Shown here: positions 1-64,000 of the stretch, piece after piece
Numbering within the stretch: the stretch's first letter is position 1
Layout: the number at the start of each line of letters is the position of its first letter
Source: Streptomyces griseus
GTDB taxonomy: Bacteria > Actinomycetota > Actinomycetes > Streptomycetales > Streptomycetaceae
Direction of reading: 5' to 3'
Assembly (NCBI RefSeq): GCF_001715295.1
Contig: NZ_MDKB01000001.1
Span: forward strand, 67,345-131,344
Length of the DNA: 64,000 nucleotides
Program-made: the position numbers and the translations under genes
Notes under the pieces: model-generated
The model's input: the letters and a program-made list of their open reading frames with translations, nothing else
Told to the model about the DNA's origin: nothing
Database searches by the model: none

Positions 1-2
1 GG

Positions 3-791
3 GTCATCCTTCTGGGAGAGGTCGCCTCGGTAGCCGTCGAGCATCCCCTCTACGATCACCTTCCCGAGGTGCCGTACCAGTTCAAGGAGATCCTCGGCGC
101 CATCTGGCGTGAGCCGCTGCCGCCACGGCTGGGCCCCGGGGAACGCGCCCGCACGCTGGCCTCCCTGCTGCACACGGACCCCGCTGGACGGTCCTTCACG
201 GCCGAGCTGGTCACCCGGTCGGGGCTCACGCCGGAGGCCTGGCTGACGCGGCTCTTCGCCGCGCTGCTGCCCCCGCTCCTGCACTTCCTGTACCGGTACG
301 GCACCGTGTTCTCGCCCCACGGGGAGAACGCGATCGTCGTCTTCGACGATCGGGACGTGCCGCAGCGCCTCGCGATCAAGGACTTCGTCGACGACGTGAA
401 CGTGAGTGCCCGGCCGCTGCCCGAGCACGGGTCGATGCCGGACGACGTCCGCGCCGTCCTGCTGACCGAAGAACCCTCCTTCCTCACCCAGTTCATCCAC
501 GCGGGGCTCTTCGTCGGCGTCTTCCGTTTCCTCTCCCCGCTCTGCGAGGAGCAGCTGGGGGTGCCCGAGAGCGTGTTCTGGTCACTCGTCCGTGCGGAGA
601 TCCTGCGCCACCACGCCCGTTTCCCCGAGCTGAAGGAGCGGTTCGAGACGTTCGACATGCTGACGCCGACGATCGAGCGCCTCTGTCTCAACCGCAACCG
701 GCTGCACCTGGACGGTTACCGTGACAGGCCGCGGCGCCCGCACGCCGCCGTCCACGGAACGGTCCCCAACCCCCTGCATCCCACCGCGTGA
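3..791 (+). CDS. IucA/IucC-family (NIS) siderophore synthetase, 3' part only
   Basis: The reading frame is open from the first bases of the window, so the 5' part of the gene lies outside it. About 262 C-terminal residues are visible. They match the C-terminal half of NRPS-independent siderophore synthetases, which adenylate a carboxylate (often citrate or succinyl-hydroxamate) and condense it with an amine or alcohol. Supporting features are the segment YGTVFSPHGENAIVVFDD, typical of the nucleotide/substrate pocket (HGEN), followed by RLAIKDFVDD, and a Trp/Arg-rich FhuF-like C-terminal end. The tail RDRPRRPHAAVHGTVPNPL is common in streptomycete members. The substrate cannot be told from this fragment. 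It is followed after 50 bp by the DinG-like helicase gene, which looks like an independent unit. Confidence 0.85.
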   Translation, partial: VILLGEVASVAVEHPLYDHLPEVPYQFKEILGAIWREPLPPRLGPGERARTLASLLHTDPAGRSFTAELVTRSGLTPEAWLTRLFAALLPPLLHFLYRYGTVFSPHGENAIVVFDDRDVPQRLAIKDFVDDVNVSARPLPEHGSMPDDVRAVLLTEEPSFLTQFIHAGLFVGVFRFLSPLCEEQLGVPESVFWSLVRAEILRHHARFPELKERFETFDMLTPTIERLCLNRNRLHLDGYRDRPRRPHAAVHGTVPNPLHPTA

Positions 792-826
792 GACCGGGAG
801 TGACCGTCGATGTCAGTCCCGCGCCG

Positions 827-832
827 TAGGGT
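827..832 (+). promoter_or_regulatory. -10-like hexamer TAGGGT of a probable leaderless helicase transcript
   Basis: TAGGGT lies 9 nt before the ATG of the helicase gene and no purine-rich ribosome binding site separates them. That spacing would place the transcription start at or very near the start codon. No convincing -35 box was found. Confidence 0.4.
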
Positions 833-841
833 GGACGCGCT

Positions 842-2809
842 ATGACGAAGCCATCTCTCCCCGAGCTCCTCCACGCCGCCGTCACCGCCGTCGGCGGTAC
901 GGAACGGCCCGGTCAGGTCACCATGGCCGAAGCCGTCGCCGAGGCCGTCGAGGACAACGCACACCTCCTCGTCCAGGCCGGTACCGGCACGGGCAAGTCC
1001 CTCGGCTATCTGGTGCCGGCCCTGGCCCACGGGGAGCGCGTCGTGGTGGCCACGGCGACCCTCGCCCTCCAGCGCCAGCTGGTCGAGCGGGACCTCCCGC
1101 GGACGGTCGACGCCCTGCAACCACTGCTGCGCCGCCGCCCCCAGTTCGCGATGCTCAAGGGCAGGTCGAACTACCTCTGCCTGCACCGCCTCCACGAGGG
1201 AGTCCCGCAGGACGAGGAGGAGGGCCTCTTCGACCAGTTCGAGGCGGCGGCCCCGTCGAGCAGGCTCGGCCAGGACCTGCTGCGCATGCGCGACTGGGCG
1301 GACGAGACGGAGAGCGGCGACCGCGACGACCTCACACCGGGGGTGTCCGACCGTGCCTGGGCGCAGATCTCGGTCTCCTCGCGCGAGTGCCTGGGCGCCT
1401 CCAAGTGCGCGTACGGCGCCGAGTGTTTCGCGGAGGCGGCCCGGGAGCGGGCCAAGCTCGCCGATGTCGTCGTGACCAACCACGCCCTCCTGGCCATCGA
1501 CGCGATCGAGGGCGCCCCCGTGCTTCCCCAGCACGAGGTGCTGATCGTCGACGAGGCCCACGAGCTGGTCTCGCGGGTCACCGGGGTCGCGACCGGTGAG
1601 CTCACTCCCGGCCAGGTGAACCGGGCGGTGCGGCGGGCGGCCAAGCTGGTCGACGAGAAGGCGGCCGACGCGCTCCAGACTGCTTCGGAGGGGTTCGAAC
1701 GGGTCATGGAGCTGGCGCTGCCCGGCCGGCTGGAGGAGGTACCGGAAGACCTCGGTTACGCCTTGGCCGCGTTGCGTGACGCGGCGCGCACGGTGATCTC
1801 GGCCCTGGGCTCCACCCGCGACAAGTCCGTCCAGGACGAGGACGCCGTCCGCAAGCAGGCCATCGCGTCCGTGGAGTCCGTCCACGGTGTCGCGGAGCGC
1901 ATCACCCAGGGGTCCGAGTACGACGTCGTCTGGTACGAGCGCCATGACCGCTTCGGCGCCTCCGTGCGGGTCGCCCCGCTCTCGGTGTCGGGGCTCCTGC
2001 GCGAGAAGCTCTTCGCCGACCGGTCGGTGGTCCTCACCTCGGCCACCCTGAAGCTGGGCGGGGACTTCAACGGCGTGGGGGCGTCGCTCGGGCTCGCTCC
2101 CGAGGGGATGGCGGGGGACGACATCCCCCAGTGGAAGGGCCTGGACGTCGGCTCGCCGTTCGACTACCCGAAGCAGGGCATCCTGTACGTGGCCCGGCAT
2201 CTGGCCACGCCGGGGCGGGAGGGTTCCCGCGCCGACATGCTGGACGAACTGGCCGAGCTGGTGGACGCGGCGGGAGGCAGGACCCTCGGCCTCTTCTCGT
2301 CCATGAGGGCGGCCCAGGCGGCTGCGGAGGAGCTGCGGGGCCGACAGGACAGGCCCGTGCTGCTGCAGGGGGAGGAGACGCTCGGGGAGCTGATCAAGAA
2401 CTTCGCGGCGGATCCCGAGACCTGCCTCTTCGGCACGCTGTCCCTCTGGCAGGGAGTCGATGTGCCGGGGGCGAGCTGCCAGCTGGTCGTCATGGACAGG
2501 ATTCCGTTCCCCCGGCCGGACGACCCGCTGATGAGCGCGCGCCAGAAGGCGGTGGAGGAGGCCGGCGGTAACGGCTTCATGGCGGTCGCGGCCACCCACG
2601 CCGCGCTGCTGATGGCACAGGGGGCCGGCCGGCTGGTCCGTGCCACGGGTGACAAGGGCGTGGTGGCGGTGCTCGATCCCCGGCTGGCCAACGCACGGTA
2701 CGGAAGCTACCTCCGGGCGTCGCTGCCCGACTTCTGGTACACAACGGACCGCAACCAGGTGCGGCGTTCGCTCGCGGCCATCGACGCGGCGGCCAAAGCC
2801 GCATCCTGA
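842..2809 (+). CDS. DinG/YoaA-like ATP-dependent DNA helicase (XPD-type, Fe-S)
   Basis: A 655-residue superfamily 2 helicase. Walker A (AGTGTGKS) is at about residues 46-53 and a DEAH box (IVDEAH) at 235-240. Four cysteines, C113, C183, C189 and C195, have the spacing of the iron-sulfur cluster domain of the XPD/DinG family. The C-terminal motor half has the Q/R-rich motifs LWQGVDVPG and QGAGRLVR. Family members unwind 5'-to-3' and clear R-loops, D-loops or structured DNA during repair. It lies two genes from lexA, which fits a DNA damage role, but no LexA box was seen directly upstream. The ATG at 842 is chosen because the frame upstream is non-coding and a TAGGGT element precedes it. Confidence 0.92.
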   Translation: MTKPSLPELLHAAVTAVGGTERPGQVTMAEAVAEAVEDNAHLLVQAGTGTGKSLGYLVPALAHGERVVVATATLALQRQLVERDLPRTVDALQPLLRRRPQFAMLKGRSNYLCLHRLHEGVPQDEEEGLFDQFEAAAPSSRLGQDLLRMRDWADETESGDRDDLTPGVSDRAWAQISVSSRECLGASKCAYGAECFAEAARERAKLADVVVTNHALLAIDAIEGAPVLPQHEVLIVDEAHELVSRVTGVATGELTPGQVNRAVRRAAKLVDEKAADALQTASEGFERVMELALPGRLEEVPEDLGYALAALRDAARTVISALGSTRDKSVQDEDAVRKQAIASVESVHGVAERITQGSEYDVVWYERHDRFGASVRVAPLSVSGLLREKLFADRSVVLTSATLKLGGDFNGVGASLGLAPEGMAGDDIPQWKGLDVGSPFDYPKQGILYVARHLATPGREGSRADMLDELAELVDAAGGRTLGLFSSMRAAQAAAEELRGRQDRPVLLQGEETLGELIKNFAADPETCLFGTLSLWQGVDVPGASCQLVVMDRIPFPRPDDPLMSARQKAVEEAGGNGFMAVAATHAALLMAQGAGRLVRATGDKGVVAVLDPRLANARYGSYLRASLPDFWYTTDRNQVRRSLAAIDAAAKAAS

Positions 2810-3240
2810 GCCGGGCGGAGCCCCTCTACCGTAAGGTCGGCAGCCGTCCCCGCGCCCGGCGGAGGAGCCGGAAGGCCGGGCCTTAGGCGCCGTGAGGACC
2901 GTGGACCGTGCGGCGGGAGCAGCAGACGGTTCAGGCAAGGGCCGTCCCGCATCCCGCGAGTCTGCGATGACGACGGCCATCGCCCGCTGCTTCCGCAGCG
3001 CATCCCGGACGCGAACGACCCCCCTCGCACCCGAAGGCGCGGCCCTGGCCGAGGGACTCCGCGCGGTACGGCCCGCACGGGCCTGAGCCTGGCGCCCCTG
3101 GCCGGGCGCACGCCGTACAGCACGTCCTCCGGGAAGCGCCGGCGTGAGGCGCGGAGCTCCGGGCTGTCGCGCGAGCGGGCGCACAGGGACCGGGACCGCC
3201 GGCACGAGACCACGGCACTGGCCCCGGATACACAGCACAA
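2810..3240. other. intergenic stretch without a supported gene
   Basis: Between the helicase stop and the lexA terminator. Short open frames exist on both strands, but their translations are Arg/Pro/Ala-rich, have no ribosome binding site and resemble no family known to me. No promoter or repeat was identified. Confidence 0.5.
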
Positions 3241-3271
3241 GGCCCCGGGACCGGCGCGGGGTCCCGGGGCC
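3241..3271 (-). terminator. hairpin terminator downstream of lexA
   Basis: A perfect 12-bp inverted repeat (ggccccgggacc / ggtcccggggcc) with a 7-nt loop lies 21 bp after the lexA stop. It has no T-tract, which is usual for streptomycete terminators. Confidence 0.7.
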
Positions 3272-3292
3272 CAGCCGAACGCTGCGGCGGGG

Positions 3293-4090
3293 TCACACCC
3301 GCCGCAGCACCGCTACGACCTTGCCGAGGATGGTCGCCTCGTCGCCGGGGATCGGCTGGTAGGCGGAGTTGTGCGGGAGGAGCCACACATGCCCGTCCTC
3401 GCGCTTGAACCGCTTGACCGTGGCTTCGCCGTCCAGCATGGCTGCCACGATGTCCCCGTTCTCCGCGACGGGCTGACGGCGGACCGTGACCCAGTCGCCG
3501 TCCATGATCGCGGCCTCGATCATCGAATCGCCGACGACCTTCAGCACGAAGAGCTCGCCGTCACCGACCAGCTGGCGCGGAAGGGGGAAGACGTCCTCGA
3601 CGGACTCCTCCGCGAGGATCGGTCCGCCGGCCGCGATCCGGCCGACCAGGGGCACGTACGACGCGGCGGGCTTCCCCGTGGTGTCCGTCGGCTGCGTGCT
3701 GGGCTGGTCCGATCCGCGGACCTCGTACGCCCGGGGGCGGTGCGGGTCGCGGCGCAGGAACCCCTTGCGCTCCAGGGCCATGAGCTGATGGGCGACGGAC
3801 GAGGTGCTGGACAGCCCCACCGCCTGACCGATCTCCCGCATCGACGGGGGGTACCCCCGCCGCTGCACGGAATCCCGGATGACCTCGATCACGCGCCGCT
3901 GCCGGTCCGTGAGACCCGAGCTGTCCGCCCGGATGCCTGGAGGCCGTCCTGGCAAGGAGCGGCCGGGGCGCACGGGCTCCGGCCCCTCCGTGTTCGTGAC
4001 TGAGTCATTCATGGCATGCACCGGCTCAAGTCGGCTCTGGGAGCGGTGGTCCTGCGCAGTGATGGTGGCACTGTCTGCGGTGGCGGTCAC
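3293..4090 (-). CDS. lexA: SOS-response repressor LexA
   Basis: A 265-residue LexA. The winged helix-turn-helix is at about residues 57-125 ([20 protein letters not shown], then [21 protein letters not shown]). The self-cleavage bond is Ala154-Gly155 in [11 protein letters not shown]. The catalytic dyad is Ser189 (VVGDSM) and Lys226 (ATVKRF), all present, so RecA-stimulated autoproteolysis should work. The N-terminal 50 residues form the extension seen in streptomycete LexA proteins. A LexA box 63-76 bp upstream of the start predicts autoregulation. It is divergent from nrdR-nrdJ, placing damage control beside dNTP supply. Confidence 0.97.
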
Positions 4091-4152
4091 GTCGGCCCCT
4101 CTCGAATGGTCTCCCTAGCTAGGCAACGGTAGTAGCTTTCGAAAGGTTGCGC

Positions 4153-4166
4153 CAAACACACGTTCG
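4153..4166 (-). promoter_or_regulatory. LexA box (SOS operator) of lexA
   Basis: On the minus strand this reads CGAACGTGTGTTTG, close to the actinobacterial SOS box CGAAC-N4-GTTCG. It lies upstream of lexA, where autorepression is expected. Confidence 0.85.
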
Positions 4167-4573
4167 AGTGAAAAACAAATAAAGGGCTGTTCCGGTCCTG
4201 CTGTGAGGTGTATGAGCGGGATTCGGTGGTCCTCGGCCGGTCGGTGGGACCCGGTGCCGCCACGGGAGCGGCCGCACCCTCTCGGGCACGGTGCCACGCT
4301 AGCGCCCGCGCGCTCGCGTGCGACGTCCGGGGGGTGGAACCGTCGTCCGTGCGGAGGGTGGGCGAGGGCTCGTCCGGGGTCGGCCGGCGCGCGTGTCCGG
4401 TGGCCGGCCGGCGAGGGCCCGGAGTCGTCCTCCGGTCGTGTCCAGGGGTGCGTGGAGGGCTCCTGCCGCCTGAACCTGGGGACCGCGCGTTTCCCGTACC
4501 CTCGTGCCGGGCCGTACGCTGCCTCCTGGCCGTCGGCCGGGCGCGACACGCGCTGGGGCGCTAGCGGAGTAAA
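4167..4573. other. lexA-nrdR intergenic stretch without a supported gene
   Basis: About 400 bp between the LexA box and the NrdR boxes. An AT-richer segment around 4165-4195 is compatible with the lexA promoter. Several frames are open, but none has a ribosome binding site or a recognisable product. Confidence 0.45.
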
Positions 4574-4589
4574 ACCCTAGATCTAGTGG
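4574..4589 (+). promoter_or_regulatory. NrdR box 1
   Basis: ACCCTAGATCTAGTGG resembles the NrdR operator consensus acaCwAtATaTwGtg and has a central palindrome CTAGATCTAG. It is the first of a pair upstream of nrdR. Confidence 0.75.
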
Positions 4590-4604
4590 TTGGATTGCCG
4601 CTGC

Positions 4605-4620
4605 CGCCCAGAACTAGTGG
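4605..4620 (+). promoter_or_regulatory. NrdR box 2
   Basis: CGCCCAGAACTAGTGG matches box 1 at 11 of 16 positions and starts exactly 31 bp later. That is three helical turns, the same-face spacing known for NrdR box pairs. The pair lies 112 bp before nrdR and predicts autorepression of nrdRJ. Confidence 0.7.
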
Positions 4621-4731
4621 TCCCCGGTCCTTCAGGGTCGAGTCCATCGCCTATGCTGGGGGCTGCCTCGCAGGTCCGTGACGGAGCTGGGGAGGCCATT
4701 CAGTCGTGCTTGTGAAGGAGGGTTGAGAGAC

Positions 4732-5244
4732 ATGCACTGCCCCTTCTGCAGGCATCCCGACAGCCGGGTGGTCGACAGTCGCACCACGGACGACGGGACG
4801 TCGATCCGGCGGCGGCGCCAGTGTCCCGACTGCTCCCGTCGCTTCACGACGGTGGAGACCTGCTCGCTGATGGTGGTCAAGCGGAGCGGCGTGACGGAAC
4901 CCTTCAGCCGCACCAAGGTCATCTCCGGCGTCCGCAAGGCGTGCCAGGGGCGTCCCGTCACCGAGGACGCCCTGGCGAAGCTGGGGCAGCGGGTCGAGGA
5001 GGCGGTCCGGGCGACCGGTAGCGCGGAGCTGACCACCCACGACGTGGGTCTGGCCATACTGGGCCCCCTCCAGGAACTCGACCTCGTCGCGTACCTGCGC
5101 TTCGCCTCCGTGTACCGGGCGTTCGATTCGCTCGACGACTTCGAGGCCGCCATCGCGGAACTCCGCGACCGGCGGCCTCCCCCCGGGGGGACGGGCGGCG
5201 AGAGCCTCGCCGTCCCCGCCCCCGCCGCTGTCGCGGCCGATTGA
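4732..5244 (+). CDS. nrdR: transcriptional repressor NrdR
   Basis: A 170-residue NrdR, the nucleotide-sensing repressor of ribonucleotide reductase genes. A zinc ribbon with C3, C6, C31 and C34 (HCPFC and QCPDC) is followed by an ATP-cone domain at about residues 46-136 ([20 protein letters not shown]). The start at 4732 follows the ribosome binding site GAAGGAGGG at 4714-4722 and gives the family-typical MHCPFC beginning. An in-frame ATG at 4678 has no such site. The two NrdR boxes upstream and nrdJ downstream (158 bp gap) support autoregulation of a nrdRJ unit. Confidence 0.97.
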
Positions 5245-5345
5245 CCGCCGAAGCCGTGCGGCGGAGGCGGTAGAGCCGCCGGACTGGCGGCACAAGACCT
5301 GCTCCGGGGCGCTGTGCGAGGCGTCCCGAGCATCAGACACAGACT

Positions 5346-5386
5346 GTGCCCTGGGAAGAACTGGGCACTTCAGGGCGTTTTTGCCC
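5346..5386 (+). promoter_or_regulatory. paired small hairpins ahead of nrdJ
   Basis: GTGCCC (5346-5351) can pair with GGGCAC (5363-5368), and GGGC (5373-5376) can pair with GCCC (5383-5386), just before the nrdJ ribosome binding site. They may tune nrdJ expression relative to nrdR or be incidental. No B12 box or cobalamin riboswitch core was recognised here. Confidence 0.25.
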
Positions 5387-5402
5387 ACATATGGGAGGCG
5401 GC

Positions 5403-8312
5403 ATGACAGAGACGGCGAGCGGCCCGGCACGAGGTTCCCGTACCAAGGGAGCCAAGTCGACTGCGACCAAGCAGGGCCTGCGCATCGAGCGCATCCACAC
5501 CACTCCCGGCGTGCATCCGTACGACGAGGTGGCGTGGGAGCGCCGTGACGTCGTCATGACCAACTGGCGCGACGGCTCGATCAACTTCGAGCAGCGTGGC
5601 GTCGAGTTCCCCGACTTCTGGTCGGTGAACGCGGTCAACATCGTCACCAGCAAGTACTTCCGGGGGGCCGTCGGCACGCCGCAGCGCGAGACCGGCCTGC
5701 GGCAGCTGATCGACCGGATCGTGAAGACGTACCGGAAGGCCGGCGAGGACTACCACTACTTCGCCTCTCCCGCCGATGCGGAGATCTTCGAGCACGAGCT
5801 GGCGTACGCGCTCCTGCACCAGATCTTCAGCTTCAACTCGCCGGTCTGGTTCAACGTCGGCACGCCCCAGCCGCAGCAGGTCTCGGCCTGCTTCATCCTG
5901 GCTGTCGACGACTCCATGGAGTCGATCCTCGACTGGTACAAGGAAGAGGGAATGATCTTCAAGGGCGGCTCCGGTGCCGGCCTGAACCTCTCCCGCATCC
6001 GCTCCTCCAAGGAACTGCTCTCCTCCGGCGGCAACGCCTCCGGCCCGGTCTCCTTCATGCGGGGCGCCGACGCCTCCGCGGGGACCATCAAGTCCGGTGG
6101 CGCCACCCGCCGCGCGGCCAAGATGGTCATCCTCGACGTCGACCACCCCGACATCGAGAACTTCATCGAGACGAAGGTGAAGGAGGAGGAGAAGATCCGC
6201 GCCCTGCGCGACGCGGGCTTCGACATGGACCTGGGCGGCGACGACATCACGTCCGTCCAGTACCAGAACGCCAACAACTCGGTCCGTGTGAACGACGAGT
6301 TCATGAAGGCCGTCGAGTCGGGCGGGAAGTTCGGGCTCCGCGCCCGGATGACCGGTGACGTCATCGAGGAGGTCGAGGCCAAGTCCCTCTTCCGCAAGAT
6401 GGCCGAGGCCGCGTGGGCCTGCGCCGACCCGGGTATCCAGTACGACGACACGATCAACCAGTGGCACACCTGCCCGGAGTCCGGCCGGATCAACGGCTCG
6501 AACCCCTGCAGCGAGTACATGCACCTGGACAACACGTCGTGCAACCTGGCCTCGCTGAACCTCATGAAGTTCCTCAAGGACGACGGCGAGGGCCACCAGT
6601 CCTTCGAGTCCGAGCGCTTCGCCAAGGTCGTCGAGCTGGTCATCACCGCGATGGACATCTCGATCTGCTTCGCCGACTTCCCGACGCAGAAGATCGGCGA
6701 GAACACCCGCGCCTACCGCCAGCTCGGCATCGGCTACGCCAACCTGGGCGCCCTCCTGATGGCGACCGGCCACGCGTACGACAGCGACGGGGGCCGCGCG
6801 CTCGCCGGCTCCATCACCTCGCTCATGACCGGTACCTCGTACCGGCGGTCCGCGGAACTCGCCGCGGTCGTCGGCGCGTACGACGGCTACGCCCGCAACG
6901 CCGAGCCGCACCAGCGCGTCATGAAGCAGCACGCCGACGCCAACGCCGTGGCCGTCCGCATGGACGACCTGGACGCGCCGATCTGGGCCGCCGCCACGGA
7001 GGCCTGGCAGGACGTGATCCGCCTCGGCGCGAAGAACGGCTTCCGCAACGCGCAGGCCTCGGTCATCGCCCCCACCGGCACCATCGGTCTCGCGATGTCC
7101 TGCGACACCACCGGTCTGGAGCCCGACCTCGCCCTGGTCAAGTTCAAGAAGCTGGTCGGCGGCGGCTCGATGCAGATCGTCAACGGCACGGTTCCGCAGG
7201 CCCTGCGCCGCCTCGGCTACCAGCCCGAGCAGATCGAGGCGATCGTCGCCCACATCGCCGACCACGGCAACGTGATCGACGCCCCCGGTCTCAAGACCGA
7301 GCACTACGAGGTCTTCGACTGCGCGATGGGCGAGCGTTCCATCTCGGCCATGGGTCACGTCCGGATGATGGCGGCGATCCAGCCGTGGATCTCCGGCGCG
7401 CTGTCCAAGACGGTGAACCTGCCGGAGACGGCGACCGTCGAGGACGTCGAGGAGGTCTACTTCGAGGCGTGGAAGATGGGCGTCAAGGCGCTCGCGATCT
7501 ACCGCGACAACTGCAAGGTCGGCCAGCCCCTCTCCGCCAAGAAGAAGGAGAAGGAGAAGGCCGAGGTGACCGCCGAGGCCGAGGGCACCATCCGTGCCGC
7601 GGTCGAGAAGGTCGTCGAGTACCGCCCGGTCCGCAAGCGTCTGCCCAAGGGCCGCCCCGGCATCACCACCTCCTTCACGGTGGGAGGGGCCGAGGGCTAC
7701 ATGACCGCCAACTCCTACCCCGACGACGGGCTCGGCGAGGTCTTCCTGAAGATGTCCAAGCAGGGTTCGACCCTCGCCGGGATGATGGACGCCTTCTCGA
7801 TCGCCGTCTCGGTCGGTCTGCAGTACGGCGTGCCCCTGGAGACGTACGTCTCGAAGTTCACCAACATGCGCTTCGAGCCGGCCGGCATGACGGACGACCC
7901 GGACGTGCGGATGGCGCAGTCGATCGTCGACTACATCTTCCGCCGCCTGGCGCTCGACTTCCTGCCGTTCGAGACGCGTTCGGCCCTGGGGATCCACTCG
8001 GCCGAGGAGCGTCAGCGCCACCTCGACACGGGTTCCTACGAGCCCTCCTTCGAGGACGGGGAGGTCGACGCCGAGAGCCTGGCGCAGTCCGCTCCCGTCC
8101 AGGCCCAGCCGCTGAAGGCGGTCGCCGCGCCCGAGGAGAGCGCAGCGGTGAAGTCGGCGCCGAAGACGGCGCACACCTCGGCGGAACTGGTCGAGATGCA
8201 GCTCGGCATCAGCGCGGACGCTCCGCTCTGCTTCTCCTGCGGTACGAAGATGCAGCGGGCGGGCTCCTGCTACATCTGTGAGGGCTGCGGTTCCACCAGC
8301 GGCTGCAGCTGA
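5403..8312 (+). CDS. nrdJ: vitamin B12-dependent (class II) ribonucleotide reductase NrdJ
   Basis: A 969-residue adenosylcobalamin-dependent ribonucleotide reductase, which reduces ribonucleotides to deoxyribonucleotides without oxygen. The catalytic NPCSE motif is at about residues 367-371. The early core contains NSPVWFNVG and the glycine-rich FKGGSGAGLNLSRIR. The C-terminal tail has two CxxC pairs (CFSCGTKM and CYICEGCG), the redox-relay/zinc-ribbon end of large class II enzymes. The start at 5403 follows GGGAGGCGG with correct spacing. It is expressed with nrdR and is presumably repressed by it. It ends 19 bp before a strong hairpin. Confidence 0.97.
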   Translation: MTETASGPARGSRTKGAKSTATKQGLRIERIHTTPGVHPYDEVAWERRDVVMTNWRDGSINFEQRGVEFPDFWSVNAVNIVTSKYFRGAVGTPQRETGLRQLIDRIVKTYRKAGEDYHYFASPADAEIFEHELAYALLHQIFSFNSPVWFNVGTPQPQQVSACFILAVDDSMESILDWYKEEGMIFKGGSGAGLNLSRIRSSKELLSSGGNASGPVSFMRGADASAGTIKSGGATRRAAKMVILDVDHPDIENFIETKVKEEEKIRALRDAGFDMDLGGDDITSVQYQNANNSVRVNDEFMKAVESGGKFGLRARMTGDVIEEVEAKSLFRKMAEAAWACADPGIQYDDTINQWHTCPESGRINGSNPCSEYMHLDNTSCNLASLNLMKFLKDDGEGHQSFESERFAKVVELVITAMDISICFADFPTQKIGENTRAYRQLGIGYANLGALLMATGHAYDSDGGRALAGSITSLMTGTSYRRSAELAAVVGAYDGYARNAEPHQRVMKQHADANAVAVRMDDLDAPIWAAATEAWQDVIRLGAKNGFRNAQASVIAPTGTIGLAMSCDTTGLEPDLALVKFKKLVGGGSMQIVNGTVPQALRRLGYQPEQIEAIVAHIADHGNVIDAPGLKTEHYEVFDCAMGERSISAMGHVRMMAAIQPWISGALSKTVNLPETATVEDVEEVYFEAWKMGVKALAIYRDNCKVGQPLSAKKKEKEKAEVTAEAEGTIRAAVEKVVEYRPVRKRLPKGRPGITTSFTVGGAEGYMTANSYPDDGLGEVFLKMSKQGSTLAGMMDAFSIAVSVGLQYGVPLETYVSKFTNMRFEPAGMTDDPDVRMAQSIVDYIFRRLALDFLPFETRSALGIHSAEERQRHLDTGSYEPSFEDGEVDAESLAQSAPVQAQPLKAVAAPEESAAVKSAPKTAHTSAELVEMQLGISADAPLCFSCGTKMQRAGSCYICEGCGSTSGCS

Positions 8313-8331
8313 CACCTGCCCGGACAGGTGA

Positions 8332-8362
8332 AGGGGGCACCGGCTCACGGCCGGTGCCCCCT
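8332..8362 (+). terminator. nrdJ terminator hairpin
   Basis: A perfect 13-bp stem (agggggcaccggc / gccggtgccccct) with a 5-nt loop begins 19 bp after the nrdJ stop. Confidence 0.8.
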
Positions 8363-8549
8363 CCCGCGTTCCACCGGCACCTCGCCCCCTCCGGGCGGCC
8401 GTGGAGCAGCAGGGCGGCGCCGTCGCGGAAGGCCCGTGTCGTCATCAGGAGGCACAGGGGCGCGGCAGGAAGCCCGGGGACAACCGCCTGGCCGCGGTAA
8501 GACCCGCGGTAGGAGAGGCCGTCCCTGCCGGACACGGCCGGATGCCCGT

Positions 8550-8589
8550 GGAGGCGGTACCCGCCCGGGACCGGGCGGGTACCGCCTCC
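8550..8589 (-). terminator. long perfect hairpin downstream of the TerD-like gene
   Basis: Two 19-bp perfectly complementary arms separated by only GA, ending 43 bp beyond the stop of the minus-strand gene. It probably terminates that gene and, with the nrdJ hairpin, insulates the convergent pair. The stretch 8363-8549 between the hairpins holds no supported gene. Confidence 0.7.
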
Positions 8590-8632
8590 GGCTGCCGGGG
8601 ACGGCGGGAGCCCCGGAGAGCGGCCGGGGAGG

Positions 8633-9163
8633 TCAGCCGGCGCGGCTCCCCATGGCCGCCGCGAACGCGTCGGGGTCCCCGTCGAATCCCCGCACGGCCG
8701 GGTGGAAGCCCCAGGAACCCGAGTCGTCCCGGGTGAAGTCCGCCACGACCGCGGCCGTGGCGTCCGGAACTCCCGAGAAGTCGTCCTCCGCCAGAGTCGT
8801 GTAGCCCTCGCGGATCTGCACGGCCGTGTGCTCTATCCGGTCGAAGGTGTTGCGGCCGTCGCGCTGCTGGATCGCGACGCCGACGACGACCCTGGCGTAG
8901 GCGTCGGACAGCCGGTCCAGCTCGATCGTCATCACCTCGTCGAAGCCGAACCCCTGCCCGGTCCTGCTGTCCCGGTCCAGGGTGATGGTGCCGTCCGGTG
9001 ACCTGCTGTCGAAGTGCACGAGGTACACGGGGCTGCCGTAGAGGTCCCCCGTCCCGTACACGGCCGCGATGATGTCGAGGTCGTTGGCCGGTTCACCGGC
9101 CGGACTGGGGTCCCACTTGACCCTCACCTCGACCTTGTCGATGTCCTTCTTGGGCGTACTCAT
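8633..9163 (-). CDS. TerD-family protein
   Basis: 176 residues. TerD proteins are calcium-binding stress-associated proteins, first linked to tellurite resistance. They act in the cytoplasm or at the membrane, and their exact role in streptomycetes is unsettled. Family features include VEVRVKWDPSP at the N-terminus, DLDIIAAVY, the acidic DRDSRTGQGFGFDE segment and SDAYARVVVGVAIQQ. The start at 9163 follows GAGGAGGGGA; a longer frame upstream lacks similarity. It stands alone, convergent with nrdJ, rather than in a complete ter cluster. Confidence 0.9.
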   Translation of the reverse strand: MSTPKKDIDKVEVRVKWDPSPAGEPANDLDIIAAVYGTGDLYGSPVYLVHFDSRSPDGTITLDRDSRTGQGFGFDEVMTIELDRLSDAYARVVVGVAIQQRDGRNTFDRIEHTAVQIREGYTTLAEDDFSGVPDATAAVVADFTRDDSGSWGFHPAVRGFDGDPDAFAAAMGSRAG

Positions 9164-9355
9164 CGGACGTCCCCTCCTCGCTCCTGGACCGATGGACCTG
9201 TGCCACCTCAGATCATGTCGGCAACCGTCCGCGGATCCAACCGGCTTGGGAGCGGACGGCGTCTTCGGGCCATCTGCGGGCGTGCGCGCCCGGCCCGGGG
9301 GTGCGTCCGCCCCCCGGGCCGGTGCTCGGCGTGAGCCCCGCCACGTCCGGAGCCG

Positions 9356-9361
9356 TACGAT
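9356..9361 (+). promoter_or_regulatory. -10-like TACGAT of a probable leaderless gene
   Basis: TACGAT sits 6 nt before a GTG start with no ribosome binding site, so transcription would begin at about the start codon. Confidence 0.4.
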
Positions 9362-9367
9362 GGCGCG

Positions 9368-9973
9368 GTGCTGGTCAAGTGGACTCGCTGCACCGTGGTG
9401 GACCGTCATGGGTTCGAGCGGGGGCAGCGGAAGTGGGCGGGGCTGTCCGGGGAACCGGGCTTCATGGGGCAGAGCGGCGGCTGGAGCCGGCGGCGTCCCG
9501 ATGTCGCCCATCTCTTCGCGTTCTGGGAGAACCGGGTCTTCTACGACTCGTTCATGGCGCGCGAGCACGACCGGCGGGCCGCCGCGCAGTCCGGTGGTCA
9601 CAAGGACATGCAGGTCAAGCTCTTCGAGTACCGGTTCGACGTGAAGACCGGATTCGAGCCGGAGTTCACCGACGCCGATGTGATCAGGCTGGCGCACAGC
9701 CGCGTGTACGAGGACCGCGTCGAGCACTTCACGCTCATGCAGCAGAAGGTGTGGAACCCGGCGATGGCCGGCTCTCCCGGCATGCTGCGCGGCCTGTTCG
9801 GGGAAGCGCCGGGCCACGAGTTCCTCGTCCTGTCGATGTGGCAGTCGAGCGCCGAACGGGGCAAGTACCGCCCCGAGAGCATCGCCCGGCTCTCGTCGCG
9901 GGCGGAGACCGACCGCGACGTGGAGACACTGACGGGCGACGTGGTGCGGCTCGAGCCCTCCTGGACCGTCTGA
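9368..9973 (+). CDS. YdbC/DUF4937-like protein
   Basis: 201 residues, GTG start. The sequence resembles the YdbC group with a DUF4937 domain (LVKWTRCTVVDRHGFERGQ at the start, then HLFAFWENRVFYDSFM), a fold related to dimeric alpha-beta barrel monooxygenases. The repeated pattern of a Trp-rich strand plus a helix (FWENRVFYDSFM early, LSMWQSSAERGKYR late) suggests two similar halves. No catalytic residue can be named, so function is unknown. It lies 115 bp upstream of the phosphatase gene, which has its own promoter-like element. Confidence 0.7.
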   Translation: MLVKWTRCTVVDRHGFERGQRKWAGLSGEPGFMGQSGGWSRRRPDVAHLFAFWENRVFYDSFMAREHDRRAAAQSGGHKDMQVKLFEYRFDVKTGFEPEFTDADVIRLAHSRVYEDRVEHFTLMQQKVWNPAMAGSPGMLRGLFGEAPGHEFLVLSMWQSSAERGKYRPESIARLSSRAETDRDVETLTGDVVRLEPSWTV

Positions 9974-10076
9974 CCATCCGGCCCGGCCGCCCCCGGCGGC
10001 CCGGAGCGCGCCGTCGCCTTGGTCACATACGCGGGCCGGTGGCCCGTGCGACTGCTCGGTCGCGCCACGGGGCCCT

Positions 10077-10082
10077 TAGGGT
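10077..10082 (+). promoter_or_regulatory. -10-like TAGGGT of a probable leaderless gene
   Basis: TAGGGT ends 6 nt before the ATG of the phosphatase gene, and no ribosome binding site is present. Confidence 0.4.
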
Positions 10083-10088
10083 CGGGGT

Positions 10089-10748
10089 ATGGCACGACCG
10101 CAGCGCATCGTCCTCGTCCGGCATGGTGAGTCCGAGGGAAACGCCGACGACACGGTGTACGAGAGGGAGCCCGACCACGCCCTGGGGCTCACGACGACCG
10201 GGCTGCGCCAGGCCCGGGAGACGGGCCGCACGCTGCGCGAGCTGTTCGGCGGTGAGCGGGTCAGTGTCTACGTGTCGCCCTACCGGCGCACCCACGAGAC
10301 CTTCGAGGCGTTCGGCCTCGACCCGGAGCACGTGCGGGTCAGGGAGGAGCCCAGGCTGCGCGAGCAGGACTGGGGGAACTGGCAGGACCGGGACGAGGTC
10401 CGGCTGCAGAAGGCGTACCGCGACGCGTACGGCCACTTCTTCTACCGCTTCGCACAGGGGGAGTCCGGGGCCGACGTGTACGACCGGGTCGGCGCCTTCC
10501 TGGAGAGCCTCCACCGCAGCTTCGAGGATCCCGACCATCCGCAGAACGTCCTGCTGGTGACCCACGGACTGACCATGAGGCTGTTCTGCATGCGCTGGTT
10601 CCACTGGTCCGTGGCGGAATTCGAATCCCTGTCCAATCCCGGTAACGGCGAGAAGAGAGTGCTGCTGCTCGGCGAGGACGGCCGCTACACCCTCGACCGG
10701 CCCTTCGAACGGTGGCGTACCCCCGAACCGTACGGACGTACCGGATAG
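10089..10748 (+). CDS. histidine phosphatase (phosphoglycerate mutase-like) family protein
   Basis: 219 residues. The N-terminal LVRHGESEGN holds the phospho-accepting histidine of the family. A second motif LVTHGLTMRLF carries the second catalytic histidine, and YRRTHETFEA contributes the expected arginine. Such enzymes remove phosphate from small metabolites, sugars or proteins; the substrate here is unknown. The gene ends 12 bp before the ADP-ribosylglycohydrolase-like gene, so the two are probably co-transcribed. Confidence 0.88.
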   Translation: MARPQRIVLVRHGESEGNADDTVYEREPDHALGLTTTGLRQARETGRTLRELFGGERVSVYVSPYRRTHETFEAFGLDPEHVRVREEPRLREQDWGNWQDRDEVRLQKAYRDAYGHFFYRFAQGESGADVYDRVGAFLESLHRSFEDPDHPQNVLLVTHGLTMRLFCMRWFHWSVAEFESLSNPGNGEKRVLLLGEDGRYTLDRPFERWRTPEPYGRTG

Positions 10749-10760
10749 AGTGGCGCAGCG

Positions 10761-11669
10761 ATGACCGCTGACTCCGCTTCCGACCGGCGCTTCGAGCGCG
10801 CCCTCGCCAGCCTGCGTGGGCTCTCCGTGGGCGATGCCCTCGGCTCCCAGTTCTTCGTACCGGCCACGTATCCCCTCCTCAAGGACCGGGTCCTGCCGCC
10901 CGGCCCCTGGCAGTGGACCGACGACACCGAGATGGCCTGTTCCGTACTGGCCGTCCTCGCCGTGCACGGGCGCATCGACCAGGACGCCCTCGCCCATTCC
11001 TTCGCCCTGCACCACGACTTCGACCGGGGCTACGGCCCCGCGGTGAACCGGCTGCTCAGGCTGGTCAGGGAGGGCGGGGACTGGCGCGAGCTGGCGTCCG
11101 CGCTCTTCCAGGGCCAGGGCTCCTGGGGGAACGGCTCGGCGATGCGCATCGCCCCGCTGGGCGCCTGGTACGCCGACGACCCGGAGCAGGCCACCCACCA
11201 GGCCGAGATCTCGTCGTACACCACGCATCAGCACCGCGAGGCCGTCGTGGGCGCCATGGCGGTGGCGGCGGCCGCCGCCCTCGTCGCCGCGCCCGGAGGG
11301 CCGCCGTCCCCCGAGGCCCTGCTCGACGGAGTGGTCGCGCTCGTGCCGCGGAGCGCCGTCGGGGCCGGTCTGCGCAGGGCCCGCGACATGCTCGACTACC
11401 AGGACGCGGGAACGGTCGCGGCGGTGCTCGGCAACGGCCGCCGCACCAGCGCGCACGACACGGTGCCGTTCGCCCTCTGGTCCGCGGCGCGCGGCCTCGG
11501 AGACTTCGAGCAGGCGTTCTGGGTGACGGCGCAGGCCGGCGGAGACGTGGACACCACCTGCGCCATCGTCGGCGGCATCGTCGCGGCCGACGCGGCGGGG
11601 GCTCCGCCGGCCCACTGGCTCGCCCTGACCGAGGAGCCGCCGCACTGGCTGCCCCGGGCGGCGGGCTGA
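10761..11669 (+). CDS. ADP-ribosylglycohydrolase (DraG/ARH) family protein
   Basis: 302 residues. These enzymes use two Mg ions to cleave ADP-ribose from proteins or small molecules. Metal-binding motifs are present: SVGDALG (about residues 22-28), WTDDTEMA (52-59) and, near the C-terminus, GGDVDTTCAIVGGI. NGSAMRIAPLG in the middle is also a family signature. All expected acidic ligands are kept, so the protein is likely active. The target is not known. It follows the histidine phosphatase by 12 bp, suggesting a two-gene unit in metabolite or nucleotide processing. Confidence 0.9.
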   Translation: MTADSASDRRFERALASLRGLSVGDALGSQFFVPATYPLLKDRVLPPGPWQWTDDTEMACSVLAVLAVHGRIDQDALAHSFALHHDFDRGYGPAVNRLLRLVREGGDWRELASALFQGQGSWGNGSAMRIAPLGAWYADDPEQATHQAEISSYTTHQHREAVVGAMAVAAAAALVAAPGGPPSPEALLDGVVALVPRSAVGAGLRRARDMLDYQDAGTVAAVLGNGRRTSAHDTVPFALWSAARGLGDFEQAFWVTAQAGGDVDTTCAIVGGIVAADAAGAPPAHWLALTEEPPHWLPRAAG

Positions 11670-11898
11670 TCGCCGGGCATCCGGCCGCGCAGCCGTCGCC
11701 GGGGCACGGCCGGCTCCTCTCCTCCGTGTCCTGTCACGGTCCTGCCACAGCCTGGCCCCGGCCGCCCCGCGAGCCGGGGGCGGCGTTACTCTTTCGGCCA
11801 CTCCGCCCTCGTTGATCTTGCAGGGCGCGCCTATGAGTGCCGGGCCCTCGCGGCCGTGACGTGGCCGTCGCGAGAGGACCCGGTGGGGGAGGGGTCCC

Positions 11899-13704
11899 AT
11901 GTCCGTGTCCGATCAATCGCCCGAGGAGTCCGGAGCGGCGGGATCGCCGGAGCCCGGCGTGGCCGGGACGTCGCCGGTGTCCCGGGCCGCCGAGGGCTCC
12001 CCGCCCGGACCCGGGTCCGCGGCTTCCCTCGGCGCCGGCCAGGAGGCGCCGCGCGCGTCCGCGCGGTCCTCGGCGGAGGTGCCGTCCCAGGGCTCCGGCC
12101 CGGAGGCACCGGCGGTACCCGAGAAGCCGGCCTACCTGCAGGGGCCCCGGCCGTCGCCGGATCCGTGGCAGCGCCGCGCGCAGCAGCGGCCGCCCGGGGT
12201 GCTGGACGGGCTGCGGCCCTCGCCCCCGCCCGCCGTCCGGGCCGCGACCCTGTGGTCGGTCCTCGCCACGGGACTGCTGAGCGCCCTGCTGCTCGGCGAC
12301 GGGCTGGGGGCCAACCTGCTGCTGGTGGCGCTCCCCGCCGCCCTGGCGGCCTTCTTCGCGGCGGAGGCCGCAGGCCGCAGGCTCCGGCCCTGGACCGCGG
12401 TGTGGTCGGTCGGCGGCCTGGCGCTCCTGGCGGTTCCGGTGCTCCGGGACGCCGGCTGGCCGGTGTTCCTCGCCGTCGTGTCCGCTCTCGCGCTCGGTTC
12501 CCTCGCGCTGCACGGCAGTCGCAGCTGGCCGGGGGTGCTGCTCGGTTCGCTCGGGCTGTTCCCCTCCGCCGGAGCCGGACTGCGCTGGGGGTGGCGGGGC
12601 GTACGCGACCGGGTGGACGACTCCCGGGGCCGGGTGCGCACCGTCGTGCGCAGCGCTGCGGTGGCGGTCGTCCTGCTCGTGGTGTTCGGCGCGCTCTTCG
12701 CCAGTGCCGATGCCGCGTTCGCCGACCTGCTGGGCGGACTCGCCCCCGACGTCTCCGTCGGCGGCAGCCCGTGGCGGGTCCTCCTCTTCGCGCTCGGGCT
12801 CGTCGGCGCGCTCGCCGCCGCCCACTCCGCCGCGGCCCCGGTGCGCTGGGACGGCATCACCGTGCGCCCCGGGCGGGCCCGGGGGCGGATGGAGTGGGCG
12901 CTCCCGCTCGTCGTGCTCAACCTGCTCTTCGCCGCGTTCATCGCGCTGCAACTCGTCGTCCTGCTCGGCGGGTACGACAAGGTGCTGGAAGAGACCGGGC
13001 TGACCCCCGCCGCGTACGCGCGTCAGGGTTTCTGGCAGCTTCTCTGGGCCACCGTGCTGACCCTCCTGGTCATCGCCCTCGCCCTGCGGTGGGCCCCGCG
13101 CGACGGCGCGCGCGACCGCACCCTGGTCCGCGGCGTGCTCGGTGTCCTGTGCGTCCTCACTCTCGTCGTCGTGGCCTCCGCACTGCGCCGCATGGACCTG
13201 TACGTCGACGCCTTCGGCCTGACCCGGCTCCGGATCTCCGTGGCCGCGGTGGAACTCTGGCTCGGAGTCGTGCTCGTCCTGATCCTCCTGGCCGGGGTGT
13301 TCGGCGCCCGGATGCTGCCGCGGGCCGTCGCCGTGAGCGCCGCGGCGGGCGTGCTCGCCTTCGGGCTGATCTCACCCGACGGGCTGATCGCGGAGCAGAA
13401 CGTGCAGCGTTACCGCAGTGACAAGAGGATCGACATCGGCTACCTCCAAGGGCTCTCGGCCGACGCCGTGCCGGCGCTCGACACGCTGCCGGAGCCGCTG
13501 CGCTCCTGTGCGCTGGAGGACATCCGGCGCACCCTCTTCACCTCCGACGCCCCGTGGTACGCCACGAGCCTCGGCGAGGCAAGGGCCCGGGACATCCTGG
13601 CGAAGCGCGCCAGGCAGGACCGGGGGAGCGAGTGCTACGCGCTCGACCGCCGGGAGGGAGAGCGGGACGTGGACGTGGAGACGGACACCTACGACCCGTA
13701 CTGA
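11899..13704 (+). CDS. polytopic membrane protein, DUF4153/DUF4173-like
   Basis: 601 residues. The first 110 are a Pro/Ser/Gly-rich cytoplasmic extension. About ten hydrophobic segments follow (for example AALLLGDGLGANLLLVALPA, ALALRWAP, VELWLGVVLVLILLAGVFGA). The motif RRMDLYVDAFGLTRLR in the last third is characteristic of DUF4153/DUF4173 membrane proteins. The C-terminus is a soluble Cys- and Arg-rich region ending in an acidic tail. A ribosome binding site (GGGAGGGG) precedes the ATG. Function unknown; no enzyme motif is visible. Confidence 0.8.
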   Translation: MSVSDQSPEESGAAGSPEPGVAGTSPVSRAAEGSPPGPGSAASLGAGQEAPRASARSSAEVPSQGSGPEAPAVPEKPAYLQGPRPSPDPWQRRAQQRPPGVLDGLRPSPPPAVRAATLWSVLATGLLSALLLGDGLGANLLLVALPAALAAFFAAEAAGRRLRPWTAVWSVGGLALLAVPVLRDAGWPVFLAVVSALALGSLALHGSRSWPGVLLGSLGLFPSAGAGLRWGWRGVRDRVDDSRGRVRTVVRSAAVAVVLLVVFGALFASADAAFADLLGGLAPDVSVGGSPWRVLLFALGLVGALAAAHSAAAPVRWDGITVRPGRARGRMEWALPLVVLNLLFAAFIALQLVVLLGGYDKVLEETGLTPAAYARQGFWQLLWATVLTLLVIALALRWAPRDGARDRTLVRGVLGVLCVLTLVVVASALRRMDLYVDAFGLTRLRISVAAVELWLGVVLVLILLAGVFGARMLPRAVAVSAAAGVLAFGLISPDGLIAEQNVQRYRSDKRIDIGYLQGLSADAVPALDTLPEPLRSCALEDIRRTLFTSDAPWYATSLGEARARDILAKRARQDRGSECYALDRREGERDVDVETDTYDPY

Positions 13705-14285
13705 TCCGGAGTCACGGGGCGCGGGTTCCCCGGACCGCGCGGTGCGGGAAGCCTCCTGACGGAGACGGCCCGCACGTGGCCGCGGGGCGGTACTCGCCCC
13801 GGCTCCCGCGGCGGCCGACCTCCCGCTCGGCGCCTCCAGGTCCCTCCCGCACCCCGGATCACCGACACGGAGGCCGGGAGGGCGGGTGCCACCAGGGCGG
13901 CAGCCGCGGTGAAGGCGGTGGGCGATGCTGCGGATGAGCACCGCGTGCCCCCACGGGCCCGGCAGCTCCCGGGTCCTGGCGGACGAACAGGGCGGCTGCG
14001 GGCCTGAGCATGATCAGGGCGGTGCCCGAGAGGTCCGGCCGGTCGGGGTGGGGTCAACTCCCTGGCGTGCTGCTCGACGCGGACGGACGCGGTGGGCAGG
14101 AGCGGGACGGCGCCGAAGGGCGACAGCGTCGGGGTGCCCCGTCACCCCTCCTCCTCCGAGGCCCGGACGAACCCGTGGTCCGGCGACGCTCTGCCGAGCG
14201 CCGTGGACAGGGCGCCCGGGAGAGCGAAGCGGCCGGGGCGCTCAGGGCGCGTGACGCCATGTGGCGCCCCGGCCCCGTACTGCGC

Positions 14286-14414
14286 TCACTCCTTCACGAA
14301 TGCGATGCCCGCACGGTCGAACGCTGCCACGAGGTGATCCTGGGCGGCATGCTGGAACCCTCGGCCGAGGTCGTCCGAAAGGTCTTCTTCCCTCGTGCAG
14401 AGGAGGGTTGCGGT
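14286..14414 (-). pseudogene. possible C-terminal remnant of an unidentified gene
   Basis: The minus-strand frame ends in a plausible globular sequence ([20 protein letters not shown], then AGIAFVKE and a stop) with G/C mostly in third positions, unlike the Arg/Pro-rich shadow frames around it. No start, ribosome binding site or family was recognised. It could be the decayed end of a deleted gene or chance. Confidence 0.2.
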
Positions 14415-14429
14415 CCGTCCGGACTCGCG

Positions 14430-14459
14430 AGCGGGATGACGACAAGACGTCATCCCGCT
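14430..14459. repeat. perfect 12-bp inverted repeat, possible terminator
   Basis: agcgggatgacg and cgtcatcccgct are separated by 6 nt. There is no T-tract. It lies 213 bp before rnhB and could terminate read-through or belong to the possible gene remnant beside it. Confidence 0.5.
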
Positions 14460-14672
14460 GGGCGCGGCGTGTCGCCCCGAGGTGTGCGGAAGCGAAGTGG
14501 GGACGCCGAGATCGCCCGGACGATCGGCGGGGCCGCGATACCGCCTCTCCGGACTCCGACCGCGCGGGAGGCTCCCGCCGGTCACCGCGCCGTCCCCTCG
14601 CGGGGGAGGCCGGGAGCGGACCGTGCCCCGGGGTGTTCTTGCCGGGACCATCGGCGTACCCTGGCAGGCGCC

Positions 14673-15383
14673 ATGCCGTACGAACCACCCACGCACACCG
14701 TCGAGCGCTCACTGCGCGCTACCTCCGGTGCCAGGACCGTCGCAGGTGTCGACGAGGTCGGACGCGGAGCGTGGGCCGGCCCCGTCACCGTCTGCGCGGC
14801 CGTCACCGGTCTTCGCAGACCCCCGGAGGGCCTGACCGACTCCAAGCTGATCAGCCCCAAGCGCCGGACGGAACTCGCCCCCGTGCTCCAGAGCTGGGTG
14901 ACGGCCTACGGTCTGGGGCACGCCTCGCCGACGGAGATAGACGACCTCGGCATGACCGCGGCACTCCGGCTCGCCGCGGTACGGGCCCTCGACGCCCTGC
15001 CCGTACGGCCGGACGCCGTGATCCTCGACGGCAAGCACGACTACCTCGGCGCGCCCTGGAACGTCCGTACGGTGATCAAGGGCGACCAGTCCTGCATCGC
15101 CGTCGCCGCCGCCTCGGTGATCGCCAAGGTGCACCGGGACACGATGATGGCCGCACTGGGCGCCGACTCGGAGCAGTACGCGCGGTTCGCCTTCGGCGCG
15201 AACGCGGGTTACCCCTCGCCGGTGCACCGGGCCGCGCTGGAGGAATGGGGTCCGACTCCCCACCACCGCCTCAGCTGGTCCTACCTCGACGCGCTGCCCC
15301 GGTGGCGGCATCTGAAGAAGGTCCGTTTCTCCGCCGAGGCGGCCGCTCTTGAAAGCGGGGGCCAGCTCGGCTTCGACTTCTGA
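14673..15383 (+). CDS. rnhB: ribonuclease HII
   Basis: 236 residues. RNase HII cuts RNA-DNA hybrids and removes ribonucleotides embedded in DNA. The catalytic DEDD set is visible: D27 and E28 in GVDEVGRG, an aspartate in [10 protein letters not shown] and another in [17 protein letters not shown] and SVIAKVHRD are family blocks. The ATG at 14673 gives the normal family length; the frame stays open far upstream but that part has no similarity. It is followed after 59 bp by a conserved hypothetical gene that is probably in the same transcript. Confidence 0.95.
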
Positions 15384-15442
15384 CCGCACAGGCGTGCCCA
15401 CCAGCCGATGCCGCCGCGTCGGCGCCCGACAGGAAACCACTC

Positions 15443-16081
15443 ATGACTTCCCTCCCCGAGGAGCCTCAGATTCCCGAGAGCGCCCAGGGTCCCCGCGTCA
15501 CTCCGGCCACCGGCCGTACCGCGCCGACCCCTCGCCCCGTACCAGGCCCGCGTTCTGCGGCCACGCCGCGTCCCGGACACCCGGGCCCCGGCCCCGCCCG
15601 GCCCGCGCCCCCGGCGCTGCGTCCGCGCCCCGCGCCTCCCGTACCCGCCGCACCCCGGCCGGCCGGGCACGCGCTGCCGCAGGAGCCCGCCACCGCGCAG
15701 CTCCAGATCGTCCCCGCCCCCTCGGACGGCGCGCTCGACGCCGCCGACGAGGCCGTCGACCTGCTGCTCGACTCCGGCCGGGCGCCCGGGGAGATCCTCG
15801 TGCTCACCACCGGTGAGCAGCACCCCTGGGCCGCTCACGAACTCACCTTCGGGGACGCCGCGTACTGGGCCCAGCACGCGTCCGGCGAAGACGTCTTCTT
15901 CGCCCGCGCGGCCGACGCCGACCGGTGCGCGTCCCGTGCCGTGGTGGTTCTCGCGGTCAACGGAGGCACCGACGCAAGCACCCGGCGTGCGCTCACCGTC
16001 GCCCGGAAGCACGCCGGCGCGCTGCTGATCGTGTGCGGGGACCCGCAGAAGGTCGCCCCGATGCTCGGCGCGGGCGTCTGA
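15443..16081 (+). CDS. conserved hypothetical protein with a helicase C-terminal-like domain
   Basis: 212 residues. The first 75 are Pro/Arg/Ala-rich and probably disordered. The rest forms an alpha/beta domain with GEILVLTTGEQHPWAAHELT, YWAQHASGEDVFF, ASRAVVVLAVNGG and ALLIVCGDPQKV. From memory, these blocks resemble the last part of UvrD/Rep-like superfamily 1 helicases, where the equivalent strands carry motifs V and VI, but the usual GFKGLE and GLSRA motifs are missing here. It has no Walker A, so it cannot be a helicase itself. Position behind rnhB suggests co-expression. Function unknown. Confidence 0.7.
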   Translation: MTSLPEEPQIPESAQGPRVTPATGRTAPTPRPVPGPRSAATPRPGHPGPGPARPAPPALRPRPAPPVPAAPRPAGHALPQEPATAQLQIVPAPSDGALDAADEAVDLLLDSGRAPGEILVLTTGEQHPWAAHELTFGDAAYWAQHASGEDVFFARAADADRCASRAVVVLAVNGGTDASTRRALTVARKHAGALLIVCGDPQKVAPMLGAGV

Positions 16082-16088
16082 GGCTCCC

Positions 16089-16123
16089 GGGTCCCGGCTG
16101 TCCGCGGAGGGCGCCCGGGACCC
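16089..16123. terminator. hairpin between convergent genes
   Basis: gggtcccgg and ccgggaccc form a 9-bp stem with a 17-nt loop in the 51-bp gap between two convergent genes. Confidence 0.5.
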
Positions 16124-16132
16124 GTCGACGCC

Positions 16133-16774
16133 TCACCGGGCGGCCGTCCGCCGCAGTGCGTCCGCGGCGCCGCCGCCGGAGCGCAGGGGGCCGGGATCGT
16201 GCTCCGCGCAGACATCGGTGAGCTCCGTCGGCCGGGACAGCGAACTCGGCCGGCGGCCGCCCCGGCCCTCGCCGAGGACCTGCCAGCCCCCCCGCGTCAG
16301 CGTGATGTAGGCGCCGCAGCGCAGGCCGTGCAAGGTGCAGGCGTCGCGCAGTCCCCACATCCACGCTCCGTCCTCCTCCGTCCACCGCTCGTCACCCTCA
16401 CGGCAGTAGAGCAGGATCGCGGTGCGCACGGGTGTACGGCGGCGCAGGTCGTGCGGGATCACCCGGCGCAGATGGGCCAGCAGCGCGTTGCGGAACTCCC
16501 AGCCGTCCGCGGCAGCGTTGGCCCGCCGGGGGAACGAGGCGCTGGCGGTGAGCCGTTCCTCGTGATCGAGGACGGCGACGACCGCGGTGGCCGGAGCCGG
16601 CCGGTGCCGGGCGTGCAGACCGCTGACCACCTCACGCGGACTGCGCAGCAGGGGTATGCCGGCCGCCGCCCACTCGGCCGGTTCGAGGGTGCGGGCGAGC
16701 TGGTTGACGGAGCCGGCGGATGCCGAGGACGCCGACAGTGAAGTGGCTGCGGACGGAGCGAGTTCGAAGGTCAC
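16133..16774 (-). CDS. conserved hypothetical protein
   Basis: 213 residues with a GTG start chosen for the ribosome binding site GGGAGGACC directly upstream. I recognise no Pfam domain. Visible features are a Ser/Ala-rich N-terminus, a long mixed alpha/beta core with PATAVVAVLDHEERLTA and RTAILLYCREGDERWTEEDG, and two cysteines near CTLHGLRCGAYITLTRG. The C-terminal tail is Gly/Arg-rich. It is divergent from the recQ-like gene across 308 bp. A link to DNA repair is only a guess from location. Confidence 0.65.
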   Translation of the reverse strand: MTFELAPSAATSLSASSASAGSVNQLARTLEPAEWAAAGIPLLRSPREVVSGLHARHRPAPATAVVAVLDHEERLTASASFPRRANAAADGWEFRNALLAHLRRVIPHDLRRRTPVRTAILLYCREGDERWTEEDGAWMWGLRDACTLHGLRCGAYITLTRGGWQVLGEGRGGRRPSSLSRPTELTDVCAEHDPGPLRSGGGAADALRRTAAR

Positions 16775-17082
16775 GGTCCTCCCTTCGCTACGCGCCCACG
16801 GTGCGGGCAGGGTCGGGTGAGGGCGCGCCGCGGCACAGCCCTTCCGGGCCCGCGAAAAGACCGTGCGGGGAGCGTTTCCAATTCTTCCTGCCGTACCGGC
16901 AAGCGGCAACGAGCAATTGGCGCGGCTGACGGGTATAGGGCGGAATGGTACGTATATCCCTGCCCGCTGCACGGCGGTACGAAGCGTCCCCGGGGCCGCC
17001 GTGCGAAGCCGGGAACGAGGTGAGCCGCCCGTCACGCGGGGTGAAGTGGCCGACCGTCCTGGTCATCGGGTTGCATAGGGGC
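16775..17082. other. divergent intergenic region ahead of the RecQ-like gene
   Basis: 308 bp. An AT-richer island at about 16870-16965 probably contains one or both divergent promoters, but no hexamer pair was convincing. No LexA box was found. Confidence 0.4.
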
Positions 17083-19242
17083 ATGGACACCCTGCACCTG
17101 CGCGCCGAAGCCGATGCCATCCTCGCCGAGCTCGTCGGCGCTCCGGAGGGCTCCGCGCGTCTGCGCGAGGACCAGTGGCAGGCGGTCGAGGCCCTGGTGC
17201 GGGAGCGTCGGCGCGCTCTGGTCGTGCAACGCACCGGCTGGGGAAAGTCGGCCGTGTACTTCGTGGCCACCGCCCTGCTGCGCCGCCGCGGATCCGGCCC
17301 CACGGTGATCATCTCGCCGCTGCTGGCGCTGATGCGCAACCAGGTCGGTTCGGCGGCACGCGCGGGTATCCAGGCACGCACCATCAACTCCGCCAACCCG
17401 GAGGAGTGGGACACCATCTACCAGGAGGTCGAGCGGGGGGAGACCGACGTCCTCCTGGTCAGCCCGGAGCGCCTGAACTCCGTCGACTTCCGCGACCAGG
17501 TGCTGCCGAGGCTCGCTGCCACGACCGGCCTGCTGGTGGTCGACGAGGCGCACTGCATCTCCGACTGGGGACACGACTTCCGCCCGGACTACCGGCGGTT
17601 GCGGGCGATGCTGGCCGAGCTTCCCGCCGGTGTGCCGGTACTGGCCACGACCGCGACCGCGAACGCCCGGGTCACCGCGGACGTGGCCGAGCAGCTCGGT
17701 ACCGGAGCCGGGCAGGCGCTGGTACTGCGCGGCCCGCTGGAGAGGGAGAGCCTGCGCCTGGGGGTGGTCCGGCTTCCGGACGCCGCGCACCGGCTGGGCT
17801 GGCTCGCCGAGCACCTGGGCGAGCTGCAGGGGTCGGGGATCATCTACACGCTCACGGTGGCCGCGGCCGAGGAGGCCACCGCCTTCCTCCGCGGGCGCGG
17901 CTTCGACGTGTCCTCCTACACCGGCAAGACGGAGAACGCGGACCGGCTGCAGGCCGAGACCGACCTCCAGGAGAACCGGGTCAAGGCCCTGGTCGCCACG
18001 TCGGCGCTGGGCATGGGTTTCGACAAGCCGGACCTGGGCTTCGTGGTCCACCTGGGCTCGCCGTCCTCGCCGATCGCCTACTACCAGCAGGTCGGCCGCG
18101 CCGGGCGCGGGGTCGAGCACGCCGACGTGCTGCTGCTTCCGGGCAAGGAGGACGAGGCCATCTGGCGCTACTTCGCCGATACGGCCTTCCCGCCCGAGGC
18201 CCAGGTCCGTCAGACCCTCGCGGCGCTCGCCGACGCGGGACGGCCCCTCTCGGTGCCGGCCCTGGAGGCCGCCGTGGATCTCCGGCGCAGCCGACTGGAG
18301 TCGATGCTGAAGGTGCTGGACGTCGACGGCGCGGTCAGGCGGGTCAAGGGCGGCTGGACGGCCACCGGGGCCGAGTGGGTCTACGACGCCGAGCGCTACG
18401 CCTGGGTGGCCGAGCAACGGGCGGCCGAGCAGCAGGCCATGCGCGACTACGCGAGCACGGCCGGGTGCCGGATGGAGTTCCTGCGCCGGCAGCTGGACGA
18501 CGAGGACGCGGCTCCGTGCGGGCGTTGCGACAACTGCGCGGGCCCGTGGGCGGATGCCACGGTGTCGGCGGAGGTGGTGACGGGCGCGACGAAGGAACTG
18601 GACCGCCCCGGGGTCGAGGTCGAACCGCGCCGAATGTGGCCGACGGGTATGGCCGCCCTGGGCATCGACCTCAAGGGGCGCATCCCGGCGAAGGAACAGT
18701 GCTCGACAGGGCGCGCCCTGGGACGGCTCTCCGACATCGGCTGGGGCAACCGGCTGCGGCCGCTGCTGGCCGAGAACGCACCCGACGGGCCGGTCCCGGA
18801 CGACGTCCTGAAAGCCGCGGTGTCCGTGCTCGCCGACTGGGCGCGGTCCCCGGGAGGCTGGGCAGTGGACGGCCCCGACGCCTCCGCCCGGCCGGTGGGA
18901 GTGGTCGCCGTACCGTCCCTGGCCCGCCCCCGGCTGGTCGGTTCGCTCGCCGAGGGGATCGCAGCCGTCGGCCGTCTCCCCTTTCTCGGCACTCTGACCC
19001 ACACCGGGCCGGACGGTGTGCGCGCGGCACGCCGCAGCAACTCCGCCCAGCGCGTCAAGGCGCTCTCGGGCGCCTTCGCCGTACCGAAGGACCTGGCCGG
19101 CGCCCTGGCCGCATCTCCCGGCCCCGTCCTGCTCGTGGACGACTGCACCGAGTCAGGCTGGACCCTCGCGATCGCCGCCCGCCTGCTCCGCCGGGCGGGC
19201 AGCGGAGACGTCCTCCCGCTGGTCCTCGCGGCGGGAGGCTGA
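17083..19242 (+). CDS. RecQ-family ATP-dependent DNA helicase with C-terminal phosphoribosyltransferase-like segment
   Basis: 719 residues. Motif I is QRTGWGKS (about 49-56). A DEAH box lies in VVDEAHCISDWGHDF and motif VI in QQVGRAGRG, giving a complete superfamily 2 motor. A cysteine cluster (CRMEF, then CGRCDNC) forms the RecQ zinc-binding site. The last about 100 residues contain VLLVDDCTESGWT (about 681-693), which matches the PRPP-binding loop of type I phosphoribosyltransferases. The start at 17083 gives the usual RecQ N-terminus, although the frame is open further upstream. The role is 3'-to-5' unwinding in recombination and repair; the tail's role is unknown. Confidence 0.92.
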   Translation: MDTLHLRAEADAILAELVGAPEGSARLREDQWQAVEALVRERRRALVVQRTGWGKSAVYFVATALLRRRGSGPTVIISPLLALMRNQVGSAARAGIQARTINSANPEEWDTIYQEVERGETDVLLVSPERLNSVDFRDQVLPRLAATTGLLVVDEAHCISDWGHDFRPDYRRLRAMLAELPAGVPVLATTATANARVTADVAEQLGTGAGQALVLRGPLERESLRLGVVRLPDAAHRLGWLAEHLGELQGSGIIYTLTVAAAEEATAFLRGRGFDVSSYTGKTENADRLQAETDLQENRVKALVATSALGMGFDKPDLGFVVHLGSPSSPIAYYQQVGRAGRGVEHADVLLLPGKEDEAIWRYFADTAFPPEAQVRQTLAALADAGRPLSVPALEAAVDLRRSRLESMLKVLDVDGAVRRVKGGWTATGAEWVYDAERYAWVAEQRAAEQQAMRDYASTAGCRMEFLRRQLDDEDAAPCGRCDNCAGPWADATVSAEVVTGATKELDRPGVEVEPRRMWPTGMAALGIDLKGRIPAKEQCSTGRALGRLSDIGWGNRLRPLLAENAPDGPVPDDVLKAAVSVLADWARSPGGWAVDGPDASARPVGVVAVPSLARPRLVGSLAEGIAAVGRLPFLGTLTHTGPDGVRAARRSNSAQRVKALSGAFAVPKDLAGALAASPGPVLLVDDCTESGWTLAIAARLLRRAGSGDVLPLVLAAGG

Positions 19243-19742
19243 GCCGCGTTCCCCGGCCGGCCGGCCCGTCGGGGTGACGCACCGCGAGCAGTTGTCCGGC
19301 CGTGCACCGCCGTGCCTCCGGGGGGCGGCCGACGGGGCGCCGGGAGGCTCGCCGCGGTGGCCGTCCCGGACACCGGTCGCCGGTCGCTCAAGTCGATGTG
19401 AGAGATTGTCAGTCCTCTTGTGAAGAACTGTGGACGATCGACGGCCCGTCAGTGGGATACCGGGCGATCGGGCAACGAAGAGGCCGATGAACGGTTGTCA
19501 ACAACTGCACGAACAGGGCGGGTTGCCCGCATAGGCGGTCATGGCGGGCGTCTTTCCGGGCCCAGGTCCGGTGATAGCATCCCGGCATCTGTGATCTTGA
19601 TCCACTTGACTCAGATGCTGATTTGCGATCGGCGGCCTGCTCACCGCGTCACAGCGGCTGAGTAGTGCCGAGCGGCTGTTGCGCGGCTCCTCGCGAGATG
19701 TATCCGTCGCCGTCCGCATGCCATGCGCCGGGAAAGGTTTCC
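19243..19742. other. 500-bp upstream region of the conservon operon
   Basis: No gene is supported. It should contain the promoter of the cvn-P450 operon. An AT-richer part at 19590-19630 includes TTGATC and TTGACT but no -10 box at proper spacing. The end carries the ribosome binding site GGGAAAGG ahead of cvnA. Confidence 0.45.
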
Positions 19743-20927
19743 ATGATTCGAGACGCACTTGTGTGGTGCCTGGTTGCGGTGGCGGCGATAGCCGTCGTCG
19801 CCGTCGTGGCACTCGCCGCCCGCAACAGAGCCCTGGGGGCGAAGAAGCAGCAGGCCGAAGCCGAGCTCAGGCGCCAACTGCACGCGGCCGACAGCCAACT
19901 CCACCTCACCCGCGCCGAGCTCCAGCAGTTCAAGGCGGAGCAGGAGGGCACCCTTCGGGCAGCCAAGGAGGCCGCCGAGGAGAACACCAAGGCGGTGCTC
20001 AAGGGCGCGGCCAGCTTCCTGCAGAGCCTCGCCGCGGAGCAGACCATGCTCCTGGACGGCGTGCAGCGGAAGTACGGCGGTCACGCGGTCCTCAGCGACC
20101 TGCTCGAAGTGAACCACGCCAACGCCCAGATGGCGCGCAAGGCGCAGGGCATCGCCGTCATGTGCGGCGCGCCGCTCGGCCGCCGCAACAGGCCGGCCAG
20201 CGTGTACGACGTGGTGCGCAGCGCCCAGGGGCAGATCCGTAACTTCCACCGGGTCGCCATCATGCAGCAGGCCGGTCTGGCGCTGAAGGCGTCCGCGGTC
20301 GCGCCCGTCGCCCTCGCCGTCGCGGAGTTGCTTGACAACGCTGCCAGCTTCTCGCAGCACGACGCACCGATCGAGGTGACGTTCCAGCGCATCCAGAACA
20401 ACCTGTGCATCGTCATCGACGACGCCGGTGTCAGCATGAACGACGAGGACCGGCAGCGGGCGACCGCGCTGCTCTCCGGCGACGTCGTACCCCGCCTGTC
20501 GCAGCTCGGCAACCAGCCGAAGTTCGGATTCCCCGTCATCGGCCTGATCGCGCGTCAGTACGGCTTCAGGGTGGATGTCAGCGGAGTCTCCCGCTACGGC
20601 GGCGTCCGGGCCGTCGTCCTGCTGCCCGAGGAGCTGTGGACCATGGAGGAGACGCCGCCGGCCCAGGAGGCCCCGGTCAGTAACATCCTGCGCGCCGAGG
20701 GACGTCCGTCGAGCGGGACGACGCGGACGATGCACGGACTGCCCAAGCGCGGAGCACGCCAGGCGCCCATCGCGAGCGTGCCCGACCCCGACGACGTCCG
20801 GCCGGTGTCGCGCGCTCCCCAGGAGACCGGCCGTGCCTCCGGACGCAGCCTCGGGGCTTTCCAGCGCGGCACGCTGTCCGGCCGCAACCTTGATGCCACG
20901 TCGCTCGAAGGGTCCGAAGACGCATGA
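19743..20927 (+). CDS. cvnA: conservon protein CvnA, sensor-kinase-like membrane ATPase
   Basis: 394 residues. One N-terminal transmembrane segment (about 5-27, VWCLVAVAAIAVVAVVALAA) is followed by a charged coiled-coil. A GHKL ATPase domain follows with an N-box (AELLDNAASFS), a G1-like DDAG and a glycine-containing GFPVIGLIARQYGF region. The C-terminal 90 residues are disordered. CvnA proteins resemble nitrate/nitrite-sensing histidine kinases but work with CvnB, CvnC and the GTPase CvnD in a membrane complex likened to eukaryotic G-protein signalling. Its stop overlaps the cvnB start (ATGA). Ligand and phosphotransfer ability are unknown. Confidence 0.93.
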   Translation: MIRDALVWCLVAVAAIAVVAVVALAARNRALGAKKQQAEAELRRQLHAADSQLHLTRAELQQFKAEQEGTLRAAKEAAEENTKAVLKGAASFLQSLAAEQTMLLDGVQRKYGGHAVLSDLLEVNHANAQMARKAQGIAVMCGAPLGRRNRPASVYDVVRSAQGQIRNFHRVAIMQQAGLALKASAVAPVALAVAELLDNAASFSQHDAPIEVTFQRIQNNLCIVIDDAGVSMNDEDRQRATALLSGDVVPRLSQLGNQPKFGFPVIGLIARQYGFRVDVSGVSRYGGVRAVVLLPEELWTMEETPPAQEAPVSNILRAEGRPSSGTTRTMHGLPKRGARQAPIASVPDPDDVRPVSRAPQETGRASGRSLGAFQRGTLSGRNLDATSLEGSEDA

Positions 20928-21766
20928 CCGCAGACCTGTCGTGGATGCTCCAGGACATCGTGCACAATGTGCCCCGCGCACGGCACGCCGTCCTGCTGTC
21001 CGCGGACGGCCTTCCTCGCGGAGCCACGGAGGGCCTGGCCGAGAAGGATGTGCGTACCATCTCCGCCGCCATGGCCGGGATGCAGTCGCTCAGCCGGGCC
21101 ACGGCCCACTTCGCGGGGCCGGAGGAGGACCGGCAGTGGAATCAGACGATCATCGAGTTCTCCCACGGGTGGAGCTTTCTGATCGGAGCGGGGCAGGGTG
21201 CCTACCTGGCCGCGGCCGCGGCGCCCGACGTGGACATGCAGCAGATCTCCTTCCGCATGCACCGTCTCGTCGCCCGGCTGGGCAACAACCTCACCTCGCC
21301 GCCGAGAGTGAACGCGGAGGACGCCGCCGGTACACGGAGTACCGCCCGGCCCCGGGGCGCGAGCGCGGGCGACTCGGGCTTCACGCTGGCCGAACTCGAC
21401 CGGGTGATGGCCGAGGTGCGGGGCGCCCGCCACGCCATACTGCTGGGCGCCGACGGTCTGCCCCGCGGGGCGACCACCGGGATGAGCCGGGACCTCGCGG
21501 ACACGATATCCGCGGCTATGACCGGCATACACGCCTACAGCCGGGTCACCTCGCAGTTCGCGGGGGTGATGGACGGCGCCGAGTGGCGGCAGACGGTCAT
21601 CGAGTACCAGCACGGCTGGATCTTCCTGATGGCCGCCGGACCCGGGGCCTTCCTGGCCGCCGCAGCCGAGCACGACTGCGACATCGAGGAGTTCACCACA
21701 CGCCTGCACGACGTGGTGCCGAGACTGACCGCGTCCAAACGGGGAGAGGGGGCCGGTCATGTCTGA
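20924..21766 (+). CDS. cvnB: conservon protein CvnB with two tandem Roadblock/LC7 domains
   Basis: 280 residues, twice the usual CvnB length (about 140). Two Roadblock/LC7 domains are visible, at about residues 5-120 and 154-270. The block ARHAVLLSADGLPRGATEGL (19-38) recurs as ARHAILLGADGLPRGATTGM (168-187), offset 149 residues. They are joined by a Thr/Ala/Arg-rich linker. Roadblock proteins dimerise and act on small GTPases, so this one could form an intramolecular dimer acting on CvnD. It is translationally coupled to cvnA (4-bp overlap) and overlaps cvnC by 8 bp. Confidence 0.93.
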   Translation: MTADLSWMLQDIVHNVPRARHAVLLSADGLPRGATEGLAEKDVRTISAAMAGMQSLSRATAHFAGPEEDRQWNQTIIEFSHGWSFLIGAGQGAYLAAAAAPDVDMQQISFRMHRLVARLGNNLTSPPRVNAEDAAGTRSTARPRGASAGDSGFTLAELDRVMAEVRGARHAILLGADGLPRGATTGMSRDLADTISAAMTGIHAYSRVTSQFAGVMDGAEWRQTVIEYQHGWIFLMAAGPGAFLAAAAEHDCDIEEFTTRLHDVVPRLTASKRGEGAGHV

Positions 21767-22142
21767 CGAGGCCGACCAGGCACTGGAGTTGACGACACCG
21801 TTAGTCCCCCTGTTCGTGATCACGAACGGACGTGCCCTGCCGCCGGACCACGAGTACGAGCACACCACCCTCGTGACGGCAGCGGAGGACGCGTCGACCG
21901 CGGCGCGGACGTTGACCCCGGAAGCGAGCCAGGTCATGGACCTGGTCACCGACGGGTTCCTGTCCGTGGCCGAGGTGGCCGGGCACACGCACCTTCCGCT
22001 GGGGATCGTGCGCATCCTGCTGGCGCAGCTGGAGGAGAGCGACCTCATCCTCGTGAGGAGGCCGATCCCGCGCGCCGAACGTGTCGACAGAGAACTGGTC
22101 AGCGCCGTGCTCGAGGGCCTGAAGAATCGATTCGGAGCGTAA
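21759..22142 (+). CDS. cvnC: conservon protein CvnC (DUF742), contains a TTA codon
   Basis: 127 residues of the DUF742 family, a winged-helix-like domain found in all conservons. Typical blocks are PLFVITNGRA and the C-terminal GIVRILLAQLEESDLILVRR. Codon 15 (21801-21803) is TTA, very rare in streptomycetes and read only by the bldA tRNA, so translation should depend on development or growth phase. It overlaps cvnB by 8 bp and precedes cvnD by 3 bp, so a stall here could reduce the whole downstream part of the operon. Confidence 0.93.
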   Translation: MSDEADQALELTTPLVPLFVITNGRALPPDHEYEHTTLVTAAEDASTAARTLTPEASQVMDLVTDGFLSVAEVAGHTHLPLGIVRILLAQLEESDLILVRRPIPRAERVDRELVSAVLEGLKNRFGA

Positions 22143-22145
22143 CGC

Positions 22146-22706
22146 GTGTACCTGGATCCAGATGTCTCCCACGCGGTGAAGATCCTCATAGTGGGGCACT
22201 TCGGGGTCGGGAAGACCACCTGCATCGGCAGTCTCTCCGAGATCGAGCCGCTGCGGACCGAGGAGGAGATCACCGAGGCCAGCGTGGGCTTCGACGACCT
22301 CTCGGGCACGCCCGACAAGAGGACCACCACGGTGGCCATGGACTTTGGCCGGCTCACGCTCAGTGACACGCTGGTCCTCTATCTCTTCGGAACGCCAGGC
22401 CAGGAGCGTTTCAAGGAGATGTGGGAGGAGTTGTCCCGGGGCGCACTGGGTGCGCTGGTGCTTGTCGACCCGGAGCGGCTGCACGAGTCCTTCCCCGTAC
22501 TGGACCTCGTCGAGCGCTTCGGCCTGACGTACGCCATCGGGGTCAATCACTTCGAGGGAAACACGGACTACCCGCTCGACGAGGTGCGCGACGCGCTGAA
22601 CCTCGCAGCGGACACCCCCGTCGTGAAGTGCGACGTGCGGGACGAACAGTCCGCGGCGCACGCACTCATCACCCTCGCGAAACACCTCATGTCCCTACTC
22701 GGCTAG
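22146..22706 (+). CDS. cvnD: conservon small GTPase CvnD
   Basis: 186 residues, GTG start. The P-loop GHFGVGKTT is at about residues 17-25. The G3 region reads LYLFGTPGQERF, close to Ras-like DxxGQ with an FGTPGQ variant usual for this family. The G4 position has VNHFEG instead of NKxD, also as in conservon GTPases. CvnD is thought to cycle between GTP and GDP in a complex with CvnA-C at the membrane. The next gene, a P450, starts only 10 bp later. Confidence 0.94.
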   Translation: MYLDPDVSHAVKILIVGHFGVGKTTCIGSLSEIEPLRTEEEITEASVGFDDLSGTPDKRTTTVAMDFGRLTLSDTLVLYLFGTPGQERFKEMWEELSRGALGALVLVDPERLHESFPVLDLVERFGLTYAIGVNHFEGNTDYPLDEVRDALNLAADTPVVKCDVRDEQSAAHALITLAKHLMSLLG

Positions 22707-22716
22707 GAGCGCCGTA

Positions 22717-24090
22717 ATGCAACAGCCGCATGACCCCCAGGAGATACCGCCGCCCGGCTGCCCCGCGCACGGTAACGTCCAGCTCTACGGCCCCTCGTTC
22801 GGGGCCGACCCCGACGGCCACTACGCCCACCTGCGTTCGTTCGGCCTGAGTGCGCCCGTCGACATCGCTCCGGACGTCCAGGCGGAGCTGGTCACCAGTT
22901 ACGACGCCGCCCTGTACGTCCTGCAGAACCCGGCGTCCTTCGTCCGCGACTCCCGCCGCTGGAACGCGCTGAACGAAGGCCGCGTCCCGGCGGACAGCCC
23001 GGCGCTGCCGATGCTGAGCTACCGTCCCAACGCGCTGTTCAGCGACGGCGCGGCGCATGCCCGGCTGCGCCAGGCGGTCACCGACAGTCTCGCCACGATC
23101 GACGAGCTCAAGCTCGTCCGGCAGACCCAGCAGTCGGCCGACTACCTGATCAGCCGCTTCGGGTCCGAGCCCCGCGGCCAGGCGGAACTCATGTCCGAGT
23201 ACGCCCAGCCCCTGCCGCTGCTGGTGTTCAGCGACCTCTTCGGCTGCCCGCCCGAGATCGGCGACCGCGTGATCGCCGGGATCAGCGGCATCTTCGAAGG
23301 CACCCCCGGGGCCGACGAGGTGCTGGGCGGCGCGCTCACCGAGCTGATCGCACTCAAGAGGCGTCGGCCCGACAGCGACCTGACGACGCGTCTGATGCTG
23401 CACCCCGCCCGGCTGAGCGACGAGGAGGTGCTGCACCAACTCGTGACCCTCCTCTCCGGCGGGACCGCACCGCTGAGCGCCACCATCGGGACCAGCGGCG
23501 CCCTGTACCTGGGTGAGGAGTGGCAGAGCGGCCTCCCGGTCGAGGACGCGGTCGCCCAGACGCTCTGGAACTACGCGCCGATCGCCAACTACGCGGCCCA
23601 CTACCCGACGCACGACGTCGAACTGGGTGGCAGGACGCTGCGGGCCAACGACCCGGTGCTGATTTCCTTCGCCGCCGCCAACACCGACCCGAAGCTGACC
23701 GCGCACCGTGAGCAGCTCAGCGCCAAGGCACACCTGGCGTTCGGCGCCGGACCGCACGCCTGCCCTGCCAAGGACCCGGCGTTCATGATCGCGGTGACCG
23801 CGGTGGAGACGCTTCTCAACCGGCTGCCCGACGTCGAACTGCGCGTCCCGTTCAAGACGCTCACCTGGGCGCCGAGCCCGTGGAGCCGGTCGCTGGTGAC
23901 CCTGCCGATCCGCTTCACCCCGCAGAACGTTCCGGCCGCAGCCCCGCCCGCCCGTACGCAGACGGCGCAGTCGGCCCCGCAGGCGGCGTCCACCGGGCAG
24001 CACGCCGGCTCGCGGCCCGGGTCCGCCACCTCGTCGCAGCACAAGGGAGGCCTGTTCAGTCGCTTCCTGGCGTGGACGCGCGGGGAGTAG
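22717..24090 (+). CDS. conservon-linked cytochrome P450, CYP157-like, lacking EXXR
   Basis: 457 residues. The heme-binding loop FGAGPHACPAK is present with Cys349 as the probable thiolate ligand, and the I-helix has SGGTAPLS. At the K-helix position, where EXXR is otherwise almost universal, the sequence is QTLW (residues 281-284) just before the aligned NYAPIANYAAHYPTHDVELGG. This loss is the documented peculiarity of the conservon-associated CYP157 family. A Pro/Ala/Ser-rich extension of about 60 residues ends in a short amphipathic segment (GGLFSRFLAWTRGE). It could be a signalling partner rather than a normal monooxygenase. It is 10 bp after cvnD. Confidence 0.9.
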   Translation: MQQPHDPQEIPPPGCPAHGNVQLYGPSFGADPDGHYAHLRSFGLSAPVDIAPDVQAELVTSYDAALYVLQNPASFVRDSRRWNALNEGRVPADSPALPMLSYRPNALFSDGAAHARLRQAVTDSLATIDELKLVRQTQQSADYLISRFGSEPRGQAELMSEYAQPLPLLVFSDLFGCPPEIGDRVIAGISGIFEGTPGADEVLGGALTELIALKRRRPDSDLTTRLMLHPARLSDEEVLHQLVTLLSGGTAPLSATIGTSGALYLGEEWQSGLPVEDAVAQTLWNYAPIANYAAHYPTHDVELGGRTLRANDPVLISFAAANTDPKLTAHREQLSAKAHLAFGAGPHACPAKDPAFMIAVTAVETLLNRLPDVELRVPFKTLTWAPSPWSRSLVTLPIRFTPQNVPAAAPPARTQTAQSAPQAASTGQHAGSRPGSATSSQHKGGLFSRFLAWTRGE

Positions 24091-24198
24091 ATGGGGCGGG
24101 AGTGATTTAAGTAACCTCCTGAACTCACACGGTTATTGGATGCTCGAACGATCATGCGGGTATGTATGGCGGCTCATGCTCAGAAAGGAGCCGCCATC

Positions 24199-25446
24199 AT
24201 GGTGGTTGTCACGACGCCGTCCTCCGACCGCAGGGCGTCCGCCTCTCTCTTCTCGCGGCTGCGGACGGCCAAGGGGCAGGCAGACCCGTTCCCGATCTAC
24301 GCGGAGCTGCTGTCGAGGGGTGAGGTCATTCCCGCACCCTGGGGCGGATCGGTCGTCACGAGCTTCGCCGTATGTGATCAGATACTGCGCAGCCGTGACT
24401 GGCTGGAGCCTGGCAAACGCTGGCGCGAGCGGCAGGGTTCGGGCACACGCTGGAACGCCGCCTCCTCGCGCGAGATGAGCAACACGCTGGCCGCGCTCAA
24501 TCCCCCGGAGCACACGAGGGTCCGCCGGGCCGCCGGCACGTTCGACCGGGCCACCGTGGAACAGATCGGCCGGACGGTGACCCGGGCGACGGATCGGCTT
24601 CTCGACACCCTGTCGGAGCGGCTCCGGGAGGGCGAGGCGGACTTCTCGGAGCTGGTGGGCGAGGAACTGCCGGTCGCCACCATCGGTGACTGGCTCGGCC
24701 TGCCTTCCGCGGACTGGCCCAGGCTCCGCCGGCTGACTCACGATCAGGTGTTCACGCAGGAATTGCTGCCCTCCGCGAGCCAGCTGGCCGCCTCCGACGC
24801 AGCCACGGCCGAACTCCGCTCCTACTTCACCGAACTGGTGAGCCGGCGGCGCTCCCACCCCGGGGACGACCCGGTCTCCCGGTGGATAGAGACCTGGGAC
24901 GCGATGGAGCCCGACCGGGACAAGGCCGATGAGCAGGTCTACTACCTCGTCCTGTTCGTTCTGCTGGCCGCCCTGGAAACCACCGCGACGCTCCTGACGA
25001 CCATGACGCTCCTGCTGGTCGAGAGTCCCGAACGCTGGGACCAGGTAGCCGACAACCCCGACCTGGTGCCCGCGTTCGTGGAGGAGACACTTCGCTACGA
25101 CCCGCCCACCCACGTGATCAGCAGGGTCGCCGCGGAGGACTGCGTCCTCGGCGGCATGCAGATCCGCCGGGACGAGATGGTCCATCTCATGGTGGGAGCG
25201 GCGCACCGGGATCCCGCGAAACACAGTGACCCGGACCATTTCGACCCCCTGCGCAAGCCGGCCCACCTCGCCTTCAGCGGAGGCATCCACTACTGCCTCG
25301 GTGCGCCTCTGGCCCGACTGGAAGCCCAGATCCTTCTCCGTCAACTCATTCGGCGCCTTCCCCGCCTCACCCTCGTGCGTCGTCCGTCGATGGCGCCCCG
25401 GGTGGCGTTCCGGCGCCCGCTGAACCTGGATGTCGCCCTCGCATGA
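24199..25446 (+). CDS. cytochrome P450, second in the conservon operon
   Basis: 415 residues. This P450 keeps the canonical motifs: I-helix LAALETTAT, EXXR as E296-T-L-R299, and heme loop FSGGIHYCLG with Cys366. It is therefore expected to be a working class I bacterial monooxygenase that needs ferredoxin and reductase from elsewhere. ATG 24199 follows AGAAAGGAG; an upstream in-frame start is unsupported. The 108-bp gap to the previous gene is AT-rich and could hold an internal promoter. Its stop overlaps the start of the enoyl-CoA hydratase gene. Substrate unknown. Confidence 0.92.
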   Translation: MVVVTTPSSDRRASASLFSRLRTAKGQADPFPIYAELLSRGEVIPAPWGGSVVTSFAVCDQILRSRDWLEPGKRWRERQGSGTRWNAASSREMSNTLAALNPPEHTRVRRAAGTFDRATVEQIGRTVTRATDRLLDTLSERLREGEADFSELVGEELPVATIGDWLGLPSADWPRLRRLTHDQVFTQELLPSASQLAASDAATAELRSYFTELVSRRRSHPGDDPVSRWIETWDAMEPDRDKADEQVYYLVLFVLLAALETTATLLTTMTLLLVESPERWDQVADNPDLVPAFVEETLRYDPPTHVISRVAAEDCVLGGMQIRRDEMVHLMVGAAHRDPAKHSDPDHFDPLRKPAHLAFSGGIHYCLGAPLARLEAQILLRQLIRRLPRLTLVRRPSMAPRVAFRRPLNLDVALA

Positions 25447-26225
25447 CCGATACGCCCCCCGCCCTCGTCCGACCCTCCCGCAAGGCGATACACGTCGAGC
25501 AGGACGGCCCCGTACTGCACGTCCGGCTCAATCCCCATGAGCAGGACGACACACTCAGCGTCGCGGTCCTCGACGACCTCGTCCTCCTCCTCGACGACCT
25601 CCACGACCGGCCGGACGTCCGGATACTGATCCTCTCCTCCATGGGCCCGGACTTCTGCCTGGGTGCCGACCGCGACGAGTACCAGGCCGCTCTCCTCGCC
25701 GACCCGACCGGAGCCGCCCTGCGGCGGATCGCGGACAAGGCCCACCGCTTGTGCCAGGCGCTGGAGAACACCCACGCCGTCACCATCGCCCGGGTCCACG
25801 GCCGGGTGATCGGTGCCGGGCTCGCGCTCGCGTCGTTCTGCGACCTCCGCGCCGGCGCGGACAGCAGTCGCTTCCGCATGCCGGAGGTCGGCCTCGGGCT
25901 CCCACCTGCCTGGGGAGGGGCGATGGGGCGTCTGGTCGCCGAGGCCGGCGCCGCCCGGATCCGTGAACTCATGCTGACGTGCGAGGTGTTCGACGCGGCC
26001 GCCGCCCACCGTCTGGGCATCCTTCACCGGACCGCCCCGATCGACGAGCTGGACAAGACGGTCGACGCCTGGACGAGGCCGCTCGTCCGGCGCTCACCCG
26101 AGGCGCTCGTCCTGACCAAGCGCATGCTGGCCGGATACGCACGCGCCGACCGCACCGCGGACGTCTCGCAGATCGATTCCCACCTTCTGACGGCCCAACT
26201 GCAGTGGCAGGCGGGCCAAGGCTAG
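25443..26225 (+). CDS. enoyl-CoA hydratase/isomerase family protein
   Basis: 260 residues of the crotonase fold. The oxyanion-hole region HGRVIGAGLALASFCDLR and the following FRMPEVGLGLPPAWGG are clear. The first oxyanion segment is DFCLGADRDEY. Of the two glutamates of true hydratases only the one in PEVGLG is apparent, so the reaction could be hydration, isomerisation or another crotonase activity on an acyl-CoA or carrier-bound substrate. Its ATG overlaps the P450 stop (ATGA), so it is translationally coupled and is the last gene of the operon before a very strong terminator. Confidence 0.88.
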   Translation: MTDTPPALVRPSRKAIHVEQDGPVLHVRLNPHEQDDTLSVAVLDDLVLLLDDLHDRPDVRILILSSMGPDFCLGADRDEYQAALLADPTGAALRRIADKAHRLCQALENTHAVTIARVHGRVIGAGLALASFCDLRAGADSSRFRMPEVGLGLPPAWGGAMGRLVAEAGAARIRELMLTCEVFDAAAAHRLGILHRTAPIDELDKTVDAWTRPLVRRSPEALVLTKRMLAGYARADRTADVSQIDSHLLTAQLQWQAGQG

Positions 26226-26290
26226 GCCCCCCGGGTGAGACACACGCCTACGTGACGCACGGGACGCCTCCGCCGGTACGGCGCGAGGCC

Positions 26291-26336
26291 CGACGGGCGG
26301 AACGGCTCCCACGGAGCCGTTCCGCCCGTCGTTTTC
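26291..26336 (+). terminator. strong intrinsic terminator of the cvn-P450 operon
   Basis: Two perfectly complementary 19-nt arms (26291-26309 and 26313-26331) with a 3-nt loop, followed by TTTTCT. It is the most classical terminator in the window and closes the seven-gene operon. Confidence 0.9.
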
Positions 26337-26359
26337 TCTACCTCTGATCTTGGCCAGTG

Positions 26360-26379
26360 CTCTGTCCTTCAGGGCGGGG
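26360..26379. repeat. left-end subterminal hairpin of the IS200/IS605 element
   Basis: ctctgtcc and ggggcggg-type arms (26360-26367 and 26372-26379) pair with several G-T wobbles around a TTCA loop. The matching loop at the other end supports recognition by TnpA. Confidence 0.55.
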
Positions 26380-26443
26380 GTGAAGGCCGTCCTTGGTCCG
26401 GAGGCGCGGAGCGCCGGAGTGTTCTGCGTTTCCGGGGTGACGG

Positions 26444-26872
26444 TCAGAGGGGACGTTGCTGGTTTTCGATGTACTGCTTGACGACGGTCAGGGGTGCCCC
26501 GCCGCATGATCCTGCGAAGTAGGAGCCGGACCAGAAGTGTCCGCCCCACAGGTACTGGCGGACGTGGCTGTCGTACTCCTGGCGGAGTCTGCGGGAGCTG
26601 ACGCCTTTGAGGGAGTTGACCAGCTTGGAGAGCTGGACCTTGGGCGGGTAGTGCACGAGCAGGTGGACGTGGTCCTGTTCGCCGTTGAACTGTTTCAGCT
26701 CGGCCTCGAAGTCGTCGCAGACGTCCCGCATGATCTCTTCGGTGCGGGTCAGCATGGCGTCGGTGAACGCCTTCCGCCGGTACTTCGTAACAAAAACCAA
26801 GTGAACGTGCAGGTTGTAGACCACATGGCGACCGGTTCTGACATCAGGATTCGGGTTCCGGCGCGGTGACAT
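26444..26872 (-). CDS. tnpA: IS200/IS605 Y1 transposase TnpA
   Basis: 142 residues, normal for the family. The HUH motif is H68-V-H70 and the catalytic tyrosine is probably Y134 in VKQYIENQQ. The N-terminal VVYNLHVHLVFVTKYRRK is typical. The frame is open upstream but MSPRRNPNPD at 26872 gives the family start. It should be catalytically competent. It is divergent from tnpB, 23 bp apart. Confidence 0.93.
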   Translation of the reverse strand: MSPRRNPNPDVRTGRHVVYNLHVHLVFVTKYRRKAFTDAMLTRTEEIMRDVCDDFEAELKQFNGEQDHVHLLVHYPPKVQLSKLVNSLKGVSSRRLRQEYDSHVRQYLWGGHFWSGSYFAGSCGGAPLTVVKQYIENQQRPL

Positions 26873-26895
26873 AAACCAATGCCAGCCTCCCGGTT

Positions 26896-28176
26896 GTGAG
26901 TCAAGACCACCTGGTGAGACGGCAGTTCGGGCACCGTGCCCGCCTTGCACTGTCGCCTGCCGAGGTGTCGAAGACCGATGCTCAGGCGCACGCGGCGCGC
27001 GCTCTGTGGAACCTGCTGCACGCGTGGTGGCAGATGATGCCGAAGGAGAAGCGGACACTCGCCGACGCGGACGCCGCGATCCGGCAGGCCCGTAGGGACA
27101 TCGATTTCCTGGCCGTCCTTCCTGCGCAGGCTGCGCAGGCGGTACTCAAGACGTACTTCCAGGCGTGGAGGAACTGCTGGGAGGGCCGCGCGGATGCCCC
27201 GAACTTCAAGGGCCGGTTCCGCACGGTGATGTCCGTGGACATCCCGCAGGGCCGTGACCTGAACATCACCCGCGTGCACCGACGCTGGGGCATGGTCAAC
27301 ATTCCCAAGGTGGGCCGGGTCCGCTTCCGGTGGACCAAAGACCTGCCGGTCGGCAAGCGTGCCGATGCGGAGAACCGGATCACCGGGGCACGGCTGATCA
27401 AGGACGCGCTCGGCTGGCACATCGCCTTCCGTGTTCAGACCCTGGAAGTCAAGCCCGGTCCCCACCAGGGGCCGGACGTCGGCATCGACGTGGGCGTCAC
27501 CGTGCCCATCGCCCTCTCGGACGGCGAAACCTACGAGCACGGCGCATGGCTGACCGGCAAGGAGAAGGCAAGGCTTCTGCACCTGGAGCAGCGGGCAGCG
27601 CGGCGCAAGCAGCACCGCAGGCCCGGCGAGCCGACCAGTCGCCGGCTGCACCGCACCTACGACCGGATCGCAGGACTACGCGCGAAAGCCAAGCGCCGGG
27701 CCCTGGACTGGCAGCACAAGACGACCACCGTCATCGCCCGCACCTACGGCACCGTCGTGGTCGAAGCACTCACCATCACGAACATGGTCAAGTCGGCCAG
27801 GGCAACGGTGGAGGAGTCGGGGAACAATGTCGCCCAGAAGTCCGGGCTGAACCGCTCCATCAGCGGAGAGGCATGGGGCCGCACCGTCACCATGCTGACG
27901 TACAAGACCACCCGGTTCGGCGGCACCCTGCACAAGGTCCCTGCCCCGAACACTTCCCGGCGCTGCTCGGCGTGCGGCTTCACCACGCCCGGCAGCCGGG
28001 AGTCCCAGGCCGTGTTCGTGTGCAAGAACACCGGCTGCGGCTGGTCGGGCAATGCCGACCACAACGCGGCCCGGAACGTCTTGCATCTGTACCGGGTGGG
28101 CCTCGCGCTCATCCCGGCTGCCGGGAGGGCAGTCGTCAGGCGCGCGGAGCGCGTCAAGCCCGCTGCCGCGAGGTAA
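26896..28176 (+). CDS. tnpB: TnpB-type RNA-guided endonuclease of the IS200/IS605 element
   Basis: 426 residues. The three RuvC catalytic acids are intact: D198 in GIDVGVTVP, E290 in VVVEALTITN and D388 in NADHNAARN. The zinc finger is CSACGF followed by CKNTGCGW. TnpB proteins are DNA nucleases guided by an RNA encoded at the transposon right end, and they help the element persist after excision. Here the 3' end of tnpB and the right-end hairpin would encode that RNA. The gene looks full-length and undamaged. Confidence 0.93.
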   Translation: MSQDHLVRRQFGHRARLALSPAEVSKTDAQAHAARALWNLLHAWWQMMPKEKRTLADADAAIRQARRDIDFLAVLPAQAAQAVLKTYFQAWRNCWEGRADAPNFKGRFRTVMSVDIPQGRDLNITRVHRRWGMVNIPKVGRVRFRWTKDLPVGKRADAENRITGARLIKDALGWHIAFRVQTLEVKPGPHQGPDVGIDVGVTVPIALSDGETYEHGAWLTGKEKARLLHLEQRAARRKQHRRPGEPTSRRLHRTYDRIAGLRAKAKRRALDWQHKTTTVIARTYGTVVVEALTITNMVKSARATVEESGNNVAQKSGLNRSISGEAWGRTVTMLTYKTTRFGGTLHKVPAPNTSRRCSACGFTTPGSRESQAVFVCKNTGCGWSGNADHNAARNVLHLYRVGLALIPAAGRAVVRRAERVKPAAAR

Positions 28177-28183
28177 GCAGGAA

Positions 28184-28205
28184 TCTCCCGGCTTCAGCCG
28201 GGAGA
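28184..28205 (+). repeat. right-end hairpin of the IS200/IS605 element (probable end of the guide-RNA scaffold)
   Basis: Perfect 9-bp stem with TTCA loop, 8 bp after tnpB. In related elements this hairpin is both the TnpA recognition structure and the 3' part of the TnpB-associated RNA, with the guide copied from flanking DNA starting near 28215. Confidence 0.75.
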
Positions 28206-28214
28206 ACACTTCAA

Positions 28215-28605
28215 CGTCTCTCCCTCGCGGGCTGCACGCACGGGCCGCGGAGGAGCAACGGGTGATGCGCCCCCGTCACCTCGCCGGTGGCATTCAGTGC
28301 CGGGTCGGCTTCCACCGGGTGAGGCCGTACGGGTCATCCGCGGGCGTGTAGAGGCCCGATTGCGCGCCTCAGCCGACGATTGCGGGTCGAATACACCTGG
28401 GATGTCCCTCATGGTGATACATGCCCGCTCACGGGTGGGCCCTGCCGAGCAGGTGGTGATCACCGCGCTCCGGGCAGTGTCCAAGATCGCGGTACGGCCA
28501 GGTGAGCGTCCGCCGGAACGCCTACGGGAGGGGCGTGGCGCTGACCTCCGCGCCGCCTCATGCTTCTGCTCCCCGTAGCCGTCACCCGAGTCGAAACGGA
28601 TATAC
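28215..28605. other. stretch between the IS and the membrane-protein gene, no gene supported
   Basis: Open frames on both strands lack ribosome binding sites and known features. The first about 16-20 bases beyond 28214 would be the TnpB guide segment if the right boundary is correct. Confidence 0.4.
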
Positions 28606-30273
28606 ATGTCGCCACTCCTGCCGCGGATCTCCCCGTCACGCCGGTCTCCCGCCTCCGCGCACACCAGGCCACCGGCAGCGGCTCCCGGCCGGCGGTCACC
28701 GCGGGTCCGGCTCCACATCTTCCTGACGAAACGCGACGGGCCGGCCTCGCCTCCGGCCGCGATCGGTCCCCCTGCACCGGCGATGGAACTCCCACCGCCG
28801 GCCTGCGCCGGGGCCGTCGATCAGGCCGATCCGGACACAGCTCCGCACAGGAGCGCGCCGAGCCCGCACGTCACCTTTCCGGGCTTCGCCTCCCTGCTTG
28901 CGTTCCTCCCACTGGTTCTCCTGGGCGCAGCCTCGTGGTGTGCTCGCTGGGTACGCCCGAGTGGTGACGAATGGTGCTTCCTTCCCGTCGTGCGCGACGA
29001 AGGCTTCATGGCACTCGTCGACCGCTTCTACTTCATGGACAACGGCCGTATCGCCAACGGCGTGCTCGTCGCCTCCTACGCGTCGTTCGGTGTGGCGGGC
29101 CATCAGTGGTACGCCGGGCTCAGCGCCGCCGCGATGCTGGGCCTCCTGTGGATGTGGGTGGCGGCGTTGTCGCGGCGCACCGGATGGCGGCTGCCCCGGG
29201 GGGTCGCGCCCTTCTCCGCCGCGACCGTTCTGGCAGTCTTCTGCCTCGCGTCCACCAACACGTACAAGACCTTCTTCTGGCCCGCCTCGTCGGTCTCTCA
29301 CACTCTCCCGCCGGTACTCGCACTCGCCGCCACGATTCCCGCCCTGCTGGCGACCTCGCGGCGTGGCAGGATCGGCGCCTGCGTGTCCGCGCTCGTCATC
29401 GGAGCGATCATCGGCACCCTGTCGGAAGAGACCTCCGTGGTCGCCCTCGCGCTTCTCGCACCGGCCCTGCTGCTGAGCCGTCGGATCTTCCCCACCGGAC
29501 CGCTCACCTTCGTGCGCGCCTGGGGGGCCTCCGCAGGGGCGGGGATCCTGCTCGGTACCGCTGTGCTGCTCACCTCTCCCGGTTCGCGGAACCGGCGCGC
29601 CCGTCACCACGCGGACTCCATGTTCGCCCCCGAATCGCTCTCCGCCTCACTGCGGGGATATGGGCAGATCATCCACACCGTGGCGACGACCTGGCAGTAC
29701 CTCGCGGTGATCGCCGTGGGCGTACTGATCGGCGTGGTCGTGCGACGGAGGGACGGCGGCGTCCCCCGGCCCGGCCGTACGGCACCCCTGCTGCTCGCTG
29801 TCGGTGCGGTGGCGCTGCTCCTCTCCGGATACGTCTGCACGGTGATCACCTATCCCGCGTTCGGCGCTTCGGTCGCCACCGCGAACAGGCTGTGGAACGA
29901 CTACATCTTCCTGCTCCTCCTTCTGCTCGCCGGCGGGGGAGGCCTCCTGGGAAATCTGGCGGTGTGCAGGTATCACCGCTCCGCGAGGCGGGTCATGGTG
30001 GGTGCCGCACTCGTGTGCGTGTATGTCATGTCCGCACTGGCGGGGTCCCTCTGGGCCCTGGAGTCGGACATGCGCGTACGGGCCGGAGCCTGGGAGAGTC
30101 AGGACCATTTTCTGCGTGAACGGGTCGCCGAGGGTGCGACGGTGCTGCCCTACAAGCGCCTCGTCATCAGCCGGATGACGGAGCCCTTCGGTAAGCGGCC
30201 GTGGCCTGCCTCCTGCGTAGCCACCTACTACAAGGTGAAGAGGATCACGGATGCCACGGACCGGGGCAGGTGA
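28606..30273 (+). CDS. polytopic membrane protein, DUF6056-like
   Basis: 555 residues from the longest start; 496 from an ATG at 28783. About ten to twelve transmembrane segments begin near the phrase FASLLAFLPLVLLGAAS. The early extracytoplasmic loop has SGDEWCFLPVVRDEGF and YFMDNGRIANG, and later TYKTFFWPASSVSHTLPP; such acidic, aromatic loops occur in DUF6056 and related GT-C-like glycosyltransferase membrane proteins. I cannot name a substrate. Neither possible start has a good ribosome binding site, and the first 59 residues are low-complexity, so the true start may be 28783. Confidence 0.7.
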   Translation: MSPLLPRISPSRRSPASAHTRPPAAAPGRRSPRVRLHIFLTKRDGPASPPAAIGPPAPAMELPPPACAGAVDQADPDTAPHRSAPSPHVTFPGFASLLAFLPLVLLGAASWCARWVRPSGDEWCFLPVVRDEGFMALVDRFYFMDNGRIANGVLVASYASFGVAGHQWYAGLSAAAMLGLLWMWVAALSRRTGWRLPRGVAPFSAATVLAVFCLASTNTYKTFFWPASSVSHTLPPVLALAATIPALLATSRRGRIGACVSALVIGAIIGTLSEETSVVALALLAPALLLSRRIFPTGPLTFVRAWGASAGAGILLGTAVLLTSPGSRNRRARHHADSMFAPESLSASLRGYGQIIHTVATTWQYLAVIAVGVLIGVVVRRRDGGVPRPGRTAPLLLAVGAVALLLSGYVCTVITYPAFGASVATANRLWNDYIFLLLLLLAGGGGLLGNLAVCRYHRSARRVMVGAALVCVYVMSALAGSLWALESDMRVRAGAWESQDHFLRERVAEGATVLPYKRLVISRMTEPFGKRPWPASCVATYYKVKRITDATDRGR

Positions 30274-30825
30274 GCCGCCGCATCCCGCGTAAGGTGCCCC
30301 GATCGTCCGCCGCATGCCGTAGGCCCGCGGCGACGGTCTCGCCCGCTGCAGCGGAAGCGGGGTGCGTGTCCGCGACGGACGGGGTGTGCGTGTCCGCCGC
30401 GGACACACCTTCCCGGTCCGGGTATCCGGCGAACGGCGTCCGCGAAGGGGCGCGAGGCCGAGTCGGAGGTCTGCGTCCGGAGCCCTTCGGTGAAGACGAA
30501 GCTCAGGCCGATGACACGTGTGCTCGTCAGGCTCCGAGATCGAGGAGCCGTCCCGCGGAAACGGGGTCACGGAGTGCCCGCCCACTGGTCTGCCGAGCAC
30601 CGATCTGCGCGAGGCCGACCTCACGCGGTGGTGGGCCGGCGGCGGAGGCCGGACGCCGACGCCGTTACGGGCAACGGCCCGCGCACAGCGGTGAGCTGCT
30701 GGAAAGGGCCGGGAGGATTGCCGGACACCGGGCGGTCGGGGATCTTCGACCGAACATGACGGCCGTGGGGCTGCTGTGGTCATGGCTCCATGCAATCCGA
30801 TACCCGCTGAAACGGCGAACGACCG
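30274..30825. other. intergenic stretch upstream of the DUF4192 gene
   Basis: No gene is supported. A small perfect hairpin GTGTCCG-CCG-CGGACAC at 30390-30406 could terminate the membrane-protein transcript. GTGTCCGC-like sequences recur nearby. Confidence 0.4.
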
Positions 30826-30861
30826 GCGACCCCTGTGGATAAGGTTATCCACAGGGGTCGC
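30826..30861. promoter_or_regulatory. 36-bp perfect palindrome made of two head-to-head DnaA-box-like sequences
   Basis: Two 17-bp arms (30826-30842 and 30845-30861) pair perfectly around GG. The inner 9 bases of each arm are TTATCCACA, identical to the classical DnaA box and allowed by the streptomycete consensus. The palindrome ends 31 bp before the ATG of the DUF4192 gene, so it is placed to act as an operator or mRNA hairpin. No similar box cluster was seen elsewhere in the window. Confidence 0.7.
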
Positions 30862-30892
30862 GGAATGTGGCGGAGCGCGGGACGGTCGTGCC

Positions 30893-32230
30893 ATGAACAA
30901 GCATCACGAACCCACCGGGCCCTCCGAGCAGCAGCAGATCACCCTGCGCAGTCCCGCCGAACTCGCGGACGCACTGCCTTACCTGATGGGCTTTCACCCC
31001 GACGACAGTGTCGTCATGGTGGCCCTCCACGGGGGTCGCGGCCGGTTCGGCGGCCGCCTCAGGCTGGGTATCCCGCCCTCCCCGCAGGAGTGGGCACCGG
31101 TCGCGGACCACCTCGCGCGCAGCCTGATCGAGGGGAGCGAGCGACGCGAGGCGCGTCCGGACGCGATCGTCGTCTTCCTCTGCCAGGACCCCACCGAGGG
31201 GGAGAGCGCCCGCGGTACGATGGAGCGTCTGAGGCCCCTGGCGCAGAGTCTGCGCACGGCCTGCGGAGCGCTCGATGTTCCCGTACTGGAAGCCCTCTGC
31301 ATCTCCGACGGACGGTACTGGTCCTACTGCTGTCCCGACGAACGTTGCTGCCCGCCCGAGGGCAATCCGCTGGCCCTTCCCGGTACGACGGTCATGGCGG
31401 CGGCGGCCGCCTACGCGGGCGTGCAGGTGCGTGGGTCCCTGCGGGACATGGAGAAGCGGCTCATGCCCTCCGCGTCCGTGGTGGTGGCGGAACAGGAGCG
31501 CGCACTGGACTCGGCCGGCGCGGTTCTCGTCTCCGAGATCCTCGATGTCAGGGGGAGGGGCGTGGTCGCAGAGCGGACGCTGGCACTCGCGCGGGAGCTC
31601 CTGGAGCGACTCGGAGGTGCGCCGGTGGTGGCGCCGGCCGAGGCGGACGCGTGTGACGACCGCCTGATCGAGGCGGAGGAGGCCGCGGCGGTGATCCTCG
31701 GCCTTCAGGACCGTGAGACCAGGGACGTGGCGGCGGAGTGGATGGAAGGCCGCGAAGCGGGGGCGGCGCTGCGCCTGTGGCGGGCGCTGGCCCGCAGGTG
31801 TGTCGGCCCGTACGTGGAACATTCCGCCGCACCGCTCACGCTGGCGGGCTGGGTCTCCTGGTCCACCGGCGACGAGGCGGGCGCCCGGGTGGCTTTGGGA
31901 CTCGCCCTCCGGGCCGACCCCGAATACACCTTCGCGCAACTGCTGCACCAGGCGTGCAACCAGGGCCTTGACCCGGAGACGCTGCGCCGCTGCCTCCGTG
32001 AGGAGAGCAGCCTTCGCACCTCGCGCGGCGGCCTCGCCGCGCAGGACGACCGGCAGGGCCGGCACGCGGCGGCACCGCCGGGTCCCGGGCTCGGTGGGAC
32101 CCCGGTCCCGCCCGGCGGGCGCCCGGCGGGATCGTCACCCGGCTGCACCCGCCCGGACTCGACCGCCGCCCGTCGCCGGGCCCGCCCCTGCCGACGGCAG
32201 GGGCGGCGGGGGGCCAGGAGCAGGCGCTGA
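30893..32230 (+). CDS. DUF4192 family protein
   Basis: 445 residues. The start MNKHHEPTGPSEQQQ is followed by ITLRSPAELADALPYLMGF and HPDDSVVMVAL, the signature beginning of DUF4192 proteins, an actinobacterial family of unknown function. Three cysteines cluster in YCCPDERCCPPEG (middle of the domain), which could bind metal. The last about 60 residues are a Pro/Arg/Gly-rich tail and probably disordered. The nearby palindrome of DnaA-box-like sequences suggests control linked to replication state, which is inference. Confidence 0.85.
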   Translation: MNKHHEPTGPSEQQQITLRSPAELADALPYLMGFHPDDSVVMVALHGGRGRFGGRLRLGIPPSPQEWAPVADHLARSLIEGSERREARPDAIVVFLCQDPTEGESARGTMERLRPLAQSLRTACGALDVPVLEALCISDGRYWSYCCPDERCCPPEGNPLALPGTTVMAAAAAYAGVQVRGSLRDMEKRLMPSASVVVAEQERALDSAGAVLVSEILDVRGRGVVAERTLALARELLERLGGAPVVAPAEADACDDRLIEAEEAAAVILGLQDRETRDVAAEWMEGREAGAALRLWRALARRCVGPYVEHSAAPLTLAGWVSWSTGDEAGARVALGLALRADPEYTFAQLLHQACNQGLDPETLRRCLREESSLRTSRGGLAAQDDRQGRHAAAPPGPGLGGTPVPPGGRPAGSSPGCTRPDSTAARRRARPCRRQGRRGARSRR

Positions 32231-32411
32231 ACGACTGTCAGCGGCCCGAACACGCCGGGGAGCGGGCGAGCGCGGTCGCGAGAGCGGAGGAGAGGGAAAG
32301 GAGGGGAAGCGAGCCGGAGGGGAGAGGCGGGCGACAGGCACGTGCATCTCGGTAGGCAAGGGCAGGGTGGCGCCCAACGGCACAGGGGTAACATCCCGAA
32401 GGGAGTGTTTA

Positions 32412-32426
32412 TCGTCAGGCAGACGA
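32412..32426. promoter_or_regulatory. palindrome TCGTC-N5-GACGA in the Nudix gene promoter
   Basis: The repeat lies just before TATGAT (32428-32433), inside the probable -35/-10 spacer, the right place for an autoregulatory operator of the downstream NrtR-like gene. Confidence 0.45.
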
Positions 32427-32427
32427 C

Positions 32428-32433
32428 TATGAT
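32428..32433 (+). promoter_or_regulatory. -10 hexamer TATGAT of a probable leaderless gene
   Basis: TATGAT ends 6 nt before the ATG at 32440. No ribosome binding site is present, so the transcript probably starts at the A of the ATG. Confidence 0.55.
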
Positions 32434-32439
32434 CTCGGC

Positions 32440-33204
32440 ATGCCGCCCTACGACCCGTCGACCTTCCCGCCCTTCGCCGTCACCGTCGACCTGGTTGTGC
32501 TCACGGTGCGCCGCCACGCACTCTGCGCCCTCGTGGTACGCCGGGGTGAGCCGCCGTTCCAGGGGAGGTGGGCCCTGCCGGGCGGATTCGTCAGGAAGGA
32601 CGAGGATCTCGGCGCCGCGGCAGCGCGGGAACTCGTCGAGGAGACGGGCCTCTGCGCCCATGATCCGTCGACTCCCTCGGCCGGGAACGGTGCTCACCTC
32701 GAGCAGCTGGCCACCTACGGCGATCCGGGGCGCGACCCTCGGATGCGGGTCGTCAGCGTCGCCCACCTCGCGCTGGCCCCGGACCTCCCCGCGCCCCGAG
32801 CGGGCGGTGACGCGAACAGTGCGCGCTGGGCACCCGTGGACGACCTGCTCGCTTTCGAAGGGGGCTCCGCCCGTGACGGCGAGCAGCCCGCGCCGCTGGC
32901 CTTCGATCACGCGCGGATCCTCGGCGACGGGGTGGAACGGGCGCGCTCCAAGATCGAGTACTCCTCGCTGGCCACGGCGTTCTGTCCCCCCGAGTTCACG
33001 GTCGGGGAGCTGCGCAGGGTGTACGAAGCGGTGTGGGGAGTCGTCCTGGACCCGCGGAACTTCCACCGCAAGGTCACGGGCACGCCGGGCTTCCTGGTGC
33101 CGTCCGGGGGGACGACCACACGGCAGGGCGGGCGACCCGCGCAGCTCTTCCGGGCGGGGGCCGCCACCGTACTGAACCCACCGATGCTGAGACCCGAAGT
33201 CTGA
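32440..33204 (+). CDS. Nudix hydrolase / NrtR-like transcriptional regulator
   Basis: 254 residues. An N-terminal Nudix domain contains an intact box (G49-x5-E55-x7-R63-E-x2-E67-E68). A C-terminal winged helix follows (KIEYSSLATAFCPPEFTVGE, then LRRVYEAVWG and NFHRKV). This fusion is the architecture of NrtR, a repressor of NAD-related genes that senses ADP-ribose; many NrtR proteins lose the Nudix active site, but this one keeps it, so it may hydrolyse ADP-ribose or a related compound. No NAD gene is adjacent. A promoter palindrome suggests autoregulation. Confidence 0.85.
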   Translation: MPPYDPSTFPPFAVTVDLVVLTVRRHALCALVVRRGEPPFQGRWALPGGFVRKDEDLGAAAARELVEETGLCAHDPSTPSAGNGAHLEQLATYGDPGRDPRMRVVSVAHLALAPDLPAPRAGGDANSARWAPVDDLLAFEGGSARDGEQPAPLAFDHARILGDGVERARSKIEYSSLATAFCPPEFTVGELRRVYEAVWGVVLDPRNFHRKVTGTPGFLVPSGGTTTRQGGRPAQLFRAGAATVLNPPMLRPEV

Positions 33205-33918
33205 AGCCGCCCGTTTGCGGAGCGTGTTCACTTTCCCAACCTGAGCGTGCCTGACGGCGTCAATGTCTGAGCATGACCCGCTGTCGGCTTCGAGGTGGGT
33301 CTGTCCGTCGGGTTACGGGTGGCCCCCGTCGGTTTCCGGGCGGGCCCATCCGTCGGCTTCCCGGTGGGCTTTGTGTGTGTGGGTGGGGGGCGGGTGGGCT
33401 CCCTGTCGGGGCTGGGTGGGCCTGTCCGTCGGATCCGGGCGGGTCTGCGCGGGAGTCCGGGAGTGGGATCCCCGTCGGGACCCGGGAGGTGCCTCGTCGG
33501 GGGCTGGACAGGCACCTCGTCGGGGACCGGGCAGGCACCTCGCCGGCGGCCGGGCGTAGCGCGCTGTAGCTGTCTCGGCGTGTGCTCCGCTCCGGCATGA
33601 GCGGTGTCCGCAGTCGGAGCCGGGAAGGCCGTTGCCGGCCCCCCGGAGTCCGCGCCGTTCGAGCGTGAACCCGAGGATGCTCGCTGTCGGTGGCCTCAGG
33701 GCCCGCGCAGTTCGCCCAAGGGCGGACACCCGCTGCCGGTACCCGGGCCGCCTGCCGTCGGTCGCCCGGCATCCGCGCTGTTCGAGTCCGAGCCGGGCCG
33801 TCGTCCGCCCGCCGAGTACACGCAACGGGGCAACGCTGCAACAAAAGTCCTAAATGTCGCGTTATCGTGCTGAGGAACCCACCCTGCCGCCGAGCGGTCA
33901 CCCTCCGCGAGAGAAGCG
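33205..33918. other. 714-bp stretch with a minisatellite and no confident gene
   Basis: The first half is the degenerate tandem repeat listed below. In the second half (33604-33873) an open frame shows two copies of a motif like GPPESAPFEREP / GRPASALFESEP, but it has no convincing start. The last 60 bp become AT-richer and probably hold the promoter of the ABC gene. Confidence 0.5.
33284..33565. repeat. degenerate minisatellite, unit about 23 bp
   Basis: The start of the unit (TCGG followed by a C/G-rich stretch ending in GGGC or CACC) recurs at 33284, 33308, 33329, 33353, 33406, 33429, 33475, 33497 and 33520, at steps of 21-24 bp or about twice that. The last three units share GGCACCTCG. 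A G/T-rich interruption lies at 33368-33400. Confidence 0.6.
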
Positions 33919-35667
33919 ATGCTCCAGGCCATCGGACTCACCAGCGCCCCCCGCCGCGACCTCCCCTCCGTCGTGGACGATCTGACCTTCGAAGCCCCTC
34001 CCGGCCGCGTCACCGCACTTCTCGGCGCCCCGGGCTCCGGCAAGACCACGGCCCTGCGCCTCATGCTCGAGCTCGAACCCGGGCGGGGCGTCACGTACTT
34101 CAGGGGCCGGCCCCTGCACCGTATCCGCCACCCCGCCCGCGAGGTGGGGGTACTGCTCGGCGATGTGCCGGGCCATCCCGCGCGCACTGCCCGCGGCCAG
34201 TTGCGCATGCTCTGTGCCGACGCGGGCGTCCCCGCGTCGCGGGCCGACGAACTGCTCGACGTCGTCGGCCTCGCCGGGCTCGGGGATCAGCGCATCGCCA
34301 CACTCTCCGCGGGTATGGACCGTCGGCTCGGACTCGCCTCCGCGTTGCTCGGCGACCCGCACACGCTCGTCCTGGACGACCCCGCCCGTGGCCTGTCGCC
34401 GCGGGAGAGGAGCTGGCTGTACGGACTTCTGCGCGCCCATGCCGCCGAGGGTGGCACCGTCCTGTACGTCACCGGTGAGCCGAAGGAGGCGGCCCGCACG
34501 GCCGACCGTGTGGTCACCATCGACGAGGGCCGCATCGTCGCCGACCAGGACGTCGCCTCCTTCTCCCGCACGCGCCTGCGGCCCAGGGTCGCCGTACGGA
34601 CTCCGCACGCCGCACGGCTGGCCGCAGTGGTGAGCCGTGAGGCGCGTGCCGCCCGGCGCTCCGTGGAGGTGGTGGCGGAGGACAGCAGCCGGCTCTCCGT
34701 GTACGGCAGCAGCTGCGCGGAGATCGGCGACACGGCGTACCGGCACGGCGTGCCCGTGCACCAACTCGCCGACGAGACCGGTGACGCCGGTCCGCTCGCC
34801 GCCACCACAGGCCCGGGCGGCCGCCCACCGGTGCCGAAACCGGATGCGGCCGTCGCCGTTTCCGAGCTGCCCCCACCCATCTTCGTGCGACCGGCCCGCG
34901 GTCCGATCCGCCCTCTGCGCTACGAACTCCGCCGTCTCTTCGGGGTCAGGACAACCACCCTGATCATGGCGGCCGTTCTGGTCCTCTCGGTGTGCCTCTC
35001 CGTCGCGCTGGCCCGCTCGGGCCGCACGCCCCTGCCCGGCCTCCTGGTGGCCTGGCCCGGGTTGCTGCCCCTACCTCCCGCCGCCTTCGGTGCCGGGCTG
35101 CTCGGCGCTCTCTCCTTCGGTGACGAGTTCCGCTACCCGGCGCTCGCCGCGGCCCGGGGTACGGTGCCCCGGCGCCTGGGTCTCCTGTTCGCCAAACTGG
35201 TCGTCTCCGCGGGCGTCGCGCTCCTGTTGGCCACCCTCTCGCTGCTGGCGGACGCTCAGGCACTACGCCTTTTCTACGGTGCCGACTTGGTGCAGGTTCC
35301 TGCCGACGCAGGTCGGCTGGCCGCCAGTTGGGCCGGGCTCTCGGTCGGCTGCGCCTGGGCGGGACTGCTGGCGGCCGGTGTCTTCCGGCTGACGGCCGCG
35401 GGGATCGCCGCGGTGCTTGCCGTACCCGTCCTCGTCGTTCCGGTGGTGCAGAAGCTTCTCGCGGAGCCGTCCGCCCGTTCGATCGCCGGACTTCCCGGCC
35501 GGCTCCGTGAGTTCTCCTGGCTGCAGTGGCCCTACCAGGCGGACCGATGGGCCATGGCCGCCGTGCGGGTCGTGACCCAACCCGTAGGCCTGGCACTCTC
35601 CTTGTCGCTGTCCGCCCTGATCTGCGCCTACGCCTTCACCAGCCTCCGGGGGAGGGCGCGTTGGTGA
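33919..35667 (+). CDS. ABC half-transporter (ATPase fused to membrane domain) with altered ATPase motifs
   Basis: 582 residues. An N-terminal ABC ATPase has Walker A GAPGSGKTT (36-44). The signature is LSAGM (129-133) instead of LSGGQ, Walker B ends in D153-D154 instead of D-E, and the switch position reads VTGEP instead of the usual S-H. From about residue 345 onward there are six hydrophobic segments of an ABC-2-type permease (LIMAAVLVLSVCLSVALA, GIAAVLAVPVLVVPVVQ and others). Such fusions export small molecules or act in a regulatory way. It is immediately upstream of whiH (160 bp). Substrate unknown; ATP hydrolysis may be weak. Confidence 0.82.
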   Translation: MLQAIGLTSAPRRDLPSVVDDLTFEAPPGRVTALLGAPGSGKTTALRLMLELEPGRGVTYFRGRPLHRIRHPAREVGVLLGDVPGHPARTARGQLRMLCADAGVPASRADELLDVVGLAGLGDQRIATLSAGMDRRLGLASALLGDPHTLVLDDPARGLSPRERSWLYGLLRAHAAEGGTVLYVTGEPKEAARTADRVVTIDEGRIVADQDVASFSRTRLRPRVAVRTPHAARLAAVVSREARAARRSVEVVAEDSSRLSVYGSSCAEIGDTAYRHGVPVHQLADETGDAGPLAATTGPGGRPPVPKPDAAVAVSELPPPIFVRPARGPIRPLRYELRRLFGVRTTTLIMAAVLVLSVCLSVALARSGRTPLPGLLVAWPGLLPLPPAAFGAGLLGALSFGDEFRYPALAAARGTVPRRLGLLFAKLVVSAGVALLLATLSLLADAQALRLFYGADLVQVPADAGRLAASWAGLSVGCAWAGLLAAGVFRLTAAGIAAVLAVPVLVVPVVQKLLAEPSARSIAGLPGRLREFSWLQWPYQADRWAMAAVRVVTQPVGLALSLSLSALICAYAFTSLRGRARW

Positions 35668-35737
35668 GTGCCACGCCGGCGGTGTGTGACGGCAGGGGGA
35701 GAACCGCATGAAACTGTGCGATTCCATCCCATACAGC

Positions 35738-35763
35738 GTCAATTGAGAGGCGGGTGCCGATCA
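35738..35763 (+). promoter_or_regulatory. candidate sigma-WhiG promoter of whiH
   Basis: GCCGATCA at 35756-35763 is one base from the WhiG -10 consensus GCCGATAA. A GTCAA element (35738-35742) is at the -35 position with a slightly short spacer. whiH is known in Streptomyces coelicolor to depend on sigma WhiG, which fits. The start codon is about 60 bp downstream. Confidence 0.55.
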
Positions 35764-35826
35764 CCCTTTCGTGTGCTTTTCACCAAAGACCTCAAGGGCC
35801 GGCCGGGCGAGGCCGACAAAGGATGC

Positions 35827-36714
35827 GTGAGTACCCTTGCGCACACCATGATGACCGCCGCCCGCTCTGCCGACTCCGGCATTGCCGACTCGGGCGAAAT
35901 CGACCGCTATCCCTACACGGAGACGCCGGCCGGCGAGCGTGCCGCCCCGCGCCCTTGGGGGGGTACCGAATCCGATCTCGGGCGGGCCGGCCGGCGCGGC
36001 ACCGCCAGCCGAGGTCGTGGACTTCACGGCCAACTGGTCCAGCAGCTCGGTCAGATGATCGTTTCCGGTGATCTCGGCGCCGACCGCCCGCTCGTGCCGG
36101 AGGAGATCGGTCAGCGATTCGAGGTCTCCCGCACCGTCGTGAGGGAGTCCCTGCGCGTCCTCGAGGCGAAGGGTCTGGTCAGTGCCCGGCCCAACGTGGG
36201 TACCCGGGTGCGGCCGGTCAGTGACTGGAATCTTCTGGACCCCGACATCATCGAATGGAGGGCCTTCGGCCCCCAGCGCGACGACCAGCGCCGCGAGCTG
36301 GCCGAGCTCCGGTGGACGATCGAGCCGCTCGCCGCCCGGCTGGCCGCCGGCCATGGACGGGAGGACATCCAGCACCGCCTCGGCGAGATGATCGAGATCA
36401 TGGGACACGCGATGGGGCAAGGCGATGCCATCACCTTCTCCCGCGCCGACGCGGAGTTCCACGCCCTGCTCATCCAGGCGGCGGGCAACCGCATGCTCGA
36501 ACACCTGTCCGGAATCGTCTCGGCCGCGCTGCATGTGTCCGGCGCGCCCGTCACGGGGTGCGACCGTCCCGCAGAGGCGTCGCTCGGCCATCACGCGCGG
36601 ATCGTGACGGCGCTGGCTTCGGGTGATTCGGCGGGGGCCGAGGCCGCGATGCGTCAGTTGCTCGTCGGCCACCTCGATGTGGAGCGCGTGGTTCCCGCGC
36701 CCCGCGAGCACTGA
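35827..36714 (+). CDS. whiH: sporulation transcription factor WhiH (GntR/FadR family)
   Basis: 295 residues with GTG start. An about 65-residue N-terminal extension precedes a GntR winged helix (LHGQLVQQLGQMIVSGDL, then FEVSRTVVRESLRVLEAKG) and a C-terminal FCD domain (RRELAELRWTIEPLAARLAA, then RADAEFHALLIQAAGNRM) that binds metal and a carboxylate ligand. Length, sequence and position right before hrdB match WhiH, needed for septation of aerial hyphae. An ATG at 35848 is an alternative start because the ribosome binding site spacing at 35827 is short (AAAGGA, 3 nt). Confidence 0.93.
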   Translation: MSTLAHTMMTAARSADSGIADSGEIDRYPYTETPAGERAAPRPWGGTESDLGRAGRRGTASRGRGLHGQLVQQLGQMIVSGDLGADRPLVPEEIGQRFEVSRTVVRESLRVLEAKGLVSARPNVGTRVRPVSDWNLLDPDIIEWRAFGPQRDDQRRELAELRWTIEPLAARLAAGHGREDIQHRLGEMIEIMGHAMGQGDAITFSRADAEFHALLIQAAGNRMLEHLSGIVSAALHVSGAPVTGCDRPAEASLGHHARIVTALASGDSAGAEAAMRQLLVGHLDVERVVPAPREH

Positions 36715-37036
36715 GCGCGGCGCGTGCGGCGTCCGCGGCGTGTGCCGCCGGGTCGCTCCGACCTGGCGGCATAATTGTACGTATATATGGTTTCTGGTGC
36801 GGTTGGTCGCACATGGGGTGTGACTGGGGCCACGCGAATTGGGCGTAACGCTCCTCGAAACAGTGCGATGACCTAAGAGGTGACCGCCGCGGAAGGAATA
36901 CAGCAGCCACACAGTGCGCTGTCCAGTTCCGAGGCCCAGCCCGCGCCGTCGGCGACATCCCCAGCCGCCGGTCGTCGGTTCCGACCCCCTCGGGGGAGGA
37001 GCCGGAAGCCGTTTCCATCGTTCCGAGAGGTTGTTC
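36715..37036. other. 322-bp hrdB upstream region
   Basis: No gene. An AT-rich block at 36770-36795 (ataattgtacgtatatat) may hold one promoter, and an ECF-type promoter lies at 36845-36871. GGAAT at 36895 with GCT 18 bases later is a poor match to a SigR promoter. Confidence 0.5.
36845..36871 (+). promoter_or_regulatory. ECF-sigma-type promoter candidate of hrdB
   Basis: GTAAC (36845-36849) and CGATGA (36866-36871) are separated by 16 bp, the layout of ECF sigma factor promoters. In Streptomyces griseus, hrdB is driven by the ECF sigma ShbA, so an equivalent control is plausible here. It would leave a 5' leader of about 160 nt. Confidence 0.5.
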
Positions 37037-38584
37037 GTGTCGGCCAGCACATCCCGTACGCTCCCGCCGGAGATCGCCGAGTCCGAATCTGTGATGGCGC
37101 TCATCGAGCGGGGAAAGGCTGATGGGCAGATCGCCGGCGATGACGTGCGTCGGGCCTTCGAGGCTGACCAGATTCCGCCAACCCAGTGGAAGAACGTTCT
37201 GCGCAGCCTCAACCAGATCCTCGAGGAAGAGGGTGTGACGCTGATGGTCAGTGCCGCGGAGTCGCCGAAGCGCGCCCGCAAGAGCGTCGCAGCGAAGAGC
37301 CCGGTCAAGCGCACCGCCGGCAAGACCGTCACGGCCAAGACGACCGTGACCCGGACCGTCGCGGCCACCGCCGCTCCCGTGGCCGCGAGTGCGGACCCGG
37401 CGGCCGACGACGCTGCCGTCGCCGCTCCCGCGAAGAAGGCCGCAGCCAAGAAGACGGTCGCCAAGAAGGCCACCGCGAAGAAGACCGCGGCGAAGAAGAC
37501 CACGGCCAAGAAGGCCGGCAAGCAGGACGACGAGCTCCTCGACGGTGACGAGGCGCCCGAAGAGGTCAAGGCCGGCAAGGGCGAGGAGGAGGAGGGCGAG
37601 GGCGAGAACAAGGGCTTCGTCCTCTCCGACGACGACGAGGACGACGCGCCCGCGCAGCAGGTCGCCGTCGCCGGTGCCACGGCCGACCCGGTCAAGGACT
37701 ACCTCAAGCAGATCGGCAAGGTCCCCCTCCTCAACGCCGAGCAGGAGGTCGAGCTCGCCAAGCGCATCGAGGCAGGCCTTTTCGCCGAGGACAAGCTCGC
37801 CAACGCGGACAAGCTCGCGCCGAAGCTCAAGCGCGAACTGGAGATCATCGCCGAGGACGGCCGCCGGGCCAAGAATCACCTGCTGGAGGCCAACCTCCGT
37901 CTCGTGGTCTCGCTGGCCAAGCGCTACACCGGCCGCGGCATGCTCTTCCTGGACCTGATCCAGGAGGGCAACCTCGGCCTGATCCGCGCGGTCGAGAAGT
38001 TCGACTACACCAAGGGTTACAAGTTCTCGACGTATGCCACCTGGTGGATCCGTCAGGCGATCACCCGCGCCATGGCCGACCAGGCCCGCACCATCCGTAT
38101 CCCCGTGCACATGGTCGAGGTCATCAACAAGCTCGCTCGTGTGCAGCGTCAGATGCTCCAGGACCTGGGCCGTGAGCCCACCCCGGAGGAGCTGGCCAAG
38201 GAGCTCGACATGACCCCTGAGAAGGTCATCGAGGTCCAGAAGTACGGCCGCGAGCCGATCTCCCTCCACACCCCGCTGGGTGAGGACGGGGACAGTGAGT
38301 TCGGAGACCTGATCGAGGACTCCGAGGCGGTCGTCCCGGCCGACGCGGTCAGCTTCACCCTGCTCCAGGAACAGCTGCACTCCGTCCTGGACACGCTCTC
38401 CGAGCGGGAGGCGGGTGTGGTGTCGATGCGCTTCGGTCTCACCGACGGCCAGCCCAAGACGCTCGACGAGATCGGCAAGGTCTACGGCGTGACGCGCGAG
38501 CGCATCCGGCAGATCGAGTCCAAGACGATGTCGAAGCTGCGCCACCCGTCGCGTTCGCAGGTGCTGCGCGATTACCTCGACTAG
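37037..38584 (+). CDS. hrdB: principal RNA polymerase sigma factor HrdB (RpoD)
   Basis: 515 residues with a GTG start giving the conserved [16 protein letters not shown] beginning. After region 1.1 there is a Lys/Ala-rich tract (about residues 125-160, repeated AAKKT) and an acidic stretch. Region 1.2 ([20 protein letters not shown]), region 2 ([20 protein letters not shown] and [17 protein letters not shown]), region 3 and region 4 ([20 protein letters not shown]) follow. It is the essential housekeeping sigma, transcribed separately from whiH and ending in a very strong hairpin. Confidence 0.98.
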
Positions 38585-38620
38585 GCGTCGCGGACACCCG
38601 GACATCGCGGACGGACCTCG

Positions 38621-38659
38621 ACCGGGGCCCCGGACCTTTCACAGGTCCGGGGCCCCGGT
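38621..38659 (+). terminator. hrdB terminator
   Basis: Two perfectly complementary 17-nt arms with loop TTCAC, 36 bp after the hrdB stop. Confidence 0.88.
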
Positions 38660-38738
38660 CCGTGTGCGTGCGGGTGCGGCCCGTCCGGGCGCGGATGACG
38701 CTGAGTGTGCACCGTTCACCTCGGCGTCAGGAGACCCT

Positions 38739-39569
38739 ATGCCCCGCGTTGCCGCCCGCGTGCTCACTGTGACCTCCGCGCTCGCGGCCCTCACGGCCGC
38801 GATACCGCTCGGACCCCCGGCCCGGGCCGCAGCGGACAGCATCATCGTCGGCGGTCGGCCCGTTCCGGTGGCGGACAGTCCCTGGACCGTCGCTCTGGCC
38901 AGCCGTGACCGGTTCGGGGGAACCCGCGCCGGTCAGTTCTGCGGTGCCGTGGCGGTCGCGCCGGACAAGGTGCTGACGGCCGCGCACTGCCTGAGGCAGG
39001 ACGTCCTGGGCTCCGAGGTCTCGGAGGTGCCCGATCTGCGGGTCATCGCGGGCCGGGACGAGCTGAGCGGCCCGGGAGGTCAGGAGATCCCCGTGCGGTC
39101 CGCGTGGATCAACCCCGCCTACGAATCCGGTTCGAACGCCGGTGACCTGGCCGTCCTGACCCTGTCCAGCTCGCTGCCTGCGGGCAGCGTCATCCCGATG
39201 GCAGCGGACGGTGACCCGGCCTACGAACCGGGGACCCCCGCGACCGTGTACGGCTGGGGGGACACGACCGGCTTCGGCGCCTATGCGTCGGTACTGCACG
39301 CCGCGGATGTGGAGGTGCTGGCCGACGGCGACTGTGCCCGCGCCTACCCGGGCGGCGTGAAGGGCGCGTACGACGCCTCATCGATGCTCTGTGCCGGCAG
39401 GACGGCGGGAGGGCGGGACGCCTGCCAGGGGGACAGTGGCGGCCCGCTGGTGGCCCGTGGACGGCTAGTCGGGCTCGTCTCCTGGGGGAGCGGCTGCGGG
39501 AGCCCCACGGCGCCGGGCGTCTACACCCGCGTCTCGGCGGCGATCCGCTGGATGGCGGGCGAGGGCTGA
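38739..39569 (+). CDS. secreted trypsin-like serine protease
   Basis: 276 residues. A signal peptide (about 1-31, positive start, hydrophobic core, PARAAA cleavage region) precedes an S1 domain beginning IIVGGRPV, so activation by cleavage before IVGG is likely. The triad is H in LTAAHC, D in NAGDLAVL and S in CQGDSGGP. The aspartate in GRDACQGDSGG marks trypsin-like Arg/Lys specificity. CAGxLVSWGSGCG-type disulfide segments are present. CAGGAGA precedes the ATG. It is convergent with the small zinc-ribbon gene. Confidence 0.94.
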   Translation: MPRVAARVLTVTSALAALTAAIPLGPPARAAADSIIVGGRPVPVADSPWTVALASRDRFGGTRAGQFCGAVAVAPDKVLTAAHCLRQDVLGSEVSEVPDLRVIAGRDELSGPGGQEIPVRSAWINPAYESGSNAGDLAVLTLSSSLPAGSVIPMAADGDPAYEPGTPATVYGWGDTTGFGAYASVLHAADVEVLADGDCARAYPGGVKGAYDASSMLCAGRTAGGRDACQGDSGGPLVARGRLVGLVSWGSGCGSPTAPGVYTRVSAAIRWMAGEG

Positions 39570-39605
39570 GCCGGCACCCCGGGGACCGTCCCGGGGGCAT
39601 GAGAA

Positions 39606-39635
39606 CGGGCGGTCTCCCCATGGGGACACCGCCCG
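39606..39635. terminator. bidirectional hairpin between protease and DUF7455-like genes
   Basis: cgggcggt-c-tcccc pairs with gggga-c-accgcccg around a 2-nt loop, with one C-C mismatch. It can serve both convergent genes. Confidence 0.7.
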
Positions 39636-39681
39636 TCGGCCGGTCCTGGACCGAACCCTGGCTCGTCGTGGATGCGAGGTG

Positions 39682-39912
39682 TCAGTGTTCCTCGTCGGCT
39701 GCACCGGCCTGCACGGCAGTGAGCCGATCGGTCTCATCCTGTATTTCCGCGGCGATCTTCTTGAGTTCCGGCTCGAACTTGCGACCGTGGTGGGCGCAGA
39801 AGAGCAGTTCACCGCCGCTGATCAGGACGACGCGCAGATAGGCCTGGGCGCCGCAACGGTCACAGCGGTCTGCTGCGGTCAGCGGGCTCGCGGGGGTCAG
39901 AACAGTAGTCAC
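39682..39912 (-). CDS. small zinc-ribbon protein, DUF7455-like
   Basis: 76 residues. CDRCGAQAYLRVVL and LLFCAHHGRKF supply CxxC plus C-x-H-H ligands for one zinc. The rest is helical (EPELKKIAAEIQDETDRL). Proteins like this are conserved in actinobacteria, often near hrdB or gyrase/topoisomerase genes, with no known function; a nucleic acid or RNA polymerase contact is possible. The ribosome binding site AGAAGAGG is 8 bases ahead. Confidence 0.82.
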   Translation of the reverse strand: MTTVLTPASPLTAADRCDRCGAQAYLRVVLISGGELLFCAHHGRKFEPELKKIAAEIQDETDRLTAVQAGAADEEH

Positions 39913-40360
39913 GTCGCCTCTTCTCTAGCTCGACGAGCTGTCGTACCAGGGTCAACATCCAACCAGGCCGAAAACGTTCCCGCTCGTGGCTTTTATTCGA
40001 AACTTCTTCTCGGGATGGCTGTCAGTTGCCGGTTGGCGGCGAATGAGCCGTATTGCGTAGCGCTACGGTTTCGCGTTGCTTGTGTGGGGCTTACAGGGGG
40101 TGGGACCGTCCGCCGGCCGGCTTGCCGGTTGTTCATGAGGACGTGCCCGGAGCCTAAATGGTTCATGCCTCGAAGGGAACGTGATGTGCACGTCACTCCA
40201 ACGAATGATCGAACGTCTATGCGAGGCTGGACTAGCATAATGATTCCCCCTGGGTGGCGTTACAACCGCTCTACCAGGGCTCTGTAGGCTCTCAGCGGCT
40301 ACCGAGGCCGAGCCCGCCACCCACTGGGCCCCACTTGAAATTCAGCGAGGAGCGAACCGC
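39913..40360. other. divergent intergenic region between the zinc-ribbon gene and parE
   Basis: 448 bp, notably AT-richer at 39970-40020. It contains two perfect palindromes: AGCTCG-A-CGAGCT (39927-39939) just upstream of the zinc-ribbon gene and CGTAGCGCTACG (40056-40067) midway. No gene is supported. Confidence 0.5.
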
Positions 40361-42487
40361 GTGACCGCCGATTCCGTGCCGTCCACTGCGCTGCTGACCG
40401 GAGCAGGCGGCGCAGACAGGGACAGCTCCAACTACACCGCGCGGCACCTTCTCGTGCTGGAGGGGCTCGAAGCGGTCCGCAAGCGCCCCGGGATGTACAT
40501 CGGGTCCACGGACAGCCGGGGCCTCATGCACTGCCTCTGGGAGATCATCGACAACTCCGTCGACGAAGCCCTCGGCGGCTACTGTGACACCATCGAGGTG
40601 ATCCTCCACGACGACACCTCCGTGGAGGTCCGTGACAACGGCCGTGGCATCCCGGTCGACGTCGAGCCCAAGACCGGCCTCTCCGGCATCGAGGTCGTCA
40701 TGACCAAGCTGCACGCCGGCGGCAAGTTCGGCGGCGGCTCGTACGCCGCCTCCGGCGGTCTGCACGGCGTCGGGGCCTCCGTCGTGAACGCCCTCTCCGC
40801 GCGGCTGGACGTCGAGGTCGACCGCAACGGCGCGACCCACGCGATCAGCTTCCGGCGTGGTGTCCCGGGCATGTTCACGGAGCAGGGCCCGGACAGCCCC
40901 TTCGACCCGGCCAACGGCCTCCGCAAGGGGAAGCGGGTCGCCAAGACGCGTACGGGCACCCGGGTGCGGTACTGGGCGGACCGCCAGATCTTCCTCAAGG
41001 ACGCCAAGCTCAACCTCGAGACGCTCTACCAGCGCGCCCGCCAGACCGCCTTCCTGGTCCCCGGCCTCACCATCGTCGTGCGCGACGAGCGGGGCATCGA
41101 CGGTGAGGGCAAGACCGAGGAGACCTTCCGCTTCGACGGAGGCATCAGCGAGTTCTGCGAGTACCTGGCGCAGGACAAGGCCGTCTGCGACGTGCAGCGC
41201 CTGACCGGGACGGGGACGTTCAAGGAGACCGTGCCGGTCCTGGACGACCGCGGCCACATGACGGCGACCGAGGTCACCCGGGAACTGGGCGTCGACATCG
41301 CGTTGCGCTGGGGCACCGGCTACGACACGACGGTCAGGTCCTTCGTCAACATCATCGCCACCCCCAAGGGCGGCACCCATGTGTCCGGTTTCGAGCGCTC
41401 CCTCACGAAGACCGTCAACGAGGCGCTGCGCTCCGCCAAGCTGCTCCGCGTCGCCGAGGACGACATCGTCAAGGACGACGCCCTCGAAGGCCTCACCGCG
41501 GTCGTGACCGTACGTCTGGCCGAGCCGCAGTTCGAAGGCCAGACCAAGGAGATCCTGGGCACGTCCGCGGCCAACCGGATCGTGGCCAATGTGGTGGCCA
41601 AGGAGCTGAAGGCCTTCCTGACCTCCACCAAGCGCGATGCCAAGGCGCAGGCCAGGGCGGTTCTGGACAAGGCGGTCGCCGCCGCCCGGACCCGGATCGC
41701 GGCACGCCAGCACAAGGACGCGCAGCGCCGCAAGACCGCGCTCGAGACCTCCTCGCTGCCCGCCAAGCTCGCGGACTGCCGCAGCGACGACGTGGAGCGC
41801 AGCGAGCTCTTCATCGTGGAGGGCGACTCGGCTCTCGGTACGGCCAAGCTGGCCCGCAACAGCGAGTTCCAGGCGCTGCTCCCGATCCGGGGGAAGATCC
41901 TCAACGTCCAGAAGGCCTCCGTCTCGGACATGCTGAAGAACGCCGAGTGCGGCGCGATCATCCAGGTCATAGGAGCAGGGTCCGGCCGGACGTTCGACAT
42001 CGACGCGGCGCGGTACGGCAAGATCGTCCTGCTCGTCGACGCCGATGTGGACGGGGCGCACATCCGCATCCTGCTGCTGACGCTCTTCCAGCGGTACATG
42101 CGGCCGATGGTCGAGGCGGGGCGGGTCTTCGCGGCCGTACCGCCGCTGCACCGGATCGAGCTCGTCCAGCCCAAGAAGGGCCAGGACAAGTACATCTACA
42201 CGTACTCGGACAACGAGCTGCGCCAGACCCTGCTGGAGTTCCAGCGGAAGAACATCCGGTTCAAGGACTCGATCCAGCGGTACAAGGGCCTGGGCGAGAT
42301 GGACGCGGACCAGCTGGCGGAGACGACGATGGACCCGCGCCACCGCACCCTGCGGCGGATCAACATCGGCGACCTCGAATCCGCCGAGCAGGTCTTCGAC
42401 CTCCTGATGGGCAACGAGGTCGCGCCCCGCAAGGAGTTCATCACCAGCTCCGCGGCCACGCTGGACCGCTCGCGCATCGACGTCTGA
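40361..42487 (+). CDS. parE: DNA topoisomerase IV subunit B
   Basis: 708 residues, GTG start after GAGGAG. The GHKL ATPase N-terminus has EIIDNSVDEAL and GLHGVGASVVNALS. The TOPRIM part has EGDSALGTAKLARNS, PIRGKILNVQ and DVDGAHIRILLLTLF. It forms the ATP-driven half of the type IIA topoisomerase that unlinks daughter chromosomes. The partner parC is about 7 kb away on the other strand. The N-terminal Ser/Thr/Gly extension of about 20 residues is usual in streptomycetes. Confidence 0.95.
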   Translation: MTADSVPSTALLTGAGGADRDSSNYTARHLLVLEGLEAVRKRPGMYIGSTDSRGLMHCLWEIIDNSVDEALGGYCDTIEVILHDDTSVEVRDNGRGIPVDVEPKTGLSGIEVVMTKLHAGGKFGGGSYAASGGLHGVGASVVNALSARLDVEVDRNGATHAISFRRGVPGMFTEQGPDSPFDPANGLRKGKRVAKTRTGTRVRYWADRQIFLKDAKLNLETLYQRARQTAFLVPGLTIVVRDERGIDGEGKTEETFRFDGGISEFCEYLAQDKAVCDVQRLTGTGTFKETVPVLDDRGHMTATEVTRELGVDIALRWGTGYDTTVRSFVNIIATPKGGTHVSGFERSLTKTVNEALRSAKLLRVAEDDIVKDDALEGLTAVVTVRLAEPQFEGQTKEILGTSAANRIVANVVAKELKAFLTSTKRDAKAQARAVLDKAVAAARTRIAARQHKDAQRRKTALETSSLPAKLADCRSDDVERSELFIVEGDSALGTAKLARNSEFQALLPIRGKILNVQKASVSDMLKNAECGAIIQVIGAGSGRTFDIDAARYGKIVLLVDADVDGAHIRILLLTLFQRYMRPMVEAGRVFAAVPPLHRIELVQPKKGQDKYIYTYSDNELRQTLLEFQRKNIRFKDSIQRYKGLGEMDADQLAETTMDPRHRTLRRINIGDLESAEQVFDLLMGNEVAPRKEFITSSAATLDRSRIDV

Positions 42488-42822
42488 CGGCGCCCTCCGT
42501 GGGTGGGGGCGCCTCCCCCGCCCACGGGCCGGCCCGTGAGCCGATCTTCCGTACGACTCTCGTCGACATGTCGACGCGGGAGCGCCCCCGGCGCCCGGAC
42601 GTCACCTTCTCCGGCCTTCCGGACCTCCCGGTGACCACCGCGGCGGTGCCTCCCGTCCCCGTGCGCCGGTTCTCCACCGGTTCGGCCCCGCCGTCACGCC
42701 TATCGCCGGGTCCGGCATCCGCGCCCCGGCGATCCTTCACACGAAGAGGTGAACCCTCCGAAGGAAGCGCCCCGGATCGGCCAACCGGCCGCAGACCGCG
42801 GAGGCACGCAGGGGGACGGGTC
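42488..42822. other. convergent gap between parE and the response regulator gene
   Basis: 335 bp. A hairpin at 42497-42527 follows parE. Beyond it no gene or clear regulatory site is seen. Confidence 0.45.
42497..42527. terminator. parE terminator hairpin
   Basis: A 13-bp stem with one T-G pair and a 5-nt loop begins 10 bp after parE. Confidence 0.75.
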
Positions 42823-43500
42823 TCAGGAGCCCGTGGACCAGGTGTAGCGGTGCTCCGGGCGGCCGGTCTCGCCGTACCGCAGGGTCAGACGCACGCGGCC
42901 GGTGCGTTCGAGCAGTTTCAGATAGCGCTGGGCCGTCTGCCGGCTCATCCCGGCGCTCTCCGCGATCTCCTGCGCCGAGAGCGGTCCGCCGGCGGCGCGC
43001 AGGGCCTGACGCACGAGCTCGGCGGTCGTCGCCGAATGCCCCTTGGGCAGGCCGGAGCCGGCCGTCGACCACAGGGCGCCGAACAGCCGGTCCACCTCCG
43101 GCTGCTCGGCCTCCCCGCCGGACTCGAAGGTGTGGCGCAGCGCCGCGTACGCCTCCAGCTTGGTGCGGAGCCCGGCGAAGGCGAAGGGCTTCACGAGGTA
43201 CTGGAGTGCTCCGTGGCGCATCGCCGCCTGCACGGTCGCGACATCGCGTGCCGCCGTCACCATGATGACGTCGCCGGGATGCCCGGACCCCCGCAGCTCC
43301 CGCACCACGGCCAGGCCGTCGCGGTCCGGCAGGTAGTAGTCCAGCAGGATCAGGTGGACGGGCAGCTCGGCGGCCCTGGCGAGGGCGTCGGCGGCGGAGT
43401 GGGCCAGGGCGGCCACCCTGAAGCCGGGCACCTTGGACACGTAGGCCGCGTTGATCTGTGCGACCCGCACGTCGTCGTCCACGACCAGGACCTCGATCAC
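42823..43500 (-). CDS. response regulator of the CitB/DcuR type
   Basis: 225 residues. A receiver domain has VDDD near the start, the phospho-acceptor D54 in LILLDYYLPDRDG, a Thr in VTAA and the Lys in LVKPFAF. The C-terminal part contains a helix-turn-helix (AQEIAESAGMSRQTAQRYLK) as in CitB/DpiA regulators of C4-dicarboxylate and citrate genes. Its ATG overlaps the kinase stop by 4 bp. The neighbouring citrate synthase genes make citrate or a related acid the likely signal. Confidence 0.92.
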   Translation of the reverse strand: MIEVLVVDDDVRVAQINAAYVSKVPGFRVAALAHSAADALARAAELPVHLILLDYYLPDRDGLAVVRELRGSGHPGDVIMVTAARDVATVQAAMRHGALQYLVKPFAFAGLRTKLEAYAALRHTFESGGEAEQPEVDRLFGALWSTAGSGLPKGHSATTAELVRQALRAAGGPLSAQEIAESAGMSRQTAQRYLKLLERTGRVRLTLRYGETGRPEHRYTWSTGS

Positions 43501-45233
43501 GGGGTTTCTCCTGACGTCGTCGGGCCCATGGGTCCGGTCCGGCTGTCCCGTGCTCCCGCGGGCGAAGCGGTCGCGGGCCCGTCACCCCGTGGTCCCACCG
43601 GCCGGCCGGGCGAGGCGGGTTCGTCCAGCGCCTCCGGGAGGACGACGGTGAACACCGCACCTGTGCCGGGTGCGTCCGCCACGGACACACGGCCACCCTG
43701 CCGCTCCGCGAGCCGCCGCACCAGCGGCAGCCCCAGGCCGCGTTTTCCGTGGGCCGGCAGCTCCTTGGTCGACCAGCCCTCCAGGAAGATCGACTCCTGG
43801 CGGGCGGCCGGTACGCCCGGCCCGCTGTCCTGCACGCGCAGCACCACGGTACGGCCCTCGGCCCGCAGGCCCACCTCGATCCGGGCCTCCGTCGTCCCCG
43901 CGGCCGCGTCCAGTGCGTTGTCCACCAGGTTGCCGACCACCGTGACAAGGCCCCGCGGGTCCACCAGCCTGTCCGGCAGCAGCGTTCCAGGAGCCATACG
44001 CAGCGCCACACCGCGCTCGGCGGCCACCGTCGCCTTGCCGACGAGCAGCGCCGCCAGCAGCGGGTCGTGGACCTTCTCGGTGACCTGTTCGGCCGTGGCC
44101 CGGTGGACCCCCACCACCTCGGTGACGAACTCCCTTGCGTCCTCGTGCATCTCCAGCTCCAGCAGCCCGAGAAGGGTGTGCAACCGGTTGGCGTGTTCGT
44201 GGTCCTGCGCGCGGAGCGCGTCGATGAGGCCACGGGTCGAGTCGAGTTCGCGGCCGAGGTACTCGAGCTCCGTGCGGTCGCGCAGGGTCGCCACGGCCCC
44301 GCCGTCGTCGGTCGGCATCCGGTTGGCCAGCAGCACACGGCTGCCGCACACCGTGACGAGGTCCTCGCCGATGACCCGGCCGGCCAGCACGTCGGCGGTC
44401 CGGCCGGGTCCCAGAGCCTCCTCGAGCGGGGTGCCGGCCGCGTCGGGCCCCAGCCCGAGCAGGCGCTGCGCCTCGTCGTTCAGCAGCCGGATCCGGCCCT
44501 TCCGATCGAGGGCGACGACCCCCTCGCGAATGCTGTGGAGCATGGCTTCACGTTCCGTCAGCAGCGCCGAGATGTCGGAGAACGCCAGGTCGTGGGTCTG
44601 ACGCTGGAGACGGCGGGAGATCAGGTAGGCGGCCAGCGCCCCCACGGCCAGTGCTCCGCCCGCATACGCGAGCAGTCCGGGGATCGCCGCGAGGAGCCGG
44701 GCGCGGACGCTGTCGTACGCGATCCCGACCGAGACGGCGCCGACGATGCGGCCCGTCTCGTCGCGCAGCGGTACCTTGCCGCGGGCCGAGCGTCCGAGCG
44801 TGCCGCTGTCGATCTCCATGACGGTCCGGCCGGCGAGCGCCGTACTGGGGTCGGTGGAGACCTTCCTGCCGATCCGGGCCGCGTCCGTGTGCGACCAGCG
44901 CACCCCGCGCTTGTCCATGATCACCACGTACTCGGCCCCGGTGGACCGCCTGATCCGCTCTGCCGCGTCCTGGACGACGCCGTCGGGGGAGGGGGCGGTG
45001 GTGAGCACCGCCCGGGCGAGCCGGGGCTGCGCCGCCGTGCTCTGCGCGATCGCCAGGGCGCGGCGCATGGCCTGGTCGTCGAGCTGGGCGCTGAGCGGTG
45101 CCAGGAAGAGGCCGGTGACCAGGACCGTGACGCCGGTGATGATGGCCAGTTGCATCAGCAGGACCTGGGAGAAGACCCGCTTCGGCCAGCCGATCCGGCG
45201 CGGTCCCCGCGGAGTGGTCGGTGGGGCGCTCAT
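43497..45233 (-). CDS. sensor histidine kinase of the CitA/DcuS type
   Basis: 578 residues. Two transmembrane helices (about 22-46 and 183-205) flank an extracytoplasmic Cache/PAS-like sensor with YVVIMDKRGVRWSHTDAARI and VPLRDETGRIVGAVSVGI, the blocks that bind carboxylates in this family. A cytoplasmic PAS domain, the phospho-histidine H345 in AQDHEHANRLHTLLGL and a HATPase domain (NLVDNALDAA, DSGPGVP, GKRGLGLPLV) follow. It overlaps the regulator gene and is probably the first gene of the pair. A long Gly/Pro tail follows the ATPase. Confidence 0.93.
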   Translation of the reverse strand: MSAPPTTPRGPRRIGWPKRVFSQVLLMQLAIITGVTVLVTGLFLAPLSAQLDDQAMRRALAIAQSTAAQPRLARAVLTTAPSPDGVVQDAAERIRRSTGAEYVVIMDKRGVRWSHTDAARIGRKVSTDPSTALAGRTVMEIDSGTLGRSARGKVPLRDETGRIVGAVSVGIAYDSVRARLLAAIPGLLAYAGGALAVGALAAYLISRRLQRQTHDLAFSDISALLTEREAMLHSIREGVVALDRKGRIRLLNDEAQRLLGLGPDAAGTPLEEALGPGRTADVLAGRVIGEDLVTVCGSRVLLANRMPTDDGGAVATLRDRTELEYLGRELDSTRGLIDALRAQDHEHANRLHTLLGLLELEMHEDAREFVTEVVGVHRATAEQVTEKVHDPLLAALLVGKATVAAERGVALRMAPGTLLPDRLVDPRGLVTVVGNLVDNALDAAAGTTEARIEVGLRAEGRTVVLRVQDSGPGVPAARQESIFLEGWSTKELPAHGKRGLGLPLVRRLAERQGGRVSVADAPGTGAVFTVVLPEALDEPASPGRPVGPRGDGPATASPAGARDSRTGPMGPTTSGETP

Positions 45234-45495
45234 CGTACGAACGGTAAGCGGAAATCCACGCTTCCCGAAATTCCGGTCGGCCAGGCACGCTCGTGCGGGG
45301 CGCCGGGGCGAGCGTGGTGGGCCCGGACGCGACCAGGAGCCCCTGACCATGGTGCGCCGGCCCGTCGAGGCCATGGGCCCGGCCGGTCGAGCTGCGCGCG
45401 GTGCCGATCGGGGGCGTACGGTGCCGCCGGAGGAGCCGCCCGTCGGGGTGCGGATCCGCCGGCCGGCCGCCCGGCGGACACTCCCACGCCTGCCG

Positions 45496-46839
45496 CTAGC
45501 GGGTCACCCGGCCCGAGGGTGCGGAAACCGGCACCGAGGGGGCCCGGGGCGGTTCCCGTACGGGTTCGGGCAGGGGCCGCGGTGGCCGCGGTCCGGTGTA
45601 CTGCCCGCGGGGCCGCATCCGCAGCGGCCGTTCCCCGTACTCCTCCAGCGCGTGGGCGATCCAGCCCGCCGTGCGGGACACCGCGAACACCGTCTCGCCC
45701 GCCTCCGAGGGCATGTCGTACGCCACCGAGAGGACGGCCAGTGCCAGGTCGACATTGGCGTGCAGCGGTGCGTGGCGGGCGGTCGTGGCCACCACGTCAC
45801 GGGCCGCCGCCAGCGCCGGGGCCGCTCGCGGCACCTCCGCCAGCATGCTGAACAGCAGTCGCGCCCGCGGATCCTCGCCCGAGTAGAGCCGGTGCCCGAG
45901 CCCCGGTACCCGCCGGCCGGTACGCAGGTGATCGGCGACGACCGGGGCCGCGCTGCCCCGGTCCACGACCTCGGACAGCATGCGGTGCGCCAGCCCGCTC
46001 GCGGCCCCGTGCAGCGGTCCTTCGAGGACGCCGAGCCCCGCGGACACCACCGCGTACGGGTGCGCGTGCGCCGAAGCGGCGACGCGCGCCGCCAGGGTCG
46101 ATGCCGCCAGATCGTGATCGGCCAGCAGGGCGAGCGCCGTGTCCAGCACCGCCAGAGACGCCGCGTCGGCCGGCGTGCCGGCGAGGCGCCGCCACAGCAG
46201 ACCGGCCAGGGAACAGCCTTCCCCGGCCTCCGGGTCCGCCTGCGCTCCGGCCACCGGAAGCGCCCCGACCAGGGTGGGGATGAGGCTGCGCGCACTGTCG
46301 AGCACCCCTTGCGGGGAGAGGTCGAACCGCAGCGGGTCGACCGCTGCGGCGGCTGCGACGGCAGCCCGCAGCCGGTCCGTGGAGCTGCTGTGCGTGGGCA
46401 GCGCCGCGCCCACCCGCCGGGCCGCCGCGAGGGATTCCGGCGGGGCGGTGAAACGGGCCTCCGGGCGGAGCTCGCCGGTCCAGATCCACTCGGCGACGGC
46501 CTCGTAGCCGTACCGGCGGGCAAGAGCGGTCGCATCGACGCCGCGGAAGTAGTAACCGTCCGGCTCGATCAGCGTGATGGCGGTGCGGAAGGCCAGGTCG
46601 CCGGCAGTGGCAGAGGTCTCCCTGCGGCTCGTGCGCCCGGCCAGGCGCTCGACCTCGGCGGGATCGAAGGTGGACCCGCGCCCGCCGGGGGAGCGCCGGC
46701 TGCTGAGCTGCCCCCGGCTCACGTAGGCGTACACGGTCTCGGGCTTCACCCCGAGCAGTTCGGCCGCCTCCCGGGTGGTGAGCCTGCGGCCCTCCTCCGT
46801 TCCCTCCGGGCCGGCGCCGTGTGCTGCCTCGTACGTCAT
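45496..46839 (-). CDS. citrate synthase-family protein with N-terminal helix-turn-helix domain
   Basis: 447 residues. Residues about 18-70 form a MerR/excisionase-like DNA-binding helix-turn-helix (LTTREAAELLGVKPETVYAY) with a wing that includes SSRRSPGGRGSTFDPAEVERL. The rest is a short citrate synthase domain with all three catalytic positions: His in LEGPLHGAAS, His in GLGHRLY and Asp in HANVDLALAV. It therefore looks able both to bind DNA and to condense acetyl-CoA with oxaloacetate or a related 2-oxo acid. It is divergent from a second citrate synthase with a palindrome between. The ATG at 46839 is chosen; an upstream ATG at 46860 also fits. Confidence 0.9.
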   Translation of the reverse strand: MTYEAAHGAGPEGTEEGRRLTTREAAELLGVKPETVYAYVSRGQLSSRRSPGGRGSTFDPAEVERLAGRTSRRETSATAGDLAFRTAITLIEPDGYYFRGVDATALARRYGYEAVAEWIWTGELRPEARFTAPPESLAAARRVGAALPTHSSSTDRLRAAVAAAAAVDPLRFDLSPQGVLDSARSLIPTLVGALPVAGAQADPEAGEGCSLAGLLWRRLAGTPADAASLAVLDTALALLADHDLAASTLAARVAASAHAHPYAVVSAGLGVLEGPLHGAASGLAHRMLSEVVDRGSAAPVVADHLRTGRRVPGLGHRLYSGEDPRARLLFSMLAEVPRAAPALAAARDVVATTARHAPLHANVDLALAVLSVAYDMPSEAGETVFAVSRTAGWIAHALEEYGERPLRMRPRGQYTGPRPPRPLPEPVREPPRAPSVPVSAPSGRVTR

Positions 46840-46878
46840 GGCCCACACCGTATCCCTCATCGTATGCATCGATGGTTC

Positions 46879-46897
46879 ATATTGATTCAATCAATAT
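46879..46897. promoter_or_regulatory. 19-bp AT-rich perfect palindrome between the two citrate synthase genes
   Basis: ATATTGATT-C-AATCAATAT, perfect with one central base. Related half-sites (GTCAATCAA at 46911-46919, GAATCAAT at 46928-46935) follow toward the plus-strand gene. It is the most AT-rich site of the region and a natural operator for the HTH-citrate synthase. Confidence 0.65.
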
Positions 46898-46966
46898 TGA
46901 CACTCGCCGAGTCAATCAAGGACAGTCGAATCAATGTGCAACTCATCGGTGAAGGAGAGACCGGAC

Positions 46967-48130
46967 ATGCCTGCCTCGAGCACGGAAGCCGCCCCGATCG
47001 ACACGCCCCGGGGCCTCGCCGGTGTGATCGTCACGGACACCGCGATCGGTGACGTCCGCGGGCGCGAGGGCTTCTACCACTACCGGCAGTACTCGGCGAT
47101 CGAGCTGGCAGAGAGCCGCAGCTTCGAGGACGTCTGGTACCTGATGTTCCACGGCGAACTGCCCGACCGGGCCGCGAGTGCCGGCTTCGCCGCCCGTACG
47201 GCGGCTCTGCGCCGGCTGCCCCCCGAGGTGCGCGAGGCGCTGCCGGACCTCGCACGTGCCGGAGCCGTATCCGGTCCGCTGGCCGGCCTGCGCACCGCGC
47301 TCTCGCTCCTCGGCGCCTCGGCCGGGTTCCGGCCGGTGTACGACATCGACGCCGACCGCCGCCGCGGTGACGCACTCGCCGTCTGCGCCGCGGTCCCCAC
47401 CGTGCTGACCGCCCTGTACCGGCTCGGTCAGGGCCTCCGCCCGGTCGAGCCGCGCGACGACCTGCCGTTCGCCGCCAACTACCTCTACATGCTCACGGGG
47501 GAGGAACCGGACACCAGGCGCACCGCGGCCGTCGAGCGGTACCTCATCGCCACCGTCGACCACGGCTTCAACGCCTCCACGTTCACCGCCAGGGTGGTCG
47601 CCTCCACCGGCGCGGACACGGCGGCCTGCCTGGTCGCCGCAGTCGGCGCCCTCTCCGGCCCCCTGCACGGCGGTGCGCCCAGCCGGGCCCTGGACACGCT
47701 GGACGCCATCGGCACCCCCGACCGTATCGACGGCTGGATCCGCGAACAGGTCCTCGCCGGTGGCCGGATCATGGGTTTCGGGCACCCGGTCTACCGCACC
47801 GAGGACCCGCGCTCCCGCATGCTGCGTTCACTCGCCCAGGGCTTCGGCGGCCCGCTCGTCGACTTCGCCGTCGAGGTGGAGCGGCAGGTGGAGGCCATCC
47901 TCGCCGAGCTCAAGCCGGGACGTGAGCTCCACACCAACGTGGAGTTCTACGCCGGGGTCGTCATGGAGCTCTGCGGGCTGCCCCGCGAGATGTTCACCCC
48001 CACCTTCTGTGCGGCCCGTACGGTCGGCTGGAGCGCCAATATCCTGGAGCAGGCGGAGGACTCCAAGATCATCCGTCCGGCGGCCCGTTACGTCGGGCCC
48101 CCGCCCCCGCAGCCCGTACCCGCGCGCTGA
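46967..48130 (+). CDS. citrate synthase-family protein (citrate/2-methylcitrate synthase-like)
   Basis: 387 residues, start after GAAGGAGAG. The family motifs include His in SGPLHGGAPS and His in GFGHPVYRTEDPRS. At the position of the usual catalytic Asp (PNVDFY) it has Glu326 in HTNVEFYAGVV. The RG and C-terminal ARTVGWSANILEQ regions are normal. The role is condensation of an acyl-CoA with oxaloacetate; specificity is open. Divergent from the HTH version and 22 bp ahead of the CobW-type gene, with which it is probably co-transcribed. Confidence 0.92.
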   Translation: MPASSTEAAPIDTPRGLAGVIVTDTAIGDVRGREGFYHYRQYSAIELAESRSFEDVWYLMFHGELPDRAASAGFAARTAALRRLPPEVREALPDLARAGAVSGPLAGLRTALSLLGASAGFRPVYDIDADRRRGDALAVCAAVPTVLTALYRLGQGLRPVEPRDDLPFAANYLYMLTGEEPDTRRTAAVERYLIATVDHGFNASTFTARVVASTGADTAACLVAAVGALSGPLHGGAPSRALDTLDAIGTPDRIDGWIREQVLAGGRIMGFGHPVYRTEDPRSRMLRSLAQGFGGPLVDFAVEVERQVEAILAELKPGRELHTNVEFYAGVVMELCGLPREMFTPTFCAARTVGWSANILEQAEDSKIIRPAARYVGPPPPQPVPAR

Positions 48131-48152
48131 CCGAACCCGAGGAAGGCCCCCG

Positions 48153-49223
48153 TTGACCCCGCCCCGCGCCCCGCAGATCCCGGTCGTCGTCCTGGCGGGG
48201 TTCCTGGGATCCGGCAAGACGACCCTGCTCAACCATCTGCTCCGCAACAGGGCCGGCAACCGGATCGGCGTGATCGTCAACGACTTCGGCTCCATCGAGA
48301 TCGACGCCATGACCGTCGCCGGCCAGGTCGGCTCCACGGTCTCGCTGGGCGACGGCTGCCTGTGCTGCGCCGTCGACGCGAGCGAACTCGACTCCTACCT
48401 GGAGACGCTCACCCGGCCCGCCGCCCGGCTCGACGTGATCGTCATCGAGGCCAGCGGCCTCGCCGAACCGCAGGAACTCGTACGCATGCTGCTGGCCAGC
48501 GCCAACCCGCACATCCGCTACGGAGGACTGGTCGAGGTTGTCGACGCCGCCGAGTTCGCGGCCACCCGGGAGCGCCACCCGGAGACCGACCGCCATCTCG
48601 CCGTCGCCGACCTCGTCGTGCTGAACAAGGCCGACCGGGTACCGGAAGCGGAACTCGAGGCCGTGCACGAGGTGATCACGACGACCGGCAGCAGGGCGGC
48701 GGTCGTCCGCACCGCGTACGGGAGGGTCGATCCCGGACTGCTCCTCGACCCCGTGAACCGGCCGGACGAGGACGGCGGCCCACGGCAGCTGACCTTCGAG
48801 GACCTCCTCGCGGACAGCGGCCACGACCACGACGACCACCCGCACGCGGCCTACGAGAGCGTCTCCTTCACGTCCAGGACGCCGGTGGACCCGCGCCGGC
48901 TCATGGCGTTCCTCGACTCCAGGCCCGCCGGCCTCTACCGGATCAAGGGGTTCGTCGACCTCGGCGCCGGCGACCCCGCCCACAGGTACACCGTCCACGC
49001 GGTCGGCAGGTTCCTGCGGTTCGTCCCGCGGCCCTGGGCCCGGGACGAACCGCGGTGCACACAACTCGTACTGATCGGCTCCGGCATCGACGCCGAGGCG
49101 CTGCGCAAGGAGCTCGCGGAGTGCTGCGAGAACCTGGCGGGGACCGCCGAGGAGCTGGAGCGCGCCATGTGGGGCGTGCTGCGGTACGTGCGGCAGCCGG
49201 AGGACGAGGCCGGCGAGGTCTGA
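48153..49223 (+). CDS. CobW/COG0523-family GTPase (putative metallochaperone)
   Basis: 356 residues from a TTG start with the site GAGGAAGG upstream. Walker A is GFLGSGKTT, the metal-binding GCLCC motif lies in LGDGCLCCAVD, and NKAD gives GTP specificity. A His/Asp-rich loop SGHDHDDHPHAAY can bind Zn or another divalent metal. The CobW C-terminal domain (LYRIKGFVDL, HAVGRFLRF) is complete. Such proteins deliver metals to client enzymes; the partner is not evident here. The frame is open far upstream inside the citrate synthase gene but that part is not coding. Confidence 0.9.
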   Translation: MTPPRAPQIPVVVLAGFLGSGKTTLLNHLLRNRAGNRIGVIVNDFGSIEIDAMTVAGQVGSTVSLGDGCLCCAVDASELDSYLETLTRPAARLDVIVIEASGLAEPQELVRMLLASANPHIRYGGLVEVVDAAEFAATRERHPETDRHLAVADLVVLNKADRVPEAELEAVHEVITTTGSRAAVVRTAYGRVDPGLLLDPVNRPDEDGGPRQLTFEDLLADSGHDHDDHPHAAYESVSFTSRTPVDPRRLMAFLDSRPAGLYRIKGFVDLGAGDPAHRYTVHAVGRFLRFVPRPWARDEPRCTQLVLIGSGIDAEALRKELAECCENLAGTAEELERAMWGVLRYVRQPEDEAGEV

Positions 49224-49226
49224 GCA

Positions 49227-49277
49227 GAGACCGCCCCCCGGCCGCGTCGGAACGCACGCGGCCGGGGGGACGGTCTC
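49227..49277. terminator. bidirectional terminator between the CobW-type gene and parC
   Basis: A 21-bp stem with a single bulged A and an 8-nt loop fills the gap between the convergent genes. Confidence 0.85.
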
Positions 49278-49291
49278 GCCGCCCTCGGGGC

Positions 49292-51742
49292 CTACAGCGG
49301 TCCCGCGATCACCGCGACCGGGCTCTCCAGCGGCGTGCCCGAACCGTCCCGGCGCGGGTCGGGGGCCGGCAGCTCCGCCGGTGCGCCGTTGCGCTGCGCG
49401 GCCTTGGCCGGCACCCCGCCCGCCCAGCCGAAGACCAGGACGTCCTCCCCCTTGAGGAAGCGCTGACAGCGCACTCCGCCGGTGGCCCGGCCCTTGCGCG
49501 GGTACTGGTCGAACGGGGTGAGCTTCGCGGTCAGCTCCGAATCGTCCAGCGTGCCGTGCGATCCGGCCACCGTGAACACCACGGCGTCGGCCGCGGGATC
49601 CACCGCCGTGAAGGAGAGCACCGCGGCACCCGCCGCGAGCTTGACCCCCGCCATGCCCCCCGCCGCCCGGCCCTGCGGGCGCACCTGCGCGGCCGGATAG
49701 CGCAGCAGTTGCGCGTCGGACGTGATGAAGACCAGGTCCTCCTCGCCCGTGCGCAGTTCCGCCGCACCGACGATCCGGTCACCGTCCTTCAGCGTGATGA
49801 CCTCCAACTCGTCCTTGTTCGCCGGATAGTCGGGCACCACGCGCTTGACCACCCCCTGCAGGGTCCCGATGGCCAGGCCGGGCGACGCCTCGTCCAGCGT
49901 GGTGAGGCAGATCAGCTCCTCGCCGGTCTCCAGCGTGAGGAACTCCGAGACCTGCGCCCCGCCCGACAGGTTCGGAGCCGCGTGGGTGTCCGGCAGCTGG
50001 GGCAGGTCGATCACGGACAGGCGCAGCAGCCGCCCGGTGGACGTCACCGCCCCCACGTCGCCGCGTGCCGTCGCGGGGACGGCCGAGACGATCACGTCGT
50101 GCTTCGTACGCTTGGCGTCCTCGGCCGCGACGACCTGGTCGGCGTTGGCCGTGCGGGCCAGCAGGCCGGTCGAGGAGAGCAGCACGCGGCACGGGTCGTC
50201 GGCGACCTCGAGGGGTACGGAGGCGACCTGCGAACCGGCCGACTCCAGCAGCACGGTGCGCCGGTCGGTGCCGAACTTCTTCGCCACCGCCGCGAGTTCC
50301 CCCGACACCAGCTTGCGCAGCTCCGCGTCCGACTCCAGGATCGCGGTCAGCTTCGCGATCTCGTCGTTCAGCCGGTCGCGCTCGCCCTCCAGCTCGATCC
50401 GGTCGAACCGGGTCAGCCTGCGCAGCGGCGTGTCCAGGATGTACTGGGTCTGGATGTCGCTCAGCGAGAAGCGCTCCATCAGGCGCTCCTTGGCCTGCGC
50501 GGAGTTGTCGCTGTCCCGGATGAGACGGATGACCTCGTCGATGTCGAGGAGCGCGACCAGGAGACCCTCGACCAGGTGCAGCCGGTCCCGCCGCTTGGTC
50601 CTGCGGAACTCGCTGCGCCGGCGCACGACGTCGAAGCGGTGGTCGAGGTAGACCTCCAGGAGCTCCTTGAGCCCCAGGGTGAGCGGCTGCCCGTCGACCA
50701 GCGCCACGTTGTTGATCCCGAAGGACTCCTCCATCGGCGTCAGCTTGTAGAGCTGCTCCAGCACGGCCTCCGGTACGAAACCGTTCTTGACCTCGATCAC
50801 CAGGCGCAGGCCGTGAGCCCGGTCGGTGAGGTCCTTGACGTCCGCGATGCCCTGGAGCTTCTTCGCCCCGACGAGGTCCTTGATCTTGGAGATCACCTTC
50901 TCGGGACCGACGGTGAAGGGGAGTTCCGTGACGACGAGCCCCTTGCGGCGGGCCGTGACGTTCTCCACGGCCACGGTCGCGCGGATCTTGAACGAGCCGC
51001 GGCCCTTGGCGTACGCGTCCTTGATGCCGCCGAGCCCGACGATCCGGCCGCCGGTGGGCAGGTCGGGGCCCGGGACGAACCGCATCAACGTCTCGAGGTC
51101 GGCGGCCGGGTGCCTGATGAGGTGGCGGGCTGCGGCGATCACCTCGCCGAGATTGTGCGGGGGCATGTTGGTCGCCATGCCGACCGCGATCCCCGAGGCG
51201 CCGTTGACCAGGAGGTTCGGATAGGCGGCGGGGAGGACGACCGGCTCCTGCTCCTGGCCGTCGTAGTTCGACTGGAAGTCGACGGTGTCCTCGTCGATCG
51301 ACTCCGTCATCAGCGAGGTGGCGTCGGCCATCCGGCACTCGGTGTACCGCATGGCCGCCGGCGGGTCGTCGTTGCCGAGCGAGCCGAAGTTGCCGTGTCC
51401 GTCGACCAGGGGCAGGCGCATCGAGAACGGCTGTGCCATGCGCACCAGTGCGTCGTAGATCGACGCGTCCCCGTGCGGGTGCAACTTGCCCATCACCTCG
51501 CCCACGACACGGGCGCACTTGACGTAGCCCCGGTCGGGGCGCAGCCCCATCTCGTTCATCTGGGACACGATGCGGCGGTGCACGGGCTTCATGCCGTCGC
51601 GGGCGTCGGGCAGAGCCCTGGAGTAGATCACCGAGTACGCGTACTCGAGGAAGGAGCCCTGCATTTCGTCGACGACGTCGATGTCGAGGATCTTCTCCTC
51701 GAAGTCGTCCGGCGGCGGGGTCTTCGTGCTGCGGCGGGCCAT
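49292..51742 (-). CDS. parC: DNA topoisomerase IV subunit A
   Basis: 816 residues. The breakage-reunion domain has the catalytic Tyr133 in AMRYTECRM and the quinolone region [17 protein letters not shown], with Ala93 where Escherichia coli GyrA has Ser83. [18 protein letters not shown] and the C-terminal beta-propeller follow. The start at 51742 gives [11 protein letters not shown]. It works with ParE to decatenate chromosomes; the linear streptomycete chromosome still needs this. The two genes are not adjacent but lie in one region. Confidence 0.95.
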
Positions 51743-51989
51743 CGCGGCTGCGACTCCTTCACAGATTCTGGCGGGCAACCTCAGGGTTCTGACGCGGACC
51801 ATTGTGGACCGCCGCACCGACAACGCCGACCTCGACCCGTCCGAAGCGGGCTGCGGAGCCTCCCGGGAGCCCGTGCGTACGGCACGATCTACGACAACAT
51901 TCACCCGGCGGGAACTTCGCCAGGTGCCCGTGCGCTTGCTTACAGTGGCAGGTCCGGCAGGAAATCCTGTACCGATCGAAGGGACGTAC

Positions 51990-53369
51990 ATGCCCATGGG
52001 TCACACGGCCACAGCCCAGGCCGGTTCCGGCGGCTTGACGGCGACCGAACACCGCCTGGCCAACGGCCTGCGCGTGGTGCTGTCCGAGGACCATCTGACC
52101 CCGGTCGCCGCCGTCTGCCTCTGGTACGACGTCGGTTCCCGTCACGAGGTGAAGGGACGCACGGGACTCGCGCACCTCTTCGAGCACCTGATGTTCCAGG
52201 GATCCGGCCAGGTGAAGGGGAACGGCCACTTCGAACTGGTGCAGGGGGCGGGCGGTTCCCTCAACGGCACCACCAGTTTCGAGCGCACCAACTACTTCGA
52301 GACGATGCCCACGCACCAGCTGGAGCTGGCCCTGTGGCTCGAGGCGGACCGGATGGGCTCCCTGCTCGCCGCGCTCGACGAGGAGTCCATGGAGAACCAG
52401 CGGGACGTCGTGAAGAACGAGCGCCGCCAGCGGTACGACAACGTCCCGTACGGCACGGCGTTCGAGAGGCTCACGGCGCTCGCCTACCCGGAGGGCCACC
52501 CGTACCACCACACGCCGATCGGTTCGATGGCCGACCTGGACGCGGCGACCCTCGAGGACGCCCAGGCGTTCTTCCGCACGTACTACGCGCCCAACAACGC
52601 GGTGCTCTCGGTGGTCGGGGACATCGACCCGGAGCAGACCCTGGCCTGGGTCGAGAAGTACTTCGGATCCATCCCCTCCCACGACGGCAAGCAGCCGCCG
52701 CGCGACGGCACCCTCCCCGGCATCATCGGCGAGCAGCTGCGCGAAGTGGTCCACGAGGAGGTTCCCGCGCGTGCGCTGATGGCCGCCTACCGGCTGCCGC
52801 ACGACGGGACCCGGGAGTGCGACGCCGCCGACCTGGCCCTCACCGTGCTCGGCGGCGGGGAGTCGTCCCGCCTGCACAACCGCCTGGTGCGCCGCGACCG
52901 TACGGCGGTCGCCGCCGGATTCGGGCTGCTCAGGCTCGCCGGAGCGCCTTCCCTGGGATGGCTGGACGTCAAGACGTCCGGTGGCGTCGAGGTGCCGCAG
53001 ATCGAGGCGGCCGTCGACGAGGAGCTGGCCCGGTTCGCCGAGGAGGGCCCCACCCCGGAGGAAATGGAGCGGGCCCAGGCGCAGTTGGAGCGCGAGTGGC
53101 TCGACCGGCTCGGTACGGTCGCGGGCCGCGCCGACGAACTCTGCCGGTACGCCGTGCTCTTCGGCGACCCGCAGCTCGCCCTGACCGCGGTGCGGCGCGT
53201 CCTCGACGTGAGTGCCGAGGAGGTAAGGGACGCCGCCCGGGCCCACCTGCGGCCCGACAACCGCGCGGTCCTGGTCTACGAGCCGGTCGAACCGGCCGAC
53301 GAGACCGGGGAATCGGCAGAGGAAGCCCCGGCGGACACCGCCGGCGCGCACGAGGGGGCCGACAAGTGA
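51990..53369 (+). CDS. M16-family zinc metallopeptidase, catalytic subunit type
   Basis: 459 residues. The inverted zinc motif HxxEH is H62-L-F-E65-H66, followed by a downstream Glu in ENQRDVVKNERRQRYD. FQGSGQVKG and NGTTSFERTNYFETMP are typical. AAGGGA precedes the ATG at 51990; an ATG 6 bp later is an alternative. It matches the active, beta-type subunit of mitochondrial-processing-peptidase-like pairs and overlaps the next gene by 4 bp. Substrate unknown. There is no signal peptide, so it acts in the cytoplasm. Confidence 0.92.
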   Translation: MPMGHTATAQAGSGGLTATEHRLANGLRVVLSEDHLTPVAAVCLWYDVGSRHEVKGRTGLAHLFEHLMFQGSGQVKGNGHFELVQGAGGSLNGTTSFERTNYFETMPTHQLELALWLEADRMGSLLAALDEESMENQRDVVKNERRQRYDNVPYGTAFERLTALAYPEGHPYHHTPIGSMADLDAATLEDAQAFFRTYYAPNNAVLSVVGDIDPEQTLAWVEKYFGSIPSHDGKQPPRDGTLPGIIGEQLREVVHEEVPARALMAAYRLPHDGTRECDAADLALTVLGGGESSRLHNRLVRRDRTAVAAGFGLLRLAGAPSLGWLDVKTSGGVEVPQIEAAVDEELARFAEEGPTPEEMERAQAQLEREWLDRLGTVAGRADELCRYAVLFGDPQLALTAVRRVLDVSAEEVRDAARAHLRPDNRAVLVYEPVEPADETGESAEEAPADTAGAHEGADK

Positions 53370-54778
53370 GCGACGCCGCCGTGACTGGAGTAGCGATGGA
53401 GTACCACCCCCGGCCGACCGCCGGCGAGGCCAGGCCGTGGGCCTTCCCCGCGCCCGAGCGCGGCGCCCTGCCCAACGGGCTGACCGTGCTGCGCTGCCAC
53501 CGCCCCGGCCAGCAGGTCGTCGCCGTGGAGATCTTCCTGGACGCGCCGCTGGACGCCGAACCCGAGGGCCTGGACGGGGTGGCCACGATCATGGCGCGGG
53601 CCCTGTCCGAGGGCACGGACAAGCATTCCGCCGAGGAGTTCGCCGCCGAGCTGGAGCGCTGCGGTGCCACGCTCGACGCGCACGCCGACCACCCCGGCAT
53701 CCGGGTCTCCCTGGAGGTCCCGGTCTCCCGGCTGGCCAAGGCGCTCGGCCTGGTCGCCGAGGCGCTGCGCGCCCCGGCCCTCGCCGGGAGCGAGGTCGAG
53801 CGCCTGGTGGGCAACCGGCTCGACGAGATCCCCCACGAGCAGGCCAACCCGGCCCGGCGTGCCGCCAAGCAGCTCTCCAAGGAGCTCTTCCCGGCCACGG
53901 TGCGCATGTCGCGCCCGCGCCAGGGCACCGAGGAGACGGTGCGCCGGATCGACGCCGAGGCCGTACGCGCCTTCTACGACGCCCACGTCCGCCCGTCCAC
54001 GGCGACGGCGGTGGTCGTCGGTGACCTCACCGACGTGGACCTGGACTCGCTCCTGGCCGACACGCTCGGCGACTGGTCGGGCACCACCGCCCACGCCCGC
54101 CCCGTGCCGCCGATCACCGCGGACGACACCGGCCGCGTCGTCATCGTGGACCGGCCCGGCGCCGTGCAGACACAGCTGCTGATCGGCCGGATCGGTGCCG
54201 ACCGGCACGACAGCGTGTGGCCGGCCCAGGTCCTCGGTACGTACTGCCTGGGCGGCACCCTCACCTCGCGGCTGGACCGCGTACTGCGTGAGGAGAAGGG
54301 CTACACGTACGGGGTCCGGGCCTTCGGCCAGGTCCTGCGCTCGGCGGCGCCCGGCTCCTCCACGGGGGCGACCGGCGCCGCGATGCTCGCCATCAGCGGT
54401 TCCGTGGACACGGAGTCCACCGGGCCCGCGCTGGCGGACCTGTGGACGGTCCTGCGGACGCTGGCGGCCGAAGGGCTCACCGACGCCGAACGGGAGACCG
54501 CGGTACAGAACCTCGTCGGGGTGGCCCCGCTGAAGTACGAGACGGCGGCCTCCGTCGCGGGCACCCTGGCCGACCAGGTGGAGCAGCATCTCCCGGACGA
54601 CTACCAGGCCCGGCTGTACGCGCGCCTGGCCGAGACCGGCACCGTCGAGGCGACCGCCGCGGTGGTCAACGCCTTCCCGGTGGACCGGCTGGTCACCGTC
54701 CTCGTCGGGGACGCCGCGCAGATCGCGGAGCCTGTCAGGGCGCTGGGCATCGGCGAGGTGTCGGTCGTCAGCGGCTGA
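53366..54778 (+). CDS. M16-family peptidase-like protein, non-catalytic subunit type
   Basis: 470 residues, GTG start overlapping the previous stop (GTGA). It has the M16 fold but lacks HxxEH: the aligned region reads GVATIMARALSEGTDKHS. It keeps the Arg/Tyr pair region SRLDRVLREEKGYTYGV, which in paired M16 systems supports catalysis in the partner. It should form an alpha/beta heterodimer with the preceding protein. The reading frame is open for thousands of bases upstream, but only this part is homologous. Confidence 0.9.
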   Translation: MSDAAVTGVAMEYHPRPTAGEARPWAFPAPERGALPNGLTVLRCHRPGQQVVAVEIFLDAPLDAEPEGLDGVATIMARALSEGTDKHSAEEFAAELERCGATLDAHADHPGIRVSLEVPVSRLAKALGLVAEALRAPALAGSEVERLVGNRLDEIPHEQANPARRAAKQLSKELFPATVRMSRPRQGTEETVRRIDAEAVRAFYDAHVRPSTATAVVVGDLTDVDLDSLLADTLGDWSGTTAHARPVPPITADDTGRVVIVDRPGAVQTQLLIGRIGADRHDSVWPAQVLGTYCLGGTLTSRLDRVLREEKGYTYGVRAFGQVLRSAAPGSSTGATGAAMLAISGSVDTESTGPALADLWTVLRTLAAEGLTDAERETAVQNLVGVAPLKYETAASVAGTLADQVEQHLPDDYQARLYARLAETGTVEATAAVVNAFPVDRLVTVLVGDAAQIAEPVRALGIGEVSVVSG

Positions 54779-55289
54779 ACCGGGCTCACCGCTGACGAGC
54801 GTTGCCGATACGAGGGGTCCTGATCACAGGCGAAGACCTCCGGGGCGGTGGAGGCGTCGCGTCCTCACCGCACCGGAGGTCTTCGTGTCCCCCCGTCATG
54901 CCCGCCTGACCCTTCGCGAGAGGGGGCAGGCGGGCGGCGGCCGGCGATCCCGGGTGTCCGTTCCGGCAGCCCGGTGACGCCGGGTACGCATCCGGGCCGC
55001 GCCGTCCGGAGCGGCCCGGTCCTCGCCTTGCGGGCGCGCGCACCGGACGCCGCCGGAGCTGCCCTCCGGGCGGACGATGCTCCGTTCGGGCCACGCCCCG
55101 GCGGCAGCGGACGGGCTCCCGGGGCATGGTGATGCCCCGCCAGGAGCCCGCCCCTTTGTCCTTCTTGGGCGTCGATCGTCCGGTATGCCCTGTGGGATGT
55201 GTGACAAAAGCCCGTCTTCATTTGGTGAACGCAAGGGGCCCGGCCTAGCGTCGGCTCGGCTGTCCGCCGGACATCAGCCGCGACCGCGG
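54779..55289. other. gap between the M16 pair and the riboswitch
   Basis: A long hairpin (54831-54885) follows the M16 operon. After it no gene is supported. The AT-richer part near 55180-55240 probably holds the promoter of the riboswitch-M23 transcript. Confidence 0.5.
54831..54885 (+). terminator. terminator of the M16 gene pair
   Basis: Outer 13-bp arms cgaagacctccgg / ccggaggtcttcg enclose a second stem with small bulges, 52 bp after the stop. Confidence 0.75.
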
Positions 55290-55460
55290 CGCCGGGCAGC
55301 CATCGCCGAGTCCCCGTCAGGCGCGAGCCTGGGGAGCCGGGGACCCACGCAGTCCCTGGGGTGAATCGGATGCCTGCGTCCCGTACGGGAGGCAGGGGTC
55401 CGTAGGAGACCTTCCTGCTCCGAACCCGTCAGCTAACCCGGTAGGCGAGAAGGAAGGAAA
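55290..55460 (+). ncRNA. c-di-AMP riboswitch (ydaO/yuaA class) in the leader of the M23 gene
   Basis: Conserved elements occur in order: CGCCGAGTCCCC, CGAGCCTGGGGAGCCGGGGA, GGGTGAATC, GTAGGAGACCTTCCTGCTCC, then GAACCCGTCAGCTAACCCGG and TAGGCG. This order and these motifs match the actinobacterial ydaO/yuaA class that binds c-di-AMP and precedes cell-wall hydrolase genes such as rpfA. The aptamer is followed at once by the purine-rich ribosome binding site AAGGAAAGGA, so control by premature termination or by hiding that site is likely. c-di-AMP usually turns such genes off. Confidence 0.85.
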
Positions 55461-55474
55461 GGATCAGCTCCTCC

Positions 55475-56257
55475 ATGGCGTTCACCCGTGCCACCGGGAA
55501 GCACCGTGCCCCGAGCCGTCTGTCGCGCCACGGCGCCCGGGCCGTCGGCGTCGCGGCCCTGGCCACCACCGGAGTCATCGGCGCCACCGCCTCACCGGCC
55601 CTCGCCGCCGACTCCGACGCCCCCGCCGTCAGCACCACCGGACTGACCCAGGCCGTCACCCTCGACACCACCCTCGCCGCTCAGATCGAGGCCCAGGCCG
55701 AGGCCCAGCAGCACCAGGCCGACATGGCGGCGAAGGCCGCGGCCCGGGCGAAGGCCGAGGCGGAGGCGAAGCGCAAGGCCGAGGCCCGCGCCGCCGAGGT
55801 CCGCGAGGAGAAGGCCCGCGCCGCCCGTGCGGCGGAGCGCGCCCGGCTCGACGCCTTCCACCTCCCGGTCGCCGGCTCGTACGTGACCACCGGCTACCGG
55901 TCCGGCGGCTCCCTCTGGTCCTCCGGCAGCCACTCCGGTGTGGACTTCCGCGCCGCCTCCGGCACCCCGGTGGTCGCGGTCGGCGCCGGTACGGTCGTCG
56001 AGGCGGGCTGGGGCGGTGCGTACGGCAACAACATCGTGCTCCGGATGGCGGACGGCACGTACACCCAGTACGGCCACCTCTCCTCGATCGGCGTCTCCGT
56101 CGGCCGGAGCGTCGCCTCGGGTGAGCAGATAGGCCTCTCGGGCTCGACGGGCAACTCCACCGGACCGCACCTGCACTTCGAGGCGCGGACGAGCCCGGAG
56201 TACGGCTCGGACATGGACCCCGTCGCCTACCTCCGCGCCCACGGCGTCCGGGTCTGA
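55475..56257 (+). CDS. secreted M23-family peptidoglycan endopeptidase
   Basis: 260 residues. A signal peptide (about 1-45, ending SPALAA) is followed by a highly charged Ala/Glu/Lys/Arg coiled-coil (65-127) and a LytM/M23 domain. Zinc ligands are H153 and D157 in HSGVD and H234 in PHLHFE; H201 and H232 are catalytic. It should cut peptidoglycan cross-links outside the cell. The c-di-AMP riboswitch upstream ties this to cell-wall and osmotic signalling. The last codons are duplicated immediately downstream. Confidence 0.94.
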   Translation: MAFTRATGKHRAPSRLSRHGARAVGVAALATTGVIGATASPALAADSDAPAVSTTGLTQAVTLDTTLAAQIEAQAEAQQHQADMAAKAAARAKAEAEAKRKAEARAAEVREEKARAARAAERARLDAFHLPVAGSYVTTGYRSGGSLWSSGSHSGVDFRAASGTPVVAVGAGTVVEAGWGGAYGNNIVLRMADGTYTQYGHLSSIGVSVGRSVASGEQIGLSGSTGNSTGPHLHFEARTSPEYGSDMDPVAYLRAHGVRV

Positions 56258-56310
56258 CGGCTCCGGCGTCCGGGACGGCTCTCCCCGCCCTGCGCCGCAC
56301 CACCGCTCCA

Positions 56311-56344
56311 CCGAAAGGCCCCGGCACCCCGCCGGGGCTTTCGG
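56311..56344 (+). terminator. M23 gene terminator, first copy
   Basis: ccgaaaggccccggc pairs with gccggggctttcgg with one bulged G and a 5-nt loop. Confidence 0.8.
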
Positions 56345-56442
56345 CGCGCCCCCGGTGACGACACGGACGCCCACGGCGTCCGGGTCTGACGGCTCCGGCG
56401 GCCGGGACGGCTCTCCCCGCCCTGCGCCGCACCACCGCTCCA

Positions 56443-56476
56443 CCGAAAGGCCCCGGCACCCCGCCGGGGCTTTCGG
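56443..56476 (+). terminator. M23 gene terminator, duplicated copy
   Basis: Same hairpin exactly 132 bp downstream, part of the tandem duplication. Confidence 0.8.
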
Positions 56477-56654
56477 CGTGCCCCCGGTGACGACACGGGA
56501 ACTCCTCGGATCCGCACCTCGCCGAAGCCGTCCGTGGCCAGAAGATATCCATGAATTGCACCCCGCCATCGGAAATCGCGGCGAATTGCAATAGAGTCAC
56601 GGAACAGGCGTCGATTCGGCCGCGTTCCGCGGGGATCAAGACGGAGGTTCGGAC

Positions 56655-57362
56655 ATGCGCATTCCCGCACATTCGGTATGCACGGCTGTCCGTGACGACA
56701 TCGTCTCCGGTGTCTTCGCACGCGGCAGCCGCCTGACCGAAGAGGTACTCGCGCGTCGTTACGGCGTCTCCCGCGTCCCGGTGCGCGAGGCGCTGCGCAC
56801 CCTCGAGTCCGAGGGCTTCGTCGTCACTCGCCGGCACGCCGGCGCCTGCGTGGCCGAGCCCACGGAGCAGGAGGCCGCCGACCTGCTGGAGATCCGGATG
56901 CTCCTGGAGCCGCTGGGTGCCGCGCGAGCCGCGCAGCGCCGGACCGAGGCACACCTCAAGGTGCTCCGCGGGCTGGTCGGACTGGGGCAGGAACGGGTGC
57001 GGCGCGGGGAGGGGGAGGACCTGCGCTCGCTGAGCGGCTGGTTCCACGAGACGCTGGCCCAGGCGTCCGGCAGCCCCGCGCTGATCGCACTGCTCACCCA
57101 GCTCCGGCACAAGATCGCCTGGATGTACACCGTCGAGCAGCCGGTCCGCCCCGCCGAGGCGTGGGCCGGGCACGGGGCACTCGTGGACGCCGTGGCGCGT
57201 GGCGACGCGGAACGCGCCAGGGCCCTCGCCGCCCAGCATGCCGAGCGCGCCACCGCCGCGCACCGGCTGCGCCGCGTGGACCGGACGGGGCGCGCGACGG
57301 CGGGCGGAACGCGGGTGAGCGGTTCGCAACGTGCCGTAAACATCGTGGGCCTACGCCATTAA
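56655..57362 (+). CDS. GntR-family transcriptional regulator (FCD type)
   Basis: 235 residues. The winged helix (SVCTAVRDDIVSGVFARGSR, then GVSRVPVREALRTLESEGFV) is followed by an FCD effector domain with HETLAQASGSPALIALL and a final AGHGALVDAVARGD helix that supply the usual metal ligands. The C-terminal 25 residues are Arg/Gly-rich. GGAGG precedes the ATG. It is convergent with ptsH; in related genomes this neighbour pair suggests a link to carbon metabolism. No operator was identified. Confidence 0.9.
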   Translation: MRIPAHSVCTAVRDDIVSGVFARGSRLTEEVLARRYGVSRVPVREALRTLESEGFVVTRRHAGACVAEPTEQEAADLLEIRMLLEPLGAARAAQRRTEAHLKVLRGLVGLGQERVRRGEGEDLRSLSGWFHETLAQASGSPALIALLTQLRHKIAWMYTVEQPVRPAEAWAGHGALVDAVARGDAERARALAAQHAERATAAHRLRRVDRTGRATAGGTRVSGSQRAVNIVGLRH

Positions 57363-57528
57363 CAAGGGTCCCGTATACAAAGAAGAACGGGGATCACGTA
57401 TGCGCGGAAGTTAATTACCGGAGGCCTTTCCTTCTGCTGCGCCGTTTTTTGTATGCCGCCCGCTCCAGTACGTACTGCCGGCCCCGGGTAAATCGAAGGA
57501 CAGTCTCCGGTGCATCCGGGAACGGGAA

Positions 57529-57562
57529 AGCCGCGGCTCCCCGGAAAAGGGGCGCCGCGGCT
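57529..57562 (-). terminator. ptsH terminator
   Basis: agccgcggc-t-cccc pairs with gggg-c-gccgcggct around GGAAAA with one mismatch, 37 bp after the ptsH stop. Confidence 0.75.
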
Positions 57563-57598
57563 CGGGTGCCGAACAGGCTCCGGTGGAGACCGGCGGAA

Positions 57599-57880
57599 TC
57601 AGACGGTTTCGGGAAGCTCGTCGAGGCCCTCGGCGACCAGCTTCGCCAGACGGTCCAGAGCGGCCTCGGCGTCGTCGGCCTCGGACGCGAGCACGATCTC
57701 CTCGCCGCCCTGGGCGCCCAGGCCGAGTACCGCGAGCATGGACGCGGCGTTGACCGGGTTGCCGTCGGACTTGGCGATCGTCACGGGGACGCCGGAGGCC
57801 GTGGCGGCACGGACGAAGATGGAAGCGGGGCGGGCGTGCAGGCCCTCGGTCCAACCGACGTTGACGCGGCGCTCAGCCAT
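57599..57880 (-). CDS. ptsH: phosphocarrier protein HPr
   Basis: 93 residues. The phospho-accepting His15 lies in TEGLHARPAS. Ser47 in NAASMLAVLGLG is at the place of the regulatory serine of HPr, in a variant context. HPr carries phosphate from enzyme I to sugar-specific enzyme II proteins of the phosphotransferase system. The start MAERRVNVG at 57880 is chosen; five more codons upstream are open. It is a single-gene unit, convergent with the GntR gene. Confidence 0.94.
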   Translation of the reverse strand: MAERRVNVGWTEGLHARPASIFVRAATASGVPVTIAKSDGNPVNAASMLAVLGLGAQGGEEIVLASEADDAEAALDRLAKLVAEGLDELPETV

Positions 57881-58032
57881 GGTTCTGCCCTTCACGAATC
57901 AATGGTTGTCTAGACCAGTCTCTCATGCGGTACATGCTGCCGTGCCCGGCCTCCGGTCCGGGTCACCCGCCGCCGTCGGCACCCCTCAGCGTGCCCCCGC
58001 CCCGAACCCTCCGCTACCGGTGTGCCTGGCCG

Positions 58033-58038
58033 TAGGCT
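58033..58038 (+). promoter_or_regulatory. -10-like TAGGCT of a probable leaderless gene
   Basis: TAGGCT ends 6 nt before ATG 58045 with no ribosome binding site between. Confidence 0.45.
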
Positions 58039-58044
58039 TTGTCC

Positions 58045-60996
58045 ATGGAGCCGACCCGGGAGCAGAGTCCGCCTCACGCGTACCCCGACCACTGGGAGGC
58101 GGACGTGGTGCTCCGCGACGGTGGTACGGCGCGCATCAGGCCCATCACCACGGACGACGCCGACCGGCTGGTCAGCTTCTACGAGCAGGTCTCCGCCGAG
58201 TCGAAGTACTACCGCTTCTTCGCCCCGTACCCGCGTCTGTCCGCCAAGGACGTGCACCGCTTCACCCATCACGACTACGTCGACCGGGTCGGTCTGGCCG
58301 TCACGATCGGCGGCGAGTTCATCGCCACCGTCCGCTACGACCGGATCGACGCCCAGGGCAGGCCCGCGTCGGCCCCGGCCGACGAGGCCGAGGTCGCCTT
58401 CCTCGTCCAGGACGCCCACCAGGGCCGCGGCGTGGCCTCGGCGCTCCTCGAACACATCGCGGCCGTCGCCCGGGAGCGGGGCATCCGCCGCTTCGCCGCC
58501 GAGGTCCTGCCCGCCAACAACAAGATGATCAAGGTCTTCCGCGACGCCGGGTACACGCAGCAGCGCAGTTTCGAGGACGGGTCCGTCCACCTCACCCTCG
58601 ACCTGGAACCGACCGCCGAGTCCCTCGCCGTGCAGCGCGGCCGTGAGCAGCGGGCCGAGGCGCGCTCCGTGCAGCGCCTCCTGGCCCCCGGTTCGGTCGC
58701 CGTCATCGGTGCCGGCCGGGCGCCCGGCGGGGTCGGCCGCACGGTACTGCGCAACCTGCTGGGTTCGGGTTTCACCGGACGCGCGTACGCGGTGAACCGG
58801 TCCTTCGCCGCCGGCCAGGACACGATCGACGGCGTGCCCGCGCACCGTTCCGTGGGAGAGATCGGGGAGCGGGTCGACCTCGCGGTCGTCGCGGTCCCCG
58901 CCGACCGGGTCCCCGAGGCGGTCGCCGACTGCGGGGAACACGGCGTCCAGGGACTGGTCGTGCTCTCCGCCGGATACGCCGAGAGCGGCGCCGAAGGCCG
59001 GGAGCGGCAGCGCGAACTCGTCCGGCAGGCCCGCTCGTACGGCATGCGGATCATCGGCCCCAACGCCTTCGGCGTCATCAACACCGCCGAGACCGTCCGG
59101 CTGAACGCCTCCCTCGCCCCCGAGTCGCCCGCGGCCGGACGCATCGGGCTCTTCACCCAGTCCGGCGCCATCGGCATCGCGGTGCTCTCCGGCCTCCACC
59201 GGCGCGGCGCGGGCCTGTCGACGTTCATCTCCGCGGGCAACCGCGCCGACGTCTCCGGCAACGACTTCCTGCAGTACTGGTTCGAGGACCAGGACACCGA
59301 CGTGGCCCTGCTCTACCTCGAATCGCTCGGCAACCCGCGTAAGTTCACCCGGCTCGCCCGCCGCACGGCGGCGGTGAAACCCGTGGTCGTGGTGAAGGGC
59401 GCCCGGCACAGCGGCTCGGCCCCTCCCGGCCACGCCGTCCCGGTCAGCCGGATCCCCGACGCGACGGTCTCCGCGCTGATGCGGCAGGCGGGCGTGATCC
59501 GCGTCGACACCGTGACCGAGATGGTCGACGCCGGCCTGCTCCTCGCCGGCCAGCCCCTGCCCGCCGGCCCCAGGGTGGCGATTCTCGGCAACTCCGAGTC
59601 GCTCGGCCTCCTGACCTACGACGCCTGCCTGGCCGAGGGGCTGCGCCCGCGTCCGCCGCGCGACCTCACCACGGCGGCGGGTCCGCAGGACTTCCGCGAC
59701 GCGCTGGCGGAAGCGCTCGCCGACCGGACCTGCGACGCCGTCGTCGTCACCGCCATTCCGTGGGTGGGGGAGGACGGCGAGGCGGAGACCGGGGACGGGG
59801 AGGTGCTCGCCGCGGCTCTGCGCGAGGCGGCGGCCACGGGCCCGGCCAAGCCGGTGGCGGTGGTGCACGTGGAGATGGGCGGCCTGGCCCAGGCCCTGGC
59901 CGCCGCCACGAGCACGGCCACCCCGCCCACCCCGTCCCCGTCCGGACAGGAGCCCCGCGAAGAGCACCCCGCGGACGCCGCAGGAGCCGGCGTACGCGGG
60001 GACGCACCCACCCCCGACGGTCCTCCCGCGGCTCCACCGGCGGGGAGCGCGCTGCCCGTGCGCGAGACCCCGCCCCCGGCCCCACGAGCTCCCGGCACCC
60101 GCCTCCCGGGAGCCCGTACCGGGCGGATCCCCGCCTACCCCGCCGCCGAACGAGCGGTGCGCGCGCTCGCCGAGGCCGTGAAGTACGCGCAGTGGAGGCG
60201 TCAGGCGGCCGTGCCCGGCAAGGTGCCCGAGTTCCTCGACGAGACCATCGACGAGCAGGGAGCCGCAGCACTGATCGAGGGTCTCCTCGGCAAGGACCCC
60301 GACCCCCGCGGCCGCCCGCTCACCCCGGACGAGACCGGCGAACTGCTCGGGCTGTACGGCATCGGCGTGCGGCCGGCCCTCCCGGCTCCCGATCCGGAGA
60401 CCGCCGTCGCCGCCGCCGCGCGCATCGGCTACCCGGTGGCGCTCAAGACCACGGCGCCGCACCTCCGCCACCGGGCGGACCTCGGTGGAGTCCGGCTCGA
60501 CCTCGCGAGTGAGAGCGCCCTGCGCCGTGCCTACGACGAACTGACCGAACTCCTCGGCACACCCGCCGAGCTCCGGCCCGTCGTCCAGGCCATGGCGCCG
60601 CGCGGGGTCGACACCGTCGTACGGGCGTCGATCGACGCGGCAGCCGGGGCGGTCCTCTCCTTCGGACTGGCCGGCGCGCCCTCCGAACTTCTCGGCGACA
60701 CCGCCCACCGCCTCGTCCCCGCCACCGACCGTGACGCCGCCGACCTGGTGCGTTCCATCCGGGCGGCGCCGGTGCTGTTCGGCTGGCGCGGGGCCGCACC
60801 GGCGGACACCGCGGCCCTCGAAGAGCTCCTGCTGCGGCTCTCCCGGCTGGTCGACGACCATCCGGAGGTCGTGTCGGTCGCCCTGGAGCCCGTCGTGGTC
60901 GCCACACAGGGCCTGACCGTCCTCGGCGCGAGCGTCCGGCTCGCCCCGCCCCCGGCCCGTACCGACCTCGGCCCCCGCCGGCTCCCGAGCTACTGA
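58045..60996 (+). CDS. GNAT acetyltransferase fused to acyl-CoA synthetase (NDP-forming)-like domains
   Basis: 983 residues. An N-terminal GNAT domain (about 20-200; VAFLVQDAHQGRGVASALLE binds acetyl-CoA) is followed by a CoA-binding domain (SVAVIGAGRAPGGVGRTVLR), a flavodoxin-like ligase domain (LFTQSGAIGIAVLSGL) and a C-terminal ATP-grasp domain (GYPVALKTTAPHLRHRADLG). It is the reverse architecture of Escherichia coli Pat. Streptomycete members acetylate proteins and have a non-functional synthetase half; here the expected SHTG phospho-histidine motif reads GHAVP. A Pro/Ala-rich linker of about 80 residues splits the ligase domain. ATG 58045 fits; TTG 58039 is an alternative. Confidence 0.9.
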   Translation: MEPTREQSPPHAYPDHWEADVVLRDGGTARIRPITTDDADRLVSFYEQVSAESKYYRFFAPYPRLSAKDVHRFTHHDYVDRVGLAVTIGGEFIATVRYDRIDAQGRPASAPADEAEVAFLVQDAHQGRGVASALLEHIAAVARERGIRRFAAEVLPANNKMIKVFRDAGYTQQRSFEDGSVHLTLDLEPTAESLAVQRGREQRAEARSVQRLLAPGSVAVIGAGRAPGGVGRTVLRNLLGSGFTGRAYAVNRSFAAGQDTIDGVPAHRSVGEIGERVDLAVVAVPADRVPEAVADCGEHGVQGLVVLSAGYAESGAEGRERQRELVRQARSYGMRIIGPNAFGVINTAETVRLNASLAPESPAAGRIGLFTQSGAIGIAVLSGLHRRGAGLSTFISAGNRADVSGNDFLQYWFEDQDTDVALLYLESLGNPRKFTRLARRTAAVKPVVVVKGARHSGSAPPGHAVPVSRIPDATVSALMRQAGVIRVDTVTEMVDAGLLLAGQPLPAGPRVAILGNSESLGLLTYDACLAEGLRPRPPRDLTTAAGPQDFRDALAEALADRTCDAVVVTAIPWVGEDGEAETGDGEVLAAALREAAATGPAKPVAVVHVEMGGLAQALAAATSTATPPTPSPSGQEPREEHPADAAGAGVRGDAPTPDGPPAAPPAGSALPVRETPPPAPRAPGTRLPGARTGRIPAYPAAERAVRALAEAVKYAQWRRQAAVPGKVPEFLDETIDEQGAAALIEGLLGKDPDPRGRPLTPDETGELLGLYGIGVRPALPAPDPETAVAAAARIGYPVALKTTAPHLRHRADLGGVRLDLASESALRRAYDELTELLGTPAELRPVVQAMAPRGVDTVVRASIDAAAGAVLSFGLAGAPSELLGDTAHRLVPATDRDAADLVRSIRAAPVLFGWRGAAPADTAALEELLLRLSRLVDDHPEVVSVALEPVVVATQGLTVLGASVRLAPPPARTDLGPRRLPSY

Positions 60997-61289
60997 CCGG
61001 CGCTCCGAGCTCCCGGCGACGGCTTCCCGAGCGCCCCGCGCACGACTCCGGGGCCGGTCCCGCGATCCCGCGCGGGCGCACGACGACAGCTCGGCCACCT
61101 CGCCGCCGTGCCGGCACGTCCGCATACGTCCGGTACGCGGACGCTCCTCCGCCTTGCCGTACACCGCCTCCGACGCCGTGCGCCGATCCACCGGGGCGTA
61201 CGGGACAGCTCCGAGGGACCCGCGCACGCCCCGTGCCGACCCCTGCAGGGCGTCCCCGGCATTCACCCACCGCCCGTAGGATGGTCCTC
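60997..61289. other. intergenic region ahead of the DUF5998 gene
   Basis: 293 bp. No gene is supported. The only visible regulatory element is the TAGGAT hexamer at 61277-61282. Confidence 0.4.
61277..61282 (+). promoter_or_regulatory. -10-like TAGGAT of a probable leaderless gene
   Basis: TAGGAT ends 7 nt before ATG 61290; no ribosome binding site is present. Confidence 0.45.
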
Positions 61290-61886
61290 ATGGCAAAGAC
61301 CGGTACGACGACCCAGGGGCTGCGCGCGGCGATCGAGCGCAGCGGCTACTACCCGGCCCTCGTGGCCGAGGCGGTGGAGGCCGCTGTCGGCGGGGAGCCG
61401 GTCGCTTCGTACCTGGTGCACCAGGAGACCACCTTCGACTCCAACGAGGTGCGCCGTCATGTCACCGTCCTCGTGCTGACGGAGACCCGTTTCATCGTCA
61501 GCCACACCGACGAGCAGGCCGCCGACACCAGTTCCCCGACGCCGTACGCCACGACGTCCACCGAGTCGGTCAAGCTCGACCGGATCTCGTCCGTCGTGGT
61601 CAGCCGCGTGGTCGCCAACCCGGAGAAGTACGTGGCCGGCACCCTGCCCCGCGAGGTCGTCCTGACCATCGGCTGGGGGGCCGTGTCCCGGATCGATCTG
61701 GAACCCGCCGCCTGCGGGGACCCCAACTGCGAGGCCGACCACGGCTACACCGGCAGTTCCACCGCCGACGACCTGAGCCTGCGCGTCAGCGAGGCCGGTG
61801 ACGGCCCCGACGCGGTGCGCCAGACCCTCGTCTTCGCGCAGTCCCTCTCCGAGGCCACGGCCGCGACCGCGGCGACCGGCCGCTGA
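61290..61886 (+). CDS. DUF5998 family protein
   Basis: 198 residues of an actinobacterial conserved family of unknown function. Blocks such as LRAAIERSGYYPALVAEAVE, SYLVHQETTFDSNEVRRHVT and LTIGWGAVSRIDLEPAAC are typical. ACGDPNCEADHGY has two cysteines and a histidine that might bind metal. The stop overlaps the next start (TGATG), so the two genes are translationally coupled, hinting at a joint role with the phosphodiesterase. Confidence 0.85.
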   Translation: MAKTGTTTQGLRAAIERSGYYPALVAEAVEAAVGGEPVASYLVHQETTFDSNEVRRHVTVLVLTETRFIVSHTDEQAADTSSPTPYATTSTESVKLDRISSVVVSRVVANPEKYVAGTLPREVVLTIGWGAVSRIDLEPAACGDPNCEADHGYTGSSTADDLSLRVSEAGDGPDAVRQTLVFAQSLSEATAATAATGR

Positions 61887-63073
61887 TGGCCCAGCAGGCC
61901 TGGCAGGACCCCGTGCTGCTCGCTCCCGGGAGCGCCCCCGTGCCGGAGTACGGCAGCGGCTCCCTCGCGGACCTGCTGCCGACGCTCGCCGCCGGCCAGG
62001 GGGTACCCGGTCTCGAGGCGAGGATTGCGGAACTGACCCCCGCCGACCGCAACTGCGTCTTCCTGATCGACGGGCTCGGCTGGGAGCAGATCAAGGCACA
62101 CCCCGACGAGGCGCCGTTCCTGCACTCCCTGCTCCCGACCTCGCGCGGCGGCACCGGCCGGCCGGTCACGGCGGGCTTCCCGTCCACGACGGCCACCTCG
62201 CTCGCCTCGGTCGGCACGGGTCTGCCCCCGGGTGAGCACGGTCTTCCCGGCTACACCGTCCGCAACCCGGAGACGGGCGAGCTGATGAACCAGCTCCGCT
62301 GGAAGCCGTGGACCGCGCCCAAGGTCTGGCAGCCGCACCCCACCGTCTTCCGGCTCGCCGACGCGGCGGGCGTGCGCACGGCTCAGGTCTCCGCCCCGTC
62401 CTTCGAGCAGACCCCGCTCACCAAGGTCGCGCTCAGCGGCGGCTCGTTCGTCGGCCGGCTCTCCGGCGAGGAGCGGATGGACGTCGCGGCCGAGCGGCTC
62501 GGCGCGGGCGACAGGTCCCTCGTCTACACGTACTACAGCGAGGTCGACGGCAAGGGCCACCGCTTCGGCATCGACTCCGACGCCTGGCGGGGCCAGTTGA
62601 TGTACGTCGACGGGCTCGCCCAGCGCCTCGCCGAACAGCTCCCGCCCCGTTCGGCGCTCTACATCACCGCCGACCACGGCATGATCGACATCCCGTTCGA
62701 CGAGCAGTCACGGATCGACTTCGACGAGGACTGGGAGCTGCGGGCCGGCGTCGCCCTGCTCGGCGGGGAAGGCCGCGCCCGGCACGTCTACGCGGTCCCC
62801 GGGGCCGAGGCCGATGTACTGACGGTCTGGCGAGAGGTGCTCGGCGAGCAGTTCTGGGTGGCGAGCCGGGACGAGGCCGTCGCGGCGGGCTGGTTCGGTC
62901 CGCGCGTGGACGAGCGGGTGTACGGCAGGATCGGCGACGTCGTCGCGGCCGCTCACGACGACGTGGTGATCACCGCCTCGGTGCACGAGCCCCACGAGTC
63001 GGCCATGGCAGGCATGCACGGCTCGCTGACAGCCGTGGAACAACTGGTTCCGCTCCTCGAAGTACGCTCGTAG
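61886..63073 (+). CDS. nucleotide pyrophosphatase/phosphodiesterase (alkaline phosphatase superfamily)
   Basis: 395 residues. Metal and nucleophile positions of the type I phosphodiesterase family are present: D in FLIDGLGW, the Thr nucleophile in GFPSTTATSLAS, D and H in DGKGHRFG, D and H in TADHGMIDIP and a late His in GMHGS. It should hydrolyse phosphodiester or pyrophosphate bonds in nucleotides or similar molecules. There is no signal peptide, so it is cytoplasmic. It is coupled to the DUF5998 gene by a one-base overlap. Confidence 0.9.
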   Translation: MAQQAWQDPVLLAPGSAPVPEYGSGSLADLLPTLAAGQGVPGLEARIAELTPADRNCVFLIDGLGWEQIKAHPDEAPFLHSLLPTSRGGTGRPVTAGFPSTTATSLASVGTGLPPGEHGLPGYTVRNPETGELMNQLRWKPWTAPKVWQPHPTVFRLADAAGVRTAQVSAPSFEQTPLTKVALSGGSFVGRLSGEERMDVAAERLGAGDRSLVYTYYSEVDGKGHRFGIDSDAWRGQLMYVDGLAQRLAEQLPPRSALYITADHGMIDIPFDEQSRIDFDEDWELRAGVALLGGEGRARHVYAVPGAEADVLTVWREVLGEQFWVASRDEAVAAGWFGPRVDERVYGRIGDVVAAAHDDVVITASVHEPHESAMAGMHGSLTAVEQLVPLLEVRS

Positions 63074-63155
63074 CCCACCTTCCCGCAGGCGGCGGCCCGC
63101 TCGGACCCTCTCCTCGCAACGCCCCCGCATCCCACCGAAAGGCGCCCGACTTCTC

Positions 63156-63806
63156 ATGCCCGAGCTTGTGTTCTTCTCCGGAACGATGGACTGCGGAAAG
63201 AGCACGCTGGCGCTCCAGATCGGGCACAACCGGTCGGCGCGAGGGCTCCAGGGAGTGATCTTCACGCGTGACGACCGGGCCGGTGAGGGCAAGTTGTCCT
63301 CGCGGCTGGGGCTGGTGACGGAGGCCGTCGAGGCGGACGAGGGCATGGACCTGTACGCCTACCTGGTCGCTCAGCTGACCAAGGGCGGCAGGGTCGACTA
63401 CGTGATCGTCGACGAGGCGCAGTTCATGGCCCCGGCTCAGATCGATCAGCTGGCCCGTGTCGTGGACGACTTGGAGATGGACGTCTTCGCTTTCGGCATC
63501 ACGACGGACTTCCGCACGCGGTTGTTCCCCGGTTCGCAGCGACTGATCGAGCTCGCCGACCGGATCGAGCAGCTCCAGGTCGAGGCGCTCTGCTGGTGCG
63601 GTTCCCGCGCCACGCACAACGCGCGAACCGTGGACGGCGAGATGGTCGTCGAGGGGGCACAGGTGGTGGTCGGTGACGTGAACCGGCCGATGGGTGAGGT
63701 CGGGTACGAGGTTCTCTGCCGCCGCCATCACAGGCGTCGTATGACCGCCGCCTCCGCTCGCGTGGGCGCTCTGTCCCCGGATGTCCTGCCCGTCTCCTCC
63801 GCCTGA
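63156..63806 (+). CDS. tdk: thymidine kinase
   Basis: 216 residues. The P-loop is SGTMDCGKST at the N-terminus, the DEAQF motif is in VIVDEAQFM, and the zinc site is made by CWCG and CRRHH. TTDFRTRLFPGSQRLIELAD is a family block. The enzyme phosphorylates thymidine in the salvage pathway, complementing the ribonucleotide reductase pair at the other end of the window. A GAAAGG site lies upstream. The C-terminal 20 residues are not conserved. Confidence 0.95.
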   Translation: MPELVFFSGTMDCGKSTLALQIGHNRSARGLQGVIFTRDDRAGEGKLSSRLGLVTEAVEADEGMDLYAYLVAQLTKGGRVDYVIVDEAQFMAPAQIDQLARVVDDLEMDVFAFGITTDFRTRLFPGSQRLIELADRIEQLQVEALCWCGSRATHNARTVDGEMVVEGAQVVVGDVNRPMGEVGYEVLCRRHHRRRMTAASARVGALSPDVLPVSSA

Positions 63807-63862
63807 CGCCCGGGCCCACGCAAAGTCGCACCACGGGGTGGAGTTCCGCTTCGGTGCGTGAA

Positions 63863-63883
63863 CCCCACCAGGGTGCGGTGGGG
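63863..63883 (+). terminator. possible tdk terminator
   Basis: ccccacc and ggtgggg form a 7-bp stem with a 7-nt loop, 56 bp after tdk. No gene is visible from there to the end of the window. Confidence 0.35.
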
Positions 63884-64000
63884 GAGCTGATCCCGGTGTG
63901 GGAACGGCGACGCCGAGGCCCTTCGGCCCACCGATCCGCTCAGGACCCACGACAGCGAGCCCGTCCCGCGTGACCGCAACGCGAAGGCCCCTCGAATCCC

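Follow-up and report, generated by a model that had tools for sequence, protein, structure and literature searches.

The region analysed here, the window, is a stretch of 64,000 nucleotides from Streptomyces griseus. On its minus strand, it contains a gene (positions 45496 to 46839) for a protein of 447 residues, in which Pfam matches and an AlphaFold2 model place a DNA-binding domain and an enzyme domain on one chain. The longest minus-strand frame of this fusion gene, 45496 to 46890, begins with TTG, which is an unlikely start because it falls inside the operator palindrome described below. Orthologs have a TACGGT box, resembling a -10 element, about 7 nt ahead of an ATG; the equivalents in the window are 46847 to 46852 (minus strand, a putative -10 kept in nearly all Streptomyces loci) and 46839. 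Because the orthologs keep this arrangement (TACGGT-N7-ATG), the start would most likely be ATG 46839 on a leaderless message, and residues are numbered from this codon.

The N-terminal part of the fusion (residues about 19 to 73; 46621 to 46785, minus strand) is a winged helix-turn-helix (HTH) of the MerR/BldC-like type. It matches Pfam HTH_17 above the cut-off (6.8e-9, 36.3 bits) and exceeds the cut-offs of PF00376 (MerR; 31.1 vs 28.2 bits) and PF13411 (MerR_1; 27.7 vs 21.6 bits). The nearest solved structure by sequence is BldC, with a weak match (6amk/6ama, E 0.02), and the HTH scores far below the curated cut-off of the BldC family NF033787 (26.4 vs 77 bits); unlike the fusion, BldC is short, with 71-72 residues in its PDB chains, and has no enzyme domain. 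The C-terminal part matches Citrate_synt, PF00285 (4.9e-61, 207 bits vs a cut-off of 27), and its citrate synthase domain covers residues about 82 to 418 (45586 to 46596, minus strand). The AlphaFold2 model, built from 39 homologs, has a mean pLDDT of 90.9. Residues 22-73 form the winged HTH and residues 74-80 a linker of low confidence, and the citrate synthase fold begins at about residue 82. Aligned with VIA-align to citrate synthase 1a59, the model gave Z 37.0 and rmsd 2.5 A over 327 residues, and values for 2-methylcitrate synthases were similar. A long dimerisation helix of the MerR type is absent after the HTH in this model, where helix 60-73 leads directly into the linker.

Divergently from the fusion gene lies a second citrate synthase gene, citrate synthase 2 (46967 to 48130, plus strand; Pfam 2.4e-109), which most likely starts at ATG 46967 with the Shine-Dalgarno sequence AAGGAG at 46952. 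Of the four citrate synthase genes in this genome, two are at this locus. On the other side of the fusion gene are genes for a sensor kinase of the CitA/DcuS type (43497 to 45374, minus strand; sCache_3_2, PAS, SPOB_a and HATPase domains) and its response regulator (42823 to 43500, minus strand). From gene order and the literature, the fusion is likely the ortholog of S. coelicolor SCO5831 (citA3), and the divergent gene that of SCO5832 (citA4). Papers on these two genes, in the excerpts available, treat them as putative citrate synthases, and SCO5831 was reported to be more abundant in phosphate-proficient medium (PMC8981147). The available excerpts of the open-licence literature yielded no description of an HTH or operator for either gene.

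With positions set by alignment with solved enzymes, the catalytic and oxaloacetate-binding residues H242, H277, H316, R325, D364, R389 and R409 are kept in 97-100% of 138 fusion homologs, and mostly in the proteobacterial fusions too. The initial annotation, made from the DNA letters, had described a MerR-like HTH joined to a citrate synthase with its catalytic positions kept, and the Pfam matches and this conservation bear it out. A degenerate fusion enzyme was rejected on the same ground. Since every active-site residue is conserved, it is plausible that the fusion is still catalytically active, a trigger enzyme in the strict sense, and that a sensed ligand would be bound in its conserved active site. 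Full conservation of the catalytic residues could also mean a plain enzyme. We also observed that Glu takes the place of the catalytic Asp (NVE) in 136 of 136 partner citrate synthases, whether actinobacterial or proteobacterial, and in citrate synthase 2 of the window; the fusions keep Asp.

Between the two divergent genes lies a perfect 19-bp palindrome, ATATTGATT-C-AATCAATAT (46879 to 46897), which is kept in homologs and which we predict to be an operator. It occurs once in the window, and in the genome of 6.87 Mb no other place lies within two mismatches of ATTGATTNAATCAAT. It adjoins a putative -35 element of citrate synthase 2, TTGACA (46897 to 46902, plus strand), which also makes a third TTGA half-site; the resulting arrangement TCAAYRTTGA is conserved in homologs. 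Additional half-sites, AGTCAATCAA and GAATCAAT, are found at about 46910-46935, so that the palindrome and extra half-sites noticed in the initial annotation are both present. At 46910 to 46935 (plus strand) there is also a second conserved element, AGTCAATCAAGGACAGTCGAATCAAT, which aligns with the MtrA site reported for S. coelicolor in PMC12323332.

We surveyed 395 class-level genomes and found the fusion in about 64 of them, spread over some 13 families; Proteobacteria were sampled separately, through plasmid records only. All 56 genomes with citrate synthase 2 (G315 included) also have the fusion: 56 have both, eight the fusion alone, none citrate synthase 2 alone and 331 neither. In the one apparent exception to this co-occurrence, G252, the fusion sits at a contig end. 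The recognition-helix segment of the fusions is nearly invariant across overall identities of 36-79%.

The upstream DNA of 160 fusion genes was examined, and 33 representatives less than 65% identical to each other were scanned within 300 bp. The presence of the palindrome in orthologous loci had been suggested as a check, and it extends across three phyla, Actinomycetota, Pseudomonadota and Deinococcota: the core TTGA[TC]-N3..7-[AG]TCAA was found upstream of 28 of the 33 representatives, whereas 200 dinucleotide shuffles gave an expectation of 0.11 and never more than 2. For 24 of the 33, the longer form TCAAYNTTGA-N5..9-TCAA was found as well (expected 0). Operators were seen at the fusions of Tsukamurella, Nonomuraea, Deinococcus, Chelatococcus, Agrobacterium (including the pAt plasmid of C58), Azospirillum, Thioclava, Ensifer, Pararhizobium, Paraburkholderia and Caballeronia. 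Within the 300 bp, the operator was scored absent in five representatives (L141, L144, L208, L219 and L223), of which L144 seems to have one beyond the scanned stretch. Exceptions include Burkholderia cepacia and Paraburkholderia sprentiae, where the fusions sit 3' of a co-directional gene, as well as Cupriavidus oxalaticus and a second fusion copy in G361, and Comamonas antarctica has only half of the operator.

Within Streptomyces, 39 genomes were compared, 22 with and 17 without the fusion; these are related, and thus the following counts are not independent. The palindrome occurs in 18 of the 22 fusion-positive and in none of the 17 fusion-negative genomes (Fisher 1.8e-7). This distribution, together with a reversed-pattern control, led us to reject the possibility that the palindrome is a mere artefact of the -35 element. 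At one mismatch or fewer, ATTGATTNAATCAAT has 22 sites in the 39 genomes: 15 at the divergent pair, one at a second copy of citrate synthase 2 and six upstream of a CoA-transferase gene, with none at an unrelated place. The distal target is one and the same gene in the six genomes, for a CoA-transferase family III protein (PF02515, 2.4e-53). Its operator is centred about 24 bp or slightly more ahead of a probably leaderless ATG, and lies between the -35 and -10 regions of the putative leaderless promoter. A good site at the CoA-transferase was found in six of the 14 fusion-positive genomes with this gene, the other eight lacking a site there, and in none of 15 fusion-negative ones (Fisher 0.006); a weaker symmetric TTGACTGAGTCAA is present at the gene in two fusion-negative genomes (G057 and G302). 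Loss of the whole locus would explain the missing sites trivially, and for the pair it does so in part; however, 15 fusion-negative genomes still have the CoA-transferase and lack a good site at it. In one genome (G318; L168:3980-4035), a longer perfect inverted repeat, CTTCACTATGCAGT...ACTGCATAGTGAAG, encloses the CoA-transferase operator; this repeat overlaps the -10 region and is possibly the site of a second regulator.

The CoA-transferase was also met from another side. In two Azospirillum strains and in Comamonas antarctica, the divergent neighbour of the fusion is itself a CoA-transferase; the one of A. thermophilum is 42% and that of Comamonas 41% identical to the Streptomyces gene, along almost the full length of the latter. 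Two unrelated routes lead here to the same result in different phyla, and no other single finding argues as strongly that the fusion, the operator and the CoA-transferase belong to one regulatory unit. The CoA-transferase would thus be a further member of the regulon, beyond the view of the initial annotation.

Several natural rearrangements separate the palindrome from the fusion gene. In S. pseudovenezuelae, the fusion and citrate synthase 2 are now 2.3 kb apart, with the palindrome at the citrate synthase 2 end of the intervening DNA. In G209, citrate synthase 2 is split by an insert, which contains a complete citrate synthase 2 of its own under a palindrome promoter, 20 kb from the fusion. 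In two further genomes (G018 and G112), citrate synthase 2 and the local palindrome are lost, and a perfect distal palindrome at the CoA-transferase is kept. These four separations indicate that the palindrome belongs to the target promoters, rather than being the fusion's own. It had been proposed that the fusion controls both citrate synthase genes. Comparison strongly supports one part of this proposal, that the fusion HTH would recognise the palindrome and control the divergent citrate synthase; the part concerning its own gene fares less well, since the palindrome follows the targets in all four cases. Self-regulation is likely where both promoters share the site, and is not required. As for the split gene, citrate synthase 2 is interrupted after about codon 48 (..FYHYRQ) in G209 and G101 (L172-L176), and the insert resembles an integrated element; in G209 it measures about 115 kb and has a phage-type integrase gene nearby (PF00589, 1.7e-10).

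The partner of the fusion also changes between lineages. In some Actinobacteria and in Deinococcus, neighbours that are or look HMGL-like replace the citrate synthase (L132, L135, L136, L207 and L213). The divergent neighbour is HMGL/homocitrate-synthase-like by Pfam at L132 and in Deinococcus, and looks so at L135, L136 and in Nonomuraea as judged from the first residues. A search of PDB sequences with the HMGL-like partner returned isopropylmalate/homocitrate synthases, and it is possible that this partner is a Re-type citrate synthase or a homocitrate synthase. In Burkholderiales and Thioclava (L220, L221, L224 and L225), the fusion has a conserved operator and, as neighbours, genes for MFS transporters and 2-hydroxyacid dehydrogenases, a hint that other acids may be sensed. 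The exchange of partners, from citrate synthase 2 to HMGL-like synthase, CoA-transferase, MFS transporter or dehydrogenase, suggests that the branches may sense related acyl-CoA or keto-acid chemistry.

We propose, with a probability of about 0.78, that the fusion is a dedicated one-component regulator, in which a citrate synthase dimer would sense oxaloacetate, acyl-CoA or citrate and control citrate synthase 2, the CoA-transferase and perhaps the fusion gene itself. The domain structure, the conservation of residues and the conservation and specificity of the operator were computed; we infer from sequence and model the DNA binding itself, dimerisation, the ligand, the sign of regulation and residual catalysis. 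Citrate synthases are dimers that close on oxaloacetate. If the citrate synthase domain forms a dimer as other citrate synthases do, it would carry two N-terminal winged HTH heads, and these may bind the two-fold palindrome TTGA-N5..9-TCAA. A two-headed dimer would fit the two-fold operator, and closure on the ligand would be a natural switch. Oxaloacetate, acyl-CoA or citrate in the active site would alter the dimer and with it the DNA binding. Transcription of the divergent citrate synthase 2 would be set in this way, as would, in some species, that of the distant family III CoA-transferase gene; the fusion gene itself is probably under the same control. Repression fits the operator placement better than activation, since the operator abuts the consensus -35 of citrate synthase 2 and would sit in the promoter spacer of the CoA-transferase.

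One alternative is that the fusion activates citrate synthase 2, binding just upstream of the -35 element. Members of the MerR family often activate transcription, the HTH of the fusion resembles MerR, and the palindrome abuts the putative -35 without covering it. However, this -35 is already the consensus TTGACA, the CoA-transferase operator lies inside the promoter, and the MerR-type dimerisation helix is lacking in the model; we consider activation possible but somewhat doubtful. It is unlikely that the fusion is primarily an enzyme, possibly in a mixed complex with citrate synthase 2, in which the HTH would serve only for tethering or autoregulation. The conservation of all its catalytic residues would agree with this, as would the observation that no genome has citrate synthase 2, whose own catalytic Asp is replaced by Glu, and lacks the fusion; however, the fusion persists without citrate synthase 2, beside unrelated enzymes or with a distal operator, and the operator goes with the target genes and not with the fusion gene. 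Finally, that the palindrome serves another regulator (e.g., MtrA, GlnR or the neighbouring response regulator), the fusion HTH being vestigial or binding elsewhere, is very improbable: a CitA/DcuS-type two-component system does adjoin the fusion, and PMC12323332 reports that MtrA binds a site between SCO5831 and SCO5832 in gel shifts and that both genes are expressed more highly in an mtrA deletion, but in the alignment this MtrA site falls on the other conserved element and not on the palindrome, which is absent from the 17 fusion-negative Streptomyces genomes and tracks the fusion into Pseudomonadota and Deinococcota despite different neighbours.

The proposed regulator can be compared with known systems. 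The MocR/GabR proteins are also one-component regulators, in which an N-terminal HTH is combined with an entire enzyme fold that serves as the sensor, and GabR controls metabolic genes. However, their sensor has an aminotransferase fold and their HTH is of the GntR type, whereas the fusion has a citrate synthase fold with all catalytic residues and a MerR/BldC-like HTH; no GntR or aminotransferase family is among its Pfam matches. The fusion would therefore work in the manner of MocR/GabR proteins without belonging to their family. In BzdR, a shikimate-kinase-like enzyme domain was recruited to an HTH, according to PMC3602430, but both the enzyme family and the HTH are unrelated to those of the fusion. 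CitA of Caulobacter crescentus, a citrate synthase, has a regulatory role that does not depend on its catalysis; however, it acts on the cell cycle through CtrA, the regulation described is not DNA binding by CitA, and no HTH fusion was reported for it (PMC7083601). We found no HTH-citrate synthase regulator described, and no characterised member, in the open-licence literature. The fusions thus seem to form an enzyme-derived family of one-component regulators with a citrate synthase sensor, apparently uncharacterised.

Citrate synthase stands at the entry to the TCA cycle, yet the open-licence literature gave us no example of a transcription regulator with this fold as its sensor. We tentatively extend the proposal to all three phyla: the same protein would make citrate or a related 2-hydroxy-tricarboxylate, and the occupancy of its active site by oxaloacetate and acyl-CoA might switch the genes for the CoA-transferase and for other enzymes that form citrate, namely citrate synthase 2 and the HMGL-like synthases, via the conserved TTGA-TCAA operator. 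If the regulator model is true, proteins labelled 'citrate synthase' by annotation pipelines would need to be re-annotated as regulators. Furthermore, cells of Streptomyces, agrobacteria, Azospirillum, Burkholderiales and Deinococcus would read oxaloacetate and acetyl-CoA directly at promoters, and in Streptomyces carbon flux affects antibiotic production.
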